DNA of 64,000 nt, taken from the NCBI GenBank assembly GCA_001637315.1, contig LSZA01000006.1, positions 1 through 64,000 of the forward strand, in the 5' to 3' direction. Below are positions 1 to 64,000 of this stretch, piece by piece. The position numbers were made by a program, and so were the translations under genes. The notes beneath the pieces are model-generated. The model did no database searches, had not been told where the DNA came from, and saw nothing but the letters and a program-made list of their open reading frames with translations. Each line of letters begins with the position of its first letter. Within the stretch, counting starts at the first letter, position 1. This DNA comes from Phormidium willei BDU 130791 (lineage in GTDB: Bacteria; Cyanobacteriota; Cyanobacteriia; Cyanobacteriales; Geitlerinemataceae).

Positions 1-9
1 TGGGTTATC

Positions 10-40
10 CCTCTTGCCTTTTGCCTTCTTTTCTAATTCT
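10..40. repeat. pyrimidine-rich CTTGCCTTTTGCCTTC repeat
   Basis: This short C/T-rich stretch just before the first gene recurs in variant form near 45720-45755 and, in reverse complement, near 24080-24120. Such strings are common intergenic filler in filamentous cyanobacteria. It argues that the reading frame of the adjacent glycosyltransferase does not truly begin here. Confidence 0.5.
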
Positions 41-43
41 TCC

Positions 44-982
44 ATGTTTTTTAGTGTTATTATTCCCACCTATAATCGCCTGCCAATCTTACAAAAGTGC
101 CTTCAAGGATTAGCCCAACAACAGATAGCCAAACCCGTAGAACAATACGAAGTTATTGTTATCGATGATGGGTCAAATGACGGAACTTGGGACTGGTTAA
201 CCGACTATCAGCAACAAATGCCACAATTGCGTTGTTTTCGGCAACAAAATGCAGGTCCTGCCGCCGCTCGCAATTTAGGATTAGACCAGGCGAAAGGGGA
301 TACTATTGTCTTTATCGATAGTGACTTAGTGGTCACAGACAGTTTTTTGCAGGCTCATAAAAACGCCTTAACAGGTGGATTTGCCAAACTTGGACATGAG
401 CGTCTCTTTACCTATGGGGCGGTAATTAACACCTGTGATTTCGAGAATCCTACCGCTGAACCCTATAAAGTGACGGACTTTTCAGCCGCCTATTTCGCCA
501 CAGGCAATGTTGCCATTCCTCGCCATCTGTTGGATAAAGTTGGTCACTTTGACACCCGGTTTAAACAGTATGGCTGGGAAGATTTAGAGTTAGGAGTTCG
601 GTTAAAAAAAATCGGCGTCAAACTGATTAAATGTCCCGAAGCCGTGGGCTATCATTGGAATCCTGCTTTTTCCCTAGAGCGATTACCGGCCTTAATTGAG
701 CGGGAACAACAACGAGCCAAAACGGGAGTTTTGTTTTACCAAAAACATCCCACCTGGGAGGTGCGTTTCATGATTCAGATGACCCCCGTCCATCGCGCTC
801 TTTGGGGAGTGTTATCCTGGGGAGGATATTGGAACGAACAGCGTCTGTCGGGGTTGTTGCAATGGCTGATTGAGCGAGGGCGATCGCAACTGGCCCTCGA
901 AATTGCTCGAATTTTCCTAAATTGGTATCATGTTCAGGCTGTACGGGATGCTTACCGACAGCAACACCCGCAAACTGCCTAA
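44..982 (+). CDS. family 2 glycosyltransferase
   Basis: Predicted inverting glycosyltransferase (GT-A fold, GT2) of 312 residues that moves a sugar from a nucleotide donor to an unknown acceptor in the cytoplasm. Visible motifs are the N-terminal [10 protein letters not shown] strand, [10 protein letters not shown] for nucleotide binding, FIDSD as the metal-binding DxD, and [13 protein letters not shown], which resembles the galactosyltransferase C-terminal acceptor motif. The frame is open to a TTG at 14, but that part encodes a pyrimidine-rich intergenic repeat; the ATG at 44 directly precedes the conserved first strand. pcyA follows 29 nt downstream. The substrate cannot be told from sequence. 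Confidence 0.88.
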
Positions 983-1011
983 TTGCCCTAACCTCTCATC
1001 TTAAACCCTAT

Positions 1012-1743
1012 ATGACCTCTTCGGTGCGATCGCAGCAACATCCCCTGATTCAAAAGCTCGCTGATGCAATTGAATCCACATGGAAAACTCACCTAGACCT
1101 TGACCCCTACCATCTCCCCGAGGATTTAGGCTATGTAGAAGGGCGACTCGAAGGCGAAAAACTCGTCATTGAAAATAGCTGTTACCAGTCCCGAGAATTT
1201 CGTAAGATGCACCTGGAACTGGCTAAAGTGGGCCAGAACCTAGACATTCTCCATTGTGTCATGTTTCCCCATCCCACCTATGCGCTGCCCATGTTTGGCA
1301 CCGATTTAGTGGGAGGCCGGGGACAAATCAGTGCGGCGATCGTAGATTTATCCCCCACCACAGAAAATCTAAAACTCTCGCAAGACTATTGCCAAGACTT
1401 AGAGGCTTTACCGCCATTGAACTTCTCTCAAGTGCGGGATTTACCCGACTGGGGCGATATTTTTTCCGATTTCTGTCTCTTCATTCGTCCCGGCGATGAA
1501 ACCGAAGAAGAGCAGTTTTTACAACGGGTGACGGACTATCTAAAAGTTCACTGTCAACGGGCCACTGCCAGCGAGCCAGTTAGCGCGGCGGCGGCGGCTC
1601 AAGTGCGGGCGGGACAGTTGTATTACTGTAACAAACAACGGCAAAATGACAAGACGCGGCGGGTACTGGAAAAAGCCTTTGGCTCCGATTGGGCTGAACG
1701 CTATATGACCTCAGTTCTCTTTGATTTACCGCCTGAAGCCTAG
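1012..1743 (+). CDS. pcyA: phycocyanobilin:ferredoxin oxidoreductase
   Basis: PcyA reduces biliverdin IXalpha by four electrons from ferredoxin to give phycocyanobilin, the chromophore of phycobilisomes and many phytochromes. The 243-residue length fits the family. Glu69, His81 (LHCVMFPHP) and Asp98 (MFGTDLVGG) have the same spacing as the catalytic Glu76, His88 and Asp105 of the Synechocystis enzyme. A longer frame from a TTG at 922 would overlap the preceding gene; the ATG at 1012 gives the usual N-terminus. Identification is strong from these motifs and length. Confidence 0.96.
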
Positions 1744-1797
1744 TTGCTCCTGTGGAGTTTGATTGGCTTATTTTAGCGAAGCCAAACCTAAAAAGTT

Positions 1798-1803
1798 TCC
1801 GGA
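1798..1803 (+). promoter_or_regulatory. TCCGGA box upstream of patX-like gene
   Basis: A TCCGGA hexamer lies 59 nt before the ATG at 1862. In Nostoc/Anabaena, TCCGGA near -35 is the core of the DIF+ motif found at promoters induced early in heterocyst differentiation, and patX genes are reported to be preceded by such motifs. A TAAT stretch at 1823-1826 could form part of a -10 element, but it is a poor match. Six bases can occur by chance, so this is suggestive only. Confidence 0.35.
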
Positions 1804-1861
1804 TCGCGAGGATGCTCTCAAGTAATCAGAAGTAGCAGTATCAATCAAAGGGCTACTTTCG

Positions 1862-2032
1862 ATGAGCATCTATAAAACTCTTTTCCTGTCTAGCCTCCTG
1901 TTAATGGGCTTTGCGGTCAACGTTCAAGCCGAACGGATATCCTCGGACCCCAACTATGACAGCCTGAGTCACGTTTTTTCGGCCGATAGCAACAATGCGG
2001 ATACCGTTCCCCATCGTGGTAGCGGTCGTTAA
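1862..2032 (+). CDS. patX: PatX-like RGSGR secreted signal peptide
   Basis: A 56-residue peptide with a typical signal sequence: basic start (MSIYK), hydrophobic core (TLFLSSLLLMGFAV), and likely cleavage after VQA around residue 23. A short polar region follows and the protein ends exactly in HRGSGR (residues 51-56). RGSGR is the HetR-binding pentapeptide of PatS and HetN. PatX is the related family, described as a short exported peptide with a C-terminal RGSGR, found with HetR in filamentous cyanobacteria including some that form no heterocysts. The gene stands alone between pcyA and crtH, with a TCCGGA box upstream and a strong terminator downstream. hetR is not in this window, so the partner is inferred. 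An inverted repeat, AGTAGC at 1831 and GCTACT at 1852, lies just before the start. Confidence 0.8.
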   Translation: MSIYKTLFLSSLLLMGFAVNVQAERISSDPNYDSLSHVFSADSNNADTVPHRGSGR

Positions 2033-2069
2033 ACGGTAATTCTCCTGCAAGGCTAGGTCGTTAATAGGT

Positions 2070-2112
2070 ATCCGTATTGAAGCACCTGTGCTTTAATGCG
2101 GATGTTTTTTTT
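2070..2112 (+). terminator. intrinsic terminator of patX-like gene
   Basis: A near-perfect 16-bp inverted repeat (ATCCGTATTGAAGCAC paired with GTGCTTTAATGCGGAT, allowing G-U pairs) is followed by G and eight T residues. This is a strong rho-independent terminator 37 nt after the stop codon. It supports the short gene being a real, separately transcribed unit. Confidence 0.9.
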
Positions 2113-2229
2113 GGCAACTATGCTGGCTCGGTGATTGTCCTGAATTTGCCCCCAGCCATTCCCGATCGCCCGTATCCTCCGCTACAGTACAAAGAGATTG
2201 TTTAATATCCTCCGATTAGATCCTTCTCT

Positions 2230-3777
2230 ATGACTGCAACAGCGGCTTCTTCTTCCTCTCAGGGGCGATCGCCCCACGTCTCGTCCCCAGTCTATGATGC
2301 CATTATCATCGGCTCGGGCATTGGCGGCCTCGTCACCGCCAGCCAACTGGCGAGCAAAGGGGCCAAAGTTCTGGTCCTTGAACGCTATCTCATCCCCGGT
2401 GGGAGTGCGGGCTACTTTGAACGCTCAGGCTATCGCTTTGACGTCGGGGCCTCGATGATTTTTGGTTTCGGAGAGCAGGGGACCACCAACCTGCTGACGC
2501 GGGCTTTAGAGGCGGTGAATATGAGCCTAGAGACGATCGCCGATCCGGTCCAAATTCACTATCACCTCCCGAACCAGCTTGACCTGAAAGTTCATCGCCA
2601 TTACGAAGGCTTCATCAGCGAACTCAGTGCCAAGTTCCCCCATGAACGACAAGGAATTCGCCGCTTTTATGATGAATGTTGGCGGATTTTTAATTGTCTA
2701 AACAGCATGGAGTTGCTGTCCCTTGAAGAACCCCGCTATCTAACGCGAGTCTTTTTTCAGCATCCTTTAGCCTGTCTTGGCCTCGTCAAATACCTACCCC
2801 AAAATGTTGGCGATCTTGCCCGCCGCCATATCCAAGACCCAGAATTGCTGAAGTTTATCGATATTGAATGCTATTGCTGGTCGGTGGTTCCGGCGGATCT
2901 CACCCCGGCCATCAATGGCGGTATGGTCTTTAGCGATCGCCATTATGGCGGCATCAACTACCCCAAAGGCGGTGTGGGAACCATTGCCCAGGCCCTGGCT
3001 GATGGTCTCGAAAACGCCGGGGGAGAAATCCGCTACAAAGCCCGCGTCACAGAAATCGTCATGGAGGGCAAACGAGCGGTTGGGGTGCAACTGGCCTCGG
3101 GGGAAACCCTCTATGGCCGTCGTATTGTCTCCAACGCCACTCGCTGGGATACCTTCGAGAAACTCCTGCCGGCGGAGAAGATGCCCGCCTCAGAACGTCG
3201 CTGGCAGACGCGATATCGTAAATCACCGGGATTCTTGAGTTTACATATGGGGGTCGCGGCGGACGTGCTGCCGCCGGCGACGGAATGCCATCATATTATC
3301 CTGGATGATTGGCAAAAGATGGAAACCGCTCAGGGAACTCTGTTTGTCTCGATTCCCACCCTTCTCGATCCCAGTCTCGCTCCGGAGGGCTACCACATTA
3401 TTCATGCCTTTACCCCGGATTGGCTAGAGTCGTGGCAACATCTGCCCCCGGATGAGTATGAACGGCGTAAGGAAGCCGCCGCCTGGGAGATCGTCGATCG
3501 CCTCGAAGCCATTTTCCCGGGGTTAGATGCGGGATTGGACTATTTGGAAGTGGGAACTCCTCGCACTCATCGCCGCTTCCTAGGACGAGATGAGGGGACT
3601 TATGGCCCGATTCCCCGTCACAGACTGCCAGGATTACTGATGATGCCTTTTAACCGCACGGCTGTACCGGGATTGTACTGTGTTGGGGATAGTACCTTTC
3701 CCGGTCAAGGCCTCAATGCTGTGGCCTTTTCCGGCTTCGCTTGTGCGCACCGTATTGCGGTGGATTTAGGAGGTTAA
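2230..3777 (+). CDS. crtH: carotene cis-trans isomerase CrtH (prolycopene isomerase)
   Basis: CrtH/CRTISO converts poly-cis lycopene to all-trans lycopene in carotenoid synthesis and is an FAD-dependent enzyme related to phytoene desaturase CrtI. The 515-residue protein has the N-terminal dinucleotide-binding motif [20 protein letters not shown] (about residues 26-45), a conserved [14 protein letters not shown] segment, [15 protein letters not shown] in the middle, and the C-terminal FAD motif [22 protein letters not shown]. The ATG at 2230 is 117 nt after the patX terminator. A hairpin terminator follows, so it is probably monocistronic. Confidence 0.93.
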
Positions 3778-3813
3778 GGAGATACCAAACGGTTCGTTAG
3801 TCTATCTACAGGA

Positions 3814-3835
3814 GGGGGCGATCGCCCCCTTTTTT
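3814..3835 (+). terminator. intrinsic terminator after crtH
   Basis: A GC-rich palindrome with arms GGGGG and CCCCC around the HIP1 core CGATCG is followed at once by six T residues, 37 nt after the crtH stop. It looks like a rho-independent terminator built on a HIP1 site. Confidence 0.8.
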
Positions 3836-3954
3836 GGGTCAGCATAGGGACGGTCACGAGAATTAATGTCGCCGGGATCACTTCTGCGAGAGGCTTGGCT
3901 CGCCATGGCGGTATGATTTTGTATTAACCCTTGCGTTTAAGGAAATTTCCCTGA

Positions 3955-4695
3955 ATGATCTATTCTCGTCGACTGACTCAAATTAGCTTAGGATTGACTG
4001 TGCCTTTCGTGATCGTGCTCAGTTCCTGTCGTCCTCCTGAAACGGCTGATTCGTCAACTCCAGAGTCGCCACCGAGGGCTGAAGAACCGACGGACTCGCC
4101 GATGAGTCCTGATGATCCGATGGCCCCTCAACCGAGGCCGGGGATGGATCGCCCCGGAATGAATGGCCGGGGAATGCCGATGAATGGGATGTATCTTGGC
4201 CCCGATGATGAGCAGTTTGAATTGCGATTTCTCGATGCGATGATTCTTCATCATCAGGGAGCGGTGGAGATGGCACAGGAAAGTTTGCAGAACTCACAAC
4301 GAGAGGACATTCGTCAACTTTCCCAAGAGATTATTGAGACTCAAAGGGAGGAAATTACTCAGATGCAGGCCTGGCGATCGCAGTGGTATGCGGATGCTCC
4401 TGAGGCCCCGCAGATGTATGATCCTCAACGGTCTCAGACGGTGGAAATGAATAATGGCATGAGGTCGATGCTGAAGATGGAAGTAGATCTCGGTGAGGTG
4501 GATGAGACCTATGATCAGCGGTATGTCAATGCCATGATTGCTCACCATCAAGGGGCGTTGGATATGGCTCGTCAGGTGTTAGAAAACAGCGATCGCCCGG
4601 AAGTCGAAGCGTTCGCCAATGATCTGATTGAAACGCAAATGGCTGAGGTGCAACAGATGCTGGCTTTACAGGAGAGCGGTTATGGGGCGCAATAG
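3955..4695 (+). CDS. DUF305 lipoprotein, methionine-rich
   Basis: A 246-residue exported protein. The N-terminus is a lipoprotein signal: positive start, hydrophobic core, lipobox LSSC near residue 24. After a Pro/Glu linker comes a Met- and Gly-rich patch (about residues 48-80, PGMNGRGMPMNGM) that could bind copper. Two DUF305 units follow, each with a HHQGA motif (MILHHQGAVEMAQ and MIAHHQGALDMAR) and a later E-x-I/L-E-T-Q helix, giving a ferritin-like bundle fold. Family function is unsettled; some members are linked to metal handling. It faces the next gene convergently. Confidence 0.85.
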   Translation: MIYSRRLTQISLGLTVPFVIVLSSCRPPETADSSTPESPPRAEEPTDSPMSPDDPMAPQPRPGMDRPGMNGRGMPMNGMYLGPDDEQFELRFLDAMILHHQGAVEMAQESLQNSQREDIRQLSQEIIETQREEITQMQAWRSQWYADAPEAPQMYDPQRSQTVEMNNGMRSMLKMEVDLGEVDETYDQRYVNAMIAHHQGALDMARQVLENSDRPEVEAFANDLIETQMAEVQQMLALQESGYGAQ

Positions 4696-4805
4696 TTGAG
4701 TGTTGATTGGTTTGGGGAGGGGGGAAGGTGATGCTGTTTTGGTCTGCCCTCGATAGTCTGGGTCTTGATTCACCCATGAACGGTCAACGGTTCACGAGAT
4801 AGGAC

Positions 4806-6419
4806 TTAGCCGAGGCGATACATCCAGCCATCTCGACTACAAATATAAACGGATCCCTCCCAGACAACGGGAGTCGATTCAAAGGCTCCCCCTGGGTTGA
4901 AGTGATCGAGTTTTTCGAGGCTGATGCGGTAGAATTGCCCCCGTCTTCCGGGCAGGGCTAAGGGGTCGTTGGCGGAGGCTAAACTGTAGTTGAGTTGAAA
5001 GAGATAAACGCCATTGTATCCGGCGGAAATGAGGCGATTTCCGTCGGTAAAAATGGGGGTGGAAATGGAAGGACCAACGGGTTCTTTGGCAATGATGATT
5101 GGGGTGTTATATTGCCGTTGTTGGAATGGGCCGGGGACGGTTTCGCCCGTGACTTGGGTCTGACTGCCGAGGTAGAGATAGCCGTCAATGGCATTGGTGG
5201 CAAATAGGGGCGGGGTGTCGGGGGCGCGATACTCGTCGTTGAGGGCGACGGAGCCGGTGATCCCGCCCTGCCAGTCGGCAAAGGGGATGTTTCGGGTGGG
5301 GAGAAACCAGTCGACACAGTCGGGATCGGGTTGGCTTGGGTCGAGTTTATACACGCCTCCTTGGCCGGGAATGCGCTCTCGATCTAGGGTGCTAAATAGT
5401 TTGCCATCTTGGGCGATGCTCAGGGTTCCGTTGAGATCGCCGCCGGAGCGAAATTGCCAGACGATGGTTCGTTGCTTGATGTCGATGCCGTAAATGCGTC
5501 CACCGCCTGAGGCCAGGTAGAGGCGATCGCCCCAGCGGGCGGGGGAGGATTCGGCGACTAAATTGCCTCGATAGAGGGGGATGTCTGCGGGGTCATAGAG
5601 TTGCAGTTCTTGTTGAATGTCGGGGGCAAAAAAGCCATTCTTGGGGCGACGACTTGCGATGCGACTATTGATAAAATAGCCGATGGAGTTTTCACCGGCG
5701 TTAAAGAGGGTTTGTTGGCCGAGGTAGAGGGCTGAACTGTCGTTATCTCGACTGTAACTGTCGGTTTGACGAATGTTTAAACGCCAGAGTTCTTGTCCGG
5801 TACGGCCGGAAATGGCCCGGAAGCTGGGAACGACGGCAGATGAAAGGGATTTGTTGACGCCAAGGCGACTCCCTTGTAGGATGACGATTCGATTGTCGTC
5901 GCTGGCGGTTTCGTCGAGGTACAGGGTGGCGGTTCCTTTGAGAATGTCGTCAAATTGATAACTCCAGACGTCTTGACGGCTCTCTAGGTCGATTTTTCGC
6001 AGTTGCTGGTTGTAGGCGCCGATAATGAGATAGAGGCGACCGCGATCGCGCAGTAGGGTCGGTTGGCCGGTCCAACCGGCTCCACTCCAGCTATAGGCTG
6101 TGCCACCGACGCGGCTGATGCTGCTGCCGAGGTAGAATCGATCCTGGAGTGTTAAGGCGGCGGGGGTTCCTCGGCCATAGTAGCGGCGTTGGTCGTTGCC
6201 GAGATAGGTGGGAATGAGGAGTTGGGTTTCGTTGCTCTCAAGTTGGGGAGATTGGTTGAGAATTTGGTTGACCTGGCGGGTTAGGCGATCGGAGAGGGAG
6301 CTGGGGGTGACTAGGGGGGGCGTCTTTGAGGTTTGGGAGGAGCGCCGTTGAGCGGGTAGCCAGGCTGCAAGTCCGAGAAAAACGGTGTATCGTGTGAGTT
6401 GTCGTCGGGTTAGGGCCAT
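4806..6419 (-). CDS. Tat-exported PQQ-like beta-propeller protein
   Basis: A 537-residue protein with a twin-arginine-type leader (TRRQLTRYTVFLGLAAWLPAQ, starting near residue 4) and then repeated beta-propeller blades of the quinoprotein type, for example LYLASGGGRIYGIDIKQRTIVWQFRSGG and SVYICSRDGWMYRLG at the C-terminus. The family has the fold of PQQ dehydrogenases and BamB, but I cannot see a dehydrogenase active site, so a structural or sensory role in the periplasm is as likely as catalysis. It lies convergent to the DUF305 gene and divergent from the HD gene. Confidence 0.8.
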   Translation of the reverse strand: MALTRRQLTRYTVFLGLAAWLPAQRRSSQTSKTPPLVTPSSLSDRLTRQVNQILNQSPQLESNETQLLIPTYLGNDQRRYYGRGTPAALTLQDRFYLGSSISRVGGTAYSWSGAGWTGQPTLLRDRGRLYLIIGAYNQQLRKIDLESRQDVWSYQFDDILKGTATLYLDETASDDNRIVILQGSRLGVNKSLSSAVVPSFRAISGRTGQELWRLNIRQTDSYSRDNDSSALYLGQQTLFNAGENSIGYFINSRIASRRPKNGFFAPDIQQELQLYDPADIPLYRGNLVAESSPARWGDRLYLASGGGRIYGIDIKQRTIVWQFRSGGDLNGTLSIAQDGKLFSTLDRERIPGQGGVYKLDPSQPDPDCVDWFLPTRNIPFADWQGGITGSVALNDEYRAPDTPPLFATNAIDGYLYLGSQTQVTGETVPGPFQQRQYNTPIIIAKEPVGPSISTPIFTDGNRLISAGYNGVYLFQLNYSLASANDPLALPGRRGQFYRISLEKLDHFNPGGAFESTPVVWEGSVYICSRDGWMYRLG

Positions 6420-6592
6420 CCGTTGGGTTACGAGTCAGGGACAGGGGGTATGGGTCGTGCCACTCAGGGGCGATCGCCTCGATTGCCAAGGGCGATCGCA
6501 ACCGTTAAGATCAGGCTATCAATTCCCAATTATCAGGGCGATCTGCCATTTACCTAAAATTCCCCAACTGTGGGTTTGCCAGAGAACGAAAG

Positions 6593-7459
6593 ATGTTCAA
6601 CGCCACTGAAATTTTAATTCAAGCATTCGTCGAAGAATTACGGGAAGGCTATCATCGAACCTATGGCGGCTATAAGCCCGATTATGCGGATATTATCGCC
6701 TGGGCGGGTGGGATGGCGTTGGAAAATATTGCCAACAGCGATGCCCTTTACCACACGGTAGAACATACCATTGGTGTGGCTCTAGTGGGCCAGGAAATTC
6801 TCCGAGGCAAACATATTCGTGAGGGAGGAATCAGCTGCGAGGATTGGTTGCATTTTATTTTATCGTTGGTCTGTAGTGATATTGGCTATGTCAAAGGTGT
6901 CTGTCGTCGGGATAGCTTGGATGCACATCAGTTTGATTCGGGAACGGGGGAGCTGATTCAACTCGATGCTGGGGCGACGGATGCGAGTTTAGCCCCGTAT
7001 CATGTCGACCGCAGTCAACTGTTTGTGAAGGAACGCTTTCATGGTCACAAGCTCATTGAAGCGCAAGAAATTCAGGAGAATATTGAGTTAACTCGTATTC
7101 TGTCCCCTCAACATCCCGGCTATGAGGATACGTCGGGGTTTCGGGGGTTAACTCGAGCGGCGGATTTAATTGGTCAGCTCAGTGATCCGCGTTATCTCAA
7201 TAAGTTGGGGGCGCTGTATTATGAGTATGAGGAAGTGAGTTATAATGAGAAGCTTGGCTATCGTCATGCGGGGGATTTACGTCAAAGTCATTCTCAACAG
7301 TATTGGTCGTTAATTTATCCGGCGATTGAACCGGCGTTGGAGTATTTAGGCTTGACGCAGGAAGGAAAGCAAATTGTGGCGAATGTTTATGCGAATGTGT
7401 TTGTGGTTGAACATGATAATACTCGCACGACGATGTCTACTCAGTTGGAGCGATCGTAA
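6593..7459 (+). CDS. HD-superfamily metal-dependent phosphohydrolase (Npun_R2479 type)
   Basis: A 288-residue protein of a cyanobacterial HD-domain family. The metal-binding frame is visible as LYHTVEHTIGVALVGQEIL (about residues 51-69) followed by FILSLVCSDIGYVKG, where the usual His-Asp doublet reads Ser-Asp, and a later ITRAADLIGQLSD-like helix (LTRAADLIGQLSDP). The HD fold typically hydrolyses phosphoesters of nucleotides, but the substrate of this family is unknown. The ATG at 6593 has an AGAG-type ribosome site close upstream. It is convergent with the kinase gene 34 nt away. Confidence 0.82.
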   Translation: MFNATEILIQAFVEELREGYHRTYGGYKPDYADIIAWAGGMALENIANSDALYHTVEHTIGVALVGQEILRGKHIREGGISCEDWLHFILSLVCSDIGYVKGVCRRDSLDAHQFDSGTGELIQLDAGATDASLAPYHVDRSQLFVKERFHGHKLIEAQEIQENIELTRILSPQHPGYEDTSGFRGLTRAADLIGQLSDPRYLNKLGALYYEYEEVSYNEKLGYRHAGDLRQSHSQQYWSLIYPAIEPALEYLGLTQEGKQIVANVYANVFVVEHDNTRTTMSTQLERS

Positions 7460-7493
7460 GGGATCTCAGTGGTATTAGGGTGGGTTAGATGGC

Positions 7494-8930
7494 TTAAACG
7501 ATGGGTAAGGCGATGGTAAACAAGGACCCTTTCCCTAATTGACTTTCAACTCGTACTGTTCCGCCGTGAATTTGTATGATTTGCTCGACGATGGCTAAGC
7601 CTAACCCGAATCCTCCTGAGGCTTTAGACCGTTTTAGGTCTGCACAATAAAACCGTTCAAAGACATGGGGTAATGCCGCTTCAGCAATGCCAATTCCGGT
7701 ATCTTTGACTTGAATTAGAGCTGAGTGTTTTGGCTCAAGGCGAAGTTCGATTTCTCCTCCTGGGGGGGTGTAGCGAACGGCGTTACTTAGGAGGTTCGTC
7801 ACGGCTTGTCGGAGTAAGTTTTCGTCGCCTTCGACCCAAATGTTTTGTTCTAAAATATGAGTGTTGAAGCTTAAGTTTTTGTCGCGACAATGACTGGTCC
7901 AATCTTTGGCTAACTCTAGCAAAAATTGGCTAATATCAATGGGTTGGCGTTTTTCGGGAGCTAAGAGTCCTTCATGTCTGGCTAAAAACAAGAGTTCTCC
8001 AATTAATTGACTCATTTGTTTGGTTGTTTTAACCACTTTTTCCAACCGTTCTTTGGCGATTTCAGGACTATCTTCGACTTGCTTTAAGGTCATCAAGGCG
8101 ATTTGAGTATTGCTTAAGACGACGGCTAAGGGTGCGCGTAACTCGTGAGATGCATTGGCGGTAAATCGTTGTAATTGATTACAGACGGATTCGAGACGTT
8201 CGTTAGTGTCTTTAAGAGTTTGTTGTCGGTTCGCTAGTTCTTGTTCGAGTTCGTAAAATAAATGAATGGCACTCCAAGAGGCTAAGGTGGCAATAGTTGC
8301 GGCTAGAATCAGGAATAGAAATGTTAGTTGTTGATGGCGATCGCGATGTTGTATTCGTTCAATCAGTAGGGTTTCTTCTTCATCGGCAAAGCGTTCAATG
8401 GCGTCACGGGTAGCTATAATATCGTCTTGTCCCTCTTTGAGCCAGTTATACAATGATTCAACGGGAACCAAAATATCATTGGCTCCCTGGATTCGCGTCA
8501 GGTTTTCTTGTAAGGTTAATTTATGCTCAAAAATATCTAATACGTCGTTCACTTGATTACGAATGGCTTGGATTCTTAGGGTTTGTTCGGCATTGTCATC
8601 AACTAAGTTTTCTAAGGTATCGACAGAATCGGGAATTGTTGATATGGCGTAGTCATAACGGATTAAAAATTCGTTTTGTCGTGTTAGTCCATAGCCGCGC
8701 ATTCCTGTTTCTGCATCGAGCAGTGCATTTAAAAGATATTTGGTTTCGAGACGGACGGTCTGGGTATGCTGAACCCAGGCTTCATCTTCGATAAGATTCA
8801 ATTTCAGCCAGGCTAAGGTGGAAAGGGTTATAAATAAGCAACTGATGGGAATTGAGACAATTAGAGTTCCTCGGACTCGCAAGGGAAGACGGAACCAGCG
8901 TTGATTGAGGTGTTTGATAATAAGCGTCAT
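7494..8930 (-). CDS. CHASE3 sensor histidine kinase
   Basis: Membrane sensor kinase of 479 residues. It has a first transmembrane helix (GTLIVSIPISCLFITLSTLAW), a CHASE3-type helical extracytoplasmic domain with ALLDAETGMRGYGLTRQ, a second transmembrane helix, a HisKA dimerisation domain with the phospho-acceptor in TANASHELRAPLAVV, and a HATPase with N box (LLSNAVRYT), G1 (DTGIGIAEAALPHVFERFY) and G2 (GGFGLGLAIVEQI). The start is set to the ATG at 8930, which overlaps the TGA of the upstream response regulator (ATGA), so the two are translationally coupled. The signal sensed is unknown. Confidence 0.92.
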   Translation of the reverse strand: MTLIIKHLNQRWFRLPLRVRGTLIVSIPISCLFITLSTLAWLKLNLIEDEAWVQHTQTVRLETKYLLNALLDAETGMRGYGLTRQNEFLIRYDYAISTIPDSVDTLENLVDDNAEQTLRIQAIRNQVNDVLDIFEHKLTLQENLTRIQGANDILVPVESLYNWLKEGQDDIIATRDAIERFADEEETLLIERIQHRDRHQQLTFLFLILAATIATLASWSAIHLFYELEQELANRQQTLKDTNERLESVCNQLQRFTANASHELRAPLAVVLSNTQIALMTLKQVEDSPEIAKERLEKVVKTTKQMSQLIGELLFLARHEGLLAPEKRQPIDISQFLLELAKDWTSHCRDKNLSFNTHILEQNIWVEGDENLLRQAVTNLLSNAVRYTPPGGEIELRLEPKHSALIQVKDTGIGIAEAALPHVFERFYCADLKRSKASGGFGLGLAIVEQIIQIHGGTVRVESQLGKGSLFTIALPIV

Positions 8931-9613
8931 GGTTGGTTGTCTTGTGGGGGTTCGAAGCGATATCCCATTCCATAGATGGTTTGAATCCAAGGGTCGATCG
9001 CCAGTTGTCGTAGGGTTTGACGTAGCCGTTTGATACGAGAGACGACGGCGTTACTTTCGGGTTCTTCTCCCCATTCCCAGAGTGCTTGTTCGATTTGTTG
9101 ATGGCTGAGAACTTGCTGGGGATGACGCATGAGATATTCTAGGAGTTGGAAGTCTCGGGTTTTGAGAGAAAGGTCTTGATTTTGCCAGGTGAGGGTCATG
9201 GTGTCGAGGGATAAGGAGAGGCCAGATACTTCTAGGCGATCGCCACTCCAGAGTGGCGATCGCCGCCGTAAGGCTCGGACTCTGGCTAGTAATTCTTCGA
9301 GGTCGATGGGTTTGACTAAATAGTCATCGGCTCCTCCGTCGAGTCCCATGACTTTATCGGCGGTGGTATCTTTGGCGGTTAAAATTAAAACGGGGGAGGT
9401 TTTTCCCAGTTTTCGATACTGTTTACAAATATCGATCCCATCTTGTCCCGGTAGCATCCAATCTAAGATCAATAAGTCATAGTCGGTCTCGTCAAGCAGC
9501 CATTGAGCGGTGGTTCCGTCTTCAACGGCATCTACAATATGTCCGCTCTGTTTGAGGATAAACTGGATGGGTTCTCGTTGTTCAAAGTCATCTTCTACTA
9601 ACAAAATTCGCAT
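8927..9613 (-). CDS. OmpR/PhoB-family response regulator, RppA-like
   Basis: A 228-residue DNA-binding response regulator. The receiver domain has the acidic pair in LVEDD, phospho-acceptor Asp in LLILDWMLPGQDG (about residue 51), Thr in LILTAKD and Lys in YLVKPID. A winged-helix trans_reg_C domain occupies about residues 125-222 and ends WIQTIYGMGYRFEPP. The receiver is closest in my recollection to Synechocystis RppA, the partner of kinase RppB in redox and metal responses, though that kinase lacks this CHASE3 layout. It shares an ATGA overlap with the downstream kinase gene, making them a cognate pair. Confidence 0.92.
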   Translation of the reverse strand: MRILLVEDDFEQREPIQFILKQSGHIVDAVEDGTTAQWLLDETDYDLLILDWMLPGQDGIDICKQYRKLGKTSPVLILTAKDTTADKVMGLDGGADDYLVKPIDLEELLARVRALRRRSPLWSGDRLEVSGLSLSLDTMTLTWQNQDLSLKTRDFQLLEYLMRHPQQVLSHQQIEQALWEWGEEPESNAVVSRIKRLRQTLRQLAIDPWIQTIYGMGYRFEPPQDNQP

Positions 9614-9776
9614 GGCTATAATCTAATGCGAGTTGAGTATTTTTAACATAAATTTAACCCCGAAAACCTTGACAAAACGCAAAATGTAGGTTAATAATTT
9701 CTGGGTTTTGCTGAGTTGACAGGTGAGTGTTTCCGGGAGAGTCATTTAAAGGTGTTACTCTAACATAGCTGTCACC

Positions 9777-10169
9777 TTAAAAACCTAGGTTGGGACGGGG
9801 AAAGTTGGGGTTACGACGTCCACCAGACCAGGGAGGTGGCCCTGAGGTGGGACGAATGTTTAGGACTTCTCCGTTACTACGCGTAATCTGAAAGGCATCA
9901 AATTCGTAGTCACGATAGTCACCGATGACGGTCACCTGTTCTCCCTCTTCTAAGTTTAGTTGATGCCAGCGTGGAGGACCAGCATCGACAATGATTTGTC
10001 CGGTTCCATCGTCGAGAATAAAGTCGTTACCCACGACGCTGCGGATGGTTCCTGAAATCCGGATACCACGGGTTCGGGTTAGGGAGTTGATGGGGATTTG
10101 AGCTAGACTGGCTGGTGTGATGCTGGCCAGTAAAGCGGATGTCGCCAGAATTGTTAGGCTAACTCGCAT
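9777..10169 (-). CDS. secreted small OB-fold protein
   Basis: A 130-residue exported protein. The ATG at 10169 starts a clear signal peptide (MRVSLTILATSALLASITPASLAQ); the longer frame to 10232 lacks a sensible N-terminus. The mature part reads as one OB-fold: ISGTIRSVVGNDFILDDGTGQIIVDAG, then EGEQVTVIGDYRDYEFDAFQITRSNGE. This resembles the periplasmic BOF/YgiW-type OB proteins. The C-terminal tail is Pro/Gly/Arg-rich. Role unknown; binding of a small ligand or cation is possible. Confidence 0.72.
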   Translation of the reverse strand: MRVSLTILATSALLASITPASLAQIPINSLTRTRGIRISGTIRSVVGNDFILDDGTGQIIVDAGPPRWHQLNLEEGEQVTVIGDYRDYEFDAFQITRSNGEVLNIRPTSGPPPWSGGRRNPNFPRPNLGF

Positions 10170-10309
10170 GATTGGGTTGATAAAGTGGCCTAGATTGAGG
10201 TTAATCTGAAATAATGACGAGAATATGACCAATTTGAAATTTGGCTATTTTTTTGTTTTTTTGGATATAAGCTATGCTATTTTTGGTTGTCGCTAAACTC
10301 TCTTTTTTT

Positions 10310-11155
10310 ATGAGTATTATCTTACCGATTGGCTCAATATTACCTGTTGATGAGCAAGGATATTTAGTGCGTCAGGCGAGTTTAGAAAAGATTGTTGAAC
10401 CCTGGCGATCGCTGGTGGATGATGTGGCGGCGGCCTATGTGATGGCTTGGTCTAATCAAGTCATGGGGGTCTATATTCGTGGTTCTGTGGCGGCGGGACA
10501 AGCCATTTTTAATCATTCTGATGTTGATAGTTTGGCGGTGGTATCTGGAGATCATCGAGAGTGCGATCGCCGCTGGTTTAAAAAACTGAATCAACAGATC
10601 TCTCGTCATTATCCCTTTTGTCGTGGCGTTGAATTTTCGGTAATTTCGGGCGATCGCCTTTTAGATTTAACGGATCATAGCTATGATAATTTGCGAATGT
10701 TAATCGCCACTCAAGCGGTTTGTATTTGGGGAAAAAATGTGGTTGACGATTTACCGAAAGTTCGCCCTGACATGACTTGCATTCATCATAGTTTTGATTT
10801 AGAAGCGGATCTAAATCAGTTAATTGAGGATTTGTTAGATCTTCCCGAAAACCCCTCAGATCCACTTCAGCAGCAAGTCTATATCCGTAAACTCTGTCAA
10901 TGGAGTATGAAACGCATTGTCCGTTCTGGCTTTGAACTTGTGATGGAACGAGATCAGTGTTTTACGCGGGATTTGCATCCTTGTTATGAACGGTTTAGCC
11001 ATTATTATCCAACCCAACAATCCTCGATGTGGCAAGCCTTAACTTGGGCCATTAACCCCATTGATTCTCCTGAGAGAATTATTGAGTTTTTAGATCAGTT
11101 TGGCGGTTGGCTCGTTAAGGAAATTGATTGGCGTTATCCGCCAATATTGGAGTGA
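10310..11155 (+). CDS. minimal-type nucleotidyltransferase domain protein
   Basis: A protein of about 281 residues with a polymerase-beta-type nucleotidyltransferase signature, VYIRGSVAAGQAIFNHSDVDSLAVV: the GS motif followed by the metal-binding DxD (SDVD). The rest is helical and could include a kinase-associated HEPN-like bundle, but I do not recognise it. The frame also has an ATG at 10274 that would add a hydrophobic MLFLVVAKLSFF stretch; neither start has a clear ribosome site, so the N-terminus is uncertain. Substrate unknown; related families adenylylate antibiotics, proteins or RNAs. Confidence 0.75.
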   Translation: MSIILPIGSILPVDEQGYLVRQASLEKIVEPWRSLVDDVAAAYVMAWSNQVMGVYIRGSVAAGQAIFNHSDVDSLAVVSGDHRECDRRWFKKLNQQISRHYPFCRGVEFSVISGDRLLDLTDHSYDNLRMLIATQAVCIWGKNVVDDLPKVRPDMTCIHHSFDLEADLNQLIEDLLDLPENPSDPLQQQVYIRKLCQWSMKRIVRSGFELVMERDQCFTRDLHPCYERFSHYYPTQQSSMWQALTWAINPIDSPERIIEFLDQFGGWLVKEIDWRYPPILE

Positions 11156-11170
11156 AATCATGACGTCACG

Positions 11171-12331
11171 TTATGAAGATACAACGAGTAGAATCCCGTT
11201 TTGAACCAGTTGAGTTAAGAGAGGCACAATTTCCGTCTCCCAGTCAAAGTCAGTTAAGCAATTTTGGACATCTAAGCCAGTAAAGTTCTCTGAGGTAAAG
11301 AGTGTTTCTAAGCGGCTGAGGTCTAATCCTGCTAACGCAATCTTTTTTTCACCGGTTTTGATGGTGTAACCTCCAATTTTAGGATTAATTTCGATGAGAA
11401 CGGGTTGCTGGGGACGATAAAATTGCGTGAGGAGTCCGTCGGGGAATTGGGGATGACTTAGTTGAGCGGGAAAACTGAATTGTCGTGAGGGTTGACCTTT
11501 TGAACTCTGTTCATCGAGATAGCGTTCGATGAGATTGTCTTGTTCAATGTGTTGTTGCCAAGTCTTTATAAGTTCCTGTAGATGTTCTCGGCAAGCTAAG
11601 CGATTATTTGGGGTTAAAAATGGCAGGGTTTGTCGCCATTGAGGTGAGGTTTGTAACTGTTCGGTGAGCCAATCACTAAAGTCAATTCCCGTGGGGCCAT
11701 CAATTCCTAGGGTTAGATGTAAGGATGGTTCGGCGACGGCGATCGCATAATGCCAATGTCCCCGAGGGATATACAGTAATTCACCGGGACTTAGGGTTTG
11801 TTCAAGATAAGGGTTTTCCTCGGGTGGTGTGAATTGAGAGGAGGGGGTTTCAGAGGTGGGATAGGGAAAACTTTCGGAAAAAACTCGCCAATGTTTTTGT
11901 CCGGAAATTTGTAAGATAAACACTTCATGGGAGTCATAATGACAGGTGAATCCTTGTTGTCCTCCGGGAGAACTATAGCTATTAACTTGAATTCGATGTC
12001 CGAGTTCGAGGCGGAGTTGTTCGGCGAGTTTGGCGATGTTTTCGTTTTTTTGATGCAGGCGATCGACGACTAAGGTGGCTCCAGATTGACAGGCTTTGAT
12101 GATATCCTGTGTAGTTTGGATGGGTTGGAACTTTTTTCCGGATTGAGAAAGACGGATTTCTGGGGATTTTAAGGGATATAAGTTAAGGATTTGGTTGAGA
12201 CTCTCCCAAGAAAATAAATCTGCAAATTTGTTAGGGTTGTTGTTAGAAATTACAAGTGCTTTCTGAGTCCAGTACTGGTCAGTAAAGTCTGCTGGGGAGA
12301 TGGGATGAAGCAGATTTGCAAAGGTTCTCAT
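11171..12331 (-). CDS. JmjC/cupin-4 oxygenase (ribosomal-oxygenase-like)
   Basis: A 386-residue protein of the Cupin_4/JmjC superfamily, whose best-known bacterial member hydroxylates an arginine of ribosomal protein L16. The Fe(II)/2-oxoglutarate site is visible as the HxD of TCHYDSHEVFILQISGQKHW and the distal His in LLYIPRGHWHYAIA. A C-terminal winged-helix-like region follows (about residues 320-386). The protein substrate here cannot be told from sequence. It lies convergent to the nucleotidyltransferase gene, 15 nt apart. Confidence 0.85.
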   Translation of the reverse strand: MRTFANLLHPISPADFTDQYWTQKALVISNNNPNKFADLFSWESLNQILNLYPLKSPEIRLSQSGKKFQPIQTTQDIIKACQSGATLVVDRLHQKNENIAKLAEQLRLELGHRIQVNSYSSPGGQQGFTCHYDSHEVFILQISGQKHWRVFSESFPYPTSETPSSQFTPPEENPYLEQTLSPGELLYIPRGHWHYAIAVAEPSLHLTLGIDGPTGIDFSDWLTEQLQTSPQWRQTLPFLTPNNRLACREHLQELIKTWQQHIEQDNLIERYLDEQSSKGQPSRQFSFPAQLSHPQFPDGLLTQFYRPQQPVLIEINPKIGGYTIKTGEKKIALAGLDLSRLETLFTSENFTGLDVQNCLTDFDWETEIVPLLTQLVQNGILLVVSS

Positions 12332-12433
12332 GGGAGTTAGATAGAAACAAAAACATGAGATAAAACTGGGATTTCTCTAAGCCAACTTGGGAGATAGTTT
12401 GCTGGCTTAGAGGAAGGGTTGAGGGGAGGTAAT

Positions 12434-12721
12434 TTAGCTGATCATGCGACGAGAGCGACTGGAACGGGTTTTGGCGTCATGATCGTAGTTATAGTCTTGG
12501 GTGCGATCGCTGTTATAGTCTTGGTCATAGTCTTGGTTGCTATCACTATCTTTGTTAAAGACACTGGTTTGGGAGAGATTATCTTGGGTTAAGTCTTCAA
12601 TTTCTACATGAAGCCGGTTGCTGGGTTTGGGGGAGGCTGAAGACTGTACGGCGTGACTGGCGGCGGACGCACTGAGGACAGCAAATGAAGCTAAGACTGC
12701 AATTTTGAATGAGGGTTTCAT
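12434..12721 (-). CDS. small secreted Asp/Tyr-rich protein of unknown function
   Basis: A 95-residue protein that I do not recognise. It has a signal peptide (MKPSFKIAVLASFAVLSASAASHA), a low-complexity acidic middle with repeated DxNQDYDQDYN and TQDYNYDHD segments (about residues 58-83), and a basic C-terminus KTRSSRSRRMIS. The combination of acidic and Arg/Ser-rich tail blocks suggests an exported, disordered peptide. It stands between the JmjC gene and the second CHASE3 kinase on the same strand, with gaps of about 100 nt on each side. Confidence 0.6.
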   Translation of the reverse strand: MKPSFKIAVLASFAVLSASAASHAVQSSASPKPSNRLHVEIEDLTQDNLSQTSVFNKDSDSNQDYDQDYNSDRTQDYNYDHDAKTRSSRSRRMIS

Positions 12722-12845
12722 TGGCGTTAATTTCTGAGTAATCTGATTGTAATGCTTGCGATCGAGTCGGGGAGATGGATCACCCTGATCTGATTAAGCT
12801 CAAGTTTAGCTTAAAGGATCAATATGACCAAATGATGACTATCGA

Positions 12846-14441
12846 TTAGCTGGCCGTCGTTGGCTTAGCTGTCGTTAGGGGAATAAAGATGTGGGCATGA
12901 GTTCCTTCTCCTGATACAGAGTCTATCGTAATATTACCTTGATGACGATGGAGGATTTGGTAGCTAATTGCTAATCCCAGTCCCGTTCCTTCTCCCACGG
13001 CTTTGGTGGTAAAAAATGGGTTAAAAATCTTATCTTTTATGGTTTCATCAATACCGACTCCGGTATCTTTGATATCAATGGTAACACCATTGATATCCGA
13101 CTCTTGGTTATCTGAGACATCAGTGATAATTGTTATAGTTCCCAGTTCTCGTGACTCTTTTATGGCATCAACAGCGTTACTAAGTATATTCATGAAAACT
13201 TGATTGATTTCACCAGCAAAACATTCAACTTTAGGTAAATCTCCATAGCGTTTTTCGATGGTAATGTCGCTGAGTTTATGTCCAAGGATTAGCAAGGAAT
13301 CTTCAATACCTTGATGGATGTCAATGATTTTTTTGTCAGCTTCATCTAAGCGAGAAAAACTTCGCAAGGATTTGACAATATCCCGAATTCGCTCACTTCC
13401 ATTTTGCATGGAGCTAAAGAGTTTATGGGAATCTTCTTCAATAAATTCTAAGTCAAGCTCTTCTAGGCGATCGCGTACTGTTGTGGGCAAATCTTCCTGG
13501 CTTAATAACTCTTTCAAGGATTCTAATAGTTCATCCTGGCTCTCTTTAAGGTGAAACAAGTTTCCGTGAATAAAACTAATGGGATTATTGATCTCATGCG
13601 CAATCCCTGCAACCATTTGCCCCAAGCTAGACATTTTTTCACTATGAATTAAGCTAGATTGGGTTTGTTTGAGCTTATCTAAGGTCGTTGAAAGCTCTTT
13701 GGCTTGCTTGTTGGATAATTTAGCACTTTCTAGGAGTCGTAATTCACGATTCTTTAGCTCTTCATTAAGTTTAAAAAATAAGTAAAGTGCTAAAAAGCCA
13801 CTTAAAATTCCCACACTCGCCTCGATGAAAATCGCTATCTCAATAACGTCTTCTCGCTCTTTTGAGGCGAGTTGTCGTTGTTCTAGTAATCGTTCTTCTT
13901 CTCTAACAAAAACGGCGATTTCTGCTCGGGCCTCATCCATTAAATGTTTGCCACGAACCATTCGACGAATTTCTGAGGTTTCTAAGATTTCCTCGGTTTG
14001 ACTATCGATTTGATAGAGTTTGTCTCTAAAAAAGTTGATTGTTTCCCGTGCTACGTCTTGAATAATATGAACTTGAGCGAGTTGTCGTTCATTATCTTCG
14101 ACTAAAGTTTCCATATTATACAGGGTTTGTGGAATTTCAAAAATCACCTGTTGATAGGGTTCTAAAAACTGAAGTTGACGGGTGATTTCATAGCCACGAA
14201 TGCCGGTTTCTGCATTTAAAAGCTGTATCAAAAGCTGATTGGCTTCATAGCGGACTTGCTGAGTATGCTCAACATATTCTTGAGCATCAACGGCGGTATC
14301 TTTAATCCAGCTAAAGGCAATGAGCGTAATAATCAAACAGGTTATGGGTATGCTGATAATTAGGGTTCCTCTTTGACGAAATGATAGATTGTTCCAGTAA
14401 GAAAAGAGATTTGTTAGTTGAACGTGTAACATGGCAAACAT
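12846..14441 (-). CDS. CHASE3 sensor histidine kinase (HisKA/HATPase, orphan)
   Basis: A 531-residue membrane kinase. Its N-terminal half (transmembrane helix RGTLIISIPITCLIITLIAF, CHASE3 domain with LLNAETGIRGYEITRQ, second transmembrane helix) is a clear paralogue of the kinase at 7494-8930, but the kinase core differs: a coiled coil, then KMSSLGQMVAGIAHEINNPISFIHGN as the H box, typical of NtrB-like cyanobacterial kinases, and a HATPase with [29 protein letters not shown] and [14 protein letters not shown]. No regulator gene adjoins it. The ATG at 14441 is preceded by AGGAAAT; a longer frame uses TTG at 14456. Confidence 0.9.
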   Translation of the reverse strand: MFAMLHVQLTNLFSYWNNLSFRQRGTLIISIPITCLIITLIAFSWIKDTAVDAQEYVEHTQQVRYEANQLLIQLLNAETGIRGYEITRQLQFLEPYQQVIFEIPQTLYNMETLVEDNERQLAQVHIIQDVARETINFFRDKLYQIDSQTEEILETSEIRRMVRGKHLMDEARAEIAVFVREEERLLEQRQLASKEREDVIEIAIFIEASVGILSGFLALYLFFKLNEELKNRELRLLESAKLSNKQAKELSTTLDKLKQTQSSLIHSEKMSSLGQMVAGIAHEINNPISFIHGNLFHLKESQDELLESLKELLSQEDLPTTVRDRLEELDLEFIEEDSHKLFSSMQNGSERIRDIVKSLRSFSRLDEADKKIIDIHQGIEDSLLILGHKLSDITIEKRYGDLPKVECFAGEINQVFMNILSNAVDAIKESRELGTITIITDVSDNQESDINGVTIDIKDTGVGIDETIKDKIFNPFFTTKAVGEGTGLGLAISYQILHRHQGNITIDSVSGEGTHAHIFIPLTTAKPTTAS

Positions 14442-14635
14442 ATTTCCTGGGGTCAAACAAGGTGGTTATTCTAGAACTTTACGCCGGGAACTTGAACCCT
14501 GATGTTGTGATAAATGTGTGATAGACTGGGGTTTAAGGTTGCTGCTAGTTAGTCTGTTGGCAACCTGAATTGTATATTAAAACTTAAAGGTGCTGCTATT
14601 TGCCAAGATTTGGAGATATTGAAAGAGCTTGACTA

Positions 14636-14956
14636 TCAAGGACAGTGGGAGGCGCGAATCTGCGCTGTTGAGGTATTCAGGCTGTGCAGGAACTGTTCTA
14701 ACGGCTGGATTTGAGTGAGGTTCAGGCGGTAGTAAATCCAGCGGCCATCCTGTCGGGGATGCACCAGTTCCGCATCTTTTAAGACTTTGAGATGAAAGGA
14801 TAGTTTAGACTGGGGGGTGTTTAGGCGATCGCACAAGTCACAGACACAGAGTTCGCGATCGCACAACTGTTCAATAATTTGCAAGCGCAAGGGATCACTC
14901 AAGGCTCGAAATCCTAAGACAAGCTGATCTGATGGCTTTACCCGTGAAGATTTCAT
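14636..14956 (-). CDS. arsR: ArsR-family metalloid-responsive repressor
   Basis: A 106-residue ArsR/SmtB winged-helix repressor. The helix-turn-helix spans about residues 38-70 (CDLCDRLNTPQSKLSFHLKVLKDAELV) followed by the wing QDGRWIYYRL. Cys37, Cys39 and Cys42 in ELCVCDLC reproduce the As(III)/Sb(III)-binding CVCDLC of E. coli ArsR. The repressor would leave DNA on binding arsenite. It is divergently transcribed from a membrane transporter gene across a 91-bp spacer that holds a candidate operator. Symbol given on the strength of the motif. Confidence 0.85.
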   Translation of the reverse strand: MKSSRVKPSDQLVLGFRALSDPLRLQIIEQLCDRELCVCDLCDRLNTPQSKLSFHLKVLKDAELVHPRQDGRWIYYRLNLTQIQPLEQFLHSLNTSTAQIRASHCP

Positions 14957-14967
14957 GGAAATACCGT

Positions 14968-14995
14968 TAGAATAAACAGGACTGACTCAATTCTA
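14968..14995. promoter_or_regulatory. inverted repeat between arsR and transporter, possible operator
   Basis: TAGAAT at 14968-14973 and its exact complement ATTCTA at 14990-14995 flank a 16-bp spacer within the 91-bp divergent region. ArsR-family operators are usually imperfect dyads in such positions. The arms are short and AT-rich, so chance is possible. Confidence 0.35.
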
Positions 14996-15047
14996 TACTA
15001 ATTTCAAAACGTCGTCAGATGATGGAGACCCGTTTCAGGATTTAAGG

Positions 15048-15497
15048 ATGATTGACTACATTGAAAAGGTGGCGACAGCCTGGTTTGTGGGATTTTTTCC
15101 TCTGGCAGAAATCTACGTCGCGGTTCCCTTAGCCATGGCCCTTGGTTTGGATTCTCTGTCGTCAGTTCTCTGGCCCGTGTTGGGCAATTTTTCCCCGGTG
15201 TTGCTTATCGAATTCCTCTATGAGCAATTGCTTCGTTCCCCTCGCATCCGTAAGGGGTTCAAGCGTCTGCGATCAGAGCGAGTCATCCGCTATCTCGACC
15301 GTTGGGGAGGCGGGTTCGTGTTCATTATGACACCTTGGACGGGGGTTTGGGCCATGGCGATCACCCTTAAGTTTTTGGGTATGAAACGCAAGACTCTACT
15401 CGTCACGACGTTGATCAGTATCTTAGTCTATGCGGTTGTCCTTCTTGTCTTAGTCGATGTCGGAGTGGATTTGTTGACCTCAAAAAACGGGGACTAA
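15048..15497 (+). CDS. COG2426-type small integral membrane transporter
   Basis: A 149-residue membrane protein with about four hydrophobic segments: WFVGFFPLAEIYVAVPLAMALG, SSVLWPVLGNFSPVLLIEFLY, FVFIMTPWTGVWAMAITLKFLGM and TLISILVYAVVLLVLVDVG. The P-L-A-E-x-x-x-A-x-P motif near the N-terminus is typical of the family annotated as putative small multidrug export proteins (COG2426). It is divergent from arsR, so it may be a metalloid-regulated efflux or membrane-maintenance protein; that link is inference from position only. Confidence 0.8.
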   Translation: MIDYIEKVATAWFVGFFPLAEIYVAVPLAMALGLDSLSSVLWPVLGNFSPVLLIEFLYEQLLRSPRIRKGFKRLRSERVIRYLDRWGGGFVFIMTPWTGVWAMAITLKFLGMKRKTLLVTTLISILVYAVVLLVLVDVGVDLLTSKNGD

Positions 15498-15523
15498 TTC
15501 GCTGGATTTTCTGGAAATTGGGG

Positions 15524-15553
15524 TTGACAAGTTGACAACTTGACGGGTATTAT
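15524..15553 (+). promoter_or_regulatory. sigma-70-type promoter before glycosyltransferase gene
   Basis: TTGACA at 15524-15529 and TATTAT at 15548-15553 are separated by 18 bp, a close match to the housekeeping consensus. It lies about 60 nt before the GTG start at 15611. The spacer contains further direct TTGAC repeats. Confidence 0.6.
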
Positions 15554-15610
15554 AAGCATGATGGAAAAGGTGCACCCAAAAAAAAGACCTTTAGGACATC
15601 CCCTCATGTC

Positions 15611-17779
15611 GTGAGTTTTTCCTCTGAGCCTAACGTTCCTAGGATATCCCCCCCTCCTCTGGTAACTGTTTGCATTCCTACCTATAACGGTGCGAATTTT
15701 TTGGCAGAAGCTTTAGAGGATGTGGCGGGGCAAACCTATCCTAACTTAGAAATTCTCCTAGCCGATGACGGTTCCGAGGATGCCACCCTAGAAATTTTAG
15801 AGAATTTCAGGGCTAATTCCCCCCATCCCTGTCGAATTTACCGCCATTCCCATCGGGGGATGGTGCAAAATTGGAATTTCTGCATTCAAGAAGCCAGGGG
15901 AGTCTATCTCAAATTCTTGTTTCAAGACGATCGCCTAGACCCTGATTGTATTCGTAAACTGGTCAACGTCGCCGAAACCGATGCCGATATGGGACTTGTC
16001 TTTTGTCCCCGTCGCCTTGAGGTGGCCCAAGATGCAGCCGGAATTGGCATTTTAGAGATTGTCGCTCAACGCTGTCGTCATGTCCATCAGGGTTGGCGTC
16101 ACCTGAACGCTCGCCAACGGGGAACAACGCTCTTAGGCGATTCCCAATTGTGGAGGTTTCCCCTCAACAAAATTGGTGAACCGACGGCGGTGTTGTTGCG
16201 CAAATCAGCGGTGGAGGCGGTGGGAGGGTTTGATGCAGACTTATCGCAGTTGGTGGATGTGGAATTGTGGTGGCGGCTGTTGGCAATAGGTTCCGTGGGA
16301 TTTGTTGAGGAACCCCTGGCGGTGTTTCGTCTCCATCCGGGACAACAAACGGTGAAAAATGCGGCGGAGGGGAAGTTTGACGAAGGGCGATTCTTCCTCA
16401 AAATTGCCCAAAATCCCATCTTTGCTGAGGAAATCCGACAACAAGCCACATGGCATTGGTTGCAAGGGGAAGATTGGCGATGTCGGGATTGGCGATCGCA
16501 TCTGCAAGACATCCCCCCTTCGTTGTGGCCTCATTGGTTGCAACAGATGTTGTCGCAAACGCCCCAATGGCGCGATCGTGGCGACGCCAAAACCTATACT
16601 CAGGGACTGATGGCCATCTCCGACTATCTCCTGTCCCGGATTCAAGACCAGCCGCAACCATGGCTAGAGGCGGCGAAGGTCTATTCCTTGCAGGTGAGTC
16701 TGTCCCCTACCTATTATCATGATGTCTCTTTAGACGAACTCCTACAGCAGCGGCGGCAAATCTTACAAGTCTTTCTCCAATCCCAGGGATACCGTCTCGA
16801 TTGGCAATTTTCCCCGCAAAACTCTGGAAAAACGGGAGTTTATCTGGAAACCTATCCCGGCCATTTCCCGGAAATCGGCAAAACCATCTATTCACCCCAA
16901 CCCCCGCCGAAATCCTGGCCCGGTGGGGATTGGATTCAGTTACCGGCGGACTTACGGGGACAAATCCAACGGCTGCGAGAGGAAAATTTAGACGAGCTAC
17001 AATTCTGGGGAGACTCTGTCAGCGACATTGGGGCGATCGCCTTCCTGGAGTTACATCAGTTAGCCCGCTCTCAGAGGACCTTTGGGGACTTACCGCTCTG
17101 GGAGACCTCTGATGAAACGGCTTTTTTGCCTATAGGTCTGACCCCTAGCATTTACCCTACCACGACTGCCCATTTAGGTCAAGCCCCAGATCGAGAAATT
17201 TTAGACATTAAGCAACGGTTGGATATCGCCTCAGAAACCATCATTTTTGTCAGTGTCGTTTCTCCCGATGATTTAACCGTTGAATTGCGAGAAACTTGGG
17301 CAAGTCTCATCCAATTATGTCCCCAATCCTTGTTACTTCTTTTATTATCGCAAAACGATGAACAGTCGAGGCTGGGGATTTCTAGCCGCGATCGCCTCAC
17401 CGAAACCTGGGCAAAATTCGACCTTTCCCGTCACCAGTTAATCATCCTGAATCCCGTCGATTGGCAACAGCAACCGCTTTGGTGGGATATGGGAGATATC
17501 TACTTAGATACATTTCCCGTCAACTCGCCGCAACTGGTCGAGATGGCCCTGAACAAAAATCAGGTTCCTGTCTTGTATTTCGGCAAAACTCGGCGATCGC
17601 AAATGAGCGTGAAACGCTTTTCCGGGACCATTCCCCCAGACGCGATCGCTCACCAAGACTCAGACTACATCCAACTCGCTCAAAAATTGGCAACGGATCT
17701 AGAATTTCGTCAAGCAATTTTAAGAAAACTTAAACTTGCCCAACATCCCCATCAACCCTGCCGCGATTTCTTGTGCTAG
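15611..17779 (+). CDS. family 2 glycosyltransferase with long C-terminal second domain
   Basis: A 722-residue two-part protein. Residues about 18-250 are a GT2 domain (LVTVCIPTYNGANFLAEAL, LADDGSEDATLEIL, FLFQDDRLDP as the DxD region, IGEPTAVLLRKSAV). The remaining 450 residues are different: the last third has a Rossmann-like section with YLDTFPVNSPQLVEMALNKNQVPVLYFG and AQKLATDLEFRQAILRKL, reminiscent of the C-terminal half of SPINDLY/OGT-type (GT41) transferases, which suggests a second nucleotide-sugar site. The start is a GTG because no ATG precedes the conserved strand. The downstream glycosyltransferase starts 37 nt later, suggesting a joint role in surface polysaccharide or protein glycosylation. 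Confidence 0.82.
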   Translation: MSFSSEPNVPRISPPPLVTVCIPTYNGANFLAEALEDVAGQTYPNLEILLADDGSEDATLEILENFRANSPHPCRIYRHSHRGMVQNWNFCIQEARGVYLKFLFQDDRLDPDCIRKLVNVAETDADMGLVFCPRRLEVAQDAAGIGILEIVAQRCRHVHQGWRHLNARQRGTTLLGDSQLWRFPLNKIGEPTAVLLRKSAVEAVGGFDADLSQLVDVELWWRLLAIGSVGFVEEPLAVFRLHPGQQTVKNAAEGKFDEGRFFLKIAQNPIFAEEIRQQATWHWLQGEDWRCRDWRSHLQDIPPSLWPHWLQQMLSQTPQWRDRGDAKTYTQGLMAISDYLLSRIQDQPQPWLEAAKVYSLQVSLSPTYYHDVSLDELLQQRRQILQVFLQSQGYRLDWQFSPQNSGKTGVYLETYPGHFPEIGKTIYSPQPPPKSWPGGDWIQLPADLRGQIQRLREENLDELQFWGDSVSDIGAIAFLELHQLARSQRTFGDLPLWETSDETAFLPIGLTPSIYPTTTAHLGQAPDREILDIKQRLDIASETIIFVSVVSPDDLTVELRETWASLIQLCPQSLLLLLLSQNDEQSRLGISSRDRLTETWAKFDLSRHQLIILNPVDWQQQPLWWDMGDIYLDTFPVNSPQLVEMALNKNQVPVLYFGKTRRSQMSVKRFSGTIPPDAIAHQDSDYIQLAQKLATDLEFRQAILRKLKLAQHPHQPCRDFLC

Positions 17780-17815
17780 AATCTGCCCTAACGCTCCTCA
17801 CCCCTGGATTCAGCC

Positions 17816-19039
17816 ATGTCTCCCAAAATTTCCCTCATTCTTAATAGTTACAATCCCTCCCACTATCTCAAAGCGGCCATCGAGAGTGTTTTGCAACAAA
17901 CCTACCCCGATTTTGAACTCTTAATTTGGGATGACGGGTCTAGCGACGATTCCTTGGACATTGCGCGATCGCTCGCCGCCAACGATGAACGAGTCCGCGT
18001 CATCGCCGCCTCTCACCGAGGTCGGGGAGAAGCCCTCAAAGCGGCAATTTCGGCCACAACCGGGGAGTATCTCGGCTGGATTGACCGTGACGACGTGTTA
18101 ACGGCCAACGCCTTGCAACGAACCGCCGCCATCCTCGACGAAACCCCCCAAGTGGGGATGGTTTACAGCGACTATCTCGACATCGACGGTGAAGGAACCC
18201 CCCTTGGCTTAGGCTATCGCTGTCGTATTCCCTACAGCCGCGATCGCCTTCTCACCGACTTTATCACCTTTCACTTCCGCCTCATCCGTCGAGACATCTA
18301 CAACCAAGCCGGAGGAATCGACCCCGCCTTCGAATACGCCGAAGACTACGATCTCTGTTTACGGATATCAGAACTCACCGAGATCTACCATCTTCGTGAA
18401 CCCCTCTATCACTACCGCCACCATCCCGAAAACGCCTCCCGGTCCCAAGCCAGTTTACAACAGGCGCGATCGCAATGTGCCATCAACAACGCCCTGCGTC
18501 GTCGCGGCCTACAAGACACCTTACAACTGCAAGTCCAACAAGGGCGATTTATCCTCAAACCTCGTCCCACCGCCTCTCGCAGCCGTGTCGCCGCCGTACT
18601 CGCCTCCCTTTCCCTTCCCCTGATTCCCCTCAACGCCACCGCTACCCCTACCCCCAGCGAATCCGGAAAAGCCATCATCCAAACCGCCAGTCAGGGCCTT
18701 TCCCAACCCAAACCCCCCAGCGTTGACACCGCAACAGACGACATCCAGCCGCAACCCGACATCCAGCCGCAACAGACTCAACCCAACTGGGAACTGTTAA
18801 AACAAGACGACCCCCCCATTCCCCCCCTTCACCGCCACGAACAAGTCGGTGACGGCTATGGTTACAGCGAACCCGCCGCCGGCTATGGTTATCAACACCG
18901 AAATGGTTTTTCCACACCACCTCCCGTTCGTCCCTTCATCCGTCCCCGTTCCCAGATGATTCGCCCGCAACTCACTCCTGACGGTAATATCAGTTTTGAG
19001 AGTCCCGTTGAACGTCCCAGCGAGGGCGGAGAACGGTAA
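17816..19039 (+). CDS. family 2 glycosyltransferase with Pro-rich C-terminal extension
   Basis: A 407-residue protein. Residues 1-240 form a GT2 domain: ISLILNSYNPSHYLKAAIES, LIWDDGSSDDSLDIAR, GWIDRDDVLTANAL (residues 88-100, DxD region) and FEYAEDYDLCLRISEL. After residue 255 the protein changes character: a hydrophobic stretch at 257-273 (VAAVLASLSLPLIPL) ending in an NATATP cleavage-like site, then a 130-residue Pro/Gln/Tyr-rich tail with QPQPDIQPQQTQP and repeated GYGY. This tail is unlike other GT2 enzymes. It could anchor the enzyme in the membrane or be a fused secreted segment. Confidence 0.82.
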   Translation: MSPKISLILNSYNPSHYLKAAIESVLQQTYPDFELLIWDDGSSDDSLDIARSLAANDERVRVIAASHRGRGEALKAAISATTGEYLGWIDRDDVLTANALQRTAAILDETPQVGMVYSDYLDIDGEGTPLGLGYRCRIPYSRDRLLTDFITFHFRLIRRDIYNQAGGIDPAFEYAEDYDLCLRISELTEIYHLREPLYHYRHHPENASRSQASLQQARSQCAINNALRRRGLQDTLQLQVQQGRFILKPRPTASRSRVAAVLASLSLPLIPLNATATPTPSESGKAIIQTASQGLSQPKPPSVDTATDDIQPQPDIQPQQTQPNWELLKQDDPPIPPLHRHEQVGDGYGYSEPAAGYGYQHRNGFSTPPPVRPFIRPRSQMIRPQLTPDGNISFESPVERPSEGGER

Positions 19040-19133
19040 TCTAACATTAACGAATCGAATCTCTCGATTTTTTCAACATCCTCAATCGACCCTTTCGAGT
19101 CGTCCGTTGCTGTCTCGGGATTTATGGAGTTCA

Positions 19134-19832
19134 ATGGTTCCCTTAAACGATGAAAATCCGATTCAAATTACCCCAGTTGTCACCTATGTCTTAATTGCTG
19201 TCAACAGTCTCATTTTCCTCTATGAATTAAGTCTTGGAACTCCCGAACTTCAGGCATTTTTACAAGACTTTGCCTTTATTCCCGGTCAACTCTCCGAGAG
19301 TCTGCAAGGAGCCGCCAGCGGAGATTTAATCCCTGAACCGTTAACCCTTGTCACCTCGCAATTCTTGCATGGAAGTGTCCTCCATATCGTCTTCAATATG
19401 CTGTATCTCTGGATTTTCGGCAACAATATTGAAGAAGAAATGGGATCATCCCGCTATCTGATTTTCTATCTTCTCTGTGGAATCCTCGCCTCTCTTGCTC
19501 AATATGTATTTGATGCAGATTCAATGATTCCGACCTTGGGGGCGAGTGGTGCGATCGCAGGAATTATGGGAGCCTATATTTTCCGCTTCCCCCAAGCTCG
19601 AATTGTCACCTTAATTCCCCTCGGATTTATCTGGTTTACCGTCCGAGTTCCGGCGATTTTCTTCCTCGGCTTTTGGTTTTTACAACAAGCCTTTAACAGT
19701 GTTTCCAGCCTAGAAGCCCAAGTTAACGCAGGTGGAATGGAAAGCGGTATCGCCTACTGGGCTCACGCCGGAGGCTTCATCTTTGGAGCGTTGTTAGGTC
19801 CATTTTTTGGACTCTTCTCCCGCCGTGACTAA
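19134..19832 (+). CDS. rhomboid-family intramembrane serine protease
   Basis: A 232-residue polytopic protease that cuts transmembrane substrates within the bilayer. The catalytic Ser139 lies in LGASGAIAGIMGAY and His211 in YWAHAGGFIFGALLG; the His-Asn element HGSVLHIVFNMLYLWIFG (from residue 79) forms the oxyanion side. The ATG at 19134 has a GGAG ribosome site seven nt upstream and gives the normal N-terminus, whereas the longer frame from 18996 would overlap the glycosyltransferase. Substrate unknown. Confidence 0.92.
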   Translation: MVPLNDENPIQITPVVTYVLIAVNSLIFLYELSLGTPELQAFLQDFAFIPGQLSESLQGAASGDLIPEPLTLVTSQFLHGSVLHIVFNMLYLWIFGNNIEEEMGSSRYLIFYLLCGILASLAQYVFDADSMIPTLGASGAIAGIMGAYIFRFPQARIVTLIPLGFIWFTVRVPAIFFLGFWFLQQAFNSVSSLEAQVNAGGMESGIAYWAHAGGFIFGALLGPFFGLFSRRD

Positions 19833-19851
19833 CAGCCGACGACCTTCTTTC

Positions 19852-19890
19852 CCCTGTTCCCTGTTCCCTGTTCCCTATTCCCTATTCCCT
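19852..19890. repeat. tandem GTTCCCT heptamer repeat
   Basis: Five to six near-exact copies of a 7-bp unit (CTGTTCC, last copies CTATTCC) fill the gap between the rhomboid gene and the next gene. The same heptamer occurs at 38963-38994 and, reversed, at 45682-45704. It belongs to the short tandem heptamers often seen in filamentous cyanobacteria. Confidence 0.85.
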
Positions 19891-19894
19891 TCTA

Positions 19895-20200
19895 ATGACC
19901 CAAAAATTCAACTCCTTTGACGCCTTTTATCCCTATTACCTCGAAGCCCATGAAAACCCCATTTGTCGGCGACTCCATGTTTTAGGGCTTGTCGTCGCCA
20001 TTGGGGCGATTCTCTACGCCACCATCACTCAAACCTGGTGGGCCTTGGCGATCGCCCCCGGCTTCGGCTATCCTTGTGCCTGGCTAAGTCATGGAATTTT
20101 CGGGAAAAACGTCCCAGCCACCTTCGGCCACCCTTTCTATAGCTTCAAAGGGGGGATTCTCATGTATCGAGATATGCTAACCGGCAAAGTTCCGTTCTAG
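19895..20200 (+). CDS. Mpo1-like (DUF962) membrane protein
   Basis: A 101-residue protein of the DUF962/Mpo1 family, represented in yeast by a dioxygenase acting in fatty-acid alpha-oxidation. The sequence shows FYPYYLEAHENPICRRLHVLG, two hydrophobic helices (LVVAIGAILYATITQTWWALAIAPGFGY), and the conserved SHGIFGKNVPATFGHPFYSFKGG and MYRDMLTGK. The His residues of the first and last motifs are the proposed iron ligands in the family. It begins four nt after the heptamer repeat. Enzymatic activity in cyanobacteria is not established. Confidence 0.85.
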   Translation: MTQKFNSFDAFYPYYLEAHENPICRRLHVLGLVVAIGAILYATITQTWWALAIAPGFGYPCAWLSHGIFGKNVPATFGHPFYSFKGGILMYRDMLTGKVPF

Positions 20201-20379
20201 GGGTCTCTCTCAAAATTCTCTCGCCAAGACCCCAAACGCGATTTGATCTGACGCCAACGCTTGGACTCAATCCGCCAGAGACCCTATATATATGGCGGCA
20301 CAGATTCCCATGCTTCAATAGTATGTCAATACCCAGCAAAAGTCAAGGGATTTTTCAATCAATTTTGCCCAAAAAAACA

Positions 20380-21282
20380 TCACCTCAACCGGTCAGGAGG
20401 AGAACACTCCCAACATTGCCAATCGCCCGAAGTTGGATGATAAAACCCCAGCCGAAAACTATGAAGAAAATAGCCACAATCGCCGGGAACCGGATAGGTT
20501 TGCGTCTCAGGATGGACCCTTAAATTCAACCCACCTCCCGGAGTATAAAGCGGGTCGCCCAACAGCGGATGGCCCACCGCCGCCAAATGAATACGAATTT
20601 GATGCGGTCGTCCCGTGAAGATTCTCACCTCCAAGAGAACCCCATCCTCCCGTCGGGAGACCACCGTGACCTGACTGTGCGATCGCACTCCCACATCCGT
20701 CGCCCCATAGACCGTTCCCAGCGTCGGATGCGGGAGTTTCCCAATCGGTTGATGGATGCTGAGATTCCCATGAGACCAATCCCCGACCCAGGCCCGATAG
20801 ACTTTCAACATCTGGCCATTGCGAAGTTGCTGACTCAACCGCGATCGCCCCCGAGACGACTTGGCCCAGACCATCATCCCCGACGTTCCTCGCCCCAAAC
20901 GATGAATCGGGGAAACCTGCGGATATCGCCGTCGCAACTGAAACAACAACGTATGCTGCAAAAAACCCGCCCCAGGGAGAACCGGTAACCCCGCCGGTTT
21001 TCTGACCAACAGCAAATCCTCATCCTCATACAAATAATCCACCCCCAACGGAACCTCCGGTTCCTCCCAAGGAGGGCGATGATAACTCAGACATTGTCCC
21101 GGTTGTAGCCGCGTCTCCGGCGTTGTCCGCTGGTCATCCAAACGAACCTCACCCGCCAGGATGCGATCGCGCCACATCTCCCGCGTCGAATGGCGATAGC
21201 CTTGGGCATAATAGTCTAAAACCGTCAGTCCCGATGCAACCGAACCCAGGCGGTCAGTATAAATCCAACCTTCATTCACCAT
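20380..21282 (-). CDS. RluA-family pseudouridine synthase with HRLG variant motif
   Basis: A 300-residue member of the RluA family, which isomerises uridine in rRNA or tRNA. An S4-like N-terminal region (residues 10-70) precedes the catalytic domain (LLLVRKPAGLPVLPGAG, then SPIHRLGRGTSGMMVWAKS, then VRIFTGRPHQIRIHLAAVGHPLLGDPLY). The position of the catalytic Asp in the usual HRLDxxTSG reads Gly (codon GGG). Either this is a subfamily that solves catalysis differently or it is inactive. The rest of the active-site frame, including the R-x-H-Q-I-R motif, is intact. Confidence 0.85.
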   Translation of the reverse strand: MVNEGWIYTDRLGSVASGLTVLDYYAQGYRHSTREMWRDRILAGEVRLDDQRTTPETRLQPGQCLSYHRPPWEEPEVPLGVDYLYEDEDLLLVRKPAGLPVLPGAGFLQHTLLFQLRRRYPQVSPIHRLGRGTSGMMVWAKSSRGRSRLSQQLRNGQMLKVYRAWVGDWSHGNLSIHQPIGKLPHPTLGTVYGATDVGVRSHSQVTVVSRREDGVLLEVRIFTGRPHQIRIHLAAVGHPLLGDPLYTPGGGLNLRVHPETQTYPVPGDCGYFLHSFRLGFYHPTSGDWQCWECSPPDRLR

Positions 21283-21402
21283 TCAATCCTCAGCAAAAAT
21301 CAGCATTTCCTAACATAAATCCCCATTTCAGTCAATCTTTCCCCCCAACCCTGATGTCATCCCAACAAGCCGCCACTTTTTTTGTGATACTACTAGAGAG
21401 AT

Positions 21403-22389
21403 ATGCAGAGTGGGCGATTCATGGCGAACTTAGAACACCTCTCCATCCTGAGACAAGGAGTCGAGACCTGGAACCAATGGCGAGAGATCAACCCTCACCT
21501 CATCCCCGACCTCTACGACGCAGACCTACGCAATTATCCCCTACAAGGGGCCAACCTCAGCCGAGTCGTCCTCGGTAAAACCTCCCTCAGCCTGGCCCAT
21601 CTCCAAGGGGCCAACCTCTTCCAAGCCGACCTCTACGAAGCCGACCTCTTCCGGGCCAACCTGCAATCAGTCAACCTACAACAAGCCTACCTCTGTCGGG
21701 CCAACCTCTATCGGGCCAACCTTAGCCACAGCCAACTACAACAGGCCCGCCTCGGACGCAGCGACCTCACCAAAGCCAACCTCAGCCAAGCCAACCTCAC
21801 CCAGACCAGCTTCACCGAAGCCAACCTCAGCCAAGCCAACTGTCAAGAGAGCGACTTCAGTTACGCCTTCCTCAAATCCGCCCGCGTCTATGGAACCAAC
21901 TTCGACAACGCCGACCTCACCGGAACCTGTCTTCAAGACTGGCAAACTGATCATTTAACCCAACTCGATAGCGTTATTTGTAAATACTTTTATCGCAGTT
22001 ATAACATCTGGGACAACAAATTTCTTCAACGTTTTCCCGCCTCAGCCCAAGAGTATCTCGCCCCCGGAGAACTCGCAAGTTGCCTCAATCCCCCATCGAT
22101 CACCTTAGACCTAATCTTCTCAGAACCGATTTGTTTCAAATCCCTCTTAACCAGCCTAGACAGTCTCACCCCAGACCGCCACTCCATCCATCCCCAAGCC
22201 TTAGAACAACAACAAGACGGCAGCCTATTAGTGCGAATTGCGATCGCCGAACCGGCCGACCTTGATGCCATCAAAAAAGCCTTTTGGACTGAATATAATC
22301 GCCTGCGACAGTCCTCAAAATCACAATTCAATAGGACAGATGATGCCCCCAACCTATCTGCCCTATTGAACCGTTTAGCGAACCCTTAA
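21403..22389 (+). CDS. pentapeptide-repeat protein
   Basis: A protein of 328 residues (or 322 if the second ATG at 21421 is used). Residues about 45-180 are a right-handed quadrilateral beta-helix of A(D/N)LxX repeats: GANLSRVVLGKTSLSLAHLQ, GANLFQADLYEADLFRANLQ and so on, about 26 repeats. The C-terminal 140 residues are a separate globular domain with SLLVRIAIAEPADLDAIKKAFWTEYNRL, seen in other cyanobacterial pentapeptide proteins. Cyanobacteria carry many such proteins and their functions are mostly unknown. Confidence 0.88.
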   Translation: MQSGRFMANLEHLSILRQGVETWNQWREINPHLIPDLYDADLRNYPLQGANLSRVVLGKTSLSLAHLQGANLFQADLYEADLFRANLQSVNLQQAYLCRANLYRANLSHSQLQQARLGRSDLTKANLSQANLTQTSFTEANLSQANCQESDFSYAFLKSARVYGTNFDNADLTGTCLQDWQTDHLTQLDSVICKYFYRSYNIWDNKFLQRFPASAQEYLAPGELASCLNPPSITLDLIFSEPICFKSLLTSLDSLTPDRHSIHPQALEQQQDGSLLVRIAIAEPADLDAIKKAFWTEYNRLRQSSKSQFNRTDDAPNLSALLNRLANP

Positions 22390-23972
22390 AAACTAAACGT
22401 TGTGCGGATTACACCAATGAGGGCATCATCATTATCCGCATTGTGATTCGGCGCCGTCAGCCAAATCAACGCCGGAGTCACCGTTATATTTTCATTCAGT
22501 TGCAAGGAATAGAACCCTTCGATATGCAGCGAACTATCCGGGTCATCACTCAGTCCTGAATTACGCAAACTTGAACTGACGCCCGTCACTTTGGGTTCCT
22601 GTCCAACCACAATTCCCGCCAAATTTCCCGGCAGAAGTAAATCAGGAAACGCCAGAGTGACCGCCCAGTTCCAATTATCGAAACTGCCGCGATCAATCTG
22701 TCCCCCCAACGTCGAGAGGGTTTGCGTATTCACATAATTCACCCAACCCCCGAGAGCAAAATTATCCGAGACCTGGAACGACCCCTGTAAGCCATAGGCA
22801 TTACTCAGCGTGGGAATAGCATCATTAGTCGCCCGTCGCAGGTTCGTCAGAACACTACCGGTGTTCATCTCCTGGTTATAGGCATTGATATAGGTTAAGG
22901 CAAACTCAGCGCGATCGCTCGGAGTGAAGGTTAACTGGGCCATCGCACCATAAGACCCATTAAACAGGCCCGCCCCACGATTAGGATTGCTACTATCTCC
23001 AGCCAAATACCCGGCATTGAAGGAAAGGGCATCACTAATGGGATACTCGACCCCAATTCCAGAACCATCCATCAGATAATACATCGAGGCACGAGTCCCA
23101 AAGCGCGAGACGGCCCCACTACCGCCATCGCCATCCAAAAAGGGATTCACCGTCGAGGCGATATCATCAGCCGCCCCCGCATTGGCAATTAGGGCCACAT
23201 TCGCCCCTGCCAAGGGAAACTGATACACCAAGGCATCCACCTCAACCGCACCACCGCTATCATCAGCGAAGAACAAATCCCCTTCTGGATATCCCGTGGA
23301 TACATCTGAGAAGGCGGGGATATTGCTGCTTTGCAGACGAGTCAGCAACAAATCCTCTCCCGTAAAGCTGGTGTGGAACTCCAAGCGGCTACGATAACCA
23401 AAGGCAGGAACTTGGTCAATGTCATTGCCCGCAAAATTATCTCCAGCCGCAATCCCATAGACGGCAAAGATGGCTTCTCCTTCCAACTTGGTTGTTGTGG
23501 AGAATTGATTGGCTTCAAGTTCCGAGGTGCGGGCCTCTAAACCATCCACACGACCCCGCAACGTCGCTAATTCAGCGGCAAATTCTTCTTGCAAGCGACG
23601 AATGGTAGCTAAGTCAGTCGGGTCTAAATTATCCCCACCATCGACAATGGCCACAATCTGATCCAAACAGGCATTCAACCCAGCGGCAAACTCGTAGCGA
23701 GTCATGAAGTTGTTGCCGCGAAAGGTTCCGTCAGGATACCCGGCGATACAGCCATAGCGTTCGACTAAAGACTGTAAGGCTTGAAACGCCCAATCCGTCG
23801 GTTGCACGTCGGACAATTGCGAGACGGAGGTCACTTGACTCAGTAACATGGGGCGATCGCCCCCGTCAAGCTGTTTCGCCCCAACCTCTTGAGCCTGGGC
23901 TAGATTGGGGATACTCAGCACACTCATGGCACTCAACCCCCCACCTAATGCAGTCCACCACAGTTTAGACAT
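22386..23972 (-). CDS. iron-uptake porin (SLH plus OprB)
   Basis: Outer-membrane porin of 528 residues. After a signal peptide (KLWWTALGGGLSAMSVLSIPNLAQA) comes an SLH domain (VQPTDWAFQALQSLVERYGCIAGYPDGTFRGNNFMTRYEF), a coiled coil (IRRLQEEFAAELATLRGRVDGLEARTSELE) and a beta-barrel of the OprB/carbohydrate-selective type ending in TTFSF with the terminal Phe typical of outer-membrane proteins. Members of this family in Synechocystis (Slr1841, Slr1908 type) mediate iron uptake. The ATG at 23972 is chosen over a TTG at 24029. A Fur-box-like site lies 53 nt upstream, in keeping with iron control. Its last codons overlap the converging pentapeptide gene by four bases. Confidence 0.92.
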   Translation of the reverse strand: MSKLWWTALGGGLSAMSVLSIPNLAQAQEVGAKQLDGGDRPMLLSQVTSVSQLSDVQPTDWAFQALQSLVERYGCIAGYPDGTFRGNNFMTRYEFAAGLNACLDQIVAIVDGGDNLDPTDLATIRRLQEEFAAELATLRGRVDGLEARTSELEANQFSTTTKLEGEAIFAVYGIAAGDNFAGNDIDQVPAFGYRSRLEFHTSFTGEDLLLTRLQSSNIPAFSDVSTGYPEGDLFFADDSGGAVEVDALVYQFPLAGANVALIANAGAADDIASTVNPFLDGDGGSGAVSRFGTRASMYYLMDGSGIGVEYPISDALSFNAGYLAGDSSNPNRGAGLFNGSYGAMAQLTFTPSDRAEFALTYINAYNQEMNTGSVLTNLRRATNDAIPTLSNAYGLQGSFQVSDNFALGGWVNYVNTQTLSTLGGQIDRGSFDNWNWAVTLAFPDLLLPGNLAGIVVGQEPKVTGVSSSLRNSGLSDDPDSSLHIEGFYSLQLNENITVTPALIWLTAPNHNADNDDALIGVIRTTFSF

Positions 23973-24024
23973 AGAATTTCCGACACTCCCATTGAGTTGA
24001 GTATCGTTTGATTCTAGGCTAGTT

Positions 24025-24045
24025 GACAATGAGAGTCAATCTCAT
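24025..24045 (-). promoter_or_regulatory. Fur-box-like palindrome upstream of iron porin
   Basis: GACAATGAGAGTCAATCTC (24025-24043 on the plus strand) matches the 19-bp Fur consensus GATAATGATAATCATTATC at 14 positions, and ATGAGA/TCTCAT form a perfect 6-5-6 dyad. It lies 53-73 nt before the porin ATG, where a repressor could block the promoter. The match was scored by eye. Confidence 0.6.
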
Positions 24046-24130
24046 GGGGGAGGGAACACCGGAACACCGGAACAGGGGAAGAAAAGGCAAGAGGCAAGAG
24101 GGGAAGAGAAGGCAAGAGGGGGGGGAGGGC
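24046..24130. repeat. purine-rich intergenic repeat (GGAACACC, GGCAAGAG)
   Basis: Tandem GGAACACC units pass into a run of GGCAAGAGG repeats, a reverse-complement relative of the CTTGCC-rich strings at 10-40 and 45720-45755. It fills part of the space between bioB and the porin and encodes nothing I can see. Confidence 0.7.
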
Positions 24131-24171
24131 AAAACAAGTTTCGCCCCGGTATTGATCCCTTAATTAACCCC

Positions 24172-25272
24172 TTAATTCACTTTGGCTTCTCCCCCTTCTA
24201 AACCGAGGGATTCGAGCATTTCCTTGTCCTTTTCTGGGGGTTGACCCATCGTCGTTAGATAATGGCCAATTAACATGGCATTTAACCCCGATTTGAGACC
24301 TAACGCCTGTAACTCACCCATGACCGCTTCTCGTCCACCGGCATAGCGGAGAATGCGCGTCGGGAGAATCAGACGGAATAGGGCGATCGCCTTGAGGGCC
24401 TCATAGGCATCCAGGCGATCGCGATCGCCTAGGGGCGTTCCTTCACGGGGATTGAGTAAATTCAGCGGAATCGACTCCACCTCCAACTCCCGCAGGGCAA
24501 AGGCTAAATCGACGCGATCGCCCCACGACTCACCCATCCCCAAAATGCCCCCCGTACAGGCTTGAATCCCGGCGGATTTGAGGTTTTTTACCGTCTCGAC
24601 GCGATCGCGCCAACTGTGGGTACTGACAATCTCCGGGAAAAAGTTTTCCGAGGCTTCCAAATTATGGTTGTAGCGCGTCACCCCGGCTTCAGCTAAGCGT
24701 TGGGCCTGTTCCGGCGTCACTTCCCCGAGGGCGCAACAGGGTTTAATCTGAGTTTCAGCAATAATGCGGCGCACCGTTTCCAAAACCTGCTCAAACTCTT
24801 GAGATTTGGGACTACTATACTTTGGACCGCGCCCCTGAGACACCAGACAAAACCGCTTCGCCCCCGCCAATTCCGCCGACTTGGCCTGGGCTAAAATCTC
24901 CTCAGGAGACTTGAGACCATACACCGGGGAATCCTCACCCGGATGATGGGCCGATTGGGAACAAAAGCCGCAATTCTCCGAACAACTGCCCGATTTAACA
25001 TTGACAATACTGCATAAATCCACCACATTCCCGCAGCATTCCTGACGCACGCGATCGGCCGCCGCGCAGAGGAGGAGAATGTTCTCAGTTCCCTCAATCT
25101 CCGTTAACTGCTGCGCCGTCTCGCGATCGAGGGCCTCGCCAGCGATAATGCGATCGGCCAATTGATTTAACCAGACCTCCAACGCCGTGCGATCGCTCGC
25201 AGAATTAGGGCTTAAGGTGGGAATCGAATCAGTTTTCGTCAGGGGGGTATGAACCACAGTCAATCTCTCCAT
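24172..25272 (-). CDS. bioB: biotin synthase
   Basis: BioB inserts sulfur into dethiobiotin, the last step of biotin synthesis, as a radical SAM enzyme with a second iron-sulfur cluster. The 366-residue protein has the cluster motif GSCSENCGFCSQSAHH (C-x3-C-x2-C), YNHNLEASENFFPEIVSTHSW, the ACTGGILGMGES segment and PTRILRYAGGRE near the C-terminus, all typical. About 30 extra N-terminal residues are present. The 7-keto-8-aminopelargonate synthase bioF lies 23 kb away at 48092, so the pathway is not clustered here. Confidence 0.96.
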   Translation of the reverse strand: MERLTVVHTPLTKTDSIPTLSPNSASDRTALEVWLNQLADRIIAGEALDRETAQQLTEIEGTENILLLCAAADRVRQECCGNVVDLCSIVNVKSGSCSENCGFCSQSAHHPGEDSPVYGLKSPEEILAQAKSAELAGAKRFCLVSQGRGPKYSSPKSQEFEQVLETVRRIIAETQIKPCCALGEVTPEQAQRLAEAGVTRYNHNLEASENFFPEIVSTHSWRDRVETVKNLKSAGIQACTGGILGMGESWGDRVDLAFALRELEVESIPLNLLNPREGTPLGDRDRLDAYEALKAIALFRLILPTRILRYAGGREAVMGELQALGLKSGLNAMLIGHYLTTMGQPPEKDKEMLESLGLEGGEAKVN

Positions 25273-25349
25273 GCAGCGCGGTACGCTCCCTCTACAGGAG
25301 CCTTGCCGATTCTACCATCCCAGCGAAACCTCATGGGAGCCGCCCATCC

Positions 25350-25796
25350 CTACACCGACGCACTAACAGGAGTTGCAAACAGGTCTAACGCCTGCTTCGC
25401 CGCCCCTAAATCAAAGGGAAAGGGCAACGTCAGCGGCCGATAATCCCGAGGATGAGGGTCCCCATGACGCAACACCGCATTCACCAACACACAGGGGTCA
25501 TCGCTCAAATTAATCGCCCCATGAGGAACCCCCGGCGGAATTTGCACCACCTGAGGCTGTTGCTGACTCAGCGCGATATAGCGATAACGGCGATTTTGCA
25601 AAACCACCAGCACTAAACTGCCTCGAACCACCAGCAATTGGTCGGTTTGACCATGATGGACAAACAAATCATCAATGGTCTGAGGCGCCACCTGCACCAG
25701 CATCGTCTCGTGGCTAGACTGGGGCGTGTAGAACTGCGCCATTCCCCCCTGGAACGAGTCCAAAGTGCGGATTTCAACCTGTCGTACAAGAGCCAT
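25350..25796 (-). CDS. cupin-domain protein
   Basis: A 148-residue single-domain cupin. The beta-barrel motifs are readable as DDLFVHHGQTDQLLVVRGSLVLVVL and VVQIPPGVPHGAINLSDDPCVLVNAVLRHG, with the PPGVPHG turn that in dTDP-sugar epimerases and related cupins sits by the ligand pocket. His residues of the HHGQTDQ and VPHG motifs could bind metal. It resembles RmlC-like proteins but is shorter, so no enzymatic name is given. It lies 77 nt upstream of bioB on the same strand. Confidence 0.75.
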   Translation of the reverse strand: MALVRQVEIRTLDSFQGGMAQFYTPQSSHETMLVQVAPQTIDDLFVHHGQTDQLLVVRGSLVLVVLQNRRYRYIALSQQQPQVVQIPPGVPHGAINLSDDPCVLVNAVLRHGDPHPRDYRPLTLPFPFDLGAAKQALDLFATPVSASV

Positions 25797-25905
25797 AGGT
25801 CACAACTGTCCTGAGTGGTGAGGTCTATGGCAATTCTAGCGCTTTATTTTTAAATTTTTGTGACTAAAACCACAAAACAGGGACAAACCATGATATGCAC
25901 CCATC

Positions 25906-27858
25906 TCAGCCGCGCCGCCAGACCTTGACCGTCCCATCAGCCGTCCCACTCACGATCGCCTGACCATCCGGACTCACCGCCACCGCCATCACCGCATCAC
26001 TGCCATCACAAAACGAGGCGATCGCCCCTTGCCGTCGCAGACTCCAGAGCTTCACCGTGCCATCAGAACTACCACTGACCACCGTATCCCCATCTGGACA
26101 CACCGCCAACGTCGTCACCGAGCCACCATGACCCTCGAACACCCCTTGTAACTCCCCAGTGGCCAGATCCCAGACCGCCAGCGTGCGATCGCGACTCCCA
26201 CTCACCAACAACCTCCCCTGGGCCGCCAAAGCGATCGCATTCACCGGAACCGGCATCTCCGTCAACTGGCGATCGCGATGAAAGCGGCCCGTCTCCGTCT
26301 CAAAACTCCAAACCACAATCGAGCCATCAGCCCCCGCCGTCAACAACTGCCGTCCATCAGGAGTAAAACACACCGCCTCAACCCGGCCCTGATTCACCTG
26401 AGCGCGATCGCACAGCGTCGTCGTCATCCGACGACGCTTCGGAGAAACGCGCACCTGCCAAACCTGCACATCCCCCTCAAACCATCCACTCGCCACAAAG
26501 CGACTATCGGGACTCATCGACAGCGATCGCACCGACCCCGCCGTCTCCGTCTCATCCACCAGAGTATCCCCTAAAAACAACATCCCATCCCAAGGTTTCT
26601 TCGCCGTCGGGCGGAACTCACGCAGCCCCTGAAGATCCCACAACTTCACCGTCTTATCCCAACTCCCACTCGCCAACAGTGACCCATCCTGACTCAACGC
26701 CAAACTGCACACCGGACTCTCATGGTCCATCAACGCCCCCACCAACTCCCCAGTTTTCAGATGCCAAACCTGAATCGTGCGATCAAAACTGGCCGCAATC
26801 AACAACTCCCCATCGGGCGTAATCAACAAATCACTCACCCAATCCTGACATTGATCGAGCGTAAACAGACAATCCCAAACCTGTTGCGGCAAGCCCTCAG
26901 ACCCCGACCTCGACTGAAACTGTGGTAGGCCCACATCCCGGACAGCGGCCACATCCGTCGAGGTCTCCTGCATCTTATCCCTCTCAGGCCGATGAATCTT
27001 AGGAGAAATCGTCGGCGAGGGCGCCGAACTCGGAACCGTCGTCCCTGACGGACTAGACGAAGACACTCCAGGCTGCAACGGCAACGAGGGAGTTCCAGTT
27101 CCCTCTCGTTTTCCCGTCCGGCCTTCAATCGAAAACGTAGGAACCGGGGCCGGCGTTGGACTCGGGAACCTCTCTCGGGTTGGAGTATCTCGATGGGTCG
27201 CGAACGGCAAGTTCACCGCACCGGCTGACCCACAAGAGCGCTGTGGAGGGGGATCTGAAGTCTCCACCCTTGTCTGCGACGTCTCCGACTCAGACCCATC
27301 AGACTCCTGAGTGACCTGAATCGGCACCTCAATCGGAATCATCGTCTCCCACTGTTGTCGCAGTTGGCTCAACTCCTGAGATAGCTGAGTTAAGCGAGTC
27401 TCCAAACCATCAAGACGTTGAGGAAGCGGCGAATGATTGAGATAATCAATCGTCTCAGCTAACGTCATATGTAGCTGATCATATTGCCCCTGAAGTTGAT
27501 GGTACTGCTGCGTCACCGCTTGCAGTCTCTCATCAGTCGCCCTCGCCGACAAATCCAACGGTGGCGGCGACCCTCCCCGAGACGACCTAGACGACTCCCT
27601 CCCCGACTCAGGGATAGAGTTGTAGAGCAGATCAAACTCCTGGCCCACTTGATCTTGTAATTGCATCACCGCCGCCATCGCCCGATGATCGAGCATCACC
27701 TCCAAACGGCGGCGATTGATCAAATTCAGCAACAACGACAGCGATAGCGGAACCCCAGCAAAAACAATTCGACTTGATACCGCCGCCACCAGGGTTCCGA
27801 TGACAGCACTCAGCCAGCAGAGATATTCAGCAACTTCGAGTTGATTGGGCGATCGCAT
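25906..27858 (-). CDS. WD40-repeat protein with N-terminal membrane and coiled-coil region
   Basis: A 650-residue protein. The N-terminus has two hydrophobic helices (about residues 10-45) anchoring it in the membrane, then coiled coil (LQAVTQQYHQLQGQYDQLHMTL, LTQLSQELSQLRQQWE) and a Ser/Thr/Pro-rich linker of about 110 residues. The C-terminal 320 residues form a WD40 propeller of about seven blades, seen as GELLIAASFDRTIQVWHLKT, GSLLASGSWDKTVKLWDLQ and similar. It probably scaffolds other proteins at the membrane. One blade carries an insert (FRPTAKKPWDGMLFLGDTLVDE). Confidence 0.88.
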   Translation of the reverse strand: MRSPNQLEVAEYLCWLSAVIGTLVAAVSSRIVFAGVPLSLSLLLNLINRRRLEVMLDHRAMAAVMQLQDQVGQEFDLLYNSIPESGRESSRSSRGGSPPPLDLSARATDERLQAVTQQYHQLQGQYDQLHMTLAETIDYLNHSPLPQRLDGLETRLTQLSQELSQLRQQWETMIPIEVPIQVTQESDGSESETSQTRVETSDPPPQRSCGSAGAVNLPFATHRDTPTRERFPSPTPAPVPTFSIEGRTGKREGTGTPSLPLQPGVSSSSPSGTTVPSSAPSPTISPKIHRPERDKMQETSTDVAAVRDVGLPQFQSRSGSEGLPQQVWDCLFTLDQCQDWVSDLLITPDGELLIAASFDRTIQVWHLKTGELVGALMDHESPVCSLALSQDGSLLASGSWDKTVKLWDLQGLREFRPTAKKPWDGMLFLGDTLVDETETAGSVRSLSMSPDSRFVASGWFEGDVQVWQVRVSPKRRRMTTTLCDRAQVNQGRVEAVCFTPDGRQLLTAGADGSIVVWSFETETGRFHRDRQLTEMPVPVNAIALAAQGRLLVSGSRDRTLAVWDLATGELQGVFEGHGGSVTTLAVCPDGDTVVSGSSDGTVKLWSLRRQGAIASFCDGSDAVMAVAVSPDGQAIVSGTADGTVKVWRRG

Positions 27859-28156
27859 AAGTAGCAGAAACTAGCGAGGGAGCAGATGCAGTACAAAGGA
27901 TGCAGCACAAAGACTGTCATTGATCTTGGCATTTTGCCTAAACAATGCCATAGGCGATCGCCCAATTGTAGAGCAATATCGAGTCAAATCACGCCCTCCT
28001 TTTGACGGAAACCGCTCCCATTTGGGCGATCGCCCCATCACCAATCCCTTTGTGAACGCCAGATTCAAAACATCCTCAAAAAAATCACCTAAACTGGGAA
28101 AACGGGGCATCTCTCTCCTCAAACCCATCTCACATTCCCCTCGAATACCTCCATCT

Positions 28157-29380
28157 ATGACAGTGTCGACCTCCCTTTCCATCCCCTCCTCCGCCATGCT
28201 TCACCAGCGTCTACGACCCGAGATCCGTGATCTTCAGCCGCAACTGGTGCAATGGCGGCGACATCTGCACCAACGGCCAGAACTGGGGTTCCAAGAACAT
28301 CTCACCAGCGAGTTTGTGGCCGAAAAACTCAGCCGTTGGGGCATTGACTATCAACGGGGAATTGCCAAAACCGGCATGGTCGCCGTCATCGAAGGAACCC
28401 AGCCGGGACCCGTTTTAGGGATTCGCGCCGACATGGATGCTTTACCCATTCAAGAAGAAAACGACGTTCCCTACAAATCCCGTCATGATGGCAAAATGCA
28501 CGCCTGCGGTCATGACGGCCATACCACCATCGCCCTAGGAACCGCCTATTACCTTAGTCAGCACCGAAACTTCCCCGGAACCGTTAAACTGATTTTCCAG
28601 CCCGCAGAGGAAGGGCCAGGGGGCGCAAAACCCATGATTGAGGCCGGGGTGCTGAAGAACCCTGATGTCGATGCCATCATTGGCTTACATCTATGGAACA
28701 GCTTACCCCTGGGAACCGTGGGCGTTCGTCCGGGAGCGCTTATGGGAGCGGTGGAACTGTTCCGAGCCAAAATTCTCGGTAAGGGGGGTCATGGGGCCAT
28801 TCCTCATCAAACCGTTGACGCGATCGTCGTTGGCGCTCAAGTGGTGAATGCCTTGCAGGCGATCGTCTCTCGTAATGTAGACCCCATCAACGCCGCCGTC
28901 GTCACCGTCGGAGAATTTCACAGTGGTTCTGCCCTAAATGTTATTGCCGATACAGCAGAGTTGGGCGGAACGGTGCGTTACTTTAAACCAGACTATGATG
29001 GCTTTTTTGGTCGCCGCATCTCCGAAACCCTAGCCGGAATTACCCAAGCCTATGGCGCCAGCTATGAACTGGACTATTGGAAGCTCTATCCGGCGACCAT
29101 TAACAACCCCGAGATGGCAGAGTTGGTGCGCAGTGTCGCCGAACGGGTGATTGAAACCCCCGCTGGGGTGGTTCCCAATTGCCAAACCATGGGTGGAGAG
29201 GATATGTCCTTTTTCTTGGAGGCGGTTCCCGGTTGCTATTTTTTCCTCGGTTCAGCTAATCCCAACAAAAACCTCGATTATCCTCACCATCACCCCCGTT
29301 TTGATTTTGATGAAACAGCGTTGGCGATGGGAGTGGAGATGTTTATTCGTTGTCTGGAAAAGTTCGGCGATCGCCCCTAA
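28157..29380 (+). CDS. M20-family amidohydrolase/aminoacylase
   Basis: A 407-residue M20D metallopeptidase-like enzyme, hydrolysing an N-acyl amino acid or indole-acetic-acid-like amide (substrate not determinable). Zinc-site motifs are visible: GIRADMDALP, HACGHDGHTTIALG, FQPAEEGPGGAKPMIEAG and, at the C-terminus, GGEDMSFFLEAVPGCYFFLG. The dimerisation lid begins at FRAKILGKGGHGAIPHQTVDAI. The frame is open to 27920 but the ATG at 28157 gives the family-like N-terminus (LRPEIRDLQPQLVQWRRHLHQRPELGFQE). The gene overlaps the converging kinase gene by four bases. Confidence 0.92.
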   Translation: MTVSTSLSIPSSAMLHQRLRPEIRDLQPQLVQWRRHLHQRPELGFQEHLTSEFVAEKLSRWGIDYQRGIAKTGMVAVIEGTQPGPVLGIRADMDALPIQEENDVPYKSRHDGKMHACGHDGHTTIALGTAYYLSQHRNFPGTVKLIFQPAEEGPGGAKPMIEAGVLKNPDVDAIIGLHLWNSLPLGTVGVRPGALMGAVELFRAKILGKGGHGAIPHQTVDAIVVGAQVVNALQAIVSRNVDPINAAVVTVGEFHSGSALNVIADTAELGGTVRYFKPDYDGFFGRRISETLAGITQAYGASYELDYWKLYPATINNPEMAELVRSVAERVIETPAGVVPNCQTMGGEDMSFFLEAVPGCYFFLGSANPNKNLDYPHHHPRFDFDETALAMGVEMFIRCLEKFGDRP

Positions 29381-30723
29381 CCTTGGACCTTCTGAACCTC
29401 GGGTGCGGCGGTGGTGCGGCTATCTTGCACACAGGGAATTTCGATGACAAACTCTGTTCCTTGGCCCGGTTGCGAGAGACAAATTAAAGAACCATGATGC
29501 TTCTCGACGACAATGGAATAGGCGATCGCCAACCCCATTCCCGTTCCTTTGCCAATCGGTTTTGTCGTAAAAAAGGGATTGAAAATCTTATCCCGAACCG
29601 CCGCTTCCATCCCCAAACCATTATCAGCGATGGAGATTCGCACCCGATTTTCAGCAACCTGACGGGTACTAATCGTAATCGACGTCGCATCCCGACGCTC
29701 TCGCTTCTCTTCGAGAGCATCAATAGCATTCGCCAACAAATTCATAAACACCTGATTCAGTTGCCCCGAATAACATTCGACATTCGGCAACTCTCCATAA
29801 TCCCGAATAATCTCAATCGCCGGGCTACTCGATCGCACTTTAATGCGGTTATGAAGAATCATCAACGTCGTATCAATCCCATCATGAATATCCACCGCCT
29901 TTAACTCCGCCTCATCAATACGCGAAAACTTCCGTAAACTCAAAACAATCTCACGAATCCGCTCAGCCCCCACCTGCATCGATCGCAGTAATTTAGGCAA
30001 GTCTTCAATCAAGAAATCAAGCTCTAATTCCTCCAAAATTTCCTGCAACTCGTCATCGGGATCGGGATACCGATCTTGATAGGTTTTAATGATTTCTAGC
30101 AAACTCGACGTATAGTCATTGGCGTGAGTTAAATTACCAAAAATAAAGTTAACCGGATTATTGATTTCATGAGCAACACCCGCCACCAATTGCCCCAAGC
30201 TCGACATTTTTTCACTCTGAATCAGTTGCACCTGAGCTGTTTGTAACTCCTGAATCACTTGATTGAGTTTTGACGTCCGTTCACTCACCCGTTGCTCCAA
30301 CAACAGATTTTGTTGTGCCAACTCTTTACCAATAAAATAGAGTTTCAGATGCAGACGAACCCGGGCTAAAACCTCCTCTTGTTGAAAGGGTTTGGTGATG
30401 TAATCCACCGCTCCGAGGGATAAGCCCTTCACCTTATCCACCGTATCAGCTAACGCACTGGTAAAAATAATGGGAATTTCCTGAGTGTCGGGATTGGCTT
30501 TCAGGCGACGACAGGTTTCAAACCCATCAATTCCCGGCATCATAATATCCAACAAAATCAGATGAGGCGGAGCATAGTTGACCTTATCGATAGCACTCGT
30601 GCCATCTTGAGCCACCAACACCTCAAATCCCGAACTATCGAGAAAATCCGATAAAACATCTAAATTAGCTGGATTGTCATCGACAATCAGAATCGTGCCG
30701 TAGTCGAGCTGTTGTGAGTTCAT
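29377..30723 (-). CDS. receiver-histidine kinase hybrid (soluble)
   Basis: A 448-residue cytoplasmic protein with an N-terminal receiver domain ([13 protein letters not shown], phospho-acceptor Asp in [14 protein letters not shown], Lys in YITKPFQ), a coiled-coil linker, an H box [26 protein letters not shown] and a HATPase ([43 protein letters not shown]). It is the last of four same-strand genes separated by 1 to 16 nt, so it should be co-transcribed with the GGDEF-EAL protein and the large hybrid kinase, and may relay phosphate among them. Confidence 0.92.
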
Positions 30724-30739
30724 ACCGAGCTAAATACTA

Positions 30740-32743
30740 TCAAGTGGTAGAAGAGGGGGTTGAATGAGGAATCGCCGCCGGAAGCCAAGCTGTAAATCGT
30801 TCTGGCGTCACCAAAAACGTCTCAGCCTCCTGAGGCGGAAGCGGACGAGAGAACAGATAGCCCTGAGCCAGTTCACAGCCCATAGCTCGCACAATCGCCA
30901 ACTGCGTGGGGGTTTCAATCCCCTCCGCCACGGCATCCATCCCCAGAGCATGAGCCAGAGTGATAATGGTATGGACGATTTCATTGCCATTTTCTGAGAC
31001 TCCGTTTGACTTCTCTTGTAAACGAGCCACAAAGGCTTTGTCAATCTTGAGGGTATGGACGGGAAACTCATGTAAACGGCTTAAAGACGAGTATCCTGTG
31101 CCAAAATCATCAATACACAGGGATAACCCTAACTCTTGAAGTTTGCGGAGAATATCAAAAACTTGAACATTACTTTGGAGTAAACAGGTTTCAGTAATTT
31201 CGAGTTTGATACAACCTTGAGGGAGTCGTACTCCCATTAAAACATTTTCGATCAACTCTACCAGTTGCGGTTGCATCAGTTGAATCGTGGAGAGGTTGAC
31301 ATTGAGCGTCAAATCTTGTAAATGCGGAAACTGCGATCGCCAATCTGATAACTGCTGACACGCCTCCCAAAACACCCAACTTCCCAGTTGATGAATTAGA
31401 CCAATCTCTTCACTAATCGGGATAAAATCGACTGGCGAAATAAGGCCCTTTCGAGGATGATGCCAACGTAACAAAGCCTCAAAACCGCGAATCTTTCCAG
31501 TTTTCAGACAAACCAGAGGTTGATAATATAAACTAAACTCATTATCAGCCCCCGCCCCCGGACGATGAGACCCCCTCCCGTGCCAATGCTCTTGAATCAC
31601 CAGTTTGTGTTCAACCGCATGACGTAAATCGTTTTCTAACTCCAAACGTAACTTAGCCCGAGCCTGCATTTGCGGATTAAAAATCGCATAGCGTCCCCGC
31701 CCAGCTTGCTTGGCTTGATACATGGCAATATCGGCATCTCGCAGCACATTTTCACAATGAAGATACTGAGCATTCTTGAGTGCAATACCAATACTCGCAT
31801 TCGTAAACACCTCATAATTATTTGCCAAATGAAACGGCAGCGAAAACTGACGTTGAACCTGCCGAGCCACCTCCAAAACCTCATCTAACCCTGAGATATT
31901 TTCCAAGAGAATAACAAATTCATCCCCCCCCAAACGAGAGACCGTACTCAGTCCCGCCCCAGGAAAATCGGGACTGAGATGATCCAAACTTTGACGATCA
32001 TAGCCGAGGGTTTCTAGAAGTCGCTGAGCCACCGTTTCAAGTAACGCATCCCCCGCCAAATGTCCTAGACTGTCATTAATAACTTTAAAGCGATCGAGGT
32101 CTAAAAATAACACCGCAAACTCCGGCGAATCCGAAGCATTATGAAGCAGCGTATTGAGCCGATTCATCAACCAAACCCGGTTTGGGAGTCCCGTCAAAGA
32201 ATCATGAAGCGCATCATGAGCTAACTGTTGTTCCCGTTGTTCTAACTCCCGTTGCGTCACTTGCAGTTGATGAATTGTGTCTTCGAGTTGATGCGTGCGA
32301 TCGCCCACCAACTGCTCCAACTGCTGATTCTGGTTGGCCAGAGAATCCGTTAACCGGCGTAACTTGAGATGCAACTGCACCCGAGACAAGACCACATCCT
32401 CATAAAACGGCTTGGGGATATAATCGACCGCCCCCAACCCCAACCCCATCACCTGATGCTCAATATCCGATAACGCCGTCATAAAAATCACCGGAATATC
32501 CGCCGTTTCGGTGTTTTGCTTCAAACGGCGACAGGTTTCAAACCCATCAATCCCTGGCATCATCACATCCAAACAGATCAAATCCGGCGGATCATACTGA
32601 GCCCGTTCGATCGCACTATAGCCATCCCGAGCAATCAGGACCTCATATCCAGAACGTTCCAGCAAATTCGAGAGAACCTCTAAATTAGCCGGATCATCAT
32701 CGACAATAAGAATCGATTGGGTGGCCGTCGGGATTGCATTCAT
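30740..32743 (-). CDS. receiver-GGDEF-EAL cyclic-di-GMP protein
   Basis: A 667-residue regulator of cyclic-di-GMP. The receiver (LIVDDDPANLEVL, LICLDVMMPGIDG, YIPKPF) is followed by a coiled coil, a GGDEF domain with an intact RLGGDEFVILLE active site, and an EAL domain with RGFEALLRW, NVNLS, EITE, DDFGTGYSS, the Lys of LKIDKAF, EGIE and QGYLFSRPLPP all kept. Both synthesis and hydrolysis are thus possible, presumably switched by phosphorylation of the receiver. A short Gly/His-rich insert (HWHGRGSHRPGAGA) separates GGDEF from EAL. It sits 12 nt downstream of the hybrid kinase. Confidence 0.93.
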   Translation of the reverse strand: MNAIPTATQSILIVDDDPANLEVLSNLLERSGYEVLIARDGYSAIERAQYDPPDLICLDVMMPGIDGFETCRRLKQNTETADIPVIFMTALSDIEHQVMGLGLGAVDYIPKPFYEDVVLSRVQLHLKLRRLTDSLANQNQQLEQLVGDRTHQLEDTIHQLQVTQRELEQREQQLAHDALHDSLTGLPNRVWLMNRLNTLLHNASDSPEFAVLFLDLDRFKVINDSLGHLAGDALLETVAQRLLETLGYDRQSLDHLSPDFPGAGLSTVSRLGGDEFVILLENISGLDEVLEVARQVQRQFSLPFHLANNYEVFTNASIGIALKNAQYLHCENVLRDADIAMYQAKQAGRGRYAIFNPQMQARAKLRLELENDLRHAVEHKLVIQEHWHGRGSHRPGAGADNEFSLYYQPLVCLKTGKIRGFEALLRWHHPRKGLISPVDFIPISEEIGLIHQLGSWVFWEACQQLSDWRSQFPHLQDLTLNVNLSTIQLMQPQLVELIENVLMGVRLPQGCIKLEITETCLLQSNVQVFDILRKLQELGLSLCIDDFGTGYSSLSRLHEFPVHTLKIDKAFVARLQEKSNGVSENGNEIVHTIITLAHALGMDAVAEGIETPTQLAIVRAMGCELAQGYLFSRPLPPQEAETFLVTPERFTAWLPAAIPHSTPSSTT

Positions 32744-32755
32744 CAGAAATTTCAG

Positions 32756-35700
32756 TTAAGACCGATTCAATAGCTCTAAGATAGCTTTATCTTGATAGCG
32801 ACGAGCAAGCTGATTCAGGTGTTGCACAAAGGGTTCTAATTGAGGATTATCGAGCCTAAATCCGTCTGCCACCTCAATCAACCGTTTCAGGCTGCCCCGT
32901 TTCGCCAAATGGGTCAACTCATCGAGCTGTTGAGCGTCAGGAAACACCATCGGCTCCACATCAGAGACCGTTGACATCTCAACCGCCTCGCTGATGCGGC
33001 TGGCCGGTTCATACACCCATTCTAAATTGAGAGACTCTTGCAGACGTGCCAACAAAATCTCCGTCTCAATCGGTTTACCGATAAACTCATTGCACCCCGC
33101 CGCCAAACAGCGATCGCGCTCCTCCACCAACAGACTCGCCGACGCCACCAGAATCGGCACCTGAGCCAAAGCCGGAATCGCCCGCAAGCGACGAATCAAC
33201 TCCACCCCGTCGAGGCCCGGCATCCGCAAATCCGTCACCACCCCATCAATCGCTTGCTCGCCAGCCAGCCTGAGAGCCTCTTCTCCATGGTCCGCCTCTA
33301 GGACTTCAAACCCTAAATCCCCCAACAACTGGCACAGGGTCAAACGATTCGCCGCTGCATCATCGACAATCAACAGACGACGCCGAGGTCCGCTATACCC
33401 CCGACACAGAGCCAATAGATGTGGCTCCTCCTCCAACCACGTCGAAGCTTGAGGGAACCATAACTCAAACGAAAAACAACTTCCCTGGCCCAACTGACTC
33501 TCAACCTTCAACTGTCCTCCCATCTGATGGACAATTTTTTGGCTAATCGTTAACCCCAAGCCAGTCCCCTGAGAATGGTAGCTGGGATCACTGACCTGTT
33601 CAAACGGCAGAAAAACCCGCGAGAGTTGTTCAGCACTCATCCCAATCCCCGTATCGCGCACCGCAAAACGAATCAGACAGCGATCGCCCGTCGCCTCAGA
33701 CGCCGACTGAACCCGAGACACCTCAAACCCAACCTGTCCCCTCTCGGTGAACTTAATCGCATTTCCCAACAGATTAATCAGAACCTGACGCAACCGCTTT
33801 TGATCCCCAATAATCGCCGTCGGCAGAGTTTTGGCGGCCTCACAGACAAACGTCAACCGCTTCTGAGCCGCCTTGAGTTCAAACATCTGAACCACAGTCT
33901 TGAGGAAATTGTCCAAAGGAAACGGATTCTCCACCAGAGTCATCCCCTGGGCTTCCAACTTAGAAAAATCGAGAATATCCTCAATCAGCGTCAATAAATG
34001 GGTTCCACATTGATGAATCACCTCCACCCCATTGAGAACCGCCGGCGGAAGATGAGTTTGACGTTTAAAGATCTGACTATAGCCGAGAATGCCATTGAGA
34101 GGGGTTCGTAACTCATGACTCATATTGGAAATAAATTCACTTTTAGCCCGGTTCGCCAAATCCGCCGCTTCCTTAGCCTGTCGCAATTCCACCTCGGCCC
34201 GTTTACGTTCAGTGCAATCGTTCCCAACCGCTAAAATCTCCAATAACGTCCCATCAGGATTAAAAATGGGCTGATTAGTCCAGAGAACCCAAACTAAGGT
34301 TCCATCCCGACGGACATTGGGATCCTCGCGAGTCGTCCGACAATCGGGATTATTCACTAACTCTTGGGCAAACTCTCGCCAGTTAAAGGTCGTTCCAACA
34401 TCAGGGATCATAATCGCCACCGATTGTCCTCGTAACTCATCCTGTCCATAGCCAAAAAAGGCTTCACCATAACGATTGATGAAGGTAATGGTGCCTTCGA
34501 GGTTCCAGCGCAAGATAATCGAGTTAGCCGTTTCGACCAGGGTTCGGTACTGCTCCTCTCTCGCCCGCCGTTCAGCTTCGGCTTGTTTCGTTTCACTAAT
34601 ATCGCGGATAGCCGCTTGGATGAGAATGCTCTCTTCAACTTCAATGGCACTGAGACAGACTTCAGCAAAAAAAGACCGGTCATCGAGCCGCCGGTGAACC
34701 CACTCAAACCGTTGTGACCCCGACTCTAAGACCTTGTTAATCCAATCTTGGGCCGCCACTTGGGAGGAACGGCCATCAGGTTGATAGGGCGGGGAGAGGC
34801 CCCAAGGTGTTAGACCATAAAACTCGTCTTTACTCGGCACGTTAAACAGCTCCAACGCCGCATGATTACAATCGCTAAAGCGTCCCTCAGACAGTAGGGC
34901 GATCGCCTCCTGAGTGCCTTCAGCCAAGAGACGATAACGGGTTTCTGAGCGATGGAGTTCGGCCGTAATCGCCTGTCGTTCTTGGATTTCTTGCTTGAGT
35001 TCCTGAGTCCGTTCGGCCACTGTAGCTTCCAAATGGAGGTGCGATCGCTCCAAATCCTCACTCATCAAATTAAACGAATCCGCCAAATCCGCCACTTCCT
35101 GCGGTTGCTGTACCTCAACCCGCCGCGAAAAATTGCCATCGGCCACATCTCGGGCCGCCTGCTGTAATCGCTTCACCGGACGAGCAATCCAGTGAGAGGC
35201 CCACCAGCCTAACCCTCCCGCCACGGCGATGGCCACCAGACAAATCATTAAGGTTTGACGACTACTGCCTTCAAGATGACCCAAAAACTGGGACTGAGGA
35301 ATCGTCGTCACTAGAAGCCAATCGATTCCCTCCTCCATCTCAAAGGGAGTCACGTTGACAAAATGGGGAACGTCACCGAGCCTCAGGGTTTCACGTTGAG
35401 GCTTATTGAGACTTGTCCAGAGTCCCATCCTGTTCTCGACGCCAATGCTAACTTCGGCAATGTGGGAAAATTGACTGTCCCGGGCCAGAGTGTATTGCTT
35501 AATTTCCTCCAAAAATTGCTCTTGATCCGGGTTAGATGTGGCCAAGGAGGTGGCCACAAGTCGGCCTTGGCGATCGACGAGGAAATACTCTCCCTCGTCG
35601 TTGAGATCCTGATGACGCAACAGATGATTGAGGCGAGTCAGTTCCACCGCCACACTCATCACACCCAGGGGATTCTCCCTCGGCCCGACCAGTTCCGAAA

Positions 35701-36337
35701 AGGTAATCAACGGACCCAATGGAGGCAGAGGAGACACCACCACCTCACCCCAGCCAGGAGTTCCACGACGCAAGGTGCTTTGATAGCTGAGAATCGTTTG
35801 TGGGTTAAAGTCCCGCAAGCTGTCTTCTTCTTCAAGAGCCATCCCCGTTTCATCGACCCATAAGGCTCGCAGGCGGCCATGACGCCGTTGTAGGGTTAAG
35901 CTGCGATCGCCGCTGTCCTGAATCACCCCCATCGCATCCCCATTCACATTGACAAAGCCAATGGCTGAGACTAGGGGAAAGGTCTGTAACTGATGCCATA
36001 ACAGGGCTTCAATATAGTCAATTGAAGCCGGATCAAGAAGTTGGCTTTCGAGATGGCGGCGATTGAGATGGGAGACCTGAATCAGCGTTTCGAGATGTTC
36101 TTCGAGATCATGAAGGGCCATCTCACTCATCTGCTGTTGATGAGCCTGTCCCATCGTCTCACTGGCCAAACGACTATTGCGAGCAATCAGCCACCCCGTT
36201 ACCCCAACCGCTAAGGCAATTTGTAGGGCAAACGGCGCCACCAAAACTGCTCGTAACGGAATCCCTCGGCGCGGTTGACGGATTCGTCGCGGACGTATTG
36301 AGGCCAGGACATCCGCAGACTTGAAGGGACGTTTCAT
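32756..36337 (-). CDS. Cache-HAMP-PAS-PAS hybrid histidine kinase
   Basis: A 1193-residue membrane hybrid kinase. Domains in order: transmembrane helix (AVLVAPFALQIALAVGVTGWL), extracytoplasmic double Cache region, second transmembrane helix, HAMP (IARPVKRLQQAARDVADGNF), coiled coil, two PAS domains (ETRYRLLAEGTQEAI and EQYRTLVETANSIIL), H box ISNMSHELRTPLNGILGYS, HATPase with DTGIGMSAEQLSRVFLPFEQ and GTGLGLTISQKI, and a receiver with DGVVTDLRMPGLDG. A 70-residue helical tail ends the protein. The ATG at 36337 directly follows the stop of the DUF427 gene; a longer frame to 36472 would overlap it. It likely feeds the two receiver proteins downstream. Confidence 0.92.
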   Translation of the reverse strand: MKRPFKSADVLASIRPRRIRQPRRGIPLRAVLVAPFALQIALAVGVTGWLIARNSRLASETMGQAHQQQMSEMALHDLEEHLETLIQVSHLNRRHLESQLLDPASIDYIEALLWHQLQTFPLVSAIGFVNVNGDAMGVIQDSGDRSLTLQRRHGRLRALWVDETGMALEEEDSLRDFNPQTILSYQSTLRRGTPGWGEVVVSPLPPLGPLITFSELVGPRENPLGVMSVAVELTRLNHLLRHQDLNDEGEYFLVDRQGRLVATSLATSNPDQEQFLEEIKQYTLARDSQFSHIAEVSIGVENRMGLWTSLNKPQRETLRLGDVPHFVNVTPFEMEEGIDWLLVTTIPQSQFLGHLEGSSRQTLMICLVAIAVAGGLGWWASHWIARPVKRLQQAARDVADGNFSRRVEVQQPQEVADLADSFNLMSEDLERSHLHLEATVAERTQELKQEIQERQAITAELHRSETRYRLLAEGTQEAIALLSEGRFSDCNHAALELFNVPSKDEFYGLTPWGLSPPYQPDGRSSQVAAQDWINKVLESGSQRFEWVHRRLDDRSFFAEVCLSAIEVEESILIQAAIRDISETKQAEAERRAREEQYRTLVETANSIILRWNLEGTITFINRYGEAFFGYGQDELRGQSVAIMIPDVGTTFNWREFAQELVNNPDCRTTREDPNVRRDGTLVWVLWTNQPIFNPDGTLLEILAVGNDCTERKRAEVELRQAKEAADLANRAKSEFISNMSHELRTPLNGILGYSQIFKRQTHLPPAVLNGVEVIHQCGTHLLTLIEDILDFSKLEAQGMTLVENPFPLDNFLKTVVQMFELKAAQKRLTFVCEAAKTLPTAIIGDQKRLRQVLINLLGNAIKFTERGQVGFEVSRVQSASEATGDRCLIRFAVRDTGIGMSAEQLSRVFLPFEQVSDPSYHSQGTGLGLTISQKIVHQMGGQLKVESQLGQGSCFSFELWFPQASTWLEEEPHLLALCRGYSGPRRRLLIVDDAAANRLTLCQLLGDLGFEVLEADHGEEALRLAGEQAIDGVVTDLRMPGLDGVELIRRLRAIPALAQVPILVASASLLVEERDRCLAAGCNEFIGKPIETEILLARLQESLNLEWVYEPASRISEAVEMSTVSDVEPMVFPDAQQLDELTHLAKRGSLKRLIEVADGFRLDNPQLEPFVQHLNQLARRYQDKAILELLNRS

Positions 36338-36338
36338 C

Positions 36339-36839
36339 TTACCAGCCCCAACTGCCTCGAATGCCTTTAAACGGGCCAACAATGTCTTGAGTAATCCAAC
36401 CGCCATAAAAGTCCCCTGGCTGGGCATCCACCTGTTCCCCTCGCACGTAACAGGCGTCCATTTGACTGGCATAAAAACTCACAGAGTTAGCGATCGCCGC
36501 AAACTCAGGCACCGGATTGGGATAGTACCAGGCCGCCTCTGAGGCGAGTTTATCCCCCACCTGAACGCTGTAATAGCGACAGACCCCTTTCCATTCACAA
36601 AAGGTTTGTCGCGGTGAGGGGATCAGACAGTCGCTTTTGATATCCTCGGGAGGAAAGTAATAGACCGGAGGATGGCTCGTTTCCAGGACTCGCTGGGTTC
36701 GTTCACTATCCGCGATGATCTCGCCGTTGAAGACAATCCAGAGACGACCCGAAACCGGTTCTAAGCGAGGGGGGCGAGGATAGTCCCACACCGATTCTTG
36801 GCCCGGTTTCGGTTCAATGCGTTGCGGTCGCTTAAACAT
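36339..36839 (-). CDS. DUF427-family protein
   Basis: A 166-residue protein of the DUF427 family. Visible conserved parts are RLWIVFNGEIIADSERTQRVLETSHPPVYYFPPEDI, CEWKGVCRYYSVQVGDKLASEAAWYYPNPVPEF and a C-terminal YVRGEQVDAQPGDFYGGWITQDIVGPFKG. The family is widespread and of unknown function. It is the first gene of the signalling operon, with only one base between its stop and the start of the hybrid kinase, which may mean translational coupling rather than a shared role. Confidence 0.85.
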   Translation of the reverse strand: MFKRPQRIEPKPGQESVWDYPRPPRLEPVSGRLWIVFNGEIIADSERTQRVLETSHPPVYYFPPEDIKSDCLIPSPRQTFCEWKGVCRYYSVQVGDKLASEAAWYYPNPVPEFAAIANSVSFYASQMDACYVRGEQVDAQPGDFYGGWITQDIVGPFKGIRGSWGW

Positions 36840-36925
36840 AGGTATGATGTCGGTGAAATTCTCGGTTAACTGGCATTTCTTTAGACTAGCGATTGGGGAG
36901 AGAAACCGCTAGGGTTAGGAGGGAT

Positions 36926-37399
36926 TTAGGCGATCGCCGTAATTCGGGCCAAATAGTCTCGCAGTTGCTGTTCATGGTCATGACAGAGATGATCATAGGG
37001 AATCTCCTCTGGGGCAAAGGCTCGTACAGCTAGAACTTCCTGAGTATCTTGAGGGTTAAAGGTTCCTGTGACTTTCGCGGCTACAACAATGGAAATCGAG
37101 TGAATGCGGGGATCGCGATCAGGGTGGGAATACACCCCCACTAAGCGATCCAATTCATGTAACTCTAATCCGGTTTCCTCATAGAGTTCTCGCCGGGCCG
37201 CCGTCGGCAGGTCTTCTCCCCAATCAATAATCCCACCGGGGAGTCCCCAGCGGCCCGTATCCCGCCGCTGAATCAAAACTAATTTCCCGGCATCCTCTCC
37301 CTCTATCAGTTCGGCGACCACCGTGGTTCCGGTGATGGGATGGCGAAACAGGAGGCCCATTATGGTTTTGAGATAGCGCCAAATTTGCTGAAGTAACAT
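36926..37399 (-). CDS. Nudix hydrolase
   Basis: A 157-residue Nudix hydrolase. The Nudix box is complete: GGIIDWGEDLPTAARRELYEETGL, with the metal-binding REx2EE core. These enzymes cleave nucleoside diphosphates linked to another group; the substrate here cannot be read from sequence. The ATG at 37399 is preferred to a TTG two codons upstream. An extra N-terminal stretch (MLLQQIWRYLKTIMGLLF) is amphipathic and might touch the membrane. Confidence 0.9.
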   Translation of the reverse strand: MLLQQIWRYLKTIMGLLFRHPITGTTVVAELIEGEDAGKLVLIQRRDTGRWGLPGGIIDWGEDLPTAARRELYEETGLELHELDRLVGVYSHPDRDPRIHSISIVVAAKVTGTFNPQDTQEVLAVRAFAPEEIPYDHLCHDHEQQLRDYLARITAIA

Positions 37400-37549
37400 C
37401 GCCAAACCCCATTTCTAACCTGTTAAACGACCAACAATAATCGCAATCAAAAACGAGAGATTAAACCTCCATTATAAATCATCAATTAAAACCCAAATAC
37501 GCCAAACAGAGTCATTTTTTTTGACATTTGCCTGGGATTTTATGGAGGA

Positions 37550-38893
37550 TCAATCCAGTTGCCCTTGCCAGAGTAACGTTTGTTGCGCCTCATGGTCTCC
37601 CAAACGACGAGTCACAACCAGTTCCACCTCCACCTGAGCGCGAGAGGTCAAATCCCGCTCATCTAAAGGTAAACGGGACAAATCCAGCACAAAGCGGTTA
37701 TAGTCCTGAGACACCAAATGAGCCGGAAGATCCCCATCATAGCGAGTTTGATAGTCCCGGACATGACGGAACCCGGCCCGAGACGGAGTGGAGCGAATCT
37801 TAACCGCAAATTCAGTCTCCAACACCTGCGATTGTTGAGCGGTATCGACCACCGCCAGATTAAACTCCCGAGGATTGCGATTGGCATCGGCGATCGCCAA
37901 CTCCGTAGCCTCACGGCGTCGTAAACTGTAATCAATCACATAGGTACTAATCTGCTCCTCCTCCTGCCAAGCTCCGCGAACCCAGAGCTGTTCAGGAAAC
38001 GTCATCGCCACCGACTCATCATCATTTAGGCTGACGCGAACCTCGAGATCGGCAAAATCCGACGGCCAGCGATCGCTATTCCAGACCACCGCCACCGATC
38101 GCTCTAAACGCTCCACAAACTCCTCATACTCATCAGCGACCACCGATCCTGGCCCCAAGAGCGATCGCGCCCCCCGCCGGCGAACCCAAACCTGTTTAGA
38201 CAAATCAACCGGGCGATCAATCAACGCCGAGATCGGCAATTCCGCCGAAGGCTGTTCCGGCTCCAGAGGGGTCGTTCCCGCCACGAGGCGCAACTGGCCA
38301 GGATCTCCCTCATTTCCCGACCGTCCATTGCGTCCCCGCCGCCCTGAACGCCCGCTGGTGCAGTAATAGCGTTGGTCCTCTACCGTCCAACGGCGACGAC
38401 GACAAGAACACCCCCGTCCACCATAGCCGCCATAGCCGCCATAGCCTCCCTCACCGCCGCGAGCATCCACATAAATCTCCCGTAACGCCTCCAATTCCGA
38501 GTAATACAGCGTCAGATCGCCCCCATCGCCCCCATCACCGCCATCACCACCCGACCCCCCATCACCACCATCAGCCCCCCGCAAGTTGTAGCTGGGATGA
38601 CTCGGCTGAGAACAGTGATACGCATCCTCCCCCGGCCGTCCATCCTCCCCATCACGACCTGGGGTTCCCATCAGTTGCAGCGATCGCCCCCGGCCCTCCA
38701 CTACCCAGGTTTGCTCCCGTCCCGGTTCCCCCGATCGGCCATCACGACCGCGCCTCCCGTCCCGTCCCGAGGTTCCAAAGGTCCCAGCGGCGATGGCCCC
38801 GGTGGCCAACATCACCCCCAGTACCGTCACCGGCTGCCGCCAAAACCGTCCCCCCAAGGAGGTTTTCCAACCCAACAGTATACGACAACTCAT
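37550..38893 (-). CDS. collagen-like Gly-X-Y protein, secreted
   Basis: A 447-residue protein. A signal/anchor segment (FWRQPVTVLGVMLATGAIAAG) is followed by three Gly-X-Y collagen-like blocks: GTSGRDGRRGRDGRSGEPG, GADGGDGGSGGDGGDGGDGG and GRSGRRGRNGRSGNEGDPG, with a GYGGYGGYGGRGC stretch between. The C-terminal half (about residues 230-447) is a non-repetitive beta-rich domain without a motif I know. The frame extends to 38944, but the ATG at 38893 avoids a doubtful N-terminus. It could be a surface or sheath protein; function unknown. Confidence 0.78.
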   Translation of the reverse strand: MSCRILLGWKTSLGGRFWRQPVTVLGVMLATGAIAAGTFGTSGRDGRRGRDGRSGEPGREQTWVVEGRGRSLQLMGTPGRDGEDGRPGEDAYHCSQPSHPSYNLRGADGGDGGSGGDGGDGGDGGDLTLYYSELEALREIYVDARGGEGGYGGYGGYGGRGCSCRRRRWTVEDQRYYCTSGRSGRRGRNGRSGNEGDPGQLRLVAGTTPLEPEQPSAELPISALIDRPVDLSKQVWVRRRGARSLLGPGSVVADEYEEFVERLERSVAVVWNSDRWPSDFADLEVRVSLNDDESVAMTFPEQLWVRGAWQEEEQISTYVIDYSLRRREATELAIADANRNPREFNLAVVDTAQQSQVLETEFAVKIRSTPSRAGFRHVRDYQTRYDGDLPAHLVSQDYNRFVLDLSRLPLDERDLTSRAQVEVELVVTRRLGDHEAQQTLLWQGQLD

Positions 38894-38962
38894 TGTTCTA
38901 ACTCTCCTGACACTCAAACTCAACAGCGATCGCCCCCCATCCATCTGACCCCATTCCCCCCT

Positions 38963-38994
38963 CCCTGTTCCCTGTTCCCTGTTCCCTGTTCCCC
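38963..38994. repeat. tandem CCCTGTT heptamer repeat
   Basis: Four copies of the 7-bp unit CCCTGTT lie between the divergent collagen-like and YiiX-type genes. The unit matches those at 19852-19890 and 45682-45704. Confidence 0.85.
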
Positions 38995-39037
38995 ATAAGG
39001 TATTATCAGGACGAAGGACGAGTAGAGGATCTCGCAG

Positions 39038-39703
39038 ATGGGAATTGGATCAGCCTTTGGCAATGCCTTACGACGCGAAAGCATTTTATCTCGCTATGAA
39101 CAGCATCGTCCGCAGATGAAAACCGGAGATGTCATCGGCTTTTCAGGCAACACCGGCTTCTCCGACGTGATCAAATGGGGAACCGGTTCGATGTACTCCC
39201 ATGTCGGTATCGTCCTCACCGCCAGCATGGGGGGTGGCTTTGGCGATAGCGTCCTCGTGGTCGAATCCACCACTGAAACCAGCCATCAAGTCGCCTCAAA
39301 AGAGGGACAAGAGTTAATTAAAGGCGTTCAGATGAACTGGCTCTCCAAACGAACCTTAATGTATGATGGCTCAGTCTGGTGGTTCCCCCTCAAAGACCCT
39401 CTCCCCCCCGAAGGTCGCTCAAACATGGAAGCTTGGTTACGAGAAACCCACAGTCAGCGTATTCCTTACGACAGTATCCAAGTCATGGGGGCCGGAATTA
39501 AACTCTGGGAACGGTTAGGACTCTCGGGGCCACAAGACCTGTCACGACTGTTTTGTTCAGAATTAGTCACCAAGGCCCTGCGTGTCGCCGGTGTCGTTGA
39601 CTCAGAGATTAACCCATCCCGGCAAACCCCCGCCGATGTAGTTAACTTTCCCTGTCTTGACTACCCCGTCTTGCTCAAGGGGGATTCTACCCCCGTTCAG
39701 TAG
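39038..39703 (+). CDS. YiiX/YebB-type (permuted NlpC/P60) cysteine hydrolase
   Basis: A 221-residue protein of the permuted papain-like group. KTGDVIGFSGNTGFSDVIKWGTGSMYSHVGIVL carries the catalytic His, and the Cys lies near the C-terminus in RLFCSELVTKALRVAG, the order expected of the circularly permuted family. There is no signal peptide, so it acts in the cytoplasm or is exported otherwise. Family members are thought to be amidases or lipid hydrolases. GAGG-type ribosome site precedes the ATG. secA follows 128 nt downstream. Confidence 0.8.
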   Translation: MGIGSAFGNALRRESILSRYEQHRPQMKTGDVIGFSGNTGFSDVIKWGTGSMYSHVGIVLTASMGGGFGDSVLVVESTTETSHQVASKEGQELIKGVQMNWLSKRTLMYDGSVWWFPLKDPLPPEGRSNMEAWLRETHSQRIPYDSIQVMGAGIKLWERLGLSGPQDLSRLFCSELVTKALRVAGVVDSEINPSRQTPADVVNFPCLDYPVLLKGDSTPVQ

Positions 39704-39831
39704 CCGAGTTGCAGTGGTAGGATTAACATAAAGACACTGATTTCAATCCATTTTCGTGAATGCGATGCCGACGCTTTGGCCCCGAAGCGTGCGATCGCCA
39801 ACTCTTGTTATAGACCCTTCCCGCTCCTCCT

Positions 39832-42645
39832 ATGCTTAAACGACTGTTCGGCGACCCCAATACCCGGAAACTCAAGAAAATTGAGCCACTCGTGGCTGAC
39901 GTGAAAGTTCTTGAGCCAGATATCCAACCCCTAACGGACGAAGCGTTGGTGGCCAAGACGGCTGAGTTTCGGGAACAGTTGTCTAAAGCGCGATCGCGAG
40001 GAGAAGAAGACGACATCCTCGACGAGATCCTCCCCGAAGCCTTCGCCGTAGTGCGTGAAGCCTCCCGCCGCGTCCTGGGAATGCGCCACTTCGACGTACA
40101 AATCCTCGGCGGAATCGTCCTCCACAGCGGCGAAATTGCCGAAATGAAGACCGGAGAAGGGAAAACCCTCGTCTCTACCCTTCCCGCCTATCTCAACGCC
40201 CTCAGCGGCAAAGGAGTTCACGTCGTCACCGTCAACGACTACCTGGCCCGCCGGGATGCCGAGTGGATGGGACAAGTTCACCGCTTCCTGGGCCTGTCTG
40301 TCGGCCTGATTCAACAGGGAATGACTCCCGACGAACGGCGCAAAAACTACAACTGCGACATCACCTATTGCACCAACTCCGAATTAGGCTTCGACTATCT
40401 ACGAGACAACATGGCCACCTCCATCGAGGAAGTGGTACAACGGCCCTTCAACTACTGTGTCATCGATGAAGTCGACTCAGTTCTGATTGACGAAGCCCGC
40501 ACCCCGCTGATTATCTCAGGCCAAGTCGAACGCCCCAGCGAGAAATACCGCCGCGCCGCTGAAGTAGCGGCCCAGTTAGTGCGGGGAACTGAAGATGACC
40601 CCCAAGATTACGAAGTCGATGAGAAAGCCCGCAACGTGCTGCTATCGGATGAAGGCTTCGCCCGGGCTGAAGAACTCCTAGGAATGACGGATTTATACGA
40701 TCCCGAAGATCCCTGGGCGCATTATGTCTTTAACGCCGTCAAAGCCAAAGAACTCTTTGTCAAAGATGTCAACTACATCATCCGCGATGACGATGTCGTC
40801 ATCGTTGATGAGTTTACCGGCCGGGTGATGCCGGGCCGACGCTGGAGTGATGGACTCCACCAAGCGATCGAAGCTAAGGAACATCTGGAGATTCAGCCAG
40901 AAACCCAAACCCTGGCCACGATTACTTATCAAAACTTCTTCCTGCTCTATCCCAAGTTAGCGGGGATGACCGGAACGGCAAAAACCGAAGAGTCGGAATT
41001 TGAGAAAATCTATAAACTGCGGGTGACGGTGGTTCCCACCAACCGTCCCCTGTTGCGGAAGGATTTACCCGATGTCGTCTATAAAACGGAGGTGGCCAAA
41101 TGGAAAGCGGTCGCCGAAGAATGCGCTGAGAAACATGAAGCCGGCCGCCCGGTGTTAGTGGGAACCACCAGCGTGGAAAAATCAGAAGTTCTCTCGCAAC
41201 TGCTGAGTCAGTTAAAGGTTCCCCACAACCTCCTCAACGCCAAACCTGAGAATGTGGAACGGGAGTCGGAAATTGTGGCCCAGGCGGGACGAGGCGGAAC
41301 CGTCACCATCGCCACCAACATGGCGGGACGGGGAACGGATATTATCCTCGGCGGCAACGCCGATTATATGGCCCGGCTGAAGCTACGGGAGTATTTTATG
41401 CCCCGTTTAGTTAAACCCGAGGATGAAGCGAGTTTCGCGAAACCGAAAGCGGTAGCCAGTCGCAGTCGCAGCAAAGGGAAAGGCTTTGATACGGTGTCGA
41501 AACCCAAAACCTGGAAAGCCTCAGCGCAAATTTTCCCGGTGGAGTTGACGCCGGAGTTGGAACAACAACTCAAGTCGATGGTGGATACGGCGGTGAAGGA
41601 GTATGGTGAGCGCAGTTTACCGGAATTGGAAGCCGAAGAACGCATCGCCATCGCCGCTGAGAAGGCCCCCACTGAGGATGCTGTGGTGGCTCAGCTGCGC
41701 GAGGTGTATCAGGAGTTGTTGAAGCATTATGAGGGTTACACCGACAAGGAACATAACTTGGTGATTGAACGGGGTGGCTTGCATGTCATCGGTACGGAAC
41801 GCCACGAGTCTCGCCGGGTGGATAACCAGTTGCGAGGACGAGCGGGCCGTCAGGGTGACCCTGGTTCGACGCGCTTTTTCCTCAGTTTAGAGGATAATTT
41901 ATTACGGATTTTCGGCGGCGATCGCGTCGCGGGCCTCATGAATGCGTTTCGGGTTGAGGAGGATATGCCCATTGAGTCCGGCATGTTGACGCGATCGCTC
42001 GAAGGGGCGCAACGTAAGGTGGAAACCTACTATTACGACATCCGTAAACAGGTGTTTGAGTACGACGAAGTGATGAACAATCAACGTCGGGCAATTTACG
42101 CTGAACGCCGTCGCGTCTTGGAGGGACAAAACCTCAAACAGCGGGTGATTGAGTATGCGGAAATGACGATGGACGACATCGTCGATGCCTACATCAACCC
42201 GGAACTGCCCTCGGAGGAATGGAACCTCGATAAACTCGTGGACAAAGTGAAACAGTTTGTCTATCTCTTGGAGGAGTTACAGCCGAGTCAACTCGAAGAT
42301 ATGGCTGTTGAGGAGATTAAAACCTTCCTCCATGAACAGGTCCATATTGCCTATGATATGAAGGAATCCCAAGTCGATAAAATTCAACCGGGGTTGATGC
42401 GTCAGGCGGAACGGTTCTTTATTCTGCAACGGATTGACACCCTCTGGCGGGAACATTTGCAACAGATGGATGCTTTGCGTGAGTCGGTGAGTCTACGCGG
42501 TTATGGTCAGAAAGATCCGCTGATTGAGTATAAGAGTGAGGGCTATGAACTGTTCTTAGAGATGATGATTGATATCCGCCGCGATGTGGTCTTCTCCCTC
42601 TTCCAGTTCCAACCTCAGGTCCAACAAACCACGGTGAAGAGTTAA
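39832..42645 (+). CDS. secA: preprotein translocase ATPase SecA
   Basis: SecA is the motor that drives unfolded proteins through SecYEG in plasma and thylakoid membranes. The 937-residue sequence is complete: [30 protein letters not shown] with Walker [22 protein letters not shown] with Walker B, the preprotein cross-linking domain, [26 protein letters not shown] and [16 protein letters not shown]. As is usual in cyanobacteria, the C-terminal zinc/SecB-binding motif is absent. A Ser/Lys-rich insert ([13 protein letters not shown]) follows residue 540. It is the sole copy seen here. Confidence 0.97.
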
Positions 42646-42698
42646 ACAATCAGGTCTTCAGGAGATCGGGTGGAATTTGTGGCCTGGAGACAAAATTG

Positions 42699-42724
42699 TA
42701 GGGGCGAACAATTGTTCGCCCCTA
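42699..42724. repeat. 26-bp perfect palindrome (MITE-like/terminator)
   Basis: TAGGGGCGAACAA is followed directly by its exact reverse complement. This palindrome family (TAGGGGCGAAC...) is repeated in many cyanobacterial genomes. It sits between the converging secA and MAPEG genes, so it could also end transcription from either side, although no T-run follows. Confidence 0.75.
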
Positions 42725-42793
42725 TTGATGTAATCTGCTACGAATTTCCTGGTTCACTCTTTAGCCATTTCGGGTTTTAGTGCGATTTGGGTG

Positions 42794-43204
42794 TTAGCGA
42801 TTAGATAACCCCGAATACAGCGTTAAGCCAACTCCAACCAAGGAACCAATCAACAACGCCATTGTCACTAACGAACTCATCCCAAATCCAGCGGCTCGTT
42901 TTTCCGGGGCTTGATAGTACCCCCAGGCGAAGAGAATACGACCAATCACCCAAACTGCACCTAAACCTGCACCCCACACTTGACTCACAAAGATGGAAAA
43001 CAGCCACAGGGCGGGAATGAATAAAACAATCTGTTCAACGGTGTTTTGCTGAACGCGAAACACTCGCTCAAAATCAGGGTTTCCTGATGTCGCGGGGGGA
43101 GACACTTGATATTTAAATCTGGCTCGCCCGACGTTAATCGTAACCACAAAATAGAGAAGTAGGGCGGCGACGGTGACGAGGGCTGTCCAAGGATAGGCTG
43201 ACAT
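42794..43204 (-). CDS. MAPEG-family membrane protein
   Basis: A 136-residue protein with four hydrophobic helices, in the MAPEG family (eicosanoid and glutathione metabolism). The signature is VFRVQQNTVEQIVLFIPALWLFSIF, where FxxQxNTxE matches the conserved loop and helix 2, followed by VIGRILFAWGYYQAPEKRAAGFGMS. In bacteria such proteins may act as glutathione transferases or peroxidases, but activity cannot be assigned. It is convergent to secA. Confidence 0.88.
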   Translation of the reverse strand: MSAYPWTALVTVAALLLYFVVTINVGRARFKYQVSPPATSGNPDFERVFRVQQNTVEQIVLFIPALWLFSIFVSQVWGAGLGAVWVIGRILFAWGYYQAPEKRAAGFGMSSLVTMALLIGSLVGVGLTLYSGLSNR

Positions 43205-43371
43205 AGGGCTAGGTATAATTTAACAACAAATGACCTAAAAATCGGAATTGCAATTGCTAATGACAAATTGGCAATTAACAGGTTTTAGAAATTGGGTCTT
43301 CAGGTTTTAGGGGCATGAAAAACAATCGACAGTAGATTAAACTCCTTGCCATCAGGGCTGATAACCGATAT

Positions 43372-44904
43372 CTATTGACCCATTAAAGCGCGAATAGCGA
43401 CTAATAAGCCTCGGGCTTTATTGAGGGTTTCTTGATACTCTTTGTCCGGATCAGAGTCTGCCACTAAGCCAGCCCCCGCTTGAACAGAGACCGTATTTTG
43501 ACCCGACTCATCGGCTCGCACGATCGCCGTGCGAATGGCGATCGCCGTATTCAACTGTCCCTCAAAATCATAATAGCCATAAACCCCCGAATAGGGACCC
43601 CGGCGACTCGGTTCTAACTCGGCGATAATCTCCATGGCCCGAATCTTGGGCGCACCACTGACGGTTCCGGCCGGAAAACAGGCTTTCAGCAGATCCCACG
43701 CCGACTTGGAGGGGGCCAGTTTCCCCACCACATTACTAACAATGTGCATCACGTGGGAATAGCGCTCCACCACCATCAACTCATCGACCGTCACCGTTCC
43801 CTGTTCACAGACGCGGCCTAAATCATTGCGGCCCAAATCCACTAACATGACATGTTCCGCCACTTCCTTGGGATCGGCCAACAAATCCGCCGCCAGTTCA
43901 GCATCCTCCCGGGCCGTTGTCCCGCGCGGACGAGTTCCGGCGATGGGCCGTACCGTGGCCAGGCGGGTTCCATCGTCGAGGCGATCGGCTTTCACCATCA
44001 CTTCCGGACTCGACCCGATCGCCTGCCAAGACTTAAAGTTGAAATACGCCATATAGGGAGAAGGATTAATCAGACGAATCGAGCGGTAGAGGGAAAAGGG
44101 ATCTCCCGCAAACGCCGCCGATAACCGCTGCGAAATCACCACCTGGAAAATATCCCCAGCTTTGATATAGTCTTTAGCCTTGCGGACACTCTCGCAGAAT
44201 TGCTCCCGTGTGGTGTTGCTCGATGTGGCGAGGGGTTGATCCTCATTCAGATGAGGCGGAGTCCATTCGAGCATCGTCTCTTCGCTGCTGAGGGGATGTT
44301 GTAGCTTCTCGACAAGCTGCGAGACGCGATCGCAGGCCTGACGGTAAGCCGCCTCAACCGTCACCTTGGGATCTCGTAAATCCCCATAGGCGATCGCCCA
44401 AATCTTCCGTTTCACCTGATCAAACACCAGCAGATTATCCACCTGCATCCAAACCCCATCTGGTAAATCCCCCTGCTGACGTGGATGCACCGAGACGCGC
44501 GGTTCAATCCAATGAATCAACTCATACCCCCAAAAGCCAAACAAGCCACCAATCCCCGAAGGAAGTTCCGGTAACTGCACTGGCTGATAGGGTTTCAGAC
44601 AGTCTTCGACAATTTTAAACGGGTCGCCACCGAAGCGATCGACTCGGCCATCGCGATGAGTTTGTAGCGTTTCCTCACCCCGAGATTCGAGGACCCAAAG
44701 GGGATTACAGCCCAAAAAACTATAGCGTCCAATGCGCTCTCCCCCGTCGACGGACTCGAGCAGAAAACTATAGGGTTGACCAGCACAGACCTTATACCAG
44801 GCTGACACCGGGGTATCCAAGTCCGCCACCCACTCCTGATAGACTGGGACAAAATTACCGGTTTGCGCCAGTTGACGAAATTGCTCTAAATCCGGAAAGA
44901 TCAC
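43372..44904 (-). CDS. trpE: anthranilate synthase component I
   Basis: TrpE converts chorismate to anthranilate with ammonia supplied by TrpG, the first step of tryptophan synthesis. The 510-residue protein shows the feedback-inhibition motif FLLESVDGGERIGRYSFLG, and the catalytic core IKAGDIFQVVISQRLS, NPSPYMAYFNF, GSSPEVMVK, GTRPRGTTAREDAELAADLLADPKE, FPAGTVSGAPKIRAMEII and YSGVYGYYDFEG. The start is a GTG. It lies downstream of psaD on the same strand, an order also found in Synechocystis (slr0737-slr0738). A 14-bp tandem repeat lies in its upstream region. Confidence 0.93.
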   Translation of the reverse strand: MIFPDLEQFRQLAQTGNFVPVYQEWVADLDTPVSAWYKVCAGQPYSFLLESVDGGERIGRYSFLGCNPLWVLESRGEETLQTHRDGRVDRFGGDPFKIVEDCLKPYQPVQLPELPSGIGGLFGFWGYELIHWIEPRVSVHPRQQGDLPDGVWMQVDNLLVFDQVKRKIWAIAYGDLRDPKVTVEAAYRQACDRVSQLVEKLQHPLSSEETMLEWTPPHLNEDQPLATSSNTTREQFCESVRKAKDYIKAGDIFQVVISQRLSAAFAGDPFSLYRSIRLINPSPYMAYFNFKSWQAIGSSPEVMVKADRLDDGTRLATVRPIAGTRPRGTTAREDAELAADLLADPKEVAEHVMLVDLGRNDLGRVCEQGTVTVDELMVVERYSHVMHIVSNVVGKLAPSKSAWDLLKACFPAGTVSGAPKIRAMEIIAELEPSRRGPYSGVYGYYDFEGQLNTAIAIRTAIVRADESGQNTVSVQAGAGLVADSDPDKEYQETLNKARGLLVAIRALMGQ

Positions 44905-44931
44905 AGGTCTGATGATGAAGAATTACACAGT

Positions 44932-45015
44932 GGGACTCGGACAACGGGACTCGGACAATGGGACTTGGATAACGGGACTTGGATAACGGGACTTGGATAA
45001 CGGGACTTGGATAAC
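44932..45015. repeat. six-copy 14-bp tandem repeat between psaD and trpE
   Basis: Six units of GGGACTYGGAYAAY in direct, uninterrupted order (84 bp); the last four copies are identical, the first two diverged by single bases. It lies 28-111 nt upstream of the trpE GTG, so it would be transcribed into the trpE leader if transcription comes from psaD or from a nearby promoter. Confidence 0.95.
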
Positions 45016-45146
45016 TTAGGGATCTGACCGCAGTTGCCCCTTAGCCGCGACAGCCGCTCCCCAGCAAAGAGAAAGAGAATGCAGATGCTAACACATTCTA
45101 CATTCTCTGGGAAGACAACTGAATGTCCGTAACAAGCGGAACCGAT

Positions 45147-45575
45147 TTAAACGGTGTAGGGTTGTTTGCCGCTGAACTTGAGTTTAGCGGGTTCGGGGTT
45201 TTTGCCGATGCTGCGATCAATCGTGTTGACCAAAGGACGACCTTCGTTTACTTTCTCGGGGAACACACCATCTTTGGGATGGAGATATTCCATTTCACCG
45301 TTGGGGAAAATCCGATAGATTTTAAAATCTTCGAGTTTCGGCTTGAACTTCGTTCGCAGTTGGGTTCCGAGGGCCAAACACTGTTCCTTGCGAGCCAAGT
45401 ACAGCAGGTTTTCGCCTTCGTGCATGATCGCCGCACCGCCGGTGGGCATCTCAAACACTTGCTGCTTGGGGCTAGTCCAGGTGATGGCATACTTTTCTTC
45501 ACGTTCGGCTGCCGAGAGCAAACCACCGGTGCTACCACCGAAAATCGGAGTTTTTCCAGTCAGTTCTTCTGCCAT
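45147..45575 (-). CDS. psaD: photosystem I subunit II PsaD
   Basis: PsaD is the stromal photosystem I subunit that docks ferredoxin and holds PsaC. The 142-residue sequence is typical: [70 protein letters not shown], and [28 protein letters not shown]. The frame continues upstream to 45869, but only the ATG at 45575 gives the known N-terminus. About 83 nt upstream on the coding strand is GTTACATT, which resembles half of an RpaB (HLR1) high-light site; weak evidence. Confidence 0.97.
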
Positions 45576-45681
45576 AAGTTTAAATTGAACGAGATTAAAG
45601 AGCTTGATGGGCATCCTATCATTGCAGCGGGGAAAGGTGAGCCATCTCGTCAACAAATGTAACAGTTTGTTAGGGAACACT

Positions 45682-45704
45682 GGAACAGGGAACAGGGAAC
45701 AGGG
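45682..45704. repeat. GGAACAG heptamer repeat
   Basis: Three copies of GGAACAG, the reverse complement of the CTGTTCC heptamer at 19852 and 38963, lie in the psaD upstream region. Confidence 0.75.
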
Positions 45705-45753
45705 CGACCCTAAAGGTATGCCCCCACCCTTTTGCCTCTTACCTTTTGCCTTC

Positions 45754-47823
45754 TCAACGCGATCGCCGACGTTTGGGAACCGGCGACATCCCGGCTGTCG
45801 AACCCAAGGCTGAGTCAGAGGAGGTCTCATCGTCGAGACGGGGAATCGTGAAATGGAAGCGACTACCACGATTTTTCCCCTCAGATTCCGCCCAAACCTG
45901 TCCGCCCCAGCGTTGAATGGCTTGACGGCAGATGGCTAACCCTAACCCCGTACCGCCGGTGGTGCGTCGCAGCGCCCCTTCCTCCTGGTAGAAACGCTCA
46001 AAAATATCTTCGACTCGGGCCGGTTCAATCCCTCGTCCCGTGTCCGCCACCGTCACCTTCAGCAAGCGATAGCCCATGGGGGTGGCCCGAACCGTAATCG
46101 ATCCACCGCTGGGGGTAAACTTGCAGGCATTATCGAGCAGTTTCCCCAACACCTGCACCAACCATTCTCCATCAGCCTGAACCAAGGGTAAATCTGGGGG
46201 AATATCCACCACCAACTCCGGCAACGACTCACCGCCGTAACGAGCTTTCACCCCGCTCATAGCTAAATCAATACATTCTTGTAACGAGAGCGGTTCTAAA
46301 TTCCATTCCACCCGTCCACTCTCAAAACGAGAGAGGGTGAGAAAGTCTTGCACCAGTTCCCGTAGTCGCTCCGCATCCACTAACGCCGTATTGAGCATGA
46401 CTTTCTGTAACTCTTCTGGCATATCGGGTTCACTGGCCAGACTTTCGAGACAAATTTGAATCGTGGACAGGGGCGTTCGCAACTCATGGCCCGTAATGGC
46501 AATCAAATTGCTGCGCGTCCGTTCGAGGGCTTCGAGTTGCTGATTGAGATCTTCGAGGTGAGCGTAGGTTTCGGCTTGAATTAACCCCGTCCCCATCTGA
46601 ATAGCAATGGTATTAACTAAGGCCACCTCGTCATTCGACCAATGGTGAGCGCATCCCTGACAGTGATGTAATTCCAAAATGCCCAACAGTTTACCCCGAT
46701 AGAGAATCGGCATCATCAACCAGGCCCCAATCTTCCAACGTTGGACCTGTTGGGCTAACCAATCGCGGGCGCTTGGCTGTTCTAAAAGCGAGGCCAAACT
46801 CTCCATTCTCGTTTGCTGGGGATGCTCAGTGTCTTCAAGGAAGACCCCCGATTGGCGTTCAATGGCTTCTTGAAACAAGGGGTTATCGAGTAATGCCCAA
46901 GTTTCCCCAACTAACGATTGAATTCCCGGAGCGGCGTATTCATGGACGATGGTGGCGGTGGCGTCGGTTTCCTTGCAGCGGTAGACCAAACAACGACAAA
47001 CATCTAAGACCTCGCCCAACTCTCGCACCGCGACTTTGAGAATTTCTTGGGGGTCTAGGGATTGGCGAATGGCGGTGGTAATGGAGTTGACTAAGCGCTC
47101 TTGTTCTTCCTGGGCGGCGATGGAGCGATAGGCTTTGATGAGTTTATATTGCCCGGCTTGTAGATAGGTAATGAGTCGCTCGGCAAAGGGGCCAGGGTTC
47201 ATCCCTAGGGGTTCTACGGCTGGGGGAATTTGGGGCTTGGGAGGACGCTCATCAATGCCATAATCGCGACGAGCTTGGGCGACTTTGTCGGCCAGTTCGG
47301 GGCGATAGTGCAAAATCCGATTGAGGAGCTGTGCGGCGACAAAACGGCTGAGATCATGGTCAAAGCTCCAAATGCCCTCGAACCGTCGCGCTGTGTCAAT
47401 TTCCAGGTTCGTTTGCCCCAGCCAGCGGCTTTCTCCTTCGGGCATCTCTCGTTCTTGACAGACGAGACAGGTGCCATAGTTGGGACTGAGAACCACCAGG
47501 TTCCATTCTTGGCTCAGGGGTTCGTCGCCGCTGAAGGCGATGGTTTCATAATGGCCCGACTGGTTGGTGAAATCACTTTCTGGGGCGGCCAGAACATAGA
47601 CTTGCTCGGTGGCTTGGGCGATGCGCTTGTATCGGCTCGCTTCCATGCGATAGAAGCGCTCTTTTTGGAAGGTGGCGATGACCAGGGGCGAGGTGTCTCC
47701 CGCCAAGACCTGATCTTCCATCGCGTGGGAGAGAGCAATGAGGGAAGATTTAAAGTATGTTTGCGATCGCAAGTGAGGCTGCGCTTGCAGCAAATCCTCC
47801 AAAACGGACGTTTTGACATTCAT
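45754..47823 (-). CDS. DICT-GAF sensor histidine kinase
   Basis: A 689-residue soluble kinase. The N-terminal 230 residues are a DICT sensory domain ([59 protein letters not shown]), a domain mostly found in cyanobacteria beside light- or redox-sensing modules. A GAF domain follows (about residues 240-420), then HisKA with [19 protein letters not shown] and HATPase ([50 protein letters not shown]). The GAF region has a Cys ([10 protein letters not shown]), but nothing proves a bilin lyase site. Its partner regulator is not adjacent. Confidence 0.9.
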
Positions 47824-48091
47824 GGATGGTGTAACCGTTTGGCGTGTGGCATCCGCTTGTCGTTATCGGTGAGGGAACAGCGAACTGTGAACAGGAACTC
47901 GTGAGGAATCAATTAGGGTAGGGCGTCACGAGGGTTTCTCTGAGTTGGGTTTAACCTTGTGTGAACCTCAAGGCAACATATGGGGATTGGTCAGGAACAT
48001 AACCTAGGTCGGTTTCCATGGCAGACGGGTTAAGGTCGGCCCTGACGGTATGATCTAGCTTAGCTGAAACCGTCGCGCTCAAGGGAGTTGA

Positions 48092-49273
48092 TCACGCGGC
48101 TATGCTGGCTAAATGCTCACAGAGGCGATCGAGATGGTCTCGCTCGTGGGTTGCCATGAGGGTGATGCGTAGGCGACTGGTGGGGACGGTGGGAGGACGT
48201 ACGGCGGATAGGAAAACTCCAGCCTCGCATAAACTCGCCCCGAGATTCATGGCTTGGGCGGCGTTCGCGAGTTGGATGCAGAGGATGGGGGAGTTGGAGG
48301 GCAAAAGTGGTCCGATTTTTGCTTGACTTTTCTGGCTAAGTATGCTAATCAGTCGTTCTTTGAGATAGGTCTGATGGGTCCAAAGTTGTTGTCGTCGCTG
48401 TGGTTCCGCCTCAACGATCGCGATCGCCGCCTTGGCCGCAGCGGTATCGGCTGGGGAGAGTCCGGTGGTATAAATCCAGGTGGGGGCGCGATTACGGAGA
48501 TAGTCAATGACTGAGGCGGAGGCGGCGACATAACCCCCTAAACTTCCCAGGGCTTTACTGAGGGTTCCCATCTGAATCAGGGGGCGATCGCCACAGTCAA
48601 AGTGATCCACCGTTCCCGCCCCTCGACGGCCCAAAACCCCGGTTCCATGAGCATCATCGACTAACAGCATCGCCTCGTACTCTTCGGCTAACTCCAGCAG
48701 TTGCGGCAGGGGACAGAGATCCCCATCCATACTAAACACCCCATCGGTGACAATCAGGGCGCGACGAACCTGCGATCGCTGCTGTTGTAACTGTTGCCGC
48801 AGGGTTGCCATATCCCCGTGAGGATACTCCTGTACCATGGCCCCCGAGAGATGACTGCCTTGGCGTAAACTGGAGTGATTATAGGCATCGGCAAAAATCC
48901 CATCCCGAGGACCGACTAGGGCGCAAATCGTGCCCAAATTGGCCAAATACCCGGAACTAAAGACGATCGCATCTTCGGTTTGTTTAAGCCGGGCGAGGGC
49001 CATTTCTAAATCTCGGTGCAGGGGACGATGGCCACTCAACAGCCGCGATCCCGTACTGCCGCTGCCATACTCCCGTGTCGCGGCCACCGCTGCCTCAATT
49101 AGCCGTTCATCGCCGGCTAAACCTAAATAGTCGTTGCTGGCAAAATTCAGGACTGGGGTTCCTTGTCGGCTCACCTGCGCACCACTGCGGCCGGCGAGGG
49201 GTTGTACCTGCCGATACCAATTGGCCTTGTGAATAGTAGCCAGCGATCGCTCGATCCAAGAATAGGAACTCAT
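48092..49273 (-). CDS. bioF: 8-amino-7-oxononanoate synthase
   Basis: BioF condenses pimeloyl-ACP (or -CoA) with L-alanine, an early biotin step, using pyridoxal phosphate. In the 393-residue protein I see [79 protein letters not shown] and the PLP-lysine motif [12 protein letters not shown]. The family also includes 2-amino-3-ketobutyrate CoA ligase, but the G-S-G-x-S/T-G-S-R motif and size favour BioF. The ATG at 49273 is taken; a frame to 49309 runs into a short direct-repeat region (GGTTCGCAACCC). Confidence 0.9.
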
Positions 49274-49619
49274 GACATGGTACAACCCCGTTCGCAACCC
49301 GGTTCGCAACCCCGTTGGAGACCATCTCGCGGGGGTGGATAACCTCTCCCTCCGGGCATCCTAACATGACCGACGGGCTATCCAGGACGCCGTTCCGCAA
49401 ACCGTCCGCCTCGCGACTGGGGTCAGTGTCGGCTAAGTTCAACGGAGACTCCCCCGAGGACTCGCAGATTAAACCTTGAGTCGGGGTCGCTTCTTGATAG
49501 GATCACTCATACCGGATTATGAGGCGGCAACGGCGAAACCCTATCGTTATGTTGAGATTGACCTCGTCCCCGTCTCAAGCCTCCACCTTGTCCCCCTTAT
49601 CCTCGGGAGAAAAACCGCT

Positions 49620-50861
49620 ATGGAGTGGGTTAATGCCCTATCAACTCGTCCATCCCTCGAAGCTGCCATTACGCAGGTGAGTCAGGCCGCTCTCGATGGC
49701 CTGTCTAAGCCGCCGGATTTGGGGTTAGTGTTTGTCTCCTCGGCCTTCGCGACGGATTACCCTCGGGTGTTGCCCCTGCTACGAAAACAGTTGCGGGATC
49801 TTCCCTTGATTGGCTGTGGCGGGGGAGGTGTCATCGGCAACCGTATCGGCGACGGTTCAATGGCGGAAGAGTCGATGGAGACGGTCGAAATTGAGGGCGA
49901 TATTGGCATTAGCTTAACCCTTGCGCACCTGCCGGGGGTGAGAGTTCAGCAGTTTTATCTTTCGTTGGAGGATCTACCGGATCTCGATAGTCCTCCCGAT
50001 CGCTGGATCGAGGCCATCGGGGTTAATCCAGCCGATGATCCCCAACTGATTCTCTTGGCTGATCCCCTGATGACGGGCATTACGGATTGTCTTCAGGGCC
50101 TCGATTATGCCTATCCCAATGCCCCGAAGGTGGGGGGACTCTCGAGTGGTACGGTTCTCAATGGGGGGAGCTTGTTTTATGGCGATCGCCCCCTGCGGGA
50201 AGGGGTGGTGGGCCTGGCCCTGTCGGGAAATATCCAACTTGATACCATTGTCGCCCAGGGATGTCGTCCCATTGGCAAACCCTACCGTGTTGCCTCGGGG
50301 GAACGCAATATCATTTTGGCCCTGGATGATTTGGGGGAAACGGACAGCCCTCGCCCTCCCCTGGAGTTACTGCGAGAGTTAATTACGCAGTTAAGCCAAA
50401 GCGATCGCGAGTTAGCCCAACAGTCTCTGTTTATTGGTGTGGTGCGTGATGAGTTTAAGCAACGCCTCGAAGCGGGGGATTTTCTGATTCGTAATCTCGT
50501 CGGTGTTGATCCCCAAGCTGGGGCCATCGCCATCGGCGATCGCGTTCGCCCCGGCCAACGGATTCAGTTTCACTTGCGCGATGCTCAAACCTCCGCCGAT
50601 GACCTCGAAGCCTTACTGCAACGCTATTGCGATCGCCCAGGGCAGCCATCACCCCCGTTGGGGGCGTTGATGTTTGCCTGTCTCGGCCGGGGCCTAGGCT
50701 TATATAAGGACGAGAATTTTGACTCGCGACTGTTCCATCGCTATTGTCCCCATCTACCGCTCAGTGGGTTTTTCTGTAATGGAGAAATTGGCCCGGTGGG
50801 TGAATCGACCTTCCTTCACGGCTATACGTCGGTGTTCGGGATTTGTCGTCCTCGTTCCTGA
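49620..50861 (+). CDS. FIST-domain small-ligand sensor protein
   Basis: A 413-residue protein made of FIST N-terminal and C-terminal domains, thought to bind small ligands such as amino acids. Recognisable segments are LGLVFVSSAFATDYPRVLPLLRKQL, LIGCGGGGVIGN, VGGLSSGTVLNGGSLFYGDR, GLALSGNIQLDTIVAQGCRPIG and the C-terminal GALMFACLGRGLGLYKDENFDSRLFHRY, PLSGFFCNGEIGPVGESTFLHGYTSVFGI. It carries no fused kinase or chemoreceptor, unlike many FIST proteins, so it may act on its own. The ATG at 49620 has GGGAG upstream; the frame extends to 49476. Confidence 0.87.
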   Translation: MEWVNALSTRPSLEAAITQVSQAALDGLSKPPDLGLVFVSSAFATDYPRVLPLLRKQLRDLPLIGCGGGGVIGNRIGDGSMAEESMETVEIEGDIGISLTLAHLPGVRVQQFYLSLEDLPDLDSPPDRWIEAIGVNPADDPQLILLADPLMTGITDCLQGLDYAYPNAPKVGGLSSGTVLNGGSLFYGDRPLREGVVGLALSGNIQLDTIVAQGCRPIGKPYRVASGERNIILALDDLGETDSPRPPLELLRELITQLSQSDRELAQQSLFIGVVRDEFKQRLEAGDFLIRNLVGVDPQAGAIAIGDRVRPGQRIQFHLRDAQTSADDLEALLQRYCDRPGQPSPPLGALMFACLGRGLGLYKDENFDSRLFHRYCPHLPLSGFFCNGEIGPVGESTFLHGYTSVFGICRPRS

Positions 50862-51001
50862 AGGGAGAGATCGCGAGTCTCGGGCGATCACTCGCGGCTG
50901 GACATCGGCGGCGTTGGGGTCTCGCGTCGGGTTTTTGCGCGATCGCCCTTCACGTTTGTTAACATACAGTCAAACCCTTGCCCCTTTACCAGTTGAGTCC
51001 T

Positions 51002-51382
51002 ATGAACCCCGACACATTGATGCAGTCATTACAAACCAGTTTCCGTGCTACCGTGGGCGCGGCATCGACGGCCCTAGAGAGTTTGCAAGATGCTCAGAAA
51101 CGCGAAGAAAATCTACAAGCCCTGCAAAATCAGGATTGGGAAGCTGTGATCCAACGTTTAGCGGAGAAAGGAGAAATCACCGAACTCGAAGCCCGTCGCT
51201 TTGTCGATGAACTCCTCGGAAGTCAATCTCCAGATGGCCCCAGAACCGTCGATGTGACAGGAGATGCGGAGGAGTCAACCGCTGAACCCGCCACCGAAGA
51301 GGAGTTAGAAGCCCTCTCGGAGATGGTGGCGTCGTTACGTCAGGAGTTGGAACAACTACGAAATTCCCAATCTGACGAATAA
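51002..51382 (+). CDS. small helical cyanobacterial protein, unknown function
   Basis: A 126-residue protein, almost entirely helical and acidic: MQSLQTSFRATVGAASTALE, then EENLQALQNQDWEAVIQRLAEKGEITELEARRFVDELL, and a C-terminal coiled coil LEALSEMVASLRQELEQLRN. It resembles the phasin-like or polyhydroxyalkanoate-granule-type helical proteins in layout, but I cannot assign it to them. The ATG at 51002 is used; the frame starts at a TTG at 50978. It follows the FIST gene by 140 nt. Confidence 0.7.
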   Translation: MNPDTLMQSLQTSFRATVGAASTALESLQDAQKREENLQALQNQDWEAVIQRLAEKGEITELEARRFVDELLGSQSPDGPRTVDVTGDAEESTAEPATEEELEALSEMVASLRQELEQLRNSQSDE

Positions 51383-51429
51383 GGCCTTGGCCAGCAAATT
51401 GGCCGGCAAAACTGACTCAGGGCAACTCG

Positions 51430-51473
51430 CCCACGAGAAGCCCACGAGAAGCCCACGAGAAGCCCACGAGAAC
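51430..51473. repeat. four-copy 11-bp tandem repeat
   Basis: Four identical copies of GCCCACGAGAA in a row (44 bp), 47 nt after the stop of the small helical gene. It leads straight into a perfect hairpin. It is in a stretch without a gene. Confidence 0.92.
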
Positions 51474-51474
51474 A

Positions 51475-51507
51475 ACGGTGAACTGTAACCGCTACAGTTC
51501 ACCGTTG
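51475..51507 (+). terminator. perfect 14-bp hairpin, likely terminator
   Basis: AACGGTGAACTGTA and its exact complement flank a 5-base loop. Only a weak T-rich tail (GCTTTG) follows, so termination efficiency is uncertain. The rest of the 295-bp gap up to 51677 holds nothing I recognise. Confidence 0.65.
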
Positions 51508-51677
51508 CTTTGTCTCAAGCGTTGGGTCTCGATGGTGAAGGATTTCAGCGAAATCGTGATAATTCGTTACCAATTTTGGGAAAAAATTTACAAAACGGTA
51601 ACAAGGGTTACGACCCGATCGCCTCTGCCTTGTTTAAATAGTCGTGGTATCGAGAGAGTGGCCGAGATTCAAACGCT

Positions 51678-51905
51678 TTAGTCGTTTTCCCAGGTCTCAG
51701 GGCCAACGAGGTCGCCAATGCGATCGCGCAGGAGATAGTCGTGCTTCTCGAGTTCAATTTCGACGGACGCCCAATGGCGCGCCGGAATATGGACACAGAG
51801 GGTGTAAATCGGCTGCTGGCGGCTGACGGCTCCCTTCTGGACTAGATGGCGAGCCTCTTCTTCGATGGTTTCAATACTGTACCGGGTGGTGGTTGTGAAA
51901 GTCAT
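51678..51905 (-). CDS. DUF4327-family small protein
   Basis: A 75-residue protein of a family confined to cyanobacteria (DUF4327): YSIETIEEEARHLVQKGAVSRQQPIYTLCVHIPARHWASVEIELEKHDYLLRDRIGDLV. The conserved Q-P-I-Y-T-L-C and H-D-Y-L-L-R-D-R-I-G-D motifs are clear. Function unknown. The ATG at 51905 has GGGATAT upstream; the frame extends to 51953 without a ribosome site. Confidence 0.85.
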   Translation of the reverse strand: MTFTTTTRYSIETIEEEARHLVQKGAVSRQQPIYTLCVHIPARHWASVEIELEKHDYLLRDRIGDLVGPETWEND

Positions 51906-52249
51906 AATATATCCCTGTGATAAACGCGTGAGCTGAACGGTAGAAACTGTCAACAGGATTTAGAGCGAGTTAGGTCTTGTCAAGTGTCACTCGGTTAAAT
52001 CTAAGCTTGATTGGGAGTCTGCTAACGGGATCCGGACAAATGATCGAGGAAGCTGTAACCTTCTATACAAACATTTGACCGTCCTTAAGGTATGGACACC
52101 TCAATTATACTCAAGTTTAATGAATTTTCATGAAGTTGGTCATCGTCCTCGGGACAGAAACATCCCGTTGCAGGTCGGAGTGGTCGTTCTCAACGCCATC
52201 CTAACAAATCCGAACCCAGGGGGAGTGTGATGTCCAAAACTGCCAAATT
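51906..52249. other. 344-bp intergenic region without a visible gene
   Basis: Lies between the DUF4327 and GH3 genes, both on the minus strand. It holds the upstream region of the DUF4327 gene, including TTGACA (complement of 51949-51954) without a well-spaced -10. No convincing small frame, RNA or terminator was found by eye. Confidence 0.5.
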
Positions 52250-53842
52250 TCAGGCCAGGGGGGTCAAGGATGACCAATCTAGCCGTGAATCCGGGAATAA
52301 CTGATTAAGGGCGATCGCTTGGGCTGCGGCCATTTGTCCAAAGGAAAACGCATAAGGGACAGATGTAGGGATCTGGCGCAAGAATCGTTTGAGACTATAT
52401 GGACTACCATAAATGGCGATCGCCCGAATATCGCCATCTCTTAATAATTTGTTAAGCCATTCTTCACTCAGTCGAGCCAAAGCAAGGCTACTTCCAAAGG
52501 GATTCCCACGAATAAAAACTTGCACGATTGTCGGCCGGGAAATGATCGCCGAACTCGGGGATCGATCGCCGTTGAGATCCAGCAGATAGGGCTGATATCC
52601 CTGCTGTTTCGGCAGGGCGATGGCGGGGGAGTGGTGATCCAGATGGCGACTGCGTAATACGTCATCGACCATCACGAGATTATAGCCCGATTCAACGGCG
52701 GCCACGGAGCCAGGGCGAGCCGTTCCCGAGGCCCGTAGGATGCGATCGCCAAGCTGTTTAGCGTCATCAGATGCCACCTGGGCTAAATCCGCCAGGGGAG
52801 AGCGTTTTGAGGGGGCAATTTTGGCTTTAGCCTGGGCAATCCGTTGCACCGAAGCCAGGATGCGATCGCGGCGGATTCGCCCCGACTCCACCGCCGCACA
52901 CACGGCCTCAATCCCACCGGGGAGATCCTCGGGCATCAACACAATATCATTGCCCGCCTCCACCGCTAACACCGCCGCCTCACGGGCATCATACTGGTTA
53001 GCGATCGCCCCCATCACCAAAGCATCGGTCACCACCAAGCCATTAAAGCCCAATGCCCCCCGTAGCTGCGCCTCTAACACCCGAGGCGAGAGGGTGACGG
53101 GGGCCTGTTCATCCCAGAGAGGAACTTGCACGTGAGCCGTCATAATGGCGTCTATGCCAGCGGCGATCGCCCCGCGAAAGGGCAATAACTCCACCGCCTC
53201 CAACCGCTGGGCATCATGAGGAAGTTGGGGCAATTGCCAATGAGAGTCAACACTGGTATCTCCATGGCCCGGAAAATGCTTGGCGGTGGTCAAAACCGGC
53301 TGGGTTTGAGTCCCTTCAATAAACGCCGTTGCCAAGGCCGTCACAATCTCGGGATTGTCACTAAACGATCGCACATTAATCACCGGATTATCGGGATTAT
53401 TATTAACATCCACCACCGGGGCTAAAATCCAATTCAATCCTGTGGCAACGGCTTCTGACGCCAACCATTGCCCCATCTCGCGGGCCAACTGTTGGGCCTG
53501 GGGCAAATCCTGGCGGGCCATTTCCCCGAAGGCCATCGGCGGCGGAAACCAGGTGGCCCCAGCAAAGCGTTGCCCCACCCCTTCCTCAATATCGGCACAG
53601 AGTAACAGGGGAATCTCGGCCCACTCTTGCAGTTGTTGGGTTCGCAGCCGCAACTCGCTGACGCTGCCATCAATCAGTAAGACGCCGCCAATCCCCCAAT
53701 CCTGAAGCCAATGGCGTAGGCGATCGCGATCGGGTTCCCAGGCCCGATAGCGAATTTGCGAGTCAAACAGATGCCCCGAGGCCCGAACGACAAACATTTG
53801 GGCGACAAGACGACGTAGAGATAGGTCTGAGGGATTAAACAT
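52250..53842 (-). CDS. family 3 glycoside hydrolase, NagZ-type beta-N-acetylhexosaminidase
   Basis: A 530-residue GH3 enzyme. The N-terminal TIM barrel has LLLCADIEEGVGQRFAG, LNWILAPVVDVNNNPDNPVINVRSFSDNPE, the NagZ loop AKHFPGHGDTSVDSHWQLP and the nucleophile Asp in GLVVTDALVMGAI. KHFPGHGDT-x-x-DSH with its His is diagnostic of beta-N-acetylglucosaminidases acting in peptidoglycan recycling, and supplies the His-Asp dyad. A further 180-residue C-terminal domain is present. No signal peptide, so it probably acts in the cytoplasm. The symbol nagZ is not given because length exceeds the E. coli enzyme. Confidence 0.9.
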   Translation of the reverse strand: MFNPSDLSLRRLVAQMFVVRASGHLFDSQIRYRAWEPDRDRLRHWLQDWGIGGVLLIDGSVSELRLRTQQLQEWAEIPLLLCADIEEGVGQRFAGATWFPPPMAFGEMARQDLPQAQQLAREMGQWLASEAVATGLNWILAPVVDVNNNPDNPVINVRSFSDNPEIVTALATAFIEGTQTQPVLTTAKHFPGHGDTSVDSHWQLPQLPHDAQRLEAVELLPFRGAIAAGIDAIMTAHVQVPLWDEQAPVTLSPRVLEAQLRGALGFNGLVVTDALVMGAIANQYDAREAAVLAVEAGNDIVLMPEDLPGGIEAVCAAVESGRIRRDRILASVQRIAQAKAKIAPSKRSPLADLAQVASDDAKQLGDRILRASGTARPGSVAAVESGYNLVMVDDVLRSRHLDHHSPAIALPKQQGYQPYLLDLNGDRSPSSAIISRPTIVQVFIRGNPFGSSLALARLSEEWLNKLLRDGDIRAIAIYGSPYSLKRFLRQIPTSVPYAFSFGQMAAAQAIALNQLFPDSRLDWSSLTPLA

Positions 53843-53927
53843 TAATAATAGAGGCTAAACAATCGAAAAAAAGGGTTTCCTAGGTTCAGGGTGATCAGGA
53901 CAATTTATGACAGATTACATTCGTTGC

Positions 53928-53980
53928 TGTAGGGGCAGAAAATCCCCTCCTGGGAGGGGTTAGGGGTGGGTTCCCCTACA
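53928..53980. repeat. nested palindromic intergenic repeat
   Basis: TGTAGGGG (53928) pairs with CCCCTACA (53973), and inside it CCCCTCC pairs with GGAGGGG around TG (53944-53959). It forms a two-stem structure in the gap between the GH3 and toxin genes. The ends match the TAGGGG palindrome at 42699-42724, so both belong to one repeat group. Confidence 0.75.
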
Positions 53981-54097
53981 ATTTGGTGTCCGAAGCAACA
54001 ACTTGCACCATGTATTCTGAAAACCTAGAAAAAATTGACTCGTTTCACAGATTTGATGTGACTGGGTAGTTGCTATAGAACCTCAATCAAACGCTCC

Positions 54098-54427
54098 TTA
54101 ACGTTCTAACGCCAGGTTAATACAGTCCCGAATCCCTTGCCAGTCTCGTTCAGAGAGATGTCCAATCCGAACTAGGTTTGCGGAAGGGGGCAAGGTAACA
54201 ATAAAGCTGCGAAAGACAGAAGCAACCCGCAAACCTGCGGCTTGCCAGTCTTGAAGGACATAGTCCGTGACTCCCAATCGTTTTCTCTGGGATGTGATGA
54301 GTCCAATAATGACATCCGGGCGGTTGGCATGATACGTCGCCGACGATAGAACAACAGCCGGACGGCGTTTGATTCCTGTAACTCCAGGAAAATCAACAGT
54401 CACGATATCACCCGAATTAACACTCAC
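54098..54427 (-). CDS. MazF/PemK-type toxin
   Basis: A 109-residue endoribonuclease-type toxin of the PemK/MazF family. The SH3-like barrel is readable: GDIVTVDFPGVTGIKRRPAVVLSS, then DVIIGLITSQ, and SVFRSFIVTLPPSANLVRIGHLSERDWQGI. The Arg-Arg-Pro-Ala-Val-Val motif is characteristic. Such toxins cut single-stranded RNA and are neutralised by a partner. It overlaps the upstream antitoxin gene by four bases (ATGA), a standard toxin-antitoxin layout. Expected to be autoregulated by the antitoxin. Confidence 0.85.
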   Translation of the reverse strand: MSVNSGDIVTVDFPGVTGIKRRPAVVLSSATYHANRPDVIIGLITSQRKRLGVTDYVLQDWQAAGLRVASVFRSFIVTLPPSANLVRIGHLSERDWQGIRDCINLALER

Positions 54428-54669
54428 TCCGTTTCATCCTCCTCTTGTGAAAAGTAAGCAACACCATGTTGAAACGCAAAGAGAGCTAAGTCGTCTTGAT
54501 CCTCCTGGGTCCAGACATCGCTATCATCAACATCATCAACAAAATTTATCTCACGACGTATTTGTTGTTTCGCGAGTCCATTCAGAATAAGCGTTGCCAA
54601 CTGTAACCGTTCTGTTGGAGGCAAGCTGGAAATAATATCAGTGTAAATGTCTTCAATCTTGTTTGCCAT
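54424..54669 (-). CDS. antitoxin of MazF-type pair
   Basis: An 81-residue acidic protein directly upstream of, and overlapping, the toxin. The N-terminus DIYTDIISSLPPTERLQLATLILNGLAKQ is helical and the C-terminal half is rich in Asp/Glu, as expected for a region that wraps a basic toxin. No AbrB or ribbon-helix-helix DNA-binding motif is plain to see, so the class of antitoxin is uncertain; the name rests mainly on position. Confidence 0.75.
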   Translation of the reverse strand: MANKIEDIYTDIISSLPPTERLQLATLILNGLAKQQIRREINFVDDVDDSDVWTQEDQDDLALFAFQHGVAYFSQEEDETE

Positions 54670-54813
54670 CGAATCTCCTTGTTTTTTGAGTATGGTGTAA
54701 ACCGTGATTGTTTTTTCCTATCCATGGGGTTTGCAACTGCCATTTGCAGAGCGTACATTGTCATTCACGGGTCAAACGCCCCCTCAATTGCTATCTATAG
54801 ATCGGTTAGGCTC

Positions 54814-56043
54814 TCAAGATTGTAACAGAAGCACCGACAGCCGTTCCCCTGCCGCAATCCCAGGACTTCCCACGGGAATCACCGCACAGGCATTGGTTTG
54901 GGCTAAATTGACCAAATTCCCGGAACTAAAACTTCCCCCAGCACAATTAAAGTGGAACTGTCCATCACGAATCGCCACTTGTCCCCAAATATAGGTTTCT
55001 CGGCTGGGGGCGGCGGGTAAGGCTAACTCGGTTGTTGCTTCTACAAATTGAGGCTGCCAGCCGTGACTCAATCCTGAGAGTTTGAGTAAGGCCGGTTGCA
55101 CAAATCGCCAGGCCGTGACTAAGGCTGAGACTGGATTTCCGGGTAGGCCAAAATACAGCGATCGCAGTTTCGGAAAACGGGCCATCGTCAAAGGTTTACC
55201 GGGTTTAATAGCCACCGATTGCACCTGGATTTCGCCCCCCAAGTCTTGCAAAATCCCCTCAATGTAATCATAATCGCCCACAGAAACCCCTCCCGTGGAG
55301 ATCACCACATCTCCCCATTGCAAGGCTTCACGAATCGTTTGACGCAGGCTTTGCGGCGTATCGGCGACAATTCCCAACCGTAGGGCTTCAATATCTAATT
55401 GATGCAGAAAAGCCGCTAATGCGTATTGATTAGAATCAACAATTTGTCCAGGTTTAAGAGGCTGATTCGGGGCGACTAACTCACTCCCCGTCGAGAGAAT
55501 GGCCACACGGGGTTTGCGAATGACCTTCACCACATTACATTGGGCCGCCGCTAAGACGGCAATTTCCGCCGCTTGTAGGCGAATCCCTGGATTGAGAAGG
55601 GGGGTTCCGGCTTGGTAAAAGCGGCCGCGATGACGGACAAATTCGCCGCAGGCTTTGGGAGGTTGTAAGATGTCAACGCGATCGCCGTCTCGTCGTGTCA
55701 CCTCCTGTATAACAATGGTATCCGCCCCTGGGGGAACCATGGCCCCGGTGAAGATGCGGGCGGCTTGCCCTGATTTTAGGGTGTTCTGGGGTGGGGTTCC
55801 GGCGGCGATGTCTTCGATTACCTGTAAACTGACGGGGGTTTCCTCGGAGGCGGCGGCCACATCTTCAAAGCGAACCGCATAGCCATCCATCGCGGAGTTA
55901 TCCCAATGGGGAAAGTCTAATTGACTGCGAACGGCGGTGGCCAGAATCCGCCCCGTGGCATCGGGGAGGTGAACGCCCTCGCTGTCGGTGAGGGGATGAA
56001 CCGCGTCAAGTATTAAACGTTCAGCGTCGGCAACAGATAACAT
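54814..56043 (-). CDS. moeA: molybdopterin molybdenumtransferase MoeA
   Basis: MoeA inserts molybdate into adenylylated molybdopterin to make molybdenum cofactor for enzymes such as nitrate reductase. The 409-residue sequence shows LPDATGRILATAV, LDFPHWDNSAMDGYAVR, IFTGAMVPPGADTIVIQE, VAILSTGSELV, GQIVDSNQYAL, STGGVSVGDYDYI and FGLPGNPVSALVTAWRFVQPALLKLSG, all standard motifs in order. No other molybdenum cofactor genes are nearby. Confidence 0.95.
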   Translation of the reverse strand: MLSVADAERLILDAVHPLTDSEGVHLPDATGRILATAVRSQLDFPHWDNSAMDGYAVRFEDVAAASEETPVSLQVIEDIAAGTPPQNTLKSGQAARIFTGAMVPPGADTIVIQEVTRRDGDRVDILQPPKACGEFVRHRGRFYQAGTPLLNPGIRLQAAEIAVLAAAQCNVVKVIRKPRVAILSTGSELVAPNQPLKPGQIVDSNQYALAAFLHQLDIEALRLGIVADTPQSLRQTIREALQWGDVVISTGGVSVGDYDYIEGILQDLGGEIQVQSVAIKPGKPLTMARFPKLRSLYFGLPGNPVSALVTAWRFVQPALLKLSGLSHGWQPQFVEATTELALPAAPSRETYIWGQVAIRDGQFHFNCAGGSFSSGNLVNLAQTNACAVIPVGSPGIAAGERLSVLLLQS

Positions 56044-56080
56044 AAATAGTTAATAGTTAATAATGGAGGAGATTTGGGGA

Positions 56081-57388
56081 TTAGGGGCGTTGGTTTTCCC
56101 AAATGGCAATTCGTTCTTGGGCGGTCTCGTAGGCGGGGCTAGTTTCAGGCACTAATTGGGCGGCATCAATGGCAAATTGAATCTGTCCATTGTCCGCCCG
56201 CTGTTGGGCTAAATCGAGGATGGCTTGACTCCAACGGGCGATCGCCTCTTGAGCCTCAGTATAAAGGGGTTGATTGGGGTCAATCTGTCGCACTTGTTCG
56301 ATCGCCCGCCAGTAGGATGAGGCTTGTCCGGGGTCAATCTGGGCTTGGGCGTCTTCTAGTATTTTTTGGTTTTCACTGGGGTCTAAGGACGATTCTGGGG
56401 GGTCTGGGCGCGTTTCTGCCATAGGGGTGGACTCCTCAATATCCGGGTCTCTCGGCGAGCCAAACACCCCTAGCATTAAAAACGAGGCGATCGCCCCCAA
56501 CAGTCCAATCAATTGCCAGAGACTCCCCGTCTTCGCCGTCGAAGCGGGTTTGGCTTCAGGAGTGGCTTCAGGAGTCGGTTCAGGAGTCACTTCAGGAGTG
56601 GGTTCAGGAGTCACTTCAGGAGTGGCTTCAGGAGTCGGTTCGGGGATCTCGTTGACAAACAGCGATCGCCCCAGCTGGGCCGTCGAGGCAATCAGTAGCG
56701 GCGTTTGGGGCGGTTGGCGACATTGATCGGCGAGGGGGGGCAACACGTGACGTAACTCCGCCTCTACATCCGCCAAAGTGCGATCGCCGTGATACCGTAA
56801 CGCCGCAATCAACGCCGTCGTAAACAATCCGTTGCGTAAATCCCGAGACTCCCGCGATCGCTGATCCAACTGACAACTCAACAACGCTGGAATCCCCGCC
56901 GACTCAGCCAAACGAACCAACTGCGATCCAATGGCTTGTCCCAACTGGGGGGCTGTGGGGCGGCGGATATCCAGAAATAGGGTAATATGCTGGCTATCGA
57001 GGGCCTGGAGATGCTCAAACAGCACTTGGGCCGCAACAGCCGTTTGCGGGAGGCGTTCAGGATCACTATCTCGCAACAGAAAATAGTCCTGGCCCTGATG
57101 ATTGAGGACATACCCACTAAAAAACAGCCACACCAGATCCTCACTCCCCACATGACGAGGAAGCCACTCACTCAACAATCGCCCGAACGTCGCCGCCTTT
57201 GGTTCCGTCTCAATCCCATCTTCCGTTGGCGGCGATTGTTCCGTTAGCAGGGCCAAATCCTCGGGCCGCAGCCAACCCGCTTGCAGCAGATGATTCGCCA
57301 ACCCCTGGGCATCTTGCACGGCAAACCGCAAGGGCTGAAGATAGTCATAATGGTCGAGGCCGACAGCAAGCAAAACCAGGTTGCCCAT
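56081..57388 (-). CDS. caspase-fold protein lacking the catalytic dyad, membrane-anchored
   Basis: A 435-residue protein with an N-terminal p20 caspase/orthocaspase-like domain (VLLAVGLDHYDYLQPLRFAVQDAQGLANHLLQAGW, DLVWLFFSGYVLNHQGQDYFLLRDSD, ITLFLDIRRP). In active members these positions read SGHG and D-x-C; here His is Tyr93 and Cys is Arg142, so proteolysis is unlikely. Residues 250-281 are a TPE(A/V/P) repeat, 291-309 a transmembrane helix, and the C-terminal 120 residues are helical repeats with Trp at regular places (SSYWRAIEQV, ARWSQAILDLA). The ATG at 57388 is used; the longer frame runs into the CHAD gene. It is probably a scaffold or decoy rather than a protease. Confidence 0.75.
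   Translation of the reverse strand: MGNLVLLAVGLDHYDYLQPLRFAVQDAQGLANHLLQAGWLRPEDLALLTEQSPPTEDGIETEPKAATFGRLLSEWLPRHVGSEDLVWLFFSGYVLNHQGQDYFLLRDSDPERLPQTAVAAQVLFEHLQALDSQHITLFLDIRRPTAPQLGQAIGSQLVRLAESAGIPALLSCQLDQRSRESRDLRNGLFTTALIAALRYHGDRTLADVEAELRHVLPPLADQCRQPPQTPLLIASTAQLGRSLFVNEIPEPTPEATPEVTPEPTPEVTPEPTPEATPEAKPASTAKTGSLWQLIGLLGAIASFLMLGVFGSPRDPDIEESTPMAETRPDPPESSLDPSENQKILEDAQAQIDPGQASSYWRAIEQVRQIDPNQPLYTEAQEAIARWSQAILDLAQQRADNGQIQFAIDAAQLVPETSPAYETAQERIAIWENQRP
56560..56645. repeat. in-frame 12-bp coding repeats (TPEx)
   Basis: Seven units of about 12 bp on the minus strand encode TPEA, TPEV and TPEP tetrapeptides inside the caspase-fold gene, forming a Pro/Thr/Glu linker before the transmembrane helix. 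Confidence 0.85.
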
Positions 57389-57473
57389 AAGAGAATGTGC
57401 GAGGTAGGGTGAGTGATAGAATCGGGGCGGGCCAATCCCCGAGCATGAGCCGAATTGAGCTTGATTTTGCGCC

Positions 57474-58523
57474 TTAATGTTGGGCTTGATAGCCGTTGAG
57501 GATTTCAGAACGGAACACTTGGCGAATCGGCGGCGAGAGATAACCACGTTGTAGGCCTTGCCAACGCAACCAGTTCTGATAGCGTGTCTCACGAAGCTGT
57601 TGGGCCAACTCCGGGGCGACTTTCGCAAAATCTTTGTTCAACGCCTCACTGAGAAATTCTCCCATAACATAGCTATCTTGCAGATGTCCCAGGATTTCTT
57701 GTAACTCCTTCATATCGGCCAAATAGGCTTGATAGGTGGGACTATAGAGATCGCTAAACAGATACATCAGATAGCGAACACGCTTGGTTTGCTTACGCAA
57801 TTCATGGAGATGCTTACCCTGTTGCAGCAGTAACTCATCCACCGCCTCACGGCTGATTTGGGAAGATGTCTCGGGAGATGTCTCAGGCGATGTCTCGGGA
57901 GATGTCTCAGAAGATGTCTCAGAAGATGTCTCGGGAGATGTCTCAGAAGATGTCTCGGGAGATGTCTCAGGCGATAACCCCACCCACCAACCGGGTTCGA
58001 GGAGGAGACGACTCACACTCGGGAGTAAGACATCGGCCAAAACCGATTGAATCGGTAGGGTGGCGTAGGGGCTGTATTGAGGATGTTGTAACCATTCCTG
58101 AATCGCCCCTTTGAACTTGTTGTACGACTTACCCAGAAGTAACGCTTCAGCCTCCTTGCGGGCCGTTTTGCGACGTTTGGCCAGGGTTTTCAGGGCCGGT
58201 TGCAGGCGATCGCGTTCCTTTTTGGGACAATTGGGCAAGAGATCTTGTTCTAGCAAGGCCTGCATCACATCAATATCCCGCAATACCCCTAGAGTGCGGG
58301 CCATCTTGCCAATTTTGGAATTTTGGGCCGGTTTCGGGAGAATCACCGCAGCGGCGAACCCGACGGTGTCACTGCGTAAACGTCGCATTCCCACCCGCAT
58401 CTGATGGAGGGCTTCAGGATCGCCATCGCCCAATACCTCCTCTTCATACTTGAGGATATGCTTAACATGAGTCTTGATGGCACTGTGGGCGCGATCGCCA
58501 AAACTGGGAATTGAGGAAGTCAT
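57474..58523 (-). CDS. CHAD-domain protein with SPET repeat insert
   Basis: A 349-residue CHAD protein. CHAD domains are helical bundles with many conserved His/Lys/Arg residues that bind polyphosphate. Visible here: LHQMRVGMRRLRSDTVGFA (residues 40-58), LGVLRDIDVMQALLEQDL and, near the C-terminus, LHELRKQTKRVRYLMYLFSDLY and LQEILGHLQDSYVMGEFL. The two CHAD halves are separated by a 36-residue low-complexity S(P/S)ET repeat (about residues 185-220), likely a loop. It lies 85 nt upstream of the caspase-fold gene on the same strand, so they could be co-transcribed. Confidence 0.88.
   Translation of the reverse strand: MTSSIPSFGDRAHSAIKTHVKHILKYEEEVLGDGDPEALHQMRVGMRRLRSDTVGFAAAVILPKPAQNSKIGKMARTLGVLRDIDVMQALLEQDLLPNCPKKERDRLQPALKTLAKRRKTARKEAEALLLGKSYNKFKGAIQEWLQHPQYSPYATLPIQSVLADVLLPSVSRLLLEPGWWVGLSPETSPETSSETSPETSSETSSETSPETSPETSPETSSQISREAVDELLLQQGKHLHELRKQTKRVRYLMYLFSDLYSPTYQAYLADMKELQEILGHLQDSYVMGEFLSEALNKDFAKVAPELAQQLRETRYQNWLRWQGLQRGYLSPPIRQVFRSEILNGYQAQH
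57865..57972. repeat. nine-copy 12-bp coding repeat (SPET/SSET)
   Basis: Nine units of GATGTCTCRGRR in direct order, read on the minus strand as SPET or SSET, lie inside the CHAD gene. The units keep the frame, so copy-number change would only lengthen or shorten a loop. Confidence 0.93.
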
Positions 58524-58655
58524 TATCGATTCAGTGTTGATTCAGTATTGATTCAGGGTTGACGGGGACGCCAATCCCAGAGAGGCTGACGGCTGGGTCG
58601 AAGTTTGCCAAAATGGGACAGCAACCACTCTAAGGATGAGGGAAATCTAACATTT

Positions 58656-59315
58656 GTGCTAAACGCGATTCTGTTCGATCTCGATGGAACCCTTGTTAAT
58701 ACTGATATTTTGCATTTTGCCATTTGGCAAGAACTTCTCAGAGAACAGGGGATTACCATCGATCGCGCCTTCTATGATCAGTCGATGGTAGGACATCGCA
58801 ACGAGGCGATCGTCCGTGACGTTTTAGGTCATTTGCCCCAGGAAGCCGGGATGAAGCTGGCGCACCGCAAAGAAGCCCTATTTCGGGAACGAGGGGGTCA
58901 GATGACGCGATTAGAGGGCTTAGACGAGCTTTTGAGTTGGCGATCGCACCACCAGATAGCCACCGCCGTCGTCACCAACGCCCCTCGGAACAACGCCGAG
59001 ATGATGCTAACGGCCCTTAACCTCAGCCATAGCTTTGATACCATCATCATCAGCGAAGAATTGCCCCAAGGAAAACCCCATCCCCTGCCCTACCAAACCG
59101 CCTTAAAACGCCTATCTCTCCCCCCCGAGACAGCGATCGCCTTTGAAGATACCCCCCTGGGGATTCGCAGTGCGGTTGGGGCCGGTGTCGTCACCATCGG
59201 CATGGCCACCACCCACTCCCCTGACCTCTTACAAGACGCGGGGGCTGAGTTTGCCATTGCCGACTTCCGCTGTGAGAGACTGTGGCAATGGTTAGAAGCG
59301 AGAGTCGCGTCATGA
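58656..59315 (+). CDS. HAD-family phosphatase (beta-phosphoglucomutase-like)
   Basis: A 219-residue HAD-superfamily subfamily I protein. The nucleophile motif is ILFDLDGTLVNTD at the very N-terminus, followed by a helical cap, the Ser/Thr motif as VVTNAPR, the Lys in GKPHPLPYQTALKRL and the acidic motif AIAFEDTPLGIRSAVGAG. The substrate is open; sugar phosphates are common in this group. The start is probably the GTG at 58656; a longer TTG frame begins at 58605. Its TGA overlaps the cobD ATG (ATGA), so it may belong to the cobalamin operon. Confidence 0.85.
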   Translation: MLNAILFDLDGTLVNTDILHFAIWQELLREQGITIDRAFYDQSMVGHRNEAIVRDVLGHLPQEAGMKLAHRKEALFRERGGQMTRLEGLDELLSWRSHHQIATAVVTNAPRNNAEMMLTALNLSHSFDTIIISEELPQGKPHPLPYQTALKRLSLPPETAIAFEDTPLGIRSAVGAGVVTIGMATTHSPDLLQDAGAEFAIADFRCERLWQWLEARVAS

Positions 59316-60349
59316 CCCTCGGAAATCCTATCTCCCAGGGAGATTTGGCCATCACGATCCTCATCGGAGGCTTAGTATTAGACAGACTTATTGGCGATCC
59401 TTGGCATTGGCTGCATCCGGTTCAAGTCATGGGTTGGTTCATTTCCGCCTATACCCAGATGGCCCTGAACCTCACCGACTCACCGCGAGGCTTGCGTTGG
59501 CTAGGAGTCGGGTTGACGTTGTTGATGATGATAGGTAGTGGGGCCATAGCCTGGGCCATGATTGCCCTAGGAACTTGGCTTCATCCCCTACTGGGGGCGG
59601 CTGTGGCCATGATTCTCCTCGCCTCCTGTCTGGCGGCCCGAAGTTTACGCCAAGCCGCCGAAGATGTCTTGGCCCCCATCCTCGCCGGAGATATCCAACA
59701 GGCCCGCCAACGACTCAAAAACTATGTCGGCCGGGATACTGATACCCTCTCAGATGAAGACGTTTTACGGGCAGTCTTAGAGACGGTAGCGGAAAATACG
59801 GTCGATGGGGTCACCGCTCCGTTATTCTACGCAATTGTTGGGTCAATCCTATCTCCAGGGGGCGCGGCTGTGGCGGCTTTAGCCTACAAATCCGTTAGCA
59901 CCCTGGATTCCATGGTTGGTTACAAACGTCCGCCCTATACGGATCTCGGCTGGTGTAGTGCGCGTACGGATGATGTCTTAACCTGGCTTCCCTGTCGTCT
60001 CACGGTAGCCAGTGTCGCCCTAGGTTCGGGCCATCCCCGCCATTTTTGGAAACAATGTGGCCAGCAGGCCCCCCTCGATCCCAGTCCCAATTCAGGCTGG
60101 AGTGAATCAGCTTATGCGATCGCCTTAGGAGTTCAATTAGGAGGCGTCAACAGCTATCAAGGGGTCGTGATTGAGAAACCCCGCTTAGGAACGTCTCGGC
60201 GGCCTATTGCCCCAGTTGTCGTCAGGGCGGCCTTGACCCTCAGTCGTCGTTTACTGGTCGGGGGGGCCGTCATCGGAGTATTGTTGATCTGGGTACGCTA
60301 CAGCCTTGAGTTGGGGTCTTTACTGTTGCCCCTCAATTCAGCCCATTGA
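59312..60349 (+). CDS. cobD: adenosylcobinamide-phosphate synthase CobD/CbiB
   Basis: This integral membrane enzyme joins adenosylcobyric acid and aminopropanol (or its phosphate) in late cobalamin synthesis. The 345-residue sequence has GGLVLDRLIGDPWHWLHPVQVMGWFI, GRDTDTLSDEDVLRAVLETVAENTVDGVTAPLFYAIVG, YKSVSTLDSMVGYKRPPYTDLGW and a C-terminal GWSESAYAIALGVQLGGVNSYQG, all typical. It starts at the ATG that overlaps the HAD stop. cobC follows 24 nt after its stop. Confidence 0.93.
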   Translation: MTLGNPISQGDLAITILIGGLVLDRLIGDPWHWLHPVQVMGWFISAYTQMALNLTDSPRGLRWLGVGLTLLMMIGSGAIAWAMIALGTWLHPLLGAAVAMILLASCLAARSLRQAAEDVLAPILAGDIQQARQRLKNYVGRDTDTLSDEDVLRAVLETVAENTVDGVTAPLFYAIVGSILSPGGAAVAALAYKSVSTLDSMVGYKRPPYTDLGWCSARTDDVLTWLPCRLTVASVALGSGHPRHFWKQCGQQAPLDPSPNSGWSESAYAIALGVQLGGVNSYQGVVIEKPRLGTSRRPIAPVVVRAALTLSRRLLVGGAVIGVLLIWVRYSLELGSLLLPLNSAH

Positions 60350-60373
60350 CACTCCATTTTGTATCATCCTTTC

Positions 60374-61426
60374 ATGACTCACCCTCCCACTCATGGTGGA
60401 AATTTGACTTGGGCCGCCTCCCTAGCCGGATGCCAACCTGAAGAAATTCTCGACTTTTCAGCCAATATCAATCCCCTGGGGCCGCCGGCTTCTGCATTGG
60501 CGGCCATTGACGGGGCCTTGAAACATCTGCGCAACTATCCTGATCCTCAGTATCGTCCCTTACGGGAGGCGATTGCCCAAGTTCATCATCTCGATCCAGC
60601 TTGGATATTACCGGGAAATGGGGCCGCTGAACTGCTGACTTGGACGGCGTTAGAACTCTCTCAATGCGATCGCGTTTTGTTGCCCCTCCCGGCCTTTTCC
60701 GATTATGGCCGGGCTTTACGAACGTTTGATGTAGCCATTCGTCCAGTATCGGCCTGGAATCAACCCCTTTGGCATGTCCAACCGGGAGAGGGGTTATTGT
60801 TTAACAATCCCCATAATCCCACGGGGCAACTTTGGCCCCGTTGGCGCTTTCGGGCCATCTTGGAAACGGCTAAGCTGGTGGTGGCCGATGAGGCGTTTAT
60901 GGATTTTTTGCGGCCCGAGTCTCAGGAAAGCCTGATTGATTGGGTTGAGGAGTTTCCCAATTTGATTATCCTGCGATCGCTGACGAAGTTTTACAGTTTG
61001 CCCGGCCTACGGTTAGGCTACGCCATTTCTCACCCCGATCGCCTGCAACGCTGGCAAGAGTGGCGTGATCCGTGGTCTGTGAACAGTTTAGCCGCAGCGG
61101 CGGGGATGGCGGTGTTACAAGATAAGGCGTTTCAGGCGCGAACCTATCAATGGTTGGAGACGAGTAGACGACAGCTATGGGAGGCGATTAACGCCATTCC
61201 CGGCTTATCGGCTGATTGGGGGGCGGCTAATTTCTTGTTGGTGAGAACCCAGATGGCCGGAGATGAGTTACAACGGTTGTTATTGCGAGAACAACGGATT
61301 TTTGTGCGAGATTGCTTGAGTTTCCAGGAATTGGGCGATCGCTTTGTCCGCGTCGCCGTCAAACGTCCCCCGGAAAATCGTCGCTTGGTATCTGCCCTGG
61401 AGGTCATTTTCGGCAATACCGAGTAG
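60374..61426 (+). CDS. cobC: threonine-phosphate decarboxylase
   Basis: A 350-residue PLP enzyme of the aminotransferase class I/II fold that decarboxylates L-threonine-O-3-phosphate to give the aminopropanol phosphate arm of cobalamin. Evidence: the HGGNLTWAASLAG N-terminus, DFSANINPLGPP, NYPDPQYRPLREAIA, LFNNPHNPTGQLW, VVADEAFMDFL, the PLP-lysine motif LRSLTKFYSLPGLRLGY and the C-terminal RVAVKRPPENRRLV. Pairing with cobD just upstream supports it over histidinol-phosphate aminotransferase, which is similar. The ATG at 60374 fits the conserved start; a TTG at 60359 precedes it. Confidence 0.9.
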   Translation: MTHPPTHGGNLTWAASLAGCQPEEILDFSANINPLGPPASALAAIDGALKHLRNYPDPQYRPLREAIAQVHHLDPAWILPGNGAAELLTWTALELSQCDRVLLPLPAFSDYGRALRTFDVAIRPVSAWNQPLWHVQPGEGLLFNNPHNPTGQLWPRWRFRAILETAKLVVADEAFMDFLRPESQESLIDWVEEFPNLIILRSLTKFYSLPGLRLGYAISHPDRLQRWQEWRDPWSVNSLAAAAGMAVLQDKAFQARTYQWLETSRRQLWEAINAIPGLSADWGAANFLLVRTQMAGDELQRLLLREQRIFVRDCLSFQELGDRFVRVAVKRPPENRRLVSALEVIFGNTE

Positions 61427-61448
61427 ACTTGAGAATGCGATCGCCTCA

Positions 61449-62396
61449 ATGTCCCTCTCAAAGCCTATGCACTTGCGTTTATTGAGTCCCCCATCCCTGC
61501 AAACTGGAGATACCCTTCATGTCATCGCCCCCAGTGGCGGACTCCGAGAAAAAACCGCTTGTGAACAGGGACTGCAACTTTGGCGCGATCGCGGCTACAA
61601 TCTGGTCTTAACCCCCGGCTGGGATCAGCAACATGGCTATCTCTCCGCCCCAGATCCTCAACGGCGACAACAACTTTACGACAGTTTCCATGATCCCAAC
61701 GTCAAAGGAATCCTCTGTCTTCGCGGCGGCTACGGGGCCACGCGACTCCTGGAAAACTGGAATTGGGGTGTACATTTACCCCCCAAATGGTTGATTGGAT
61801 TTTCCGACATTACCGCCCTCCTCTGGAGTCTATCCAACGAGGGTATATCGGGGCTACACGCCCCCCTTTTGACGACTTTGGCGGCCGAACCCGATTGGTC
61901 TCAAAAACGGCTGTTTAAGTGGGTTTCTGGGCGGGCGATCGCTCCCATTCAAGGTCAAGGCTGGGGCGGTGGAAGCTGTGTCGGACGATTGTTTCCTGGG
62001 AATCTCACCGTCGCCACCCATCTCATTGGAACCGCCCACGAACCCGACCTAACCGGGGCCATCCTCGCCTTTGAGGATACCGGCGAACTCCCCTATCGCA
62101 TCGATCGCCTCCTCACCCATTGGCGGATGTCGGGCCGCTTCAAACATATTGCTGGGATCGCCCTGGGGCGGTTTAGCCGAGGCGACGTTCCCCCAGGAAC
62201 CCCCAGTTTGAGTATGGCCGAGGTCTTACGCGATCGCCTCGAAGATCTCAACATCCCCATCGTCTCCGAGTTACCCTTCGGCCATGACGGCGTCAACGCC
62301 GCCCTTCCCGTCGGGGCGATCGCCGAACTCAACGGCGACGCTGGAACCCTCAACGTTACTCCCTTCCCCGATCGCTACGAAATCACCTCCCCCTAA
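61449..62396 (+). CDS. S66-family LD-carboxypeptidase
   Basis: A 315-residue serine peptidase of the S66 family, which cleaves the D-Ala from L,D-linked tetrapeptides in peptidoglycan recycling. The nucleophile Ser is in LIGFSDITALLWSL, the Glu in ILAFEDTGELPYRIDRLL and the His in LPFGHDGVNAALPVG; LCLRGGYGATRLLENW precedes the Ser as expected. The ATG at 61449 is preferred; another at 61467 is possible. A frame to 61344 would overlap cobC. Confidence 0.9.
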   Translation: MSLSKPMHLRLLSPPSLQTGDTLHVIAPSGGLREKTACEQGLQLWRDRGYNLVLTPGWDQQHGYLSAPDPQRRQQLYDSFHDPNVKGILCLRGGYGATRLLENWNWGVHLPPKWLIGFSDITALLWSLSNEGISGLHAPLLTTLAAEPDWSQKRLFKWVSGRAIAPIQGQGWGGGSCVGRLFPGNLTVATHLIGTAHEPDLTGAILAFEDTGELPYRIDRLLTHWRMSGRFKHIAGIALGRFSRGDVPPGTPSLSMAEVLRDRLEDLNIPIVSELPFGHDGVNAALPVGAIAELNGDAGTLNVTPFPDRYEITSP

Positions 62397-62574
62397 TCCC
62401 CTCCATTTTGTCAATCTCCCCGGCCAACTCCAACGCTTTCCGTTAAAATAGTAAACCTAGGTATTTCCAATATCTAGCAGTCAAAACATCAACCAGCCTG
62501 ACTCGGTTCAGTCTTAATTGTCCATTGTCCAGTCTGTCTGTTGATGTATTATTGGTGAGAGGAAAACGACACAT

Positions 62575-63597
62575 ATGGCTATTCAAATTCAGCAGGCGGT
62601 TGCCGTTGGCAAATATCTCGTTGAACAGCGATTAAGAGGGCGCAAAAAATTTCCCCTCGTCTTAATGCTTGAACCCCTGTATCGCTGCAACTTAGCCTGT
62701 TCCGGCTGCGGTAAAATCCAGCATCCCACCGAAATCCTCAAACGGAATCTAACCCCCGAACAATGTTTCGCCGCCGTCGATGAATGTGGTGCACCCGTCG
62801 TTTCCATTCCCGGAGGAGAACCCCTCCTACATCCCCAAATTGATGAAATTGTGGCCGGTTTAGTCGATCGCAAGAAATTCATCTATCTCTGCACCAACGC
62901 CATTTTACTGGAAAAAACCCTCTCAAAATTCACCCCGTCGCCCTATCTAACCTTTAGTGTTCACCTCGATGGCTTGCGAGAGAAACATGATGAATGTGTC
63001 GATCGCAAAGGGGTATTTGATATCGCCGTCAATGCCATCAAAGCCGCCAAAGCCAAAGGGTTTCGAGTCACCACCAATACCACCGTATTTGAAGGCACAG
63101 ACCCGAAAGAAATGCAAGCATTCTTCGACTTTTTGACTGAGTTAGGGGTCGATGGTATGATGATTTCTCCGGGATATAGCTATGAGAAAGCCCCGGATCA
63201 AGATAATTTCTTGAAACGAGAACAGACGAAAGCCTTGTTTCGGGAAATTTTGTCGCCCTTCAAAGCGGGTAAAAAGAAATGGGACTTTAACCACAATCCC
63301 CTGTTCTTGGACTTCCTCATGGGAGACAAAGACTACGAATGTACCCCTTGGGGCAGCCCCAGCTACAGTGTGTTAGGCTGGCAAAAACCCTGCTATCTCC
63401 TCGATGAAGGGCATTATGACAGCTTCAAGGAGTTGCTGGAAACCACCGACTGGAGTCAGTACGGACGCAAGAGTGGCAATCCCAAATGTGCCGATTGTAT
63501 GGTCCATTGTGGCTATGAGCCCACGGCGGCGATGGATGCAATGGAACCGGCGAATATGGCTCGTTCCCTCGGCAGTGTTTTCGGTATGGCCCGCTAG
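62575..63597 (+). CDS. hpnH: adenosyl-hopene transferase HpnH
   Basis: HpnH is a B12-independent radical SAM enzyme that attaches the 5'-deoxyadenosyl group to diploptene, the first step towards extended (C35) hopanoids. The 340-residue protein has the cluster motif [11 protein letters not shown] (Cys38, Cys42, Cys45), [45 protein letters not shown] and a Cys-rich C-terminus ([21 protein letters not shown]). A GAGAGGAAAA ribosome site lies before the ATG. No other hopanoid genes are in the window. Confidence 0.94.
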
Positions 63598-63646
63598 GGA
63601 AACCCTCTTTCCTCCTGTCACCTCTTCCTCGTGTCATGGCCTTCCT

Positions 63647-63748
63647 CGTGTCATGGCTCCAGCCGTGACACGGGGTTTCGGCGGCTCTGCCGCCTGCACT
63701 CGGGAGGCAGAGCCTCCCCGAGAGCATGACTTGGCTTCAGTCAAGTCA
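63647..63748. repeat. cluster of four intergenic hairpins
   Basis: Four inverted repeats in a row: CGTGTCA/TGACACG (63647-63672), GGCGGC/GCCGCC (63680-63694), CTCGGGAGGC/GCCTCCCCGAG (63699-63722, one bulge) and TGACTTG/CAAGTCA (63727-63748). CGTGTCATGGC also repeats directly just upstream. It lies between the converging hpnH and permease genes. Confidence 0.85.
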
Positions 63749-63788
63749 CGAGGAGAGGGAGCCAAGTCACGAGGGAAGAACAAACCCT

Positions 63789-64000
63789 TTAGGCGAAAAA
63801 CGTCCCGTAAATCACACCGCTGAGGGTAGCCATCATCACCACCAAAATCAGGAAGACGAGAGTTTTCTGATTACCGATAATTTGTCGAATCACCAGTAGA
63901 TTAGGCAACGATAACGCCGGCCCCGCCAACAAGAGAGCCAACGCCGGCCCATCGCCCATACCACTCCCCATTAACCCCTGTAAAATGGGAACTTCCGTTA
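63789..64000 (-). CDS. permease (YraQ/UPF0718 family), 3' end only
   Basis: The last 70 residues of a membrane permease whose start is beyond the window. The C-terminal segment reads GMGDGPALALLLAGPALSLPNLLVIRQIIGNQKTLVFLILVVMMATLSGVIYG, which has the LALLLAGPALSLPN motif and the following helix of the COG0701 permease family. These proteins are often found with metal and arsenic genes, but the arsR in this window is far away. The frame stays open to base 64000. Confidence 0.82.
   Translation of the reverse strand, partial: TEVPILQGLMGSGMGDGPALALLLAGPALSLPNLLVIRQIIGNQKTLVFLILVVMMATLSGVIYGTFFA

Follow-up and report, generated by a model that had tools for sequence, protein, structure and literature searches.

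A patX gene with a conserved DIF1-type leader in Phormidium willei BDU 130791, and a second patX in the same genome

PatX of Nostoc is reported to be exported by a Sec signal and then cleaved, outside the cytosol, by the PatP peptidase, export and PatP both being needed; the Nostoc hexapeptide HRGTGR is reported to bind HetR with a Kd of 88 nM and to abolish HetR DNA binding (PMC12756182). Anabaena PatS is described with a C-terminal RGSGR and a DIF1 promoter (PMC7377430; PMC7761841), the role of DIF1 being taken here from the former source. PatS is short, with a precursor presumed to be cleaved in the cytoplasm (PMC12756182). For the non-heterocystous filament Leptolyngbya sp. BL0902, PatX and HetR are described together, with patX directly upstream of hetR and a predicted DIF1 promoter (PMC11298460). 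The role of HetR and PatX in heterocyst-free filaments is called a mystery in that source and left open in PMC12756182, whose authors propose that necridia serve to control filament growth where heterocysts are not formed.

Here, a patX gene (patX1, product PatX1) was analysed in a window, meaning the whole stretch of 64,000 nucleotides. The genome assembly had a size of 4.6 Mb in 171 contigs and was 91.7% complete. The following features were assigned:

1012 to 1743, forward strand: pcyA, phycocyanobilin:ferredoxin oxidoreductase (NCBIfam NF002760, 367.5 bits, cut-off 206), a neighbour outside the system
1798 to 1803, forward strand: DIF1 motif TCCGGA, first base 64 nt before the ATG (exact motif; leaders of the family)
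1822 to 1837, forward strand: leader block GTAATCAGAAGTAGCA, 18 nt after DIF1, putative -10 region and transcript start
1862 to 2032, forward strand: patX (PatX1), 56 aa (NCBIfam NF047413; NG86 dN/dS)
1862 to 1930, forward strand: predicted Sec signal peptide, residues 1-23, expected cut after VQA (by eye from the translation)
2012 to 2029, forward strand: codons of HRGSGR (residues 51-56), the expected HetR-binding hexapeptide (translation; conservation)
2066 to 2112, forward strand: intrinsic terminator, stem 2066-2107 followed by a T run
2230 to 3777, forward strand: crtH-type carotenoid isomerase (TIGR02730, 949.5 bits, cut-off 586.9), a neighbour outside the system

The PatX1 frame starts with ATG, reads MSIYKTLFLSSLLLMGFAVNVQA followed by ERISSDPNYDSLSHVFSADSNNADTVPHRGSGR and is closed by the stop codon at 2030-2032 (+). 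A 56-residue frame ending exactly in HRGSGR, as described in the earlier note, is thus present, and its assignment to the patX type was borne out by the curated model NF047413 (heterocyst-inhibiting protein PatX), which was matched with 44.4 bits (E-value 2.1e-11, cut-off 30). Specificity of the model was controlled on 14 genomes: none matched at E<=0.001, and 11/14 matched at a loose E<=1, with 0 above the cut-off. Judged by eye, the N-terminus with Lys, a hydrophobic stretch and V-Q-A appears Sec-like and conserved. Translation of the window in six frames gave a single RG[ST]GR, directly before the PatX1 stop. In 150 simulated windows (first-order Markov), RG[ST]GR occurred on average 0.99 times at any position and 0.033 times immediately ahead of a stop; since random windows give about one each, the motif alone is weak evidence for a gene. 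An RGSGR-coding DNA pattern gave 118 matches in the genome (65 forward, 53 reverse) compared to 131 (72, 59) for the reversed control, and is therefore uninformative by itself. PatX1 was called a real gene because of family score, codon pattern, leader and conservation; 1862-2032 is a genuine patX and a fresh member of a published family.

Like PatX as represented by NF047413, the window protein combines a score above the cut-off, a signal-peptide-like N-terminus, an RGSGR end, a DIF1 leader and HetR in the genome, and no difference in the protein sets it apart. It differs in its place beside pcyA instead of hetR and in that the genome has a second, tailed PatX. Compared to Leptolyngbya sp. 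BL0902, where patX lies directly upstream of hetR, patX1 and hetR are on different contigs here (C6 and C13). The RGSGR end and the DIF1 motif are shared with PatS; whereas PatS is very short and has no export signal, PatX1 has 56 residues and a hydrophobic N-terminus. HetN carries RGSGR inside a long ketoacyl-reductase-like protein, in contrast to the 56 residues of PatX1 with RGSGR at the end and no Pfam family at E<=1.

The DIF1 motif, on which the earlier note was silent, was compared among the PatX1 leaders of the GTDB family (13 profile-found loci and the locus of genome G002). TCCGGA was present at -61 to -64 in 12/14; the other two leaders (L013, L015) both have CCCGGA. In 500 shuffles used as placement control, the motif never occurred in more than 1/14 leaders. 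The 2018 description of PatX reportedly places DIF1 within 69 nt upstream, a distance that includes the 64 nt found for patX1. A block starting with GTA at the position of the putative -10 region was seen in 7/12 PatX1 leaders with TCCGGA and in 12/12 leaders of the second PatX (PatX2, see below). A simple sigma-70 scan gave no site in front of patX1.

The gene was said to have its own strong terminator (noted at 2070-2112), and this was recovered as the stem and T run given above, the fold of 2060-2115 having -22 kcal/mol (z -6.25 versus 200 shuffles). By a simple scan of 1-5000, 3 terminator-like sites were found versus a shuffle mean of 6.2; because scan sites were not in excess over shuffles, only the fold and its conservation were counted. 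The same stem follows PatX1 on the 3' side in 9/11 folded loci, counting the own one (11 of the 13 PatX1 loci were folded), the exceptions being L004 with another strong hairpin and L014 with none.

In a PatX profile search of the GTDB family (14 genomes, own included), 13/14 genomes were above the cut-off, and in the 14th (G002) a shortened PatX1 was read by eye. RGSGR is kept in PatX1 of 14/14 genomes and is the invariant part of the protein; conservation of frame and RGSGR in close relatives, whose absence the earlier note had named as refuting its reading, was thereby observed. PatX1 always has 56 aa in seven genomes of the same genus. Among their 21 pairs, NG86 dN/dS of patX1 was 0.038-0.21, indicating purifying selection and ruling out a pseudogene for the window's genus, and differences at codon positions 1/2/3 amounted to 74/28/250. 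Absence of PatX from G002 was ruled out on reading: a 25-residue PatX1 frame, MRIYICLSQSRSLSIDILPHRGSGR, is present at about 1459-1536 of L220 (G002:C31) with TCCGGA at -61, together with a divergent PatX2. This PatX1, seen in one genome only, has lost the hydrophobic stretch, is as short as a PatS-type peptide and may be in decay.

Within flanks of up to 1.5 kb, pcyA adjoins PatX1 in 9/13 loci and a carotenoid isomerase is included in 6/13. The nearest named genomes by PcyA are Phormidium sp. SL48-SHIP (98%), Phormidium sp. OSCR (95%) and Geitlerinema sp. P-1104 (89%). Such Phormidium and Geitlerinema names are used for non-heterocystous filaments, and the lineage is probably non-heterocystous. 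Searches of viral_contigs, plasmids and phages yielded, at their sensitivity, no confirmed PatX1 relative that would point to a mobile or phage origin; in viral_contigs, 236 stretches fitted a pattern and none was confirmed.

Two further genes of the window were recorded in passing. 3955-4695 (+) encodes a protein with a DUF305 domain and a lipoprotein-like start (CopM metallochaperone model, 107.5 bits, cut-off 90), and 6593-7459 (+) a metalloprotein with an HD domain that falls in the Npun_R2479 family (451.3 bits, cut-off 400). Outside the window, the gene order at own C60:3394-4209 plus flanks (L131) is nifU-nifH-PII-PII-nifD, where a pair of PII-type genes separates nifH from nifD, as is the case in anaerobes. 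Both Sodalinema and Phormidium OSCR are reported to have nifI1I2 (PMC12694226, PMC5061849).

Presence of hetR in the genome had been the main test set by the earlier note. A single full-length copy (303 aa) was found; it scored 266.7 bits against PF03574 and, for a cut-off of 489, 567.7 bits against the HetR equivalog of NCBIfam. Its residues 1-299 could be aligned to solved HetR chains, and residue 223, hand-counted on the alignment, is Arg; R223 is reported to be needed for PatS binding (PMC7476756). Within 420 nt upstream of hetR, no exact TCCGGA or TCCTGA was found. Coordinates in three near-complete assemblies of relatives (G007, G011, G012) put distances of over 80 kb between the two patX genes and hetR. 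Since the genome has hetR and a second patX, patX1 is expected rather than surprising. The window gene itself is unremarkable among patX genes; of more interest are the PatX pair and the variants in relatives, both observed at the level of sequence.

In 291 genomes of the order, PatX was matched at E<=0.001 in 116, HetR in 163 and both in 113 (overlap hand-counted from two tables). PatX-positive genomes without a HetR match numbered 3/116 (G001 and G021, and also G144, whose PatX score is weak), and 50/163 HetR-positive genomes had no PatX match. When 15 hand-picked HetR-positive, model-negative genomes were examined with a wider profile and by eye, PatX-like RGSGR frames were seen in 6 (G002, G015, G017, G018, G040, G053); of four control genomes without HetR, only one was matched, at E 0.52. 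The PatX model thus misses some loci. Published distributions differ as well: one source reports that all HetR-containing cyanobacteria have PatX (PMC7761841), another that patX is missing from 12.0% of 474 genomes in which patP and hetR are present (PMC12756182). HetR was found neither by profile nor by protein search in G001 (Baaleninema simplex PCC 7105 by matching coordinates; two PatX) and G021 (PatX with 11 copies of RGSGR), an absence that is weak because the assemblies are drafts. The gene beside hetR in the own genome encodes a regulator with sigma-54-activator-like matches; at E<=1e-20 it was likewise not found in G001 or G021, compared to 5/7 genomes with a match.

The earlier note had also called for a search of the genome for other RGSGR peptides. 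PatX2 is located outside the window at own C5:26651-26824 (L002:1441-1677, reverse strand) and scores 36 bits, above the PatX cut-off. PatX2 has 78 aa, with HRGSGR internal and followed by a 21-residue tail, RRFQSNHNGLEMGESLISVES. It was read in 14/14 family genomes, one case being weak: 12 matched at E<=0.001 (10 above the cut-off), G006 (L212) was found with a wider profile and G002 (L204) with the same profile at E 0.03. The motif is RGSGR in 10/14, RGGGR in 3 and RGSSGR in 1. In the 12 PatX2 leaders compared (L204 and L212 left out), TCCTGA was found at -63 or -64 in 10 and TCCCGA at -56 in two. TCCGGA occurred at that place in 0/12 PatX2 leaders and TCCTGA in 0/14 PatX1 leaders. We read PatX1 and PatX2 as apparent old duplicates whose leaders have diverged at one base. 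A tentative extension, to which we give somewhat worse than even odds, is that two PatX signals act on one HetR in this family: PatX1, with terminal invariant RGSGR and TCCGGA, and PatX2, with a drifting motif, mostly an RRxF...GES tail, and TCCTGA. The duplicates would be fixed for different versions of the promoter base and might serve separate regulators, cells or conditions, and PatX2 would need an extra cut behind RGSGR in order to act.

Outside the family, 70 further PatX loci were read, namely the best 30 of the order-wide search and 40 chosen regions; in 4/40 of the latter, an RG[STGA]GR frame was absent. In several families, a single genome carries two or three PatX. In family f33, by inference probably Nostocaceae, RGSGR is followed by 3-19 residues in 21/21 loci (L031-L051). 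The description of PatX by a C-terminal RGSGR, adopted in the earlier note, did not hold up, since tailed forms are common and a terminal RGSGR does not define PatX. Coordinates place tailed copies close to hetR in a number of genomes, of which G045, G280, G263 and G112 are examples. Among tailed frames outside the window's family and f33, a hand count with rough automatic starts gave TCCTGA about 60 nt upstream in 15/29 versus TCCGGA in 5, so that the split between promoter variants is sharp in the window's family and no rule elsewhere.

Multi-copy precursors were found in 7/70 loci, with 3, 3, 4, 3, 5, 11 and 4 RGSGR per frame in L052, L053, L055, L056, L079, L092 and L093, respectively, belonging to families f32, f20 and f9. 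L092, with 11 copies, is the locus of G021, the genome in which no HetR was found, and L201 (G040) has two copies. By their sequence, these PatX-like frames recall precursors from which a single signal is released in many copies. In the literature titles and abstracts covered, which did not include the 2018 PatX paper, no description of two PatX classes or of multi-RGSGR precursors was met.

In our preferred reading (probability about 0.7), the patX1 product is an exported, trimmed peptide that blocks the single HetR of the genome. Gene, family, conservation, leader motif, terminator and a HetR with the binding residue come from this analysis; the route of Sec export, trimming and HetR binding was inferred because the protein has the sequence elements that this route needs. 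A DIF1-type promoter would give rise to a short patX1 transcript ending near 2112. By analogy with Nostoc and Anabaena, the 56-residue precursor would leave the cytosol via Sec and, once outside, be cut down to a C-terminal peptide, for instance HRGSGR, which would act on the HetR hood domain in cells of the filament and block DNA binding. Cells expressing patX would thereby restrain HetR in themselves or in neighbours. Filament breakage through dying cells may be the controlled outcome in this lineage, as guessed in the literature.

Reports on other strains bear on this reading. In Leptolyngbya BL0902, effects of patX on expression, namely those of a patX deletion on the transcriptome, are reported to be basically independent of hetR (PMC11298460). 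This counts against a simple transfer of the Nostoc route and favours a rather unlikely alternative, that of a true PatX whose product acts mainly on a target other than HetR in this lineage. The same alternative would fit G001 and G021 with PatX and no HetR found, including the 11-copy precursor of G021, but the absence of hetR from draft assemblies weighs little. Against it stand the presence of HetR in 113 of the 116 PatX-positive genomes of the order, the kept R223 of HetR and the invariance in PatX1 of precisely RGSGR, the HetR ligand.

The co-occurrence of HetR in 113/116 PatX-positive genomes favours the preferred reading, whereas the 3/116 without a HetR match, the 50/163 HetR-positive genomes without a PatX match and the lack of an exact TCCGGA or TCCTGA upstream of hetR speak against it. 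Loss of patX alone is reported to be without phenotype in Anabaena in the absence of nitrogen, which also counts against the preferred reading, and Anabaena PatX is described as cell-autonomous or masked by other regulators (PMC7761841). PatX1 might accordingly be made but contribute little signalling itself, acting only within the producing cell or serving as a redundant backup for PatX2, as the existence of a second PatX would allow. We regard this as improbable: it is PatX1, not PatX2, that keeps RGSGR in 14/14 family genomes, and a mere backup should show the opposite. A chance open frame, for which only the frequency of RG[ST]GR in random sequence could speak (about one in 64 kb, counting all frames), was ruled out by the family score of 2.1e-11, cross-genus conservation, codon pattern, DIF1 leader and terminator.

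The window gene is one more PatX and by itself gives no answer to the role of HetR and PatX in non-heterocystous filaments. A PatX pair with one HetR, differing in tails and promoter variants, makes this question testable in one strain. The multi-RGSGR precursors, if confirmed, would matter more, because one protein could release many copies of one signal.
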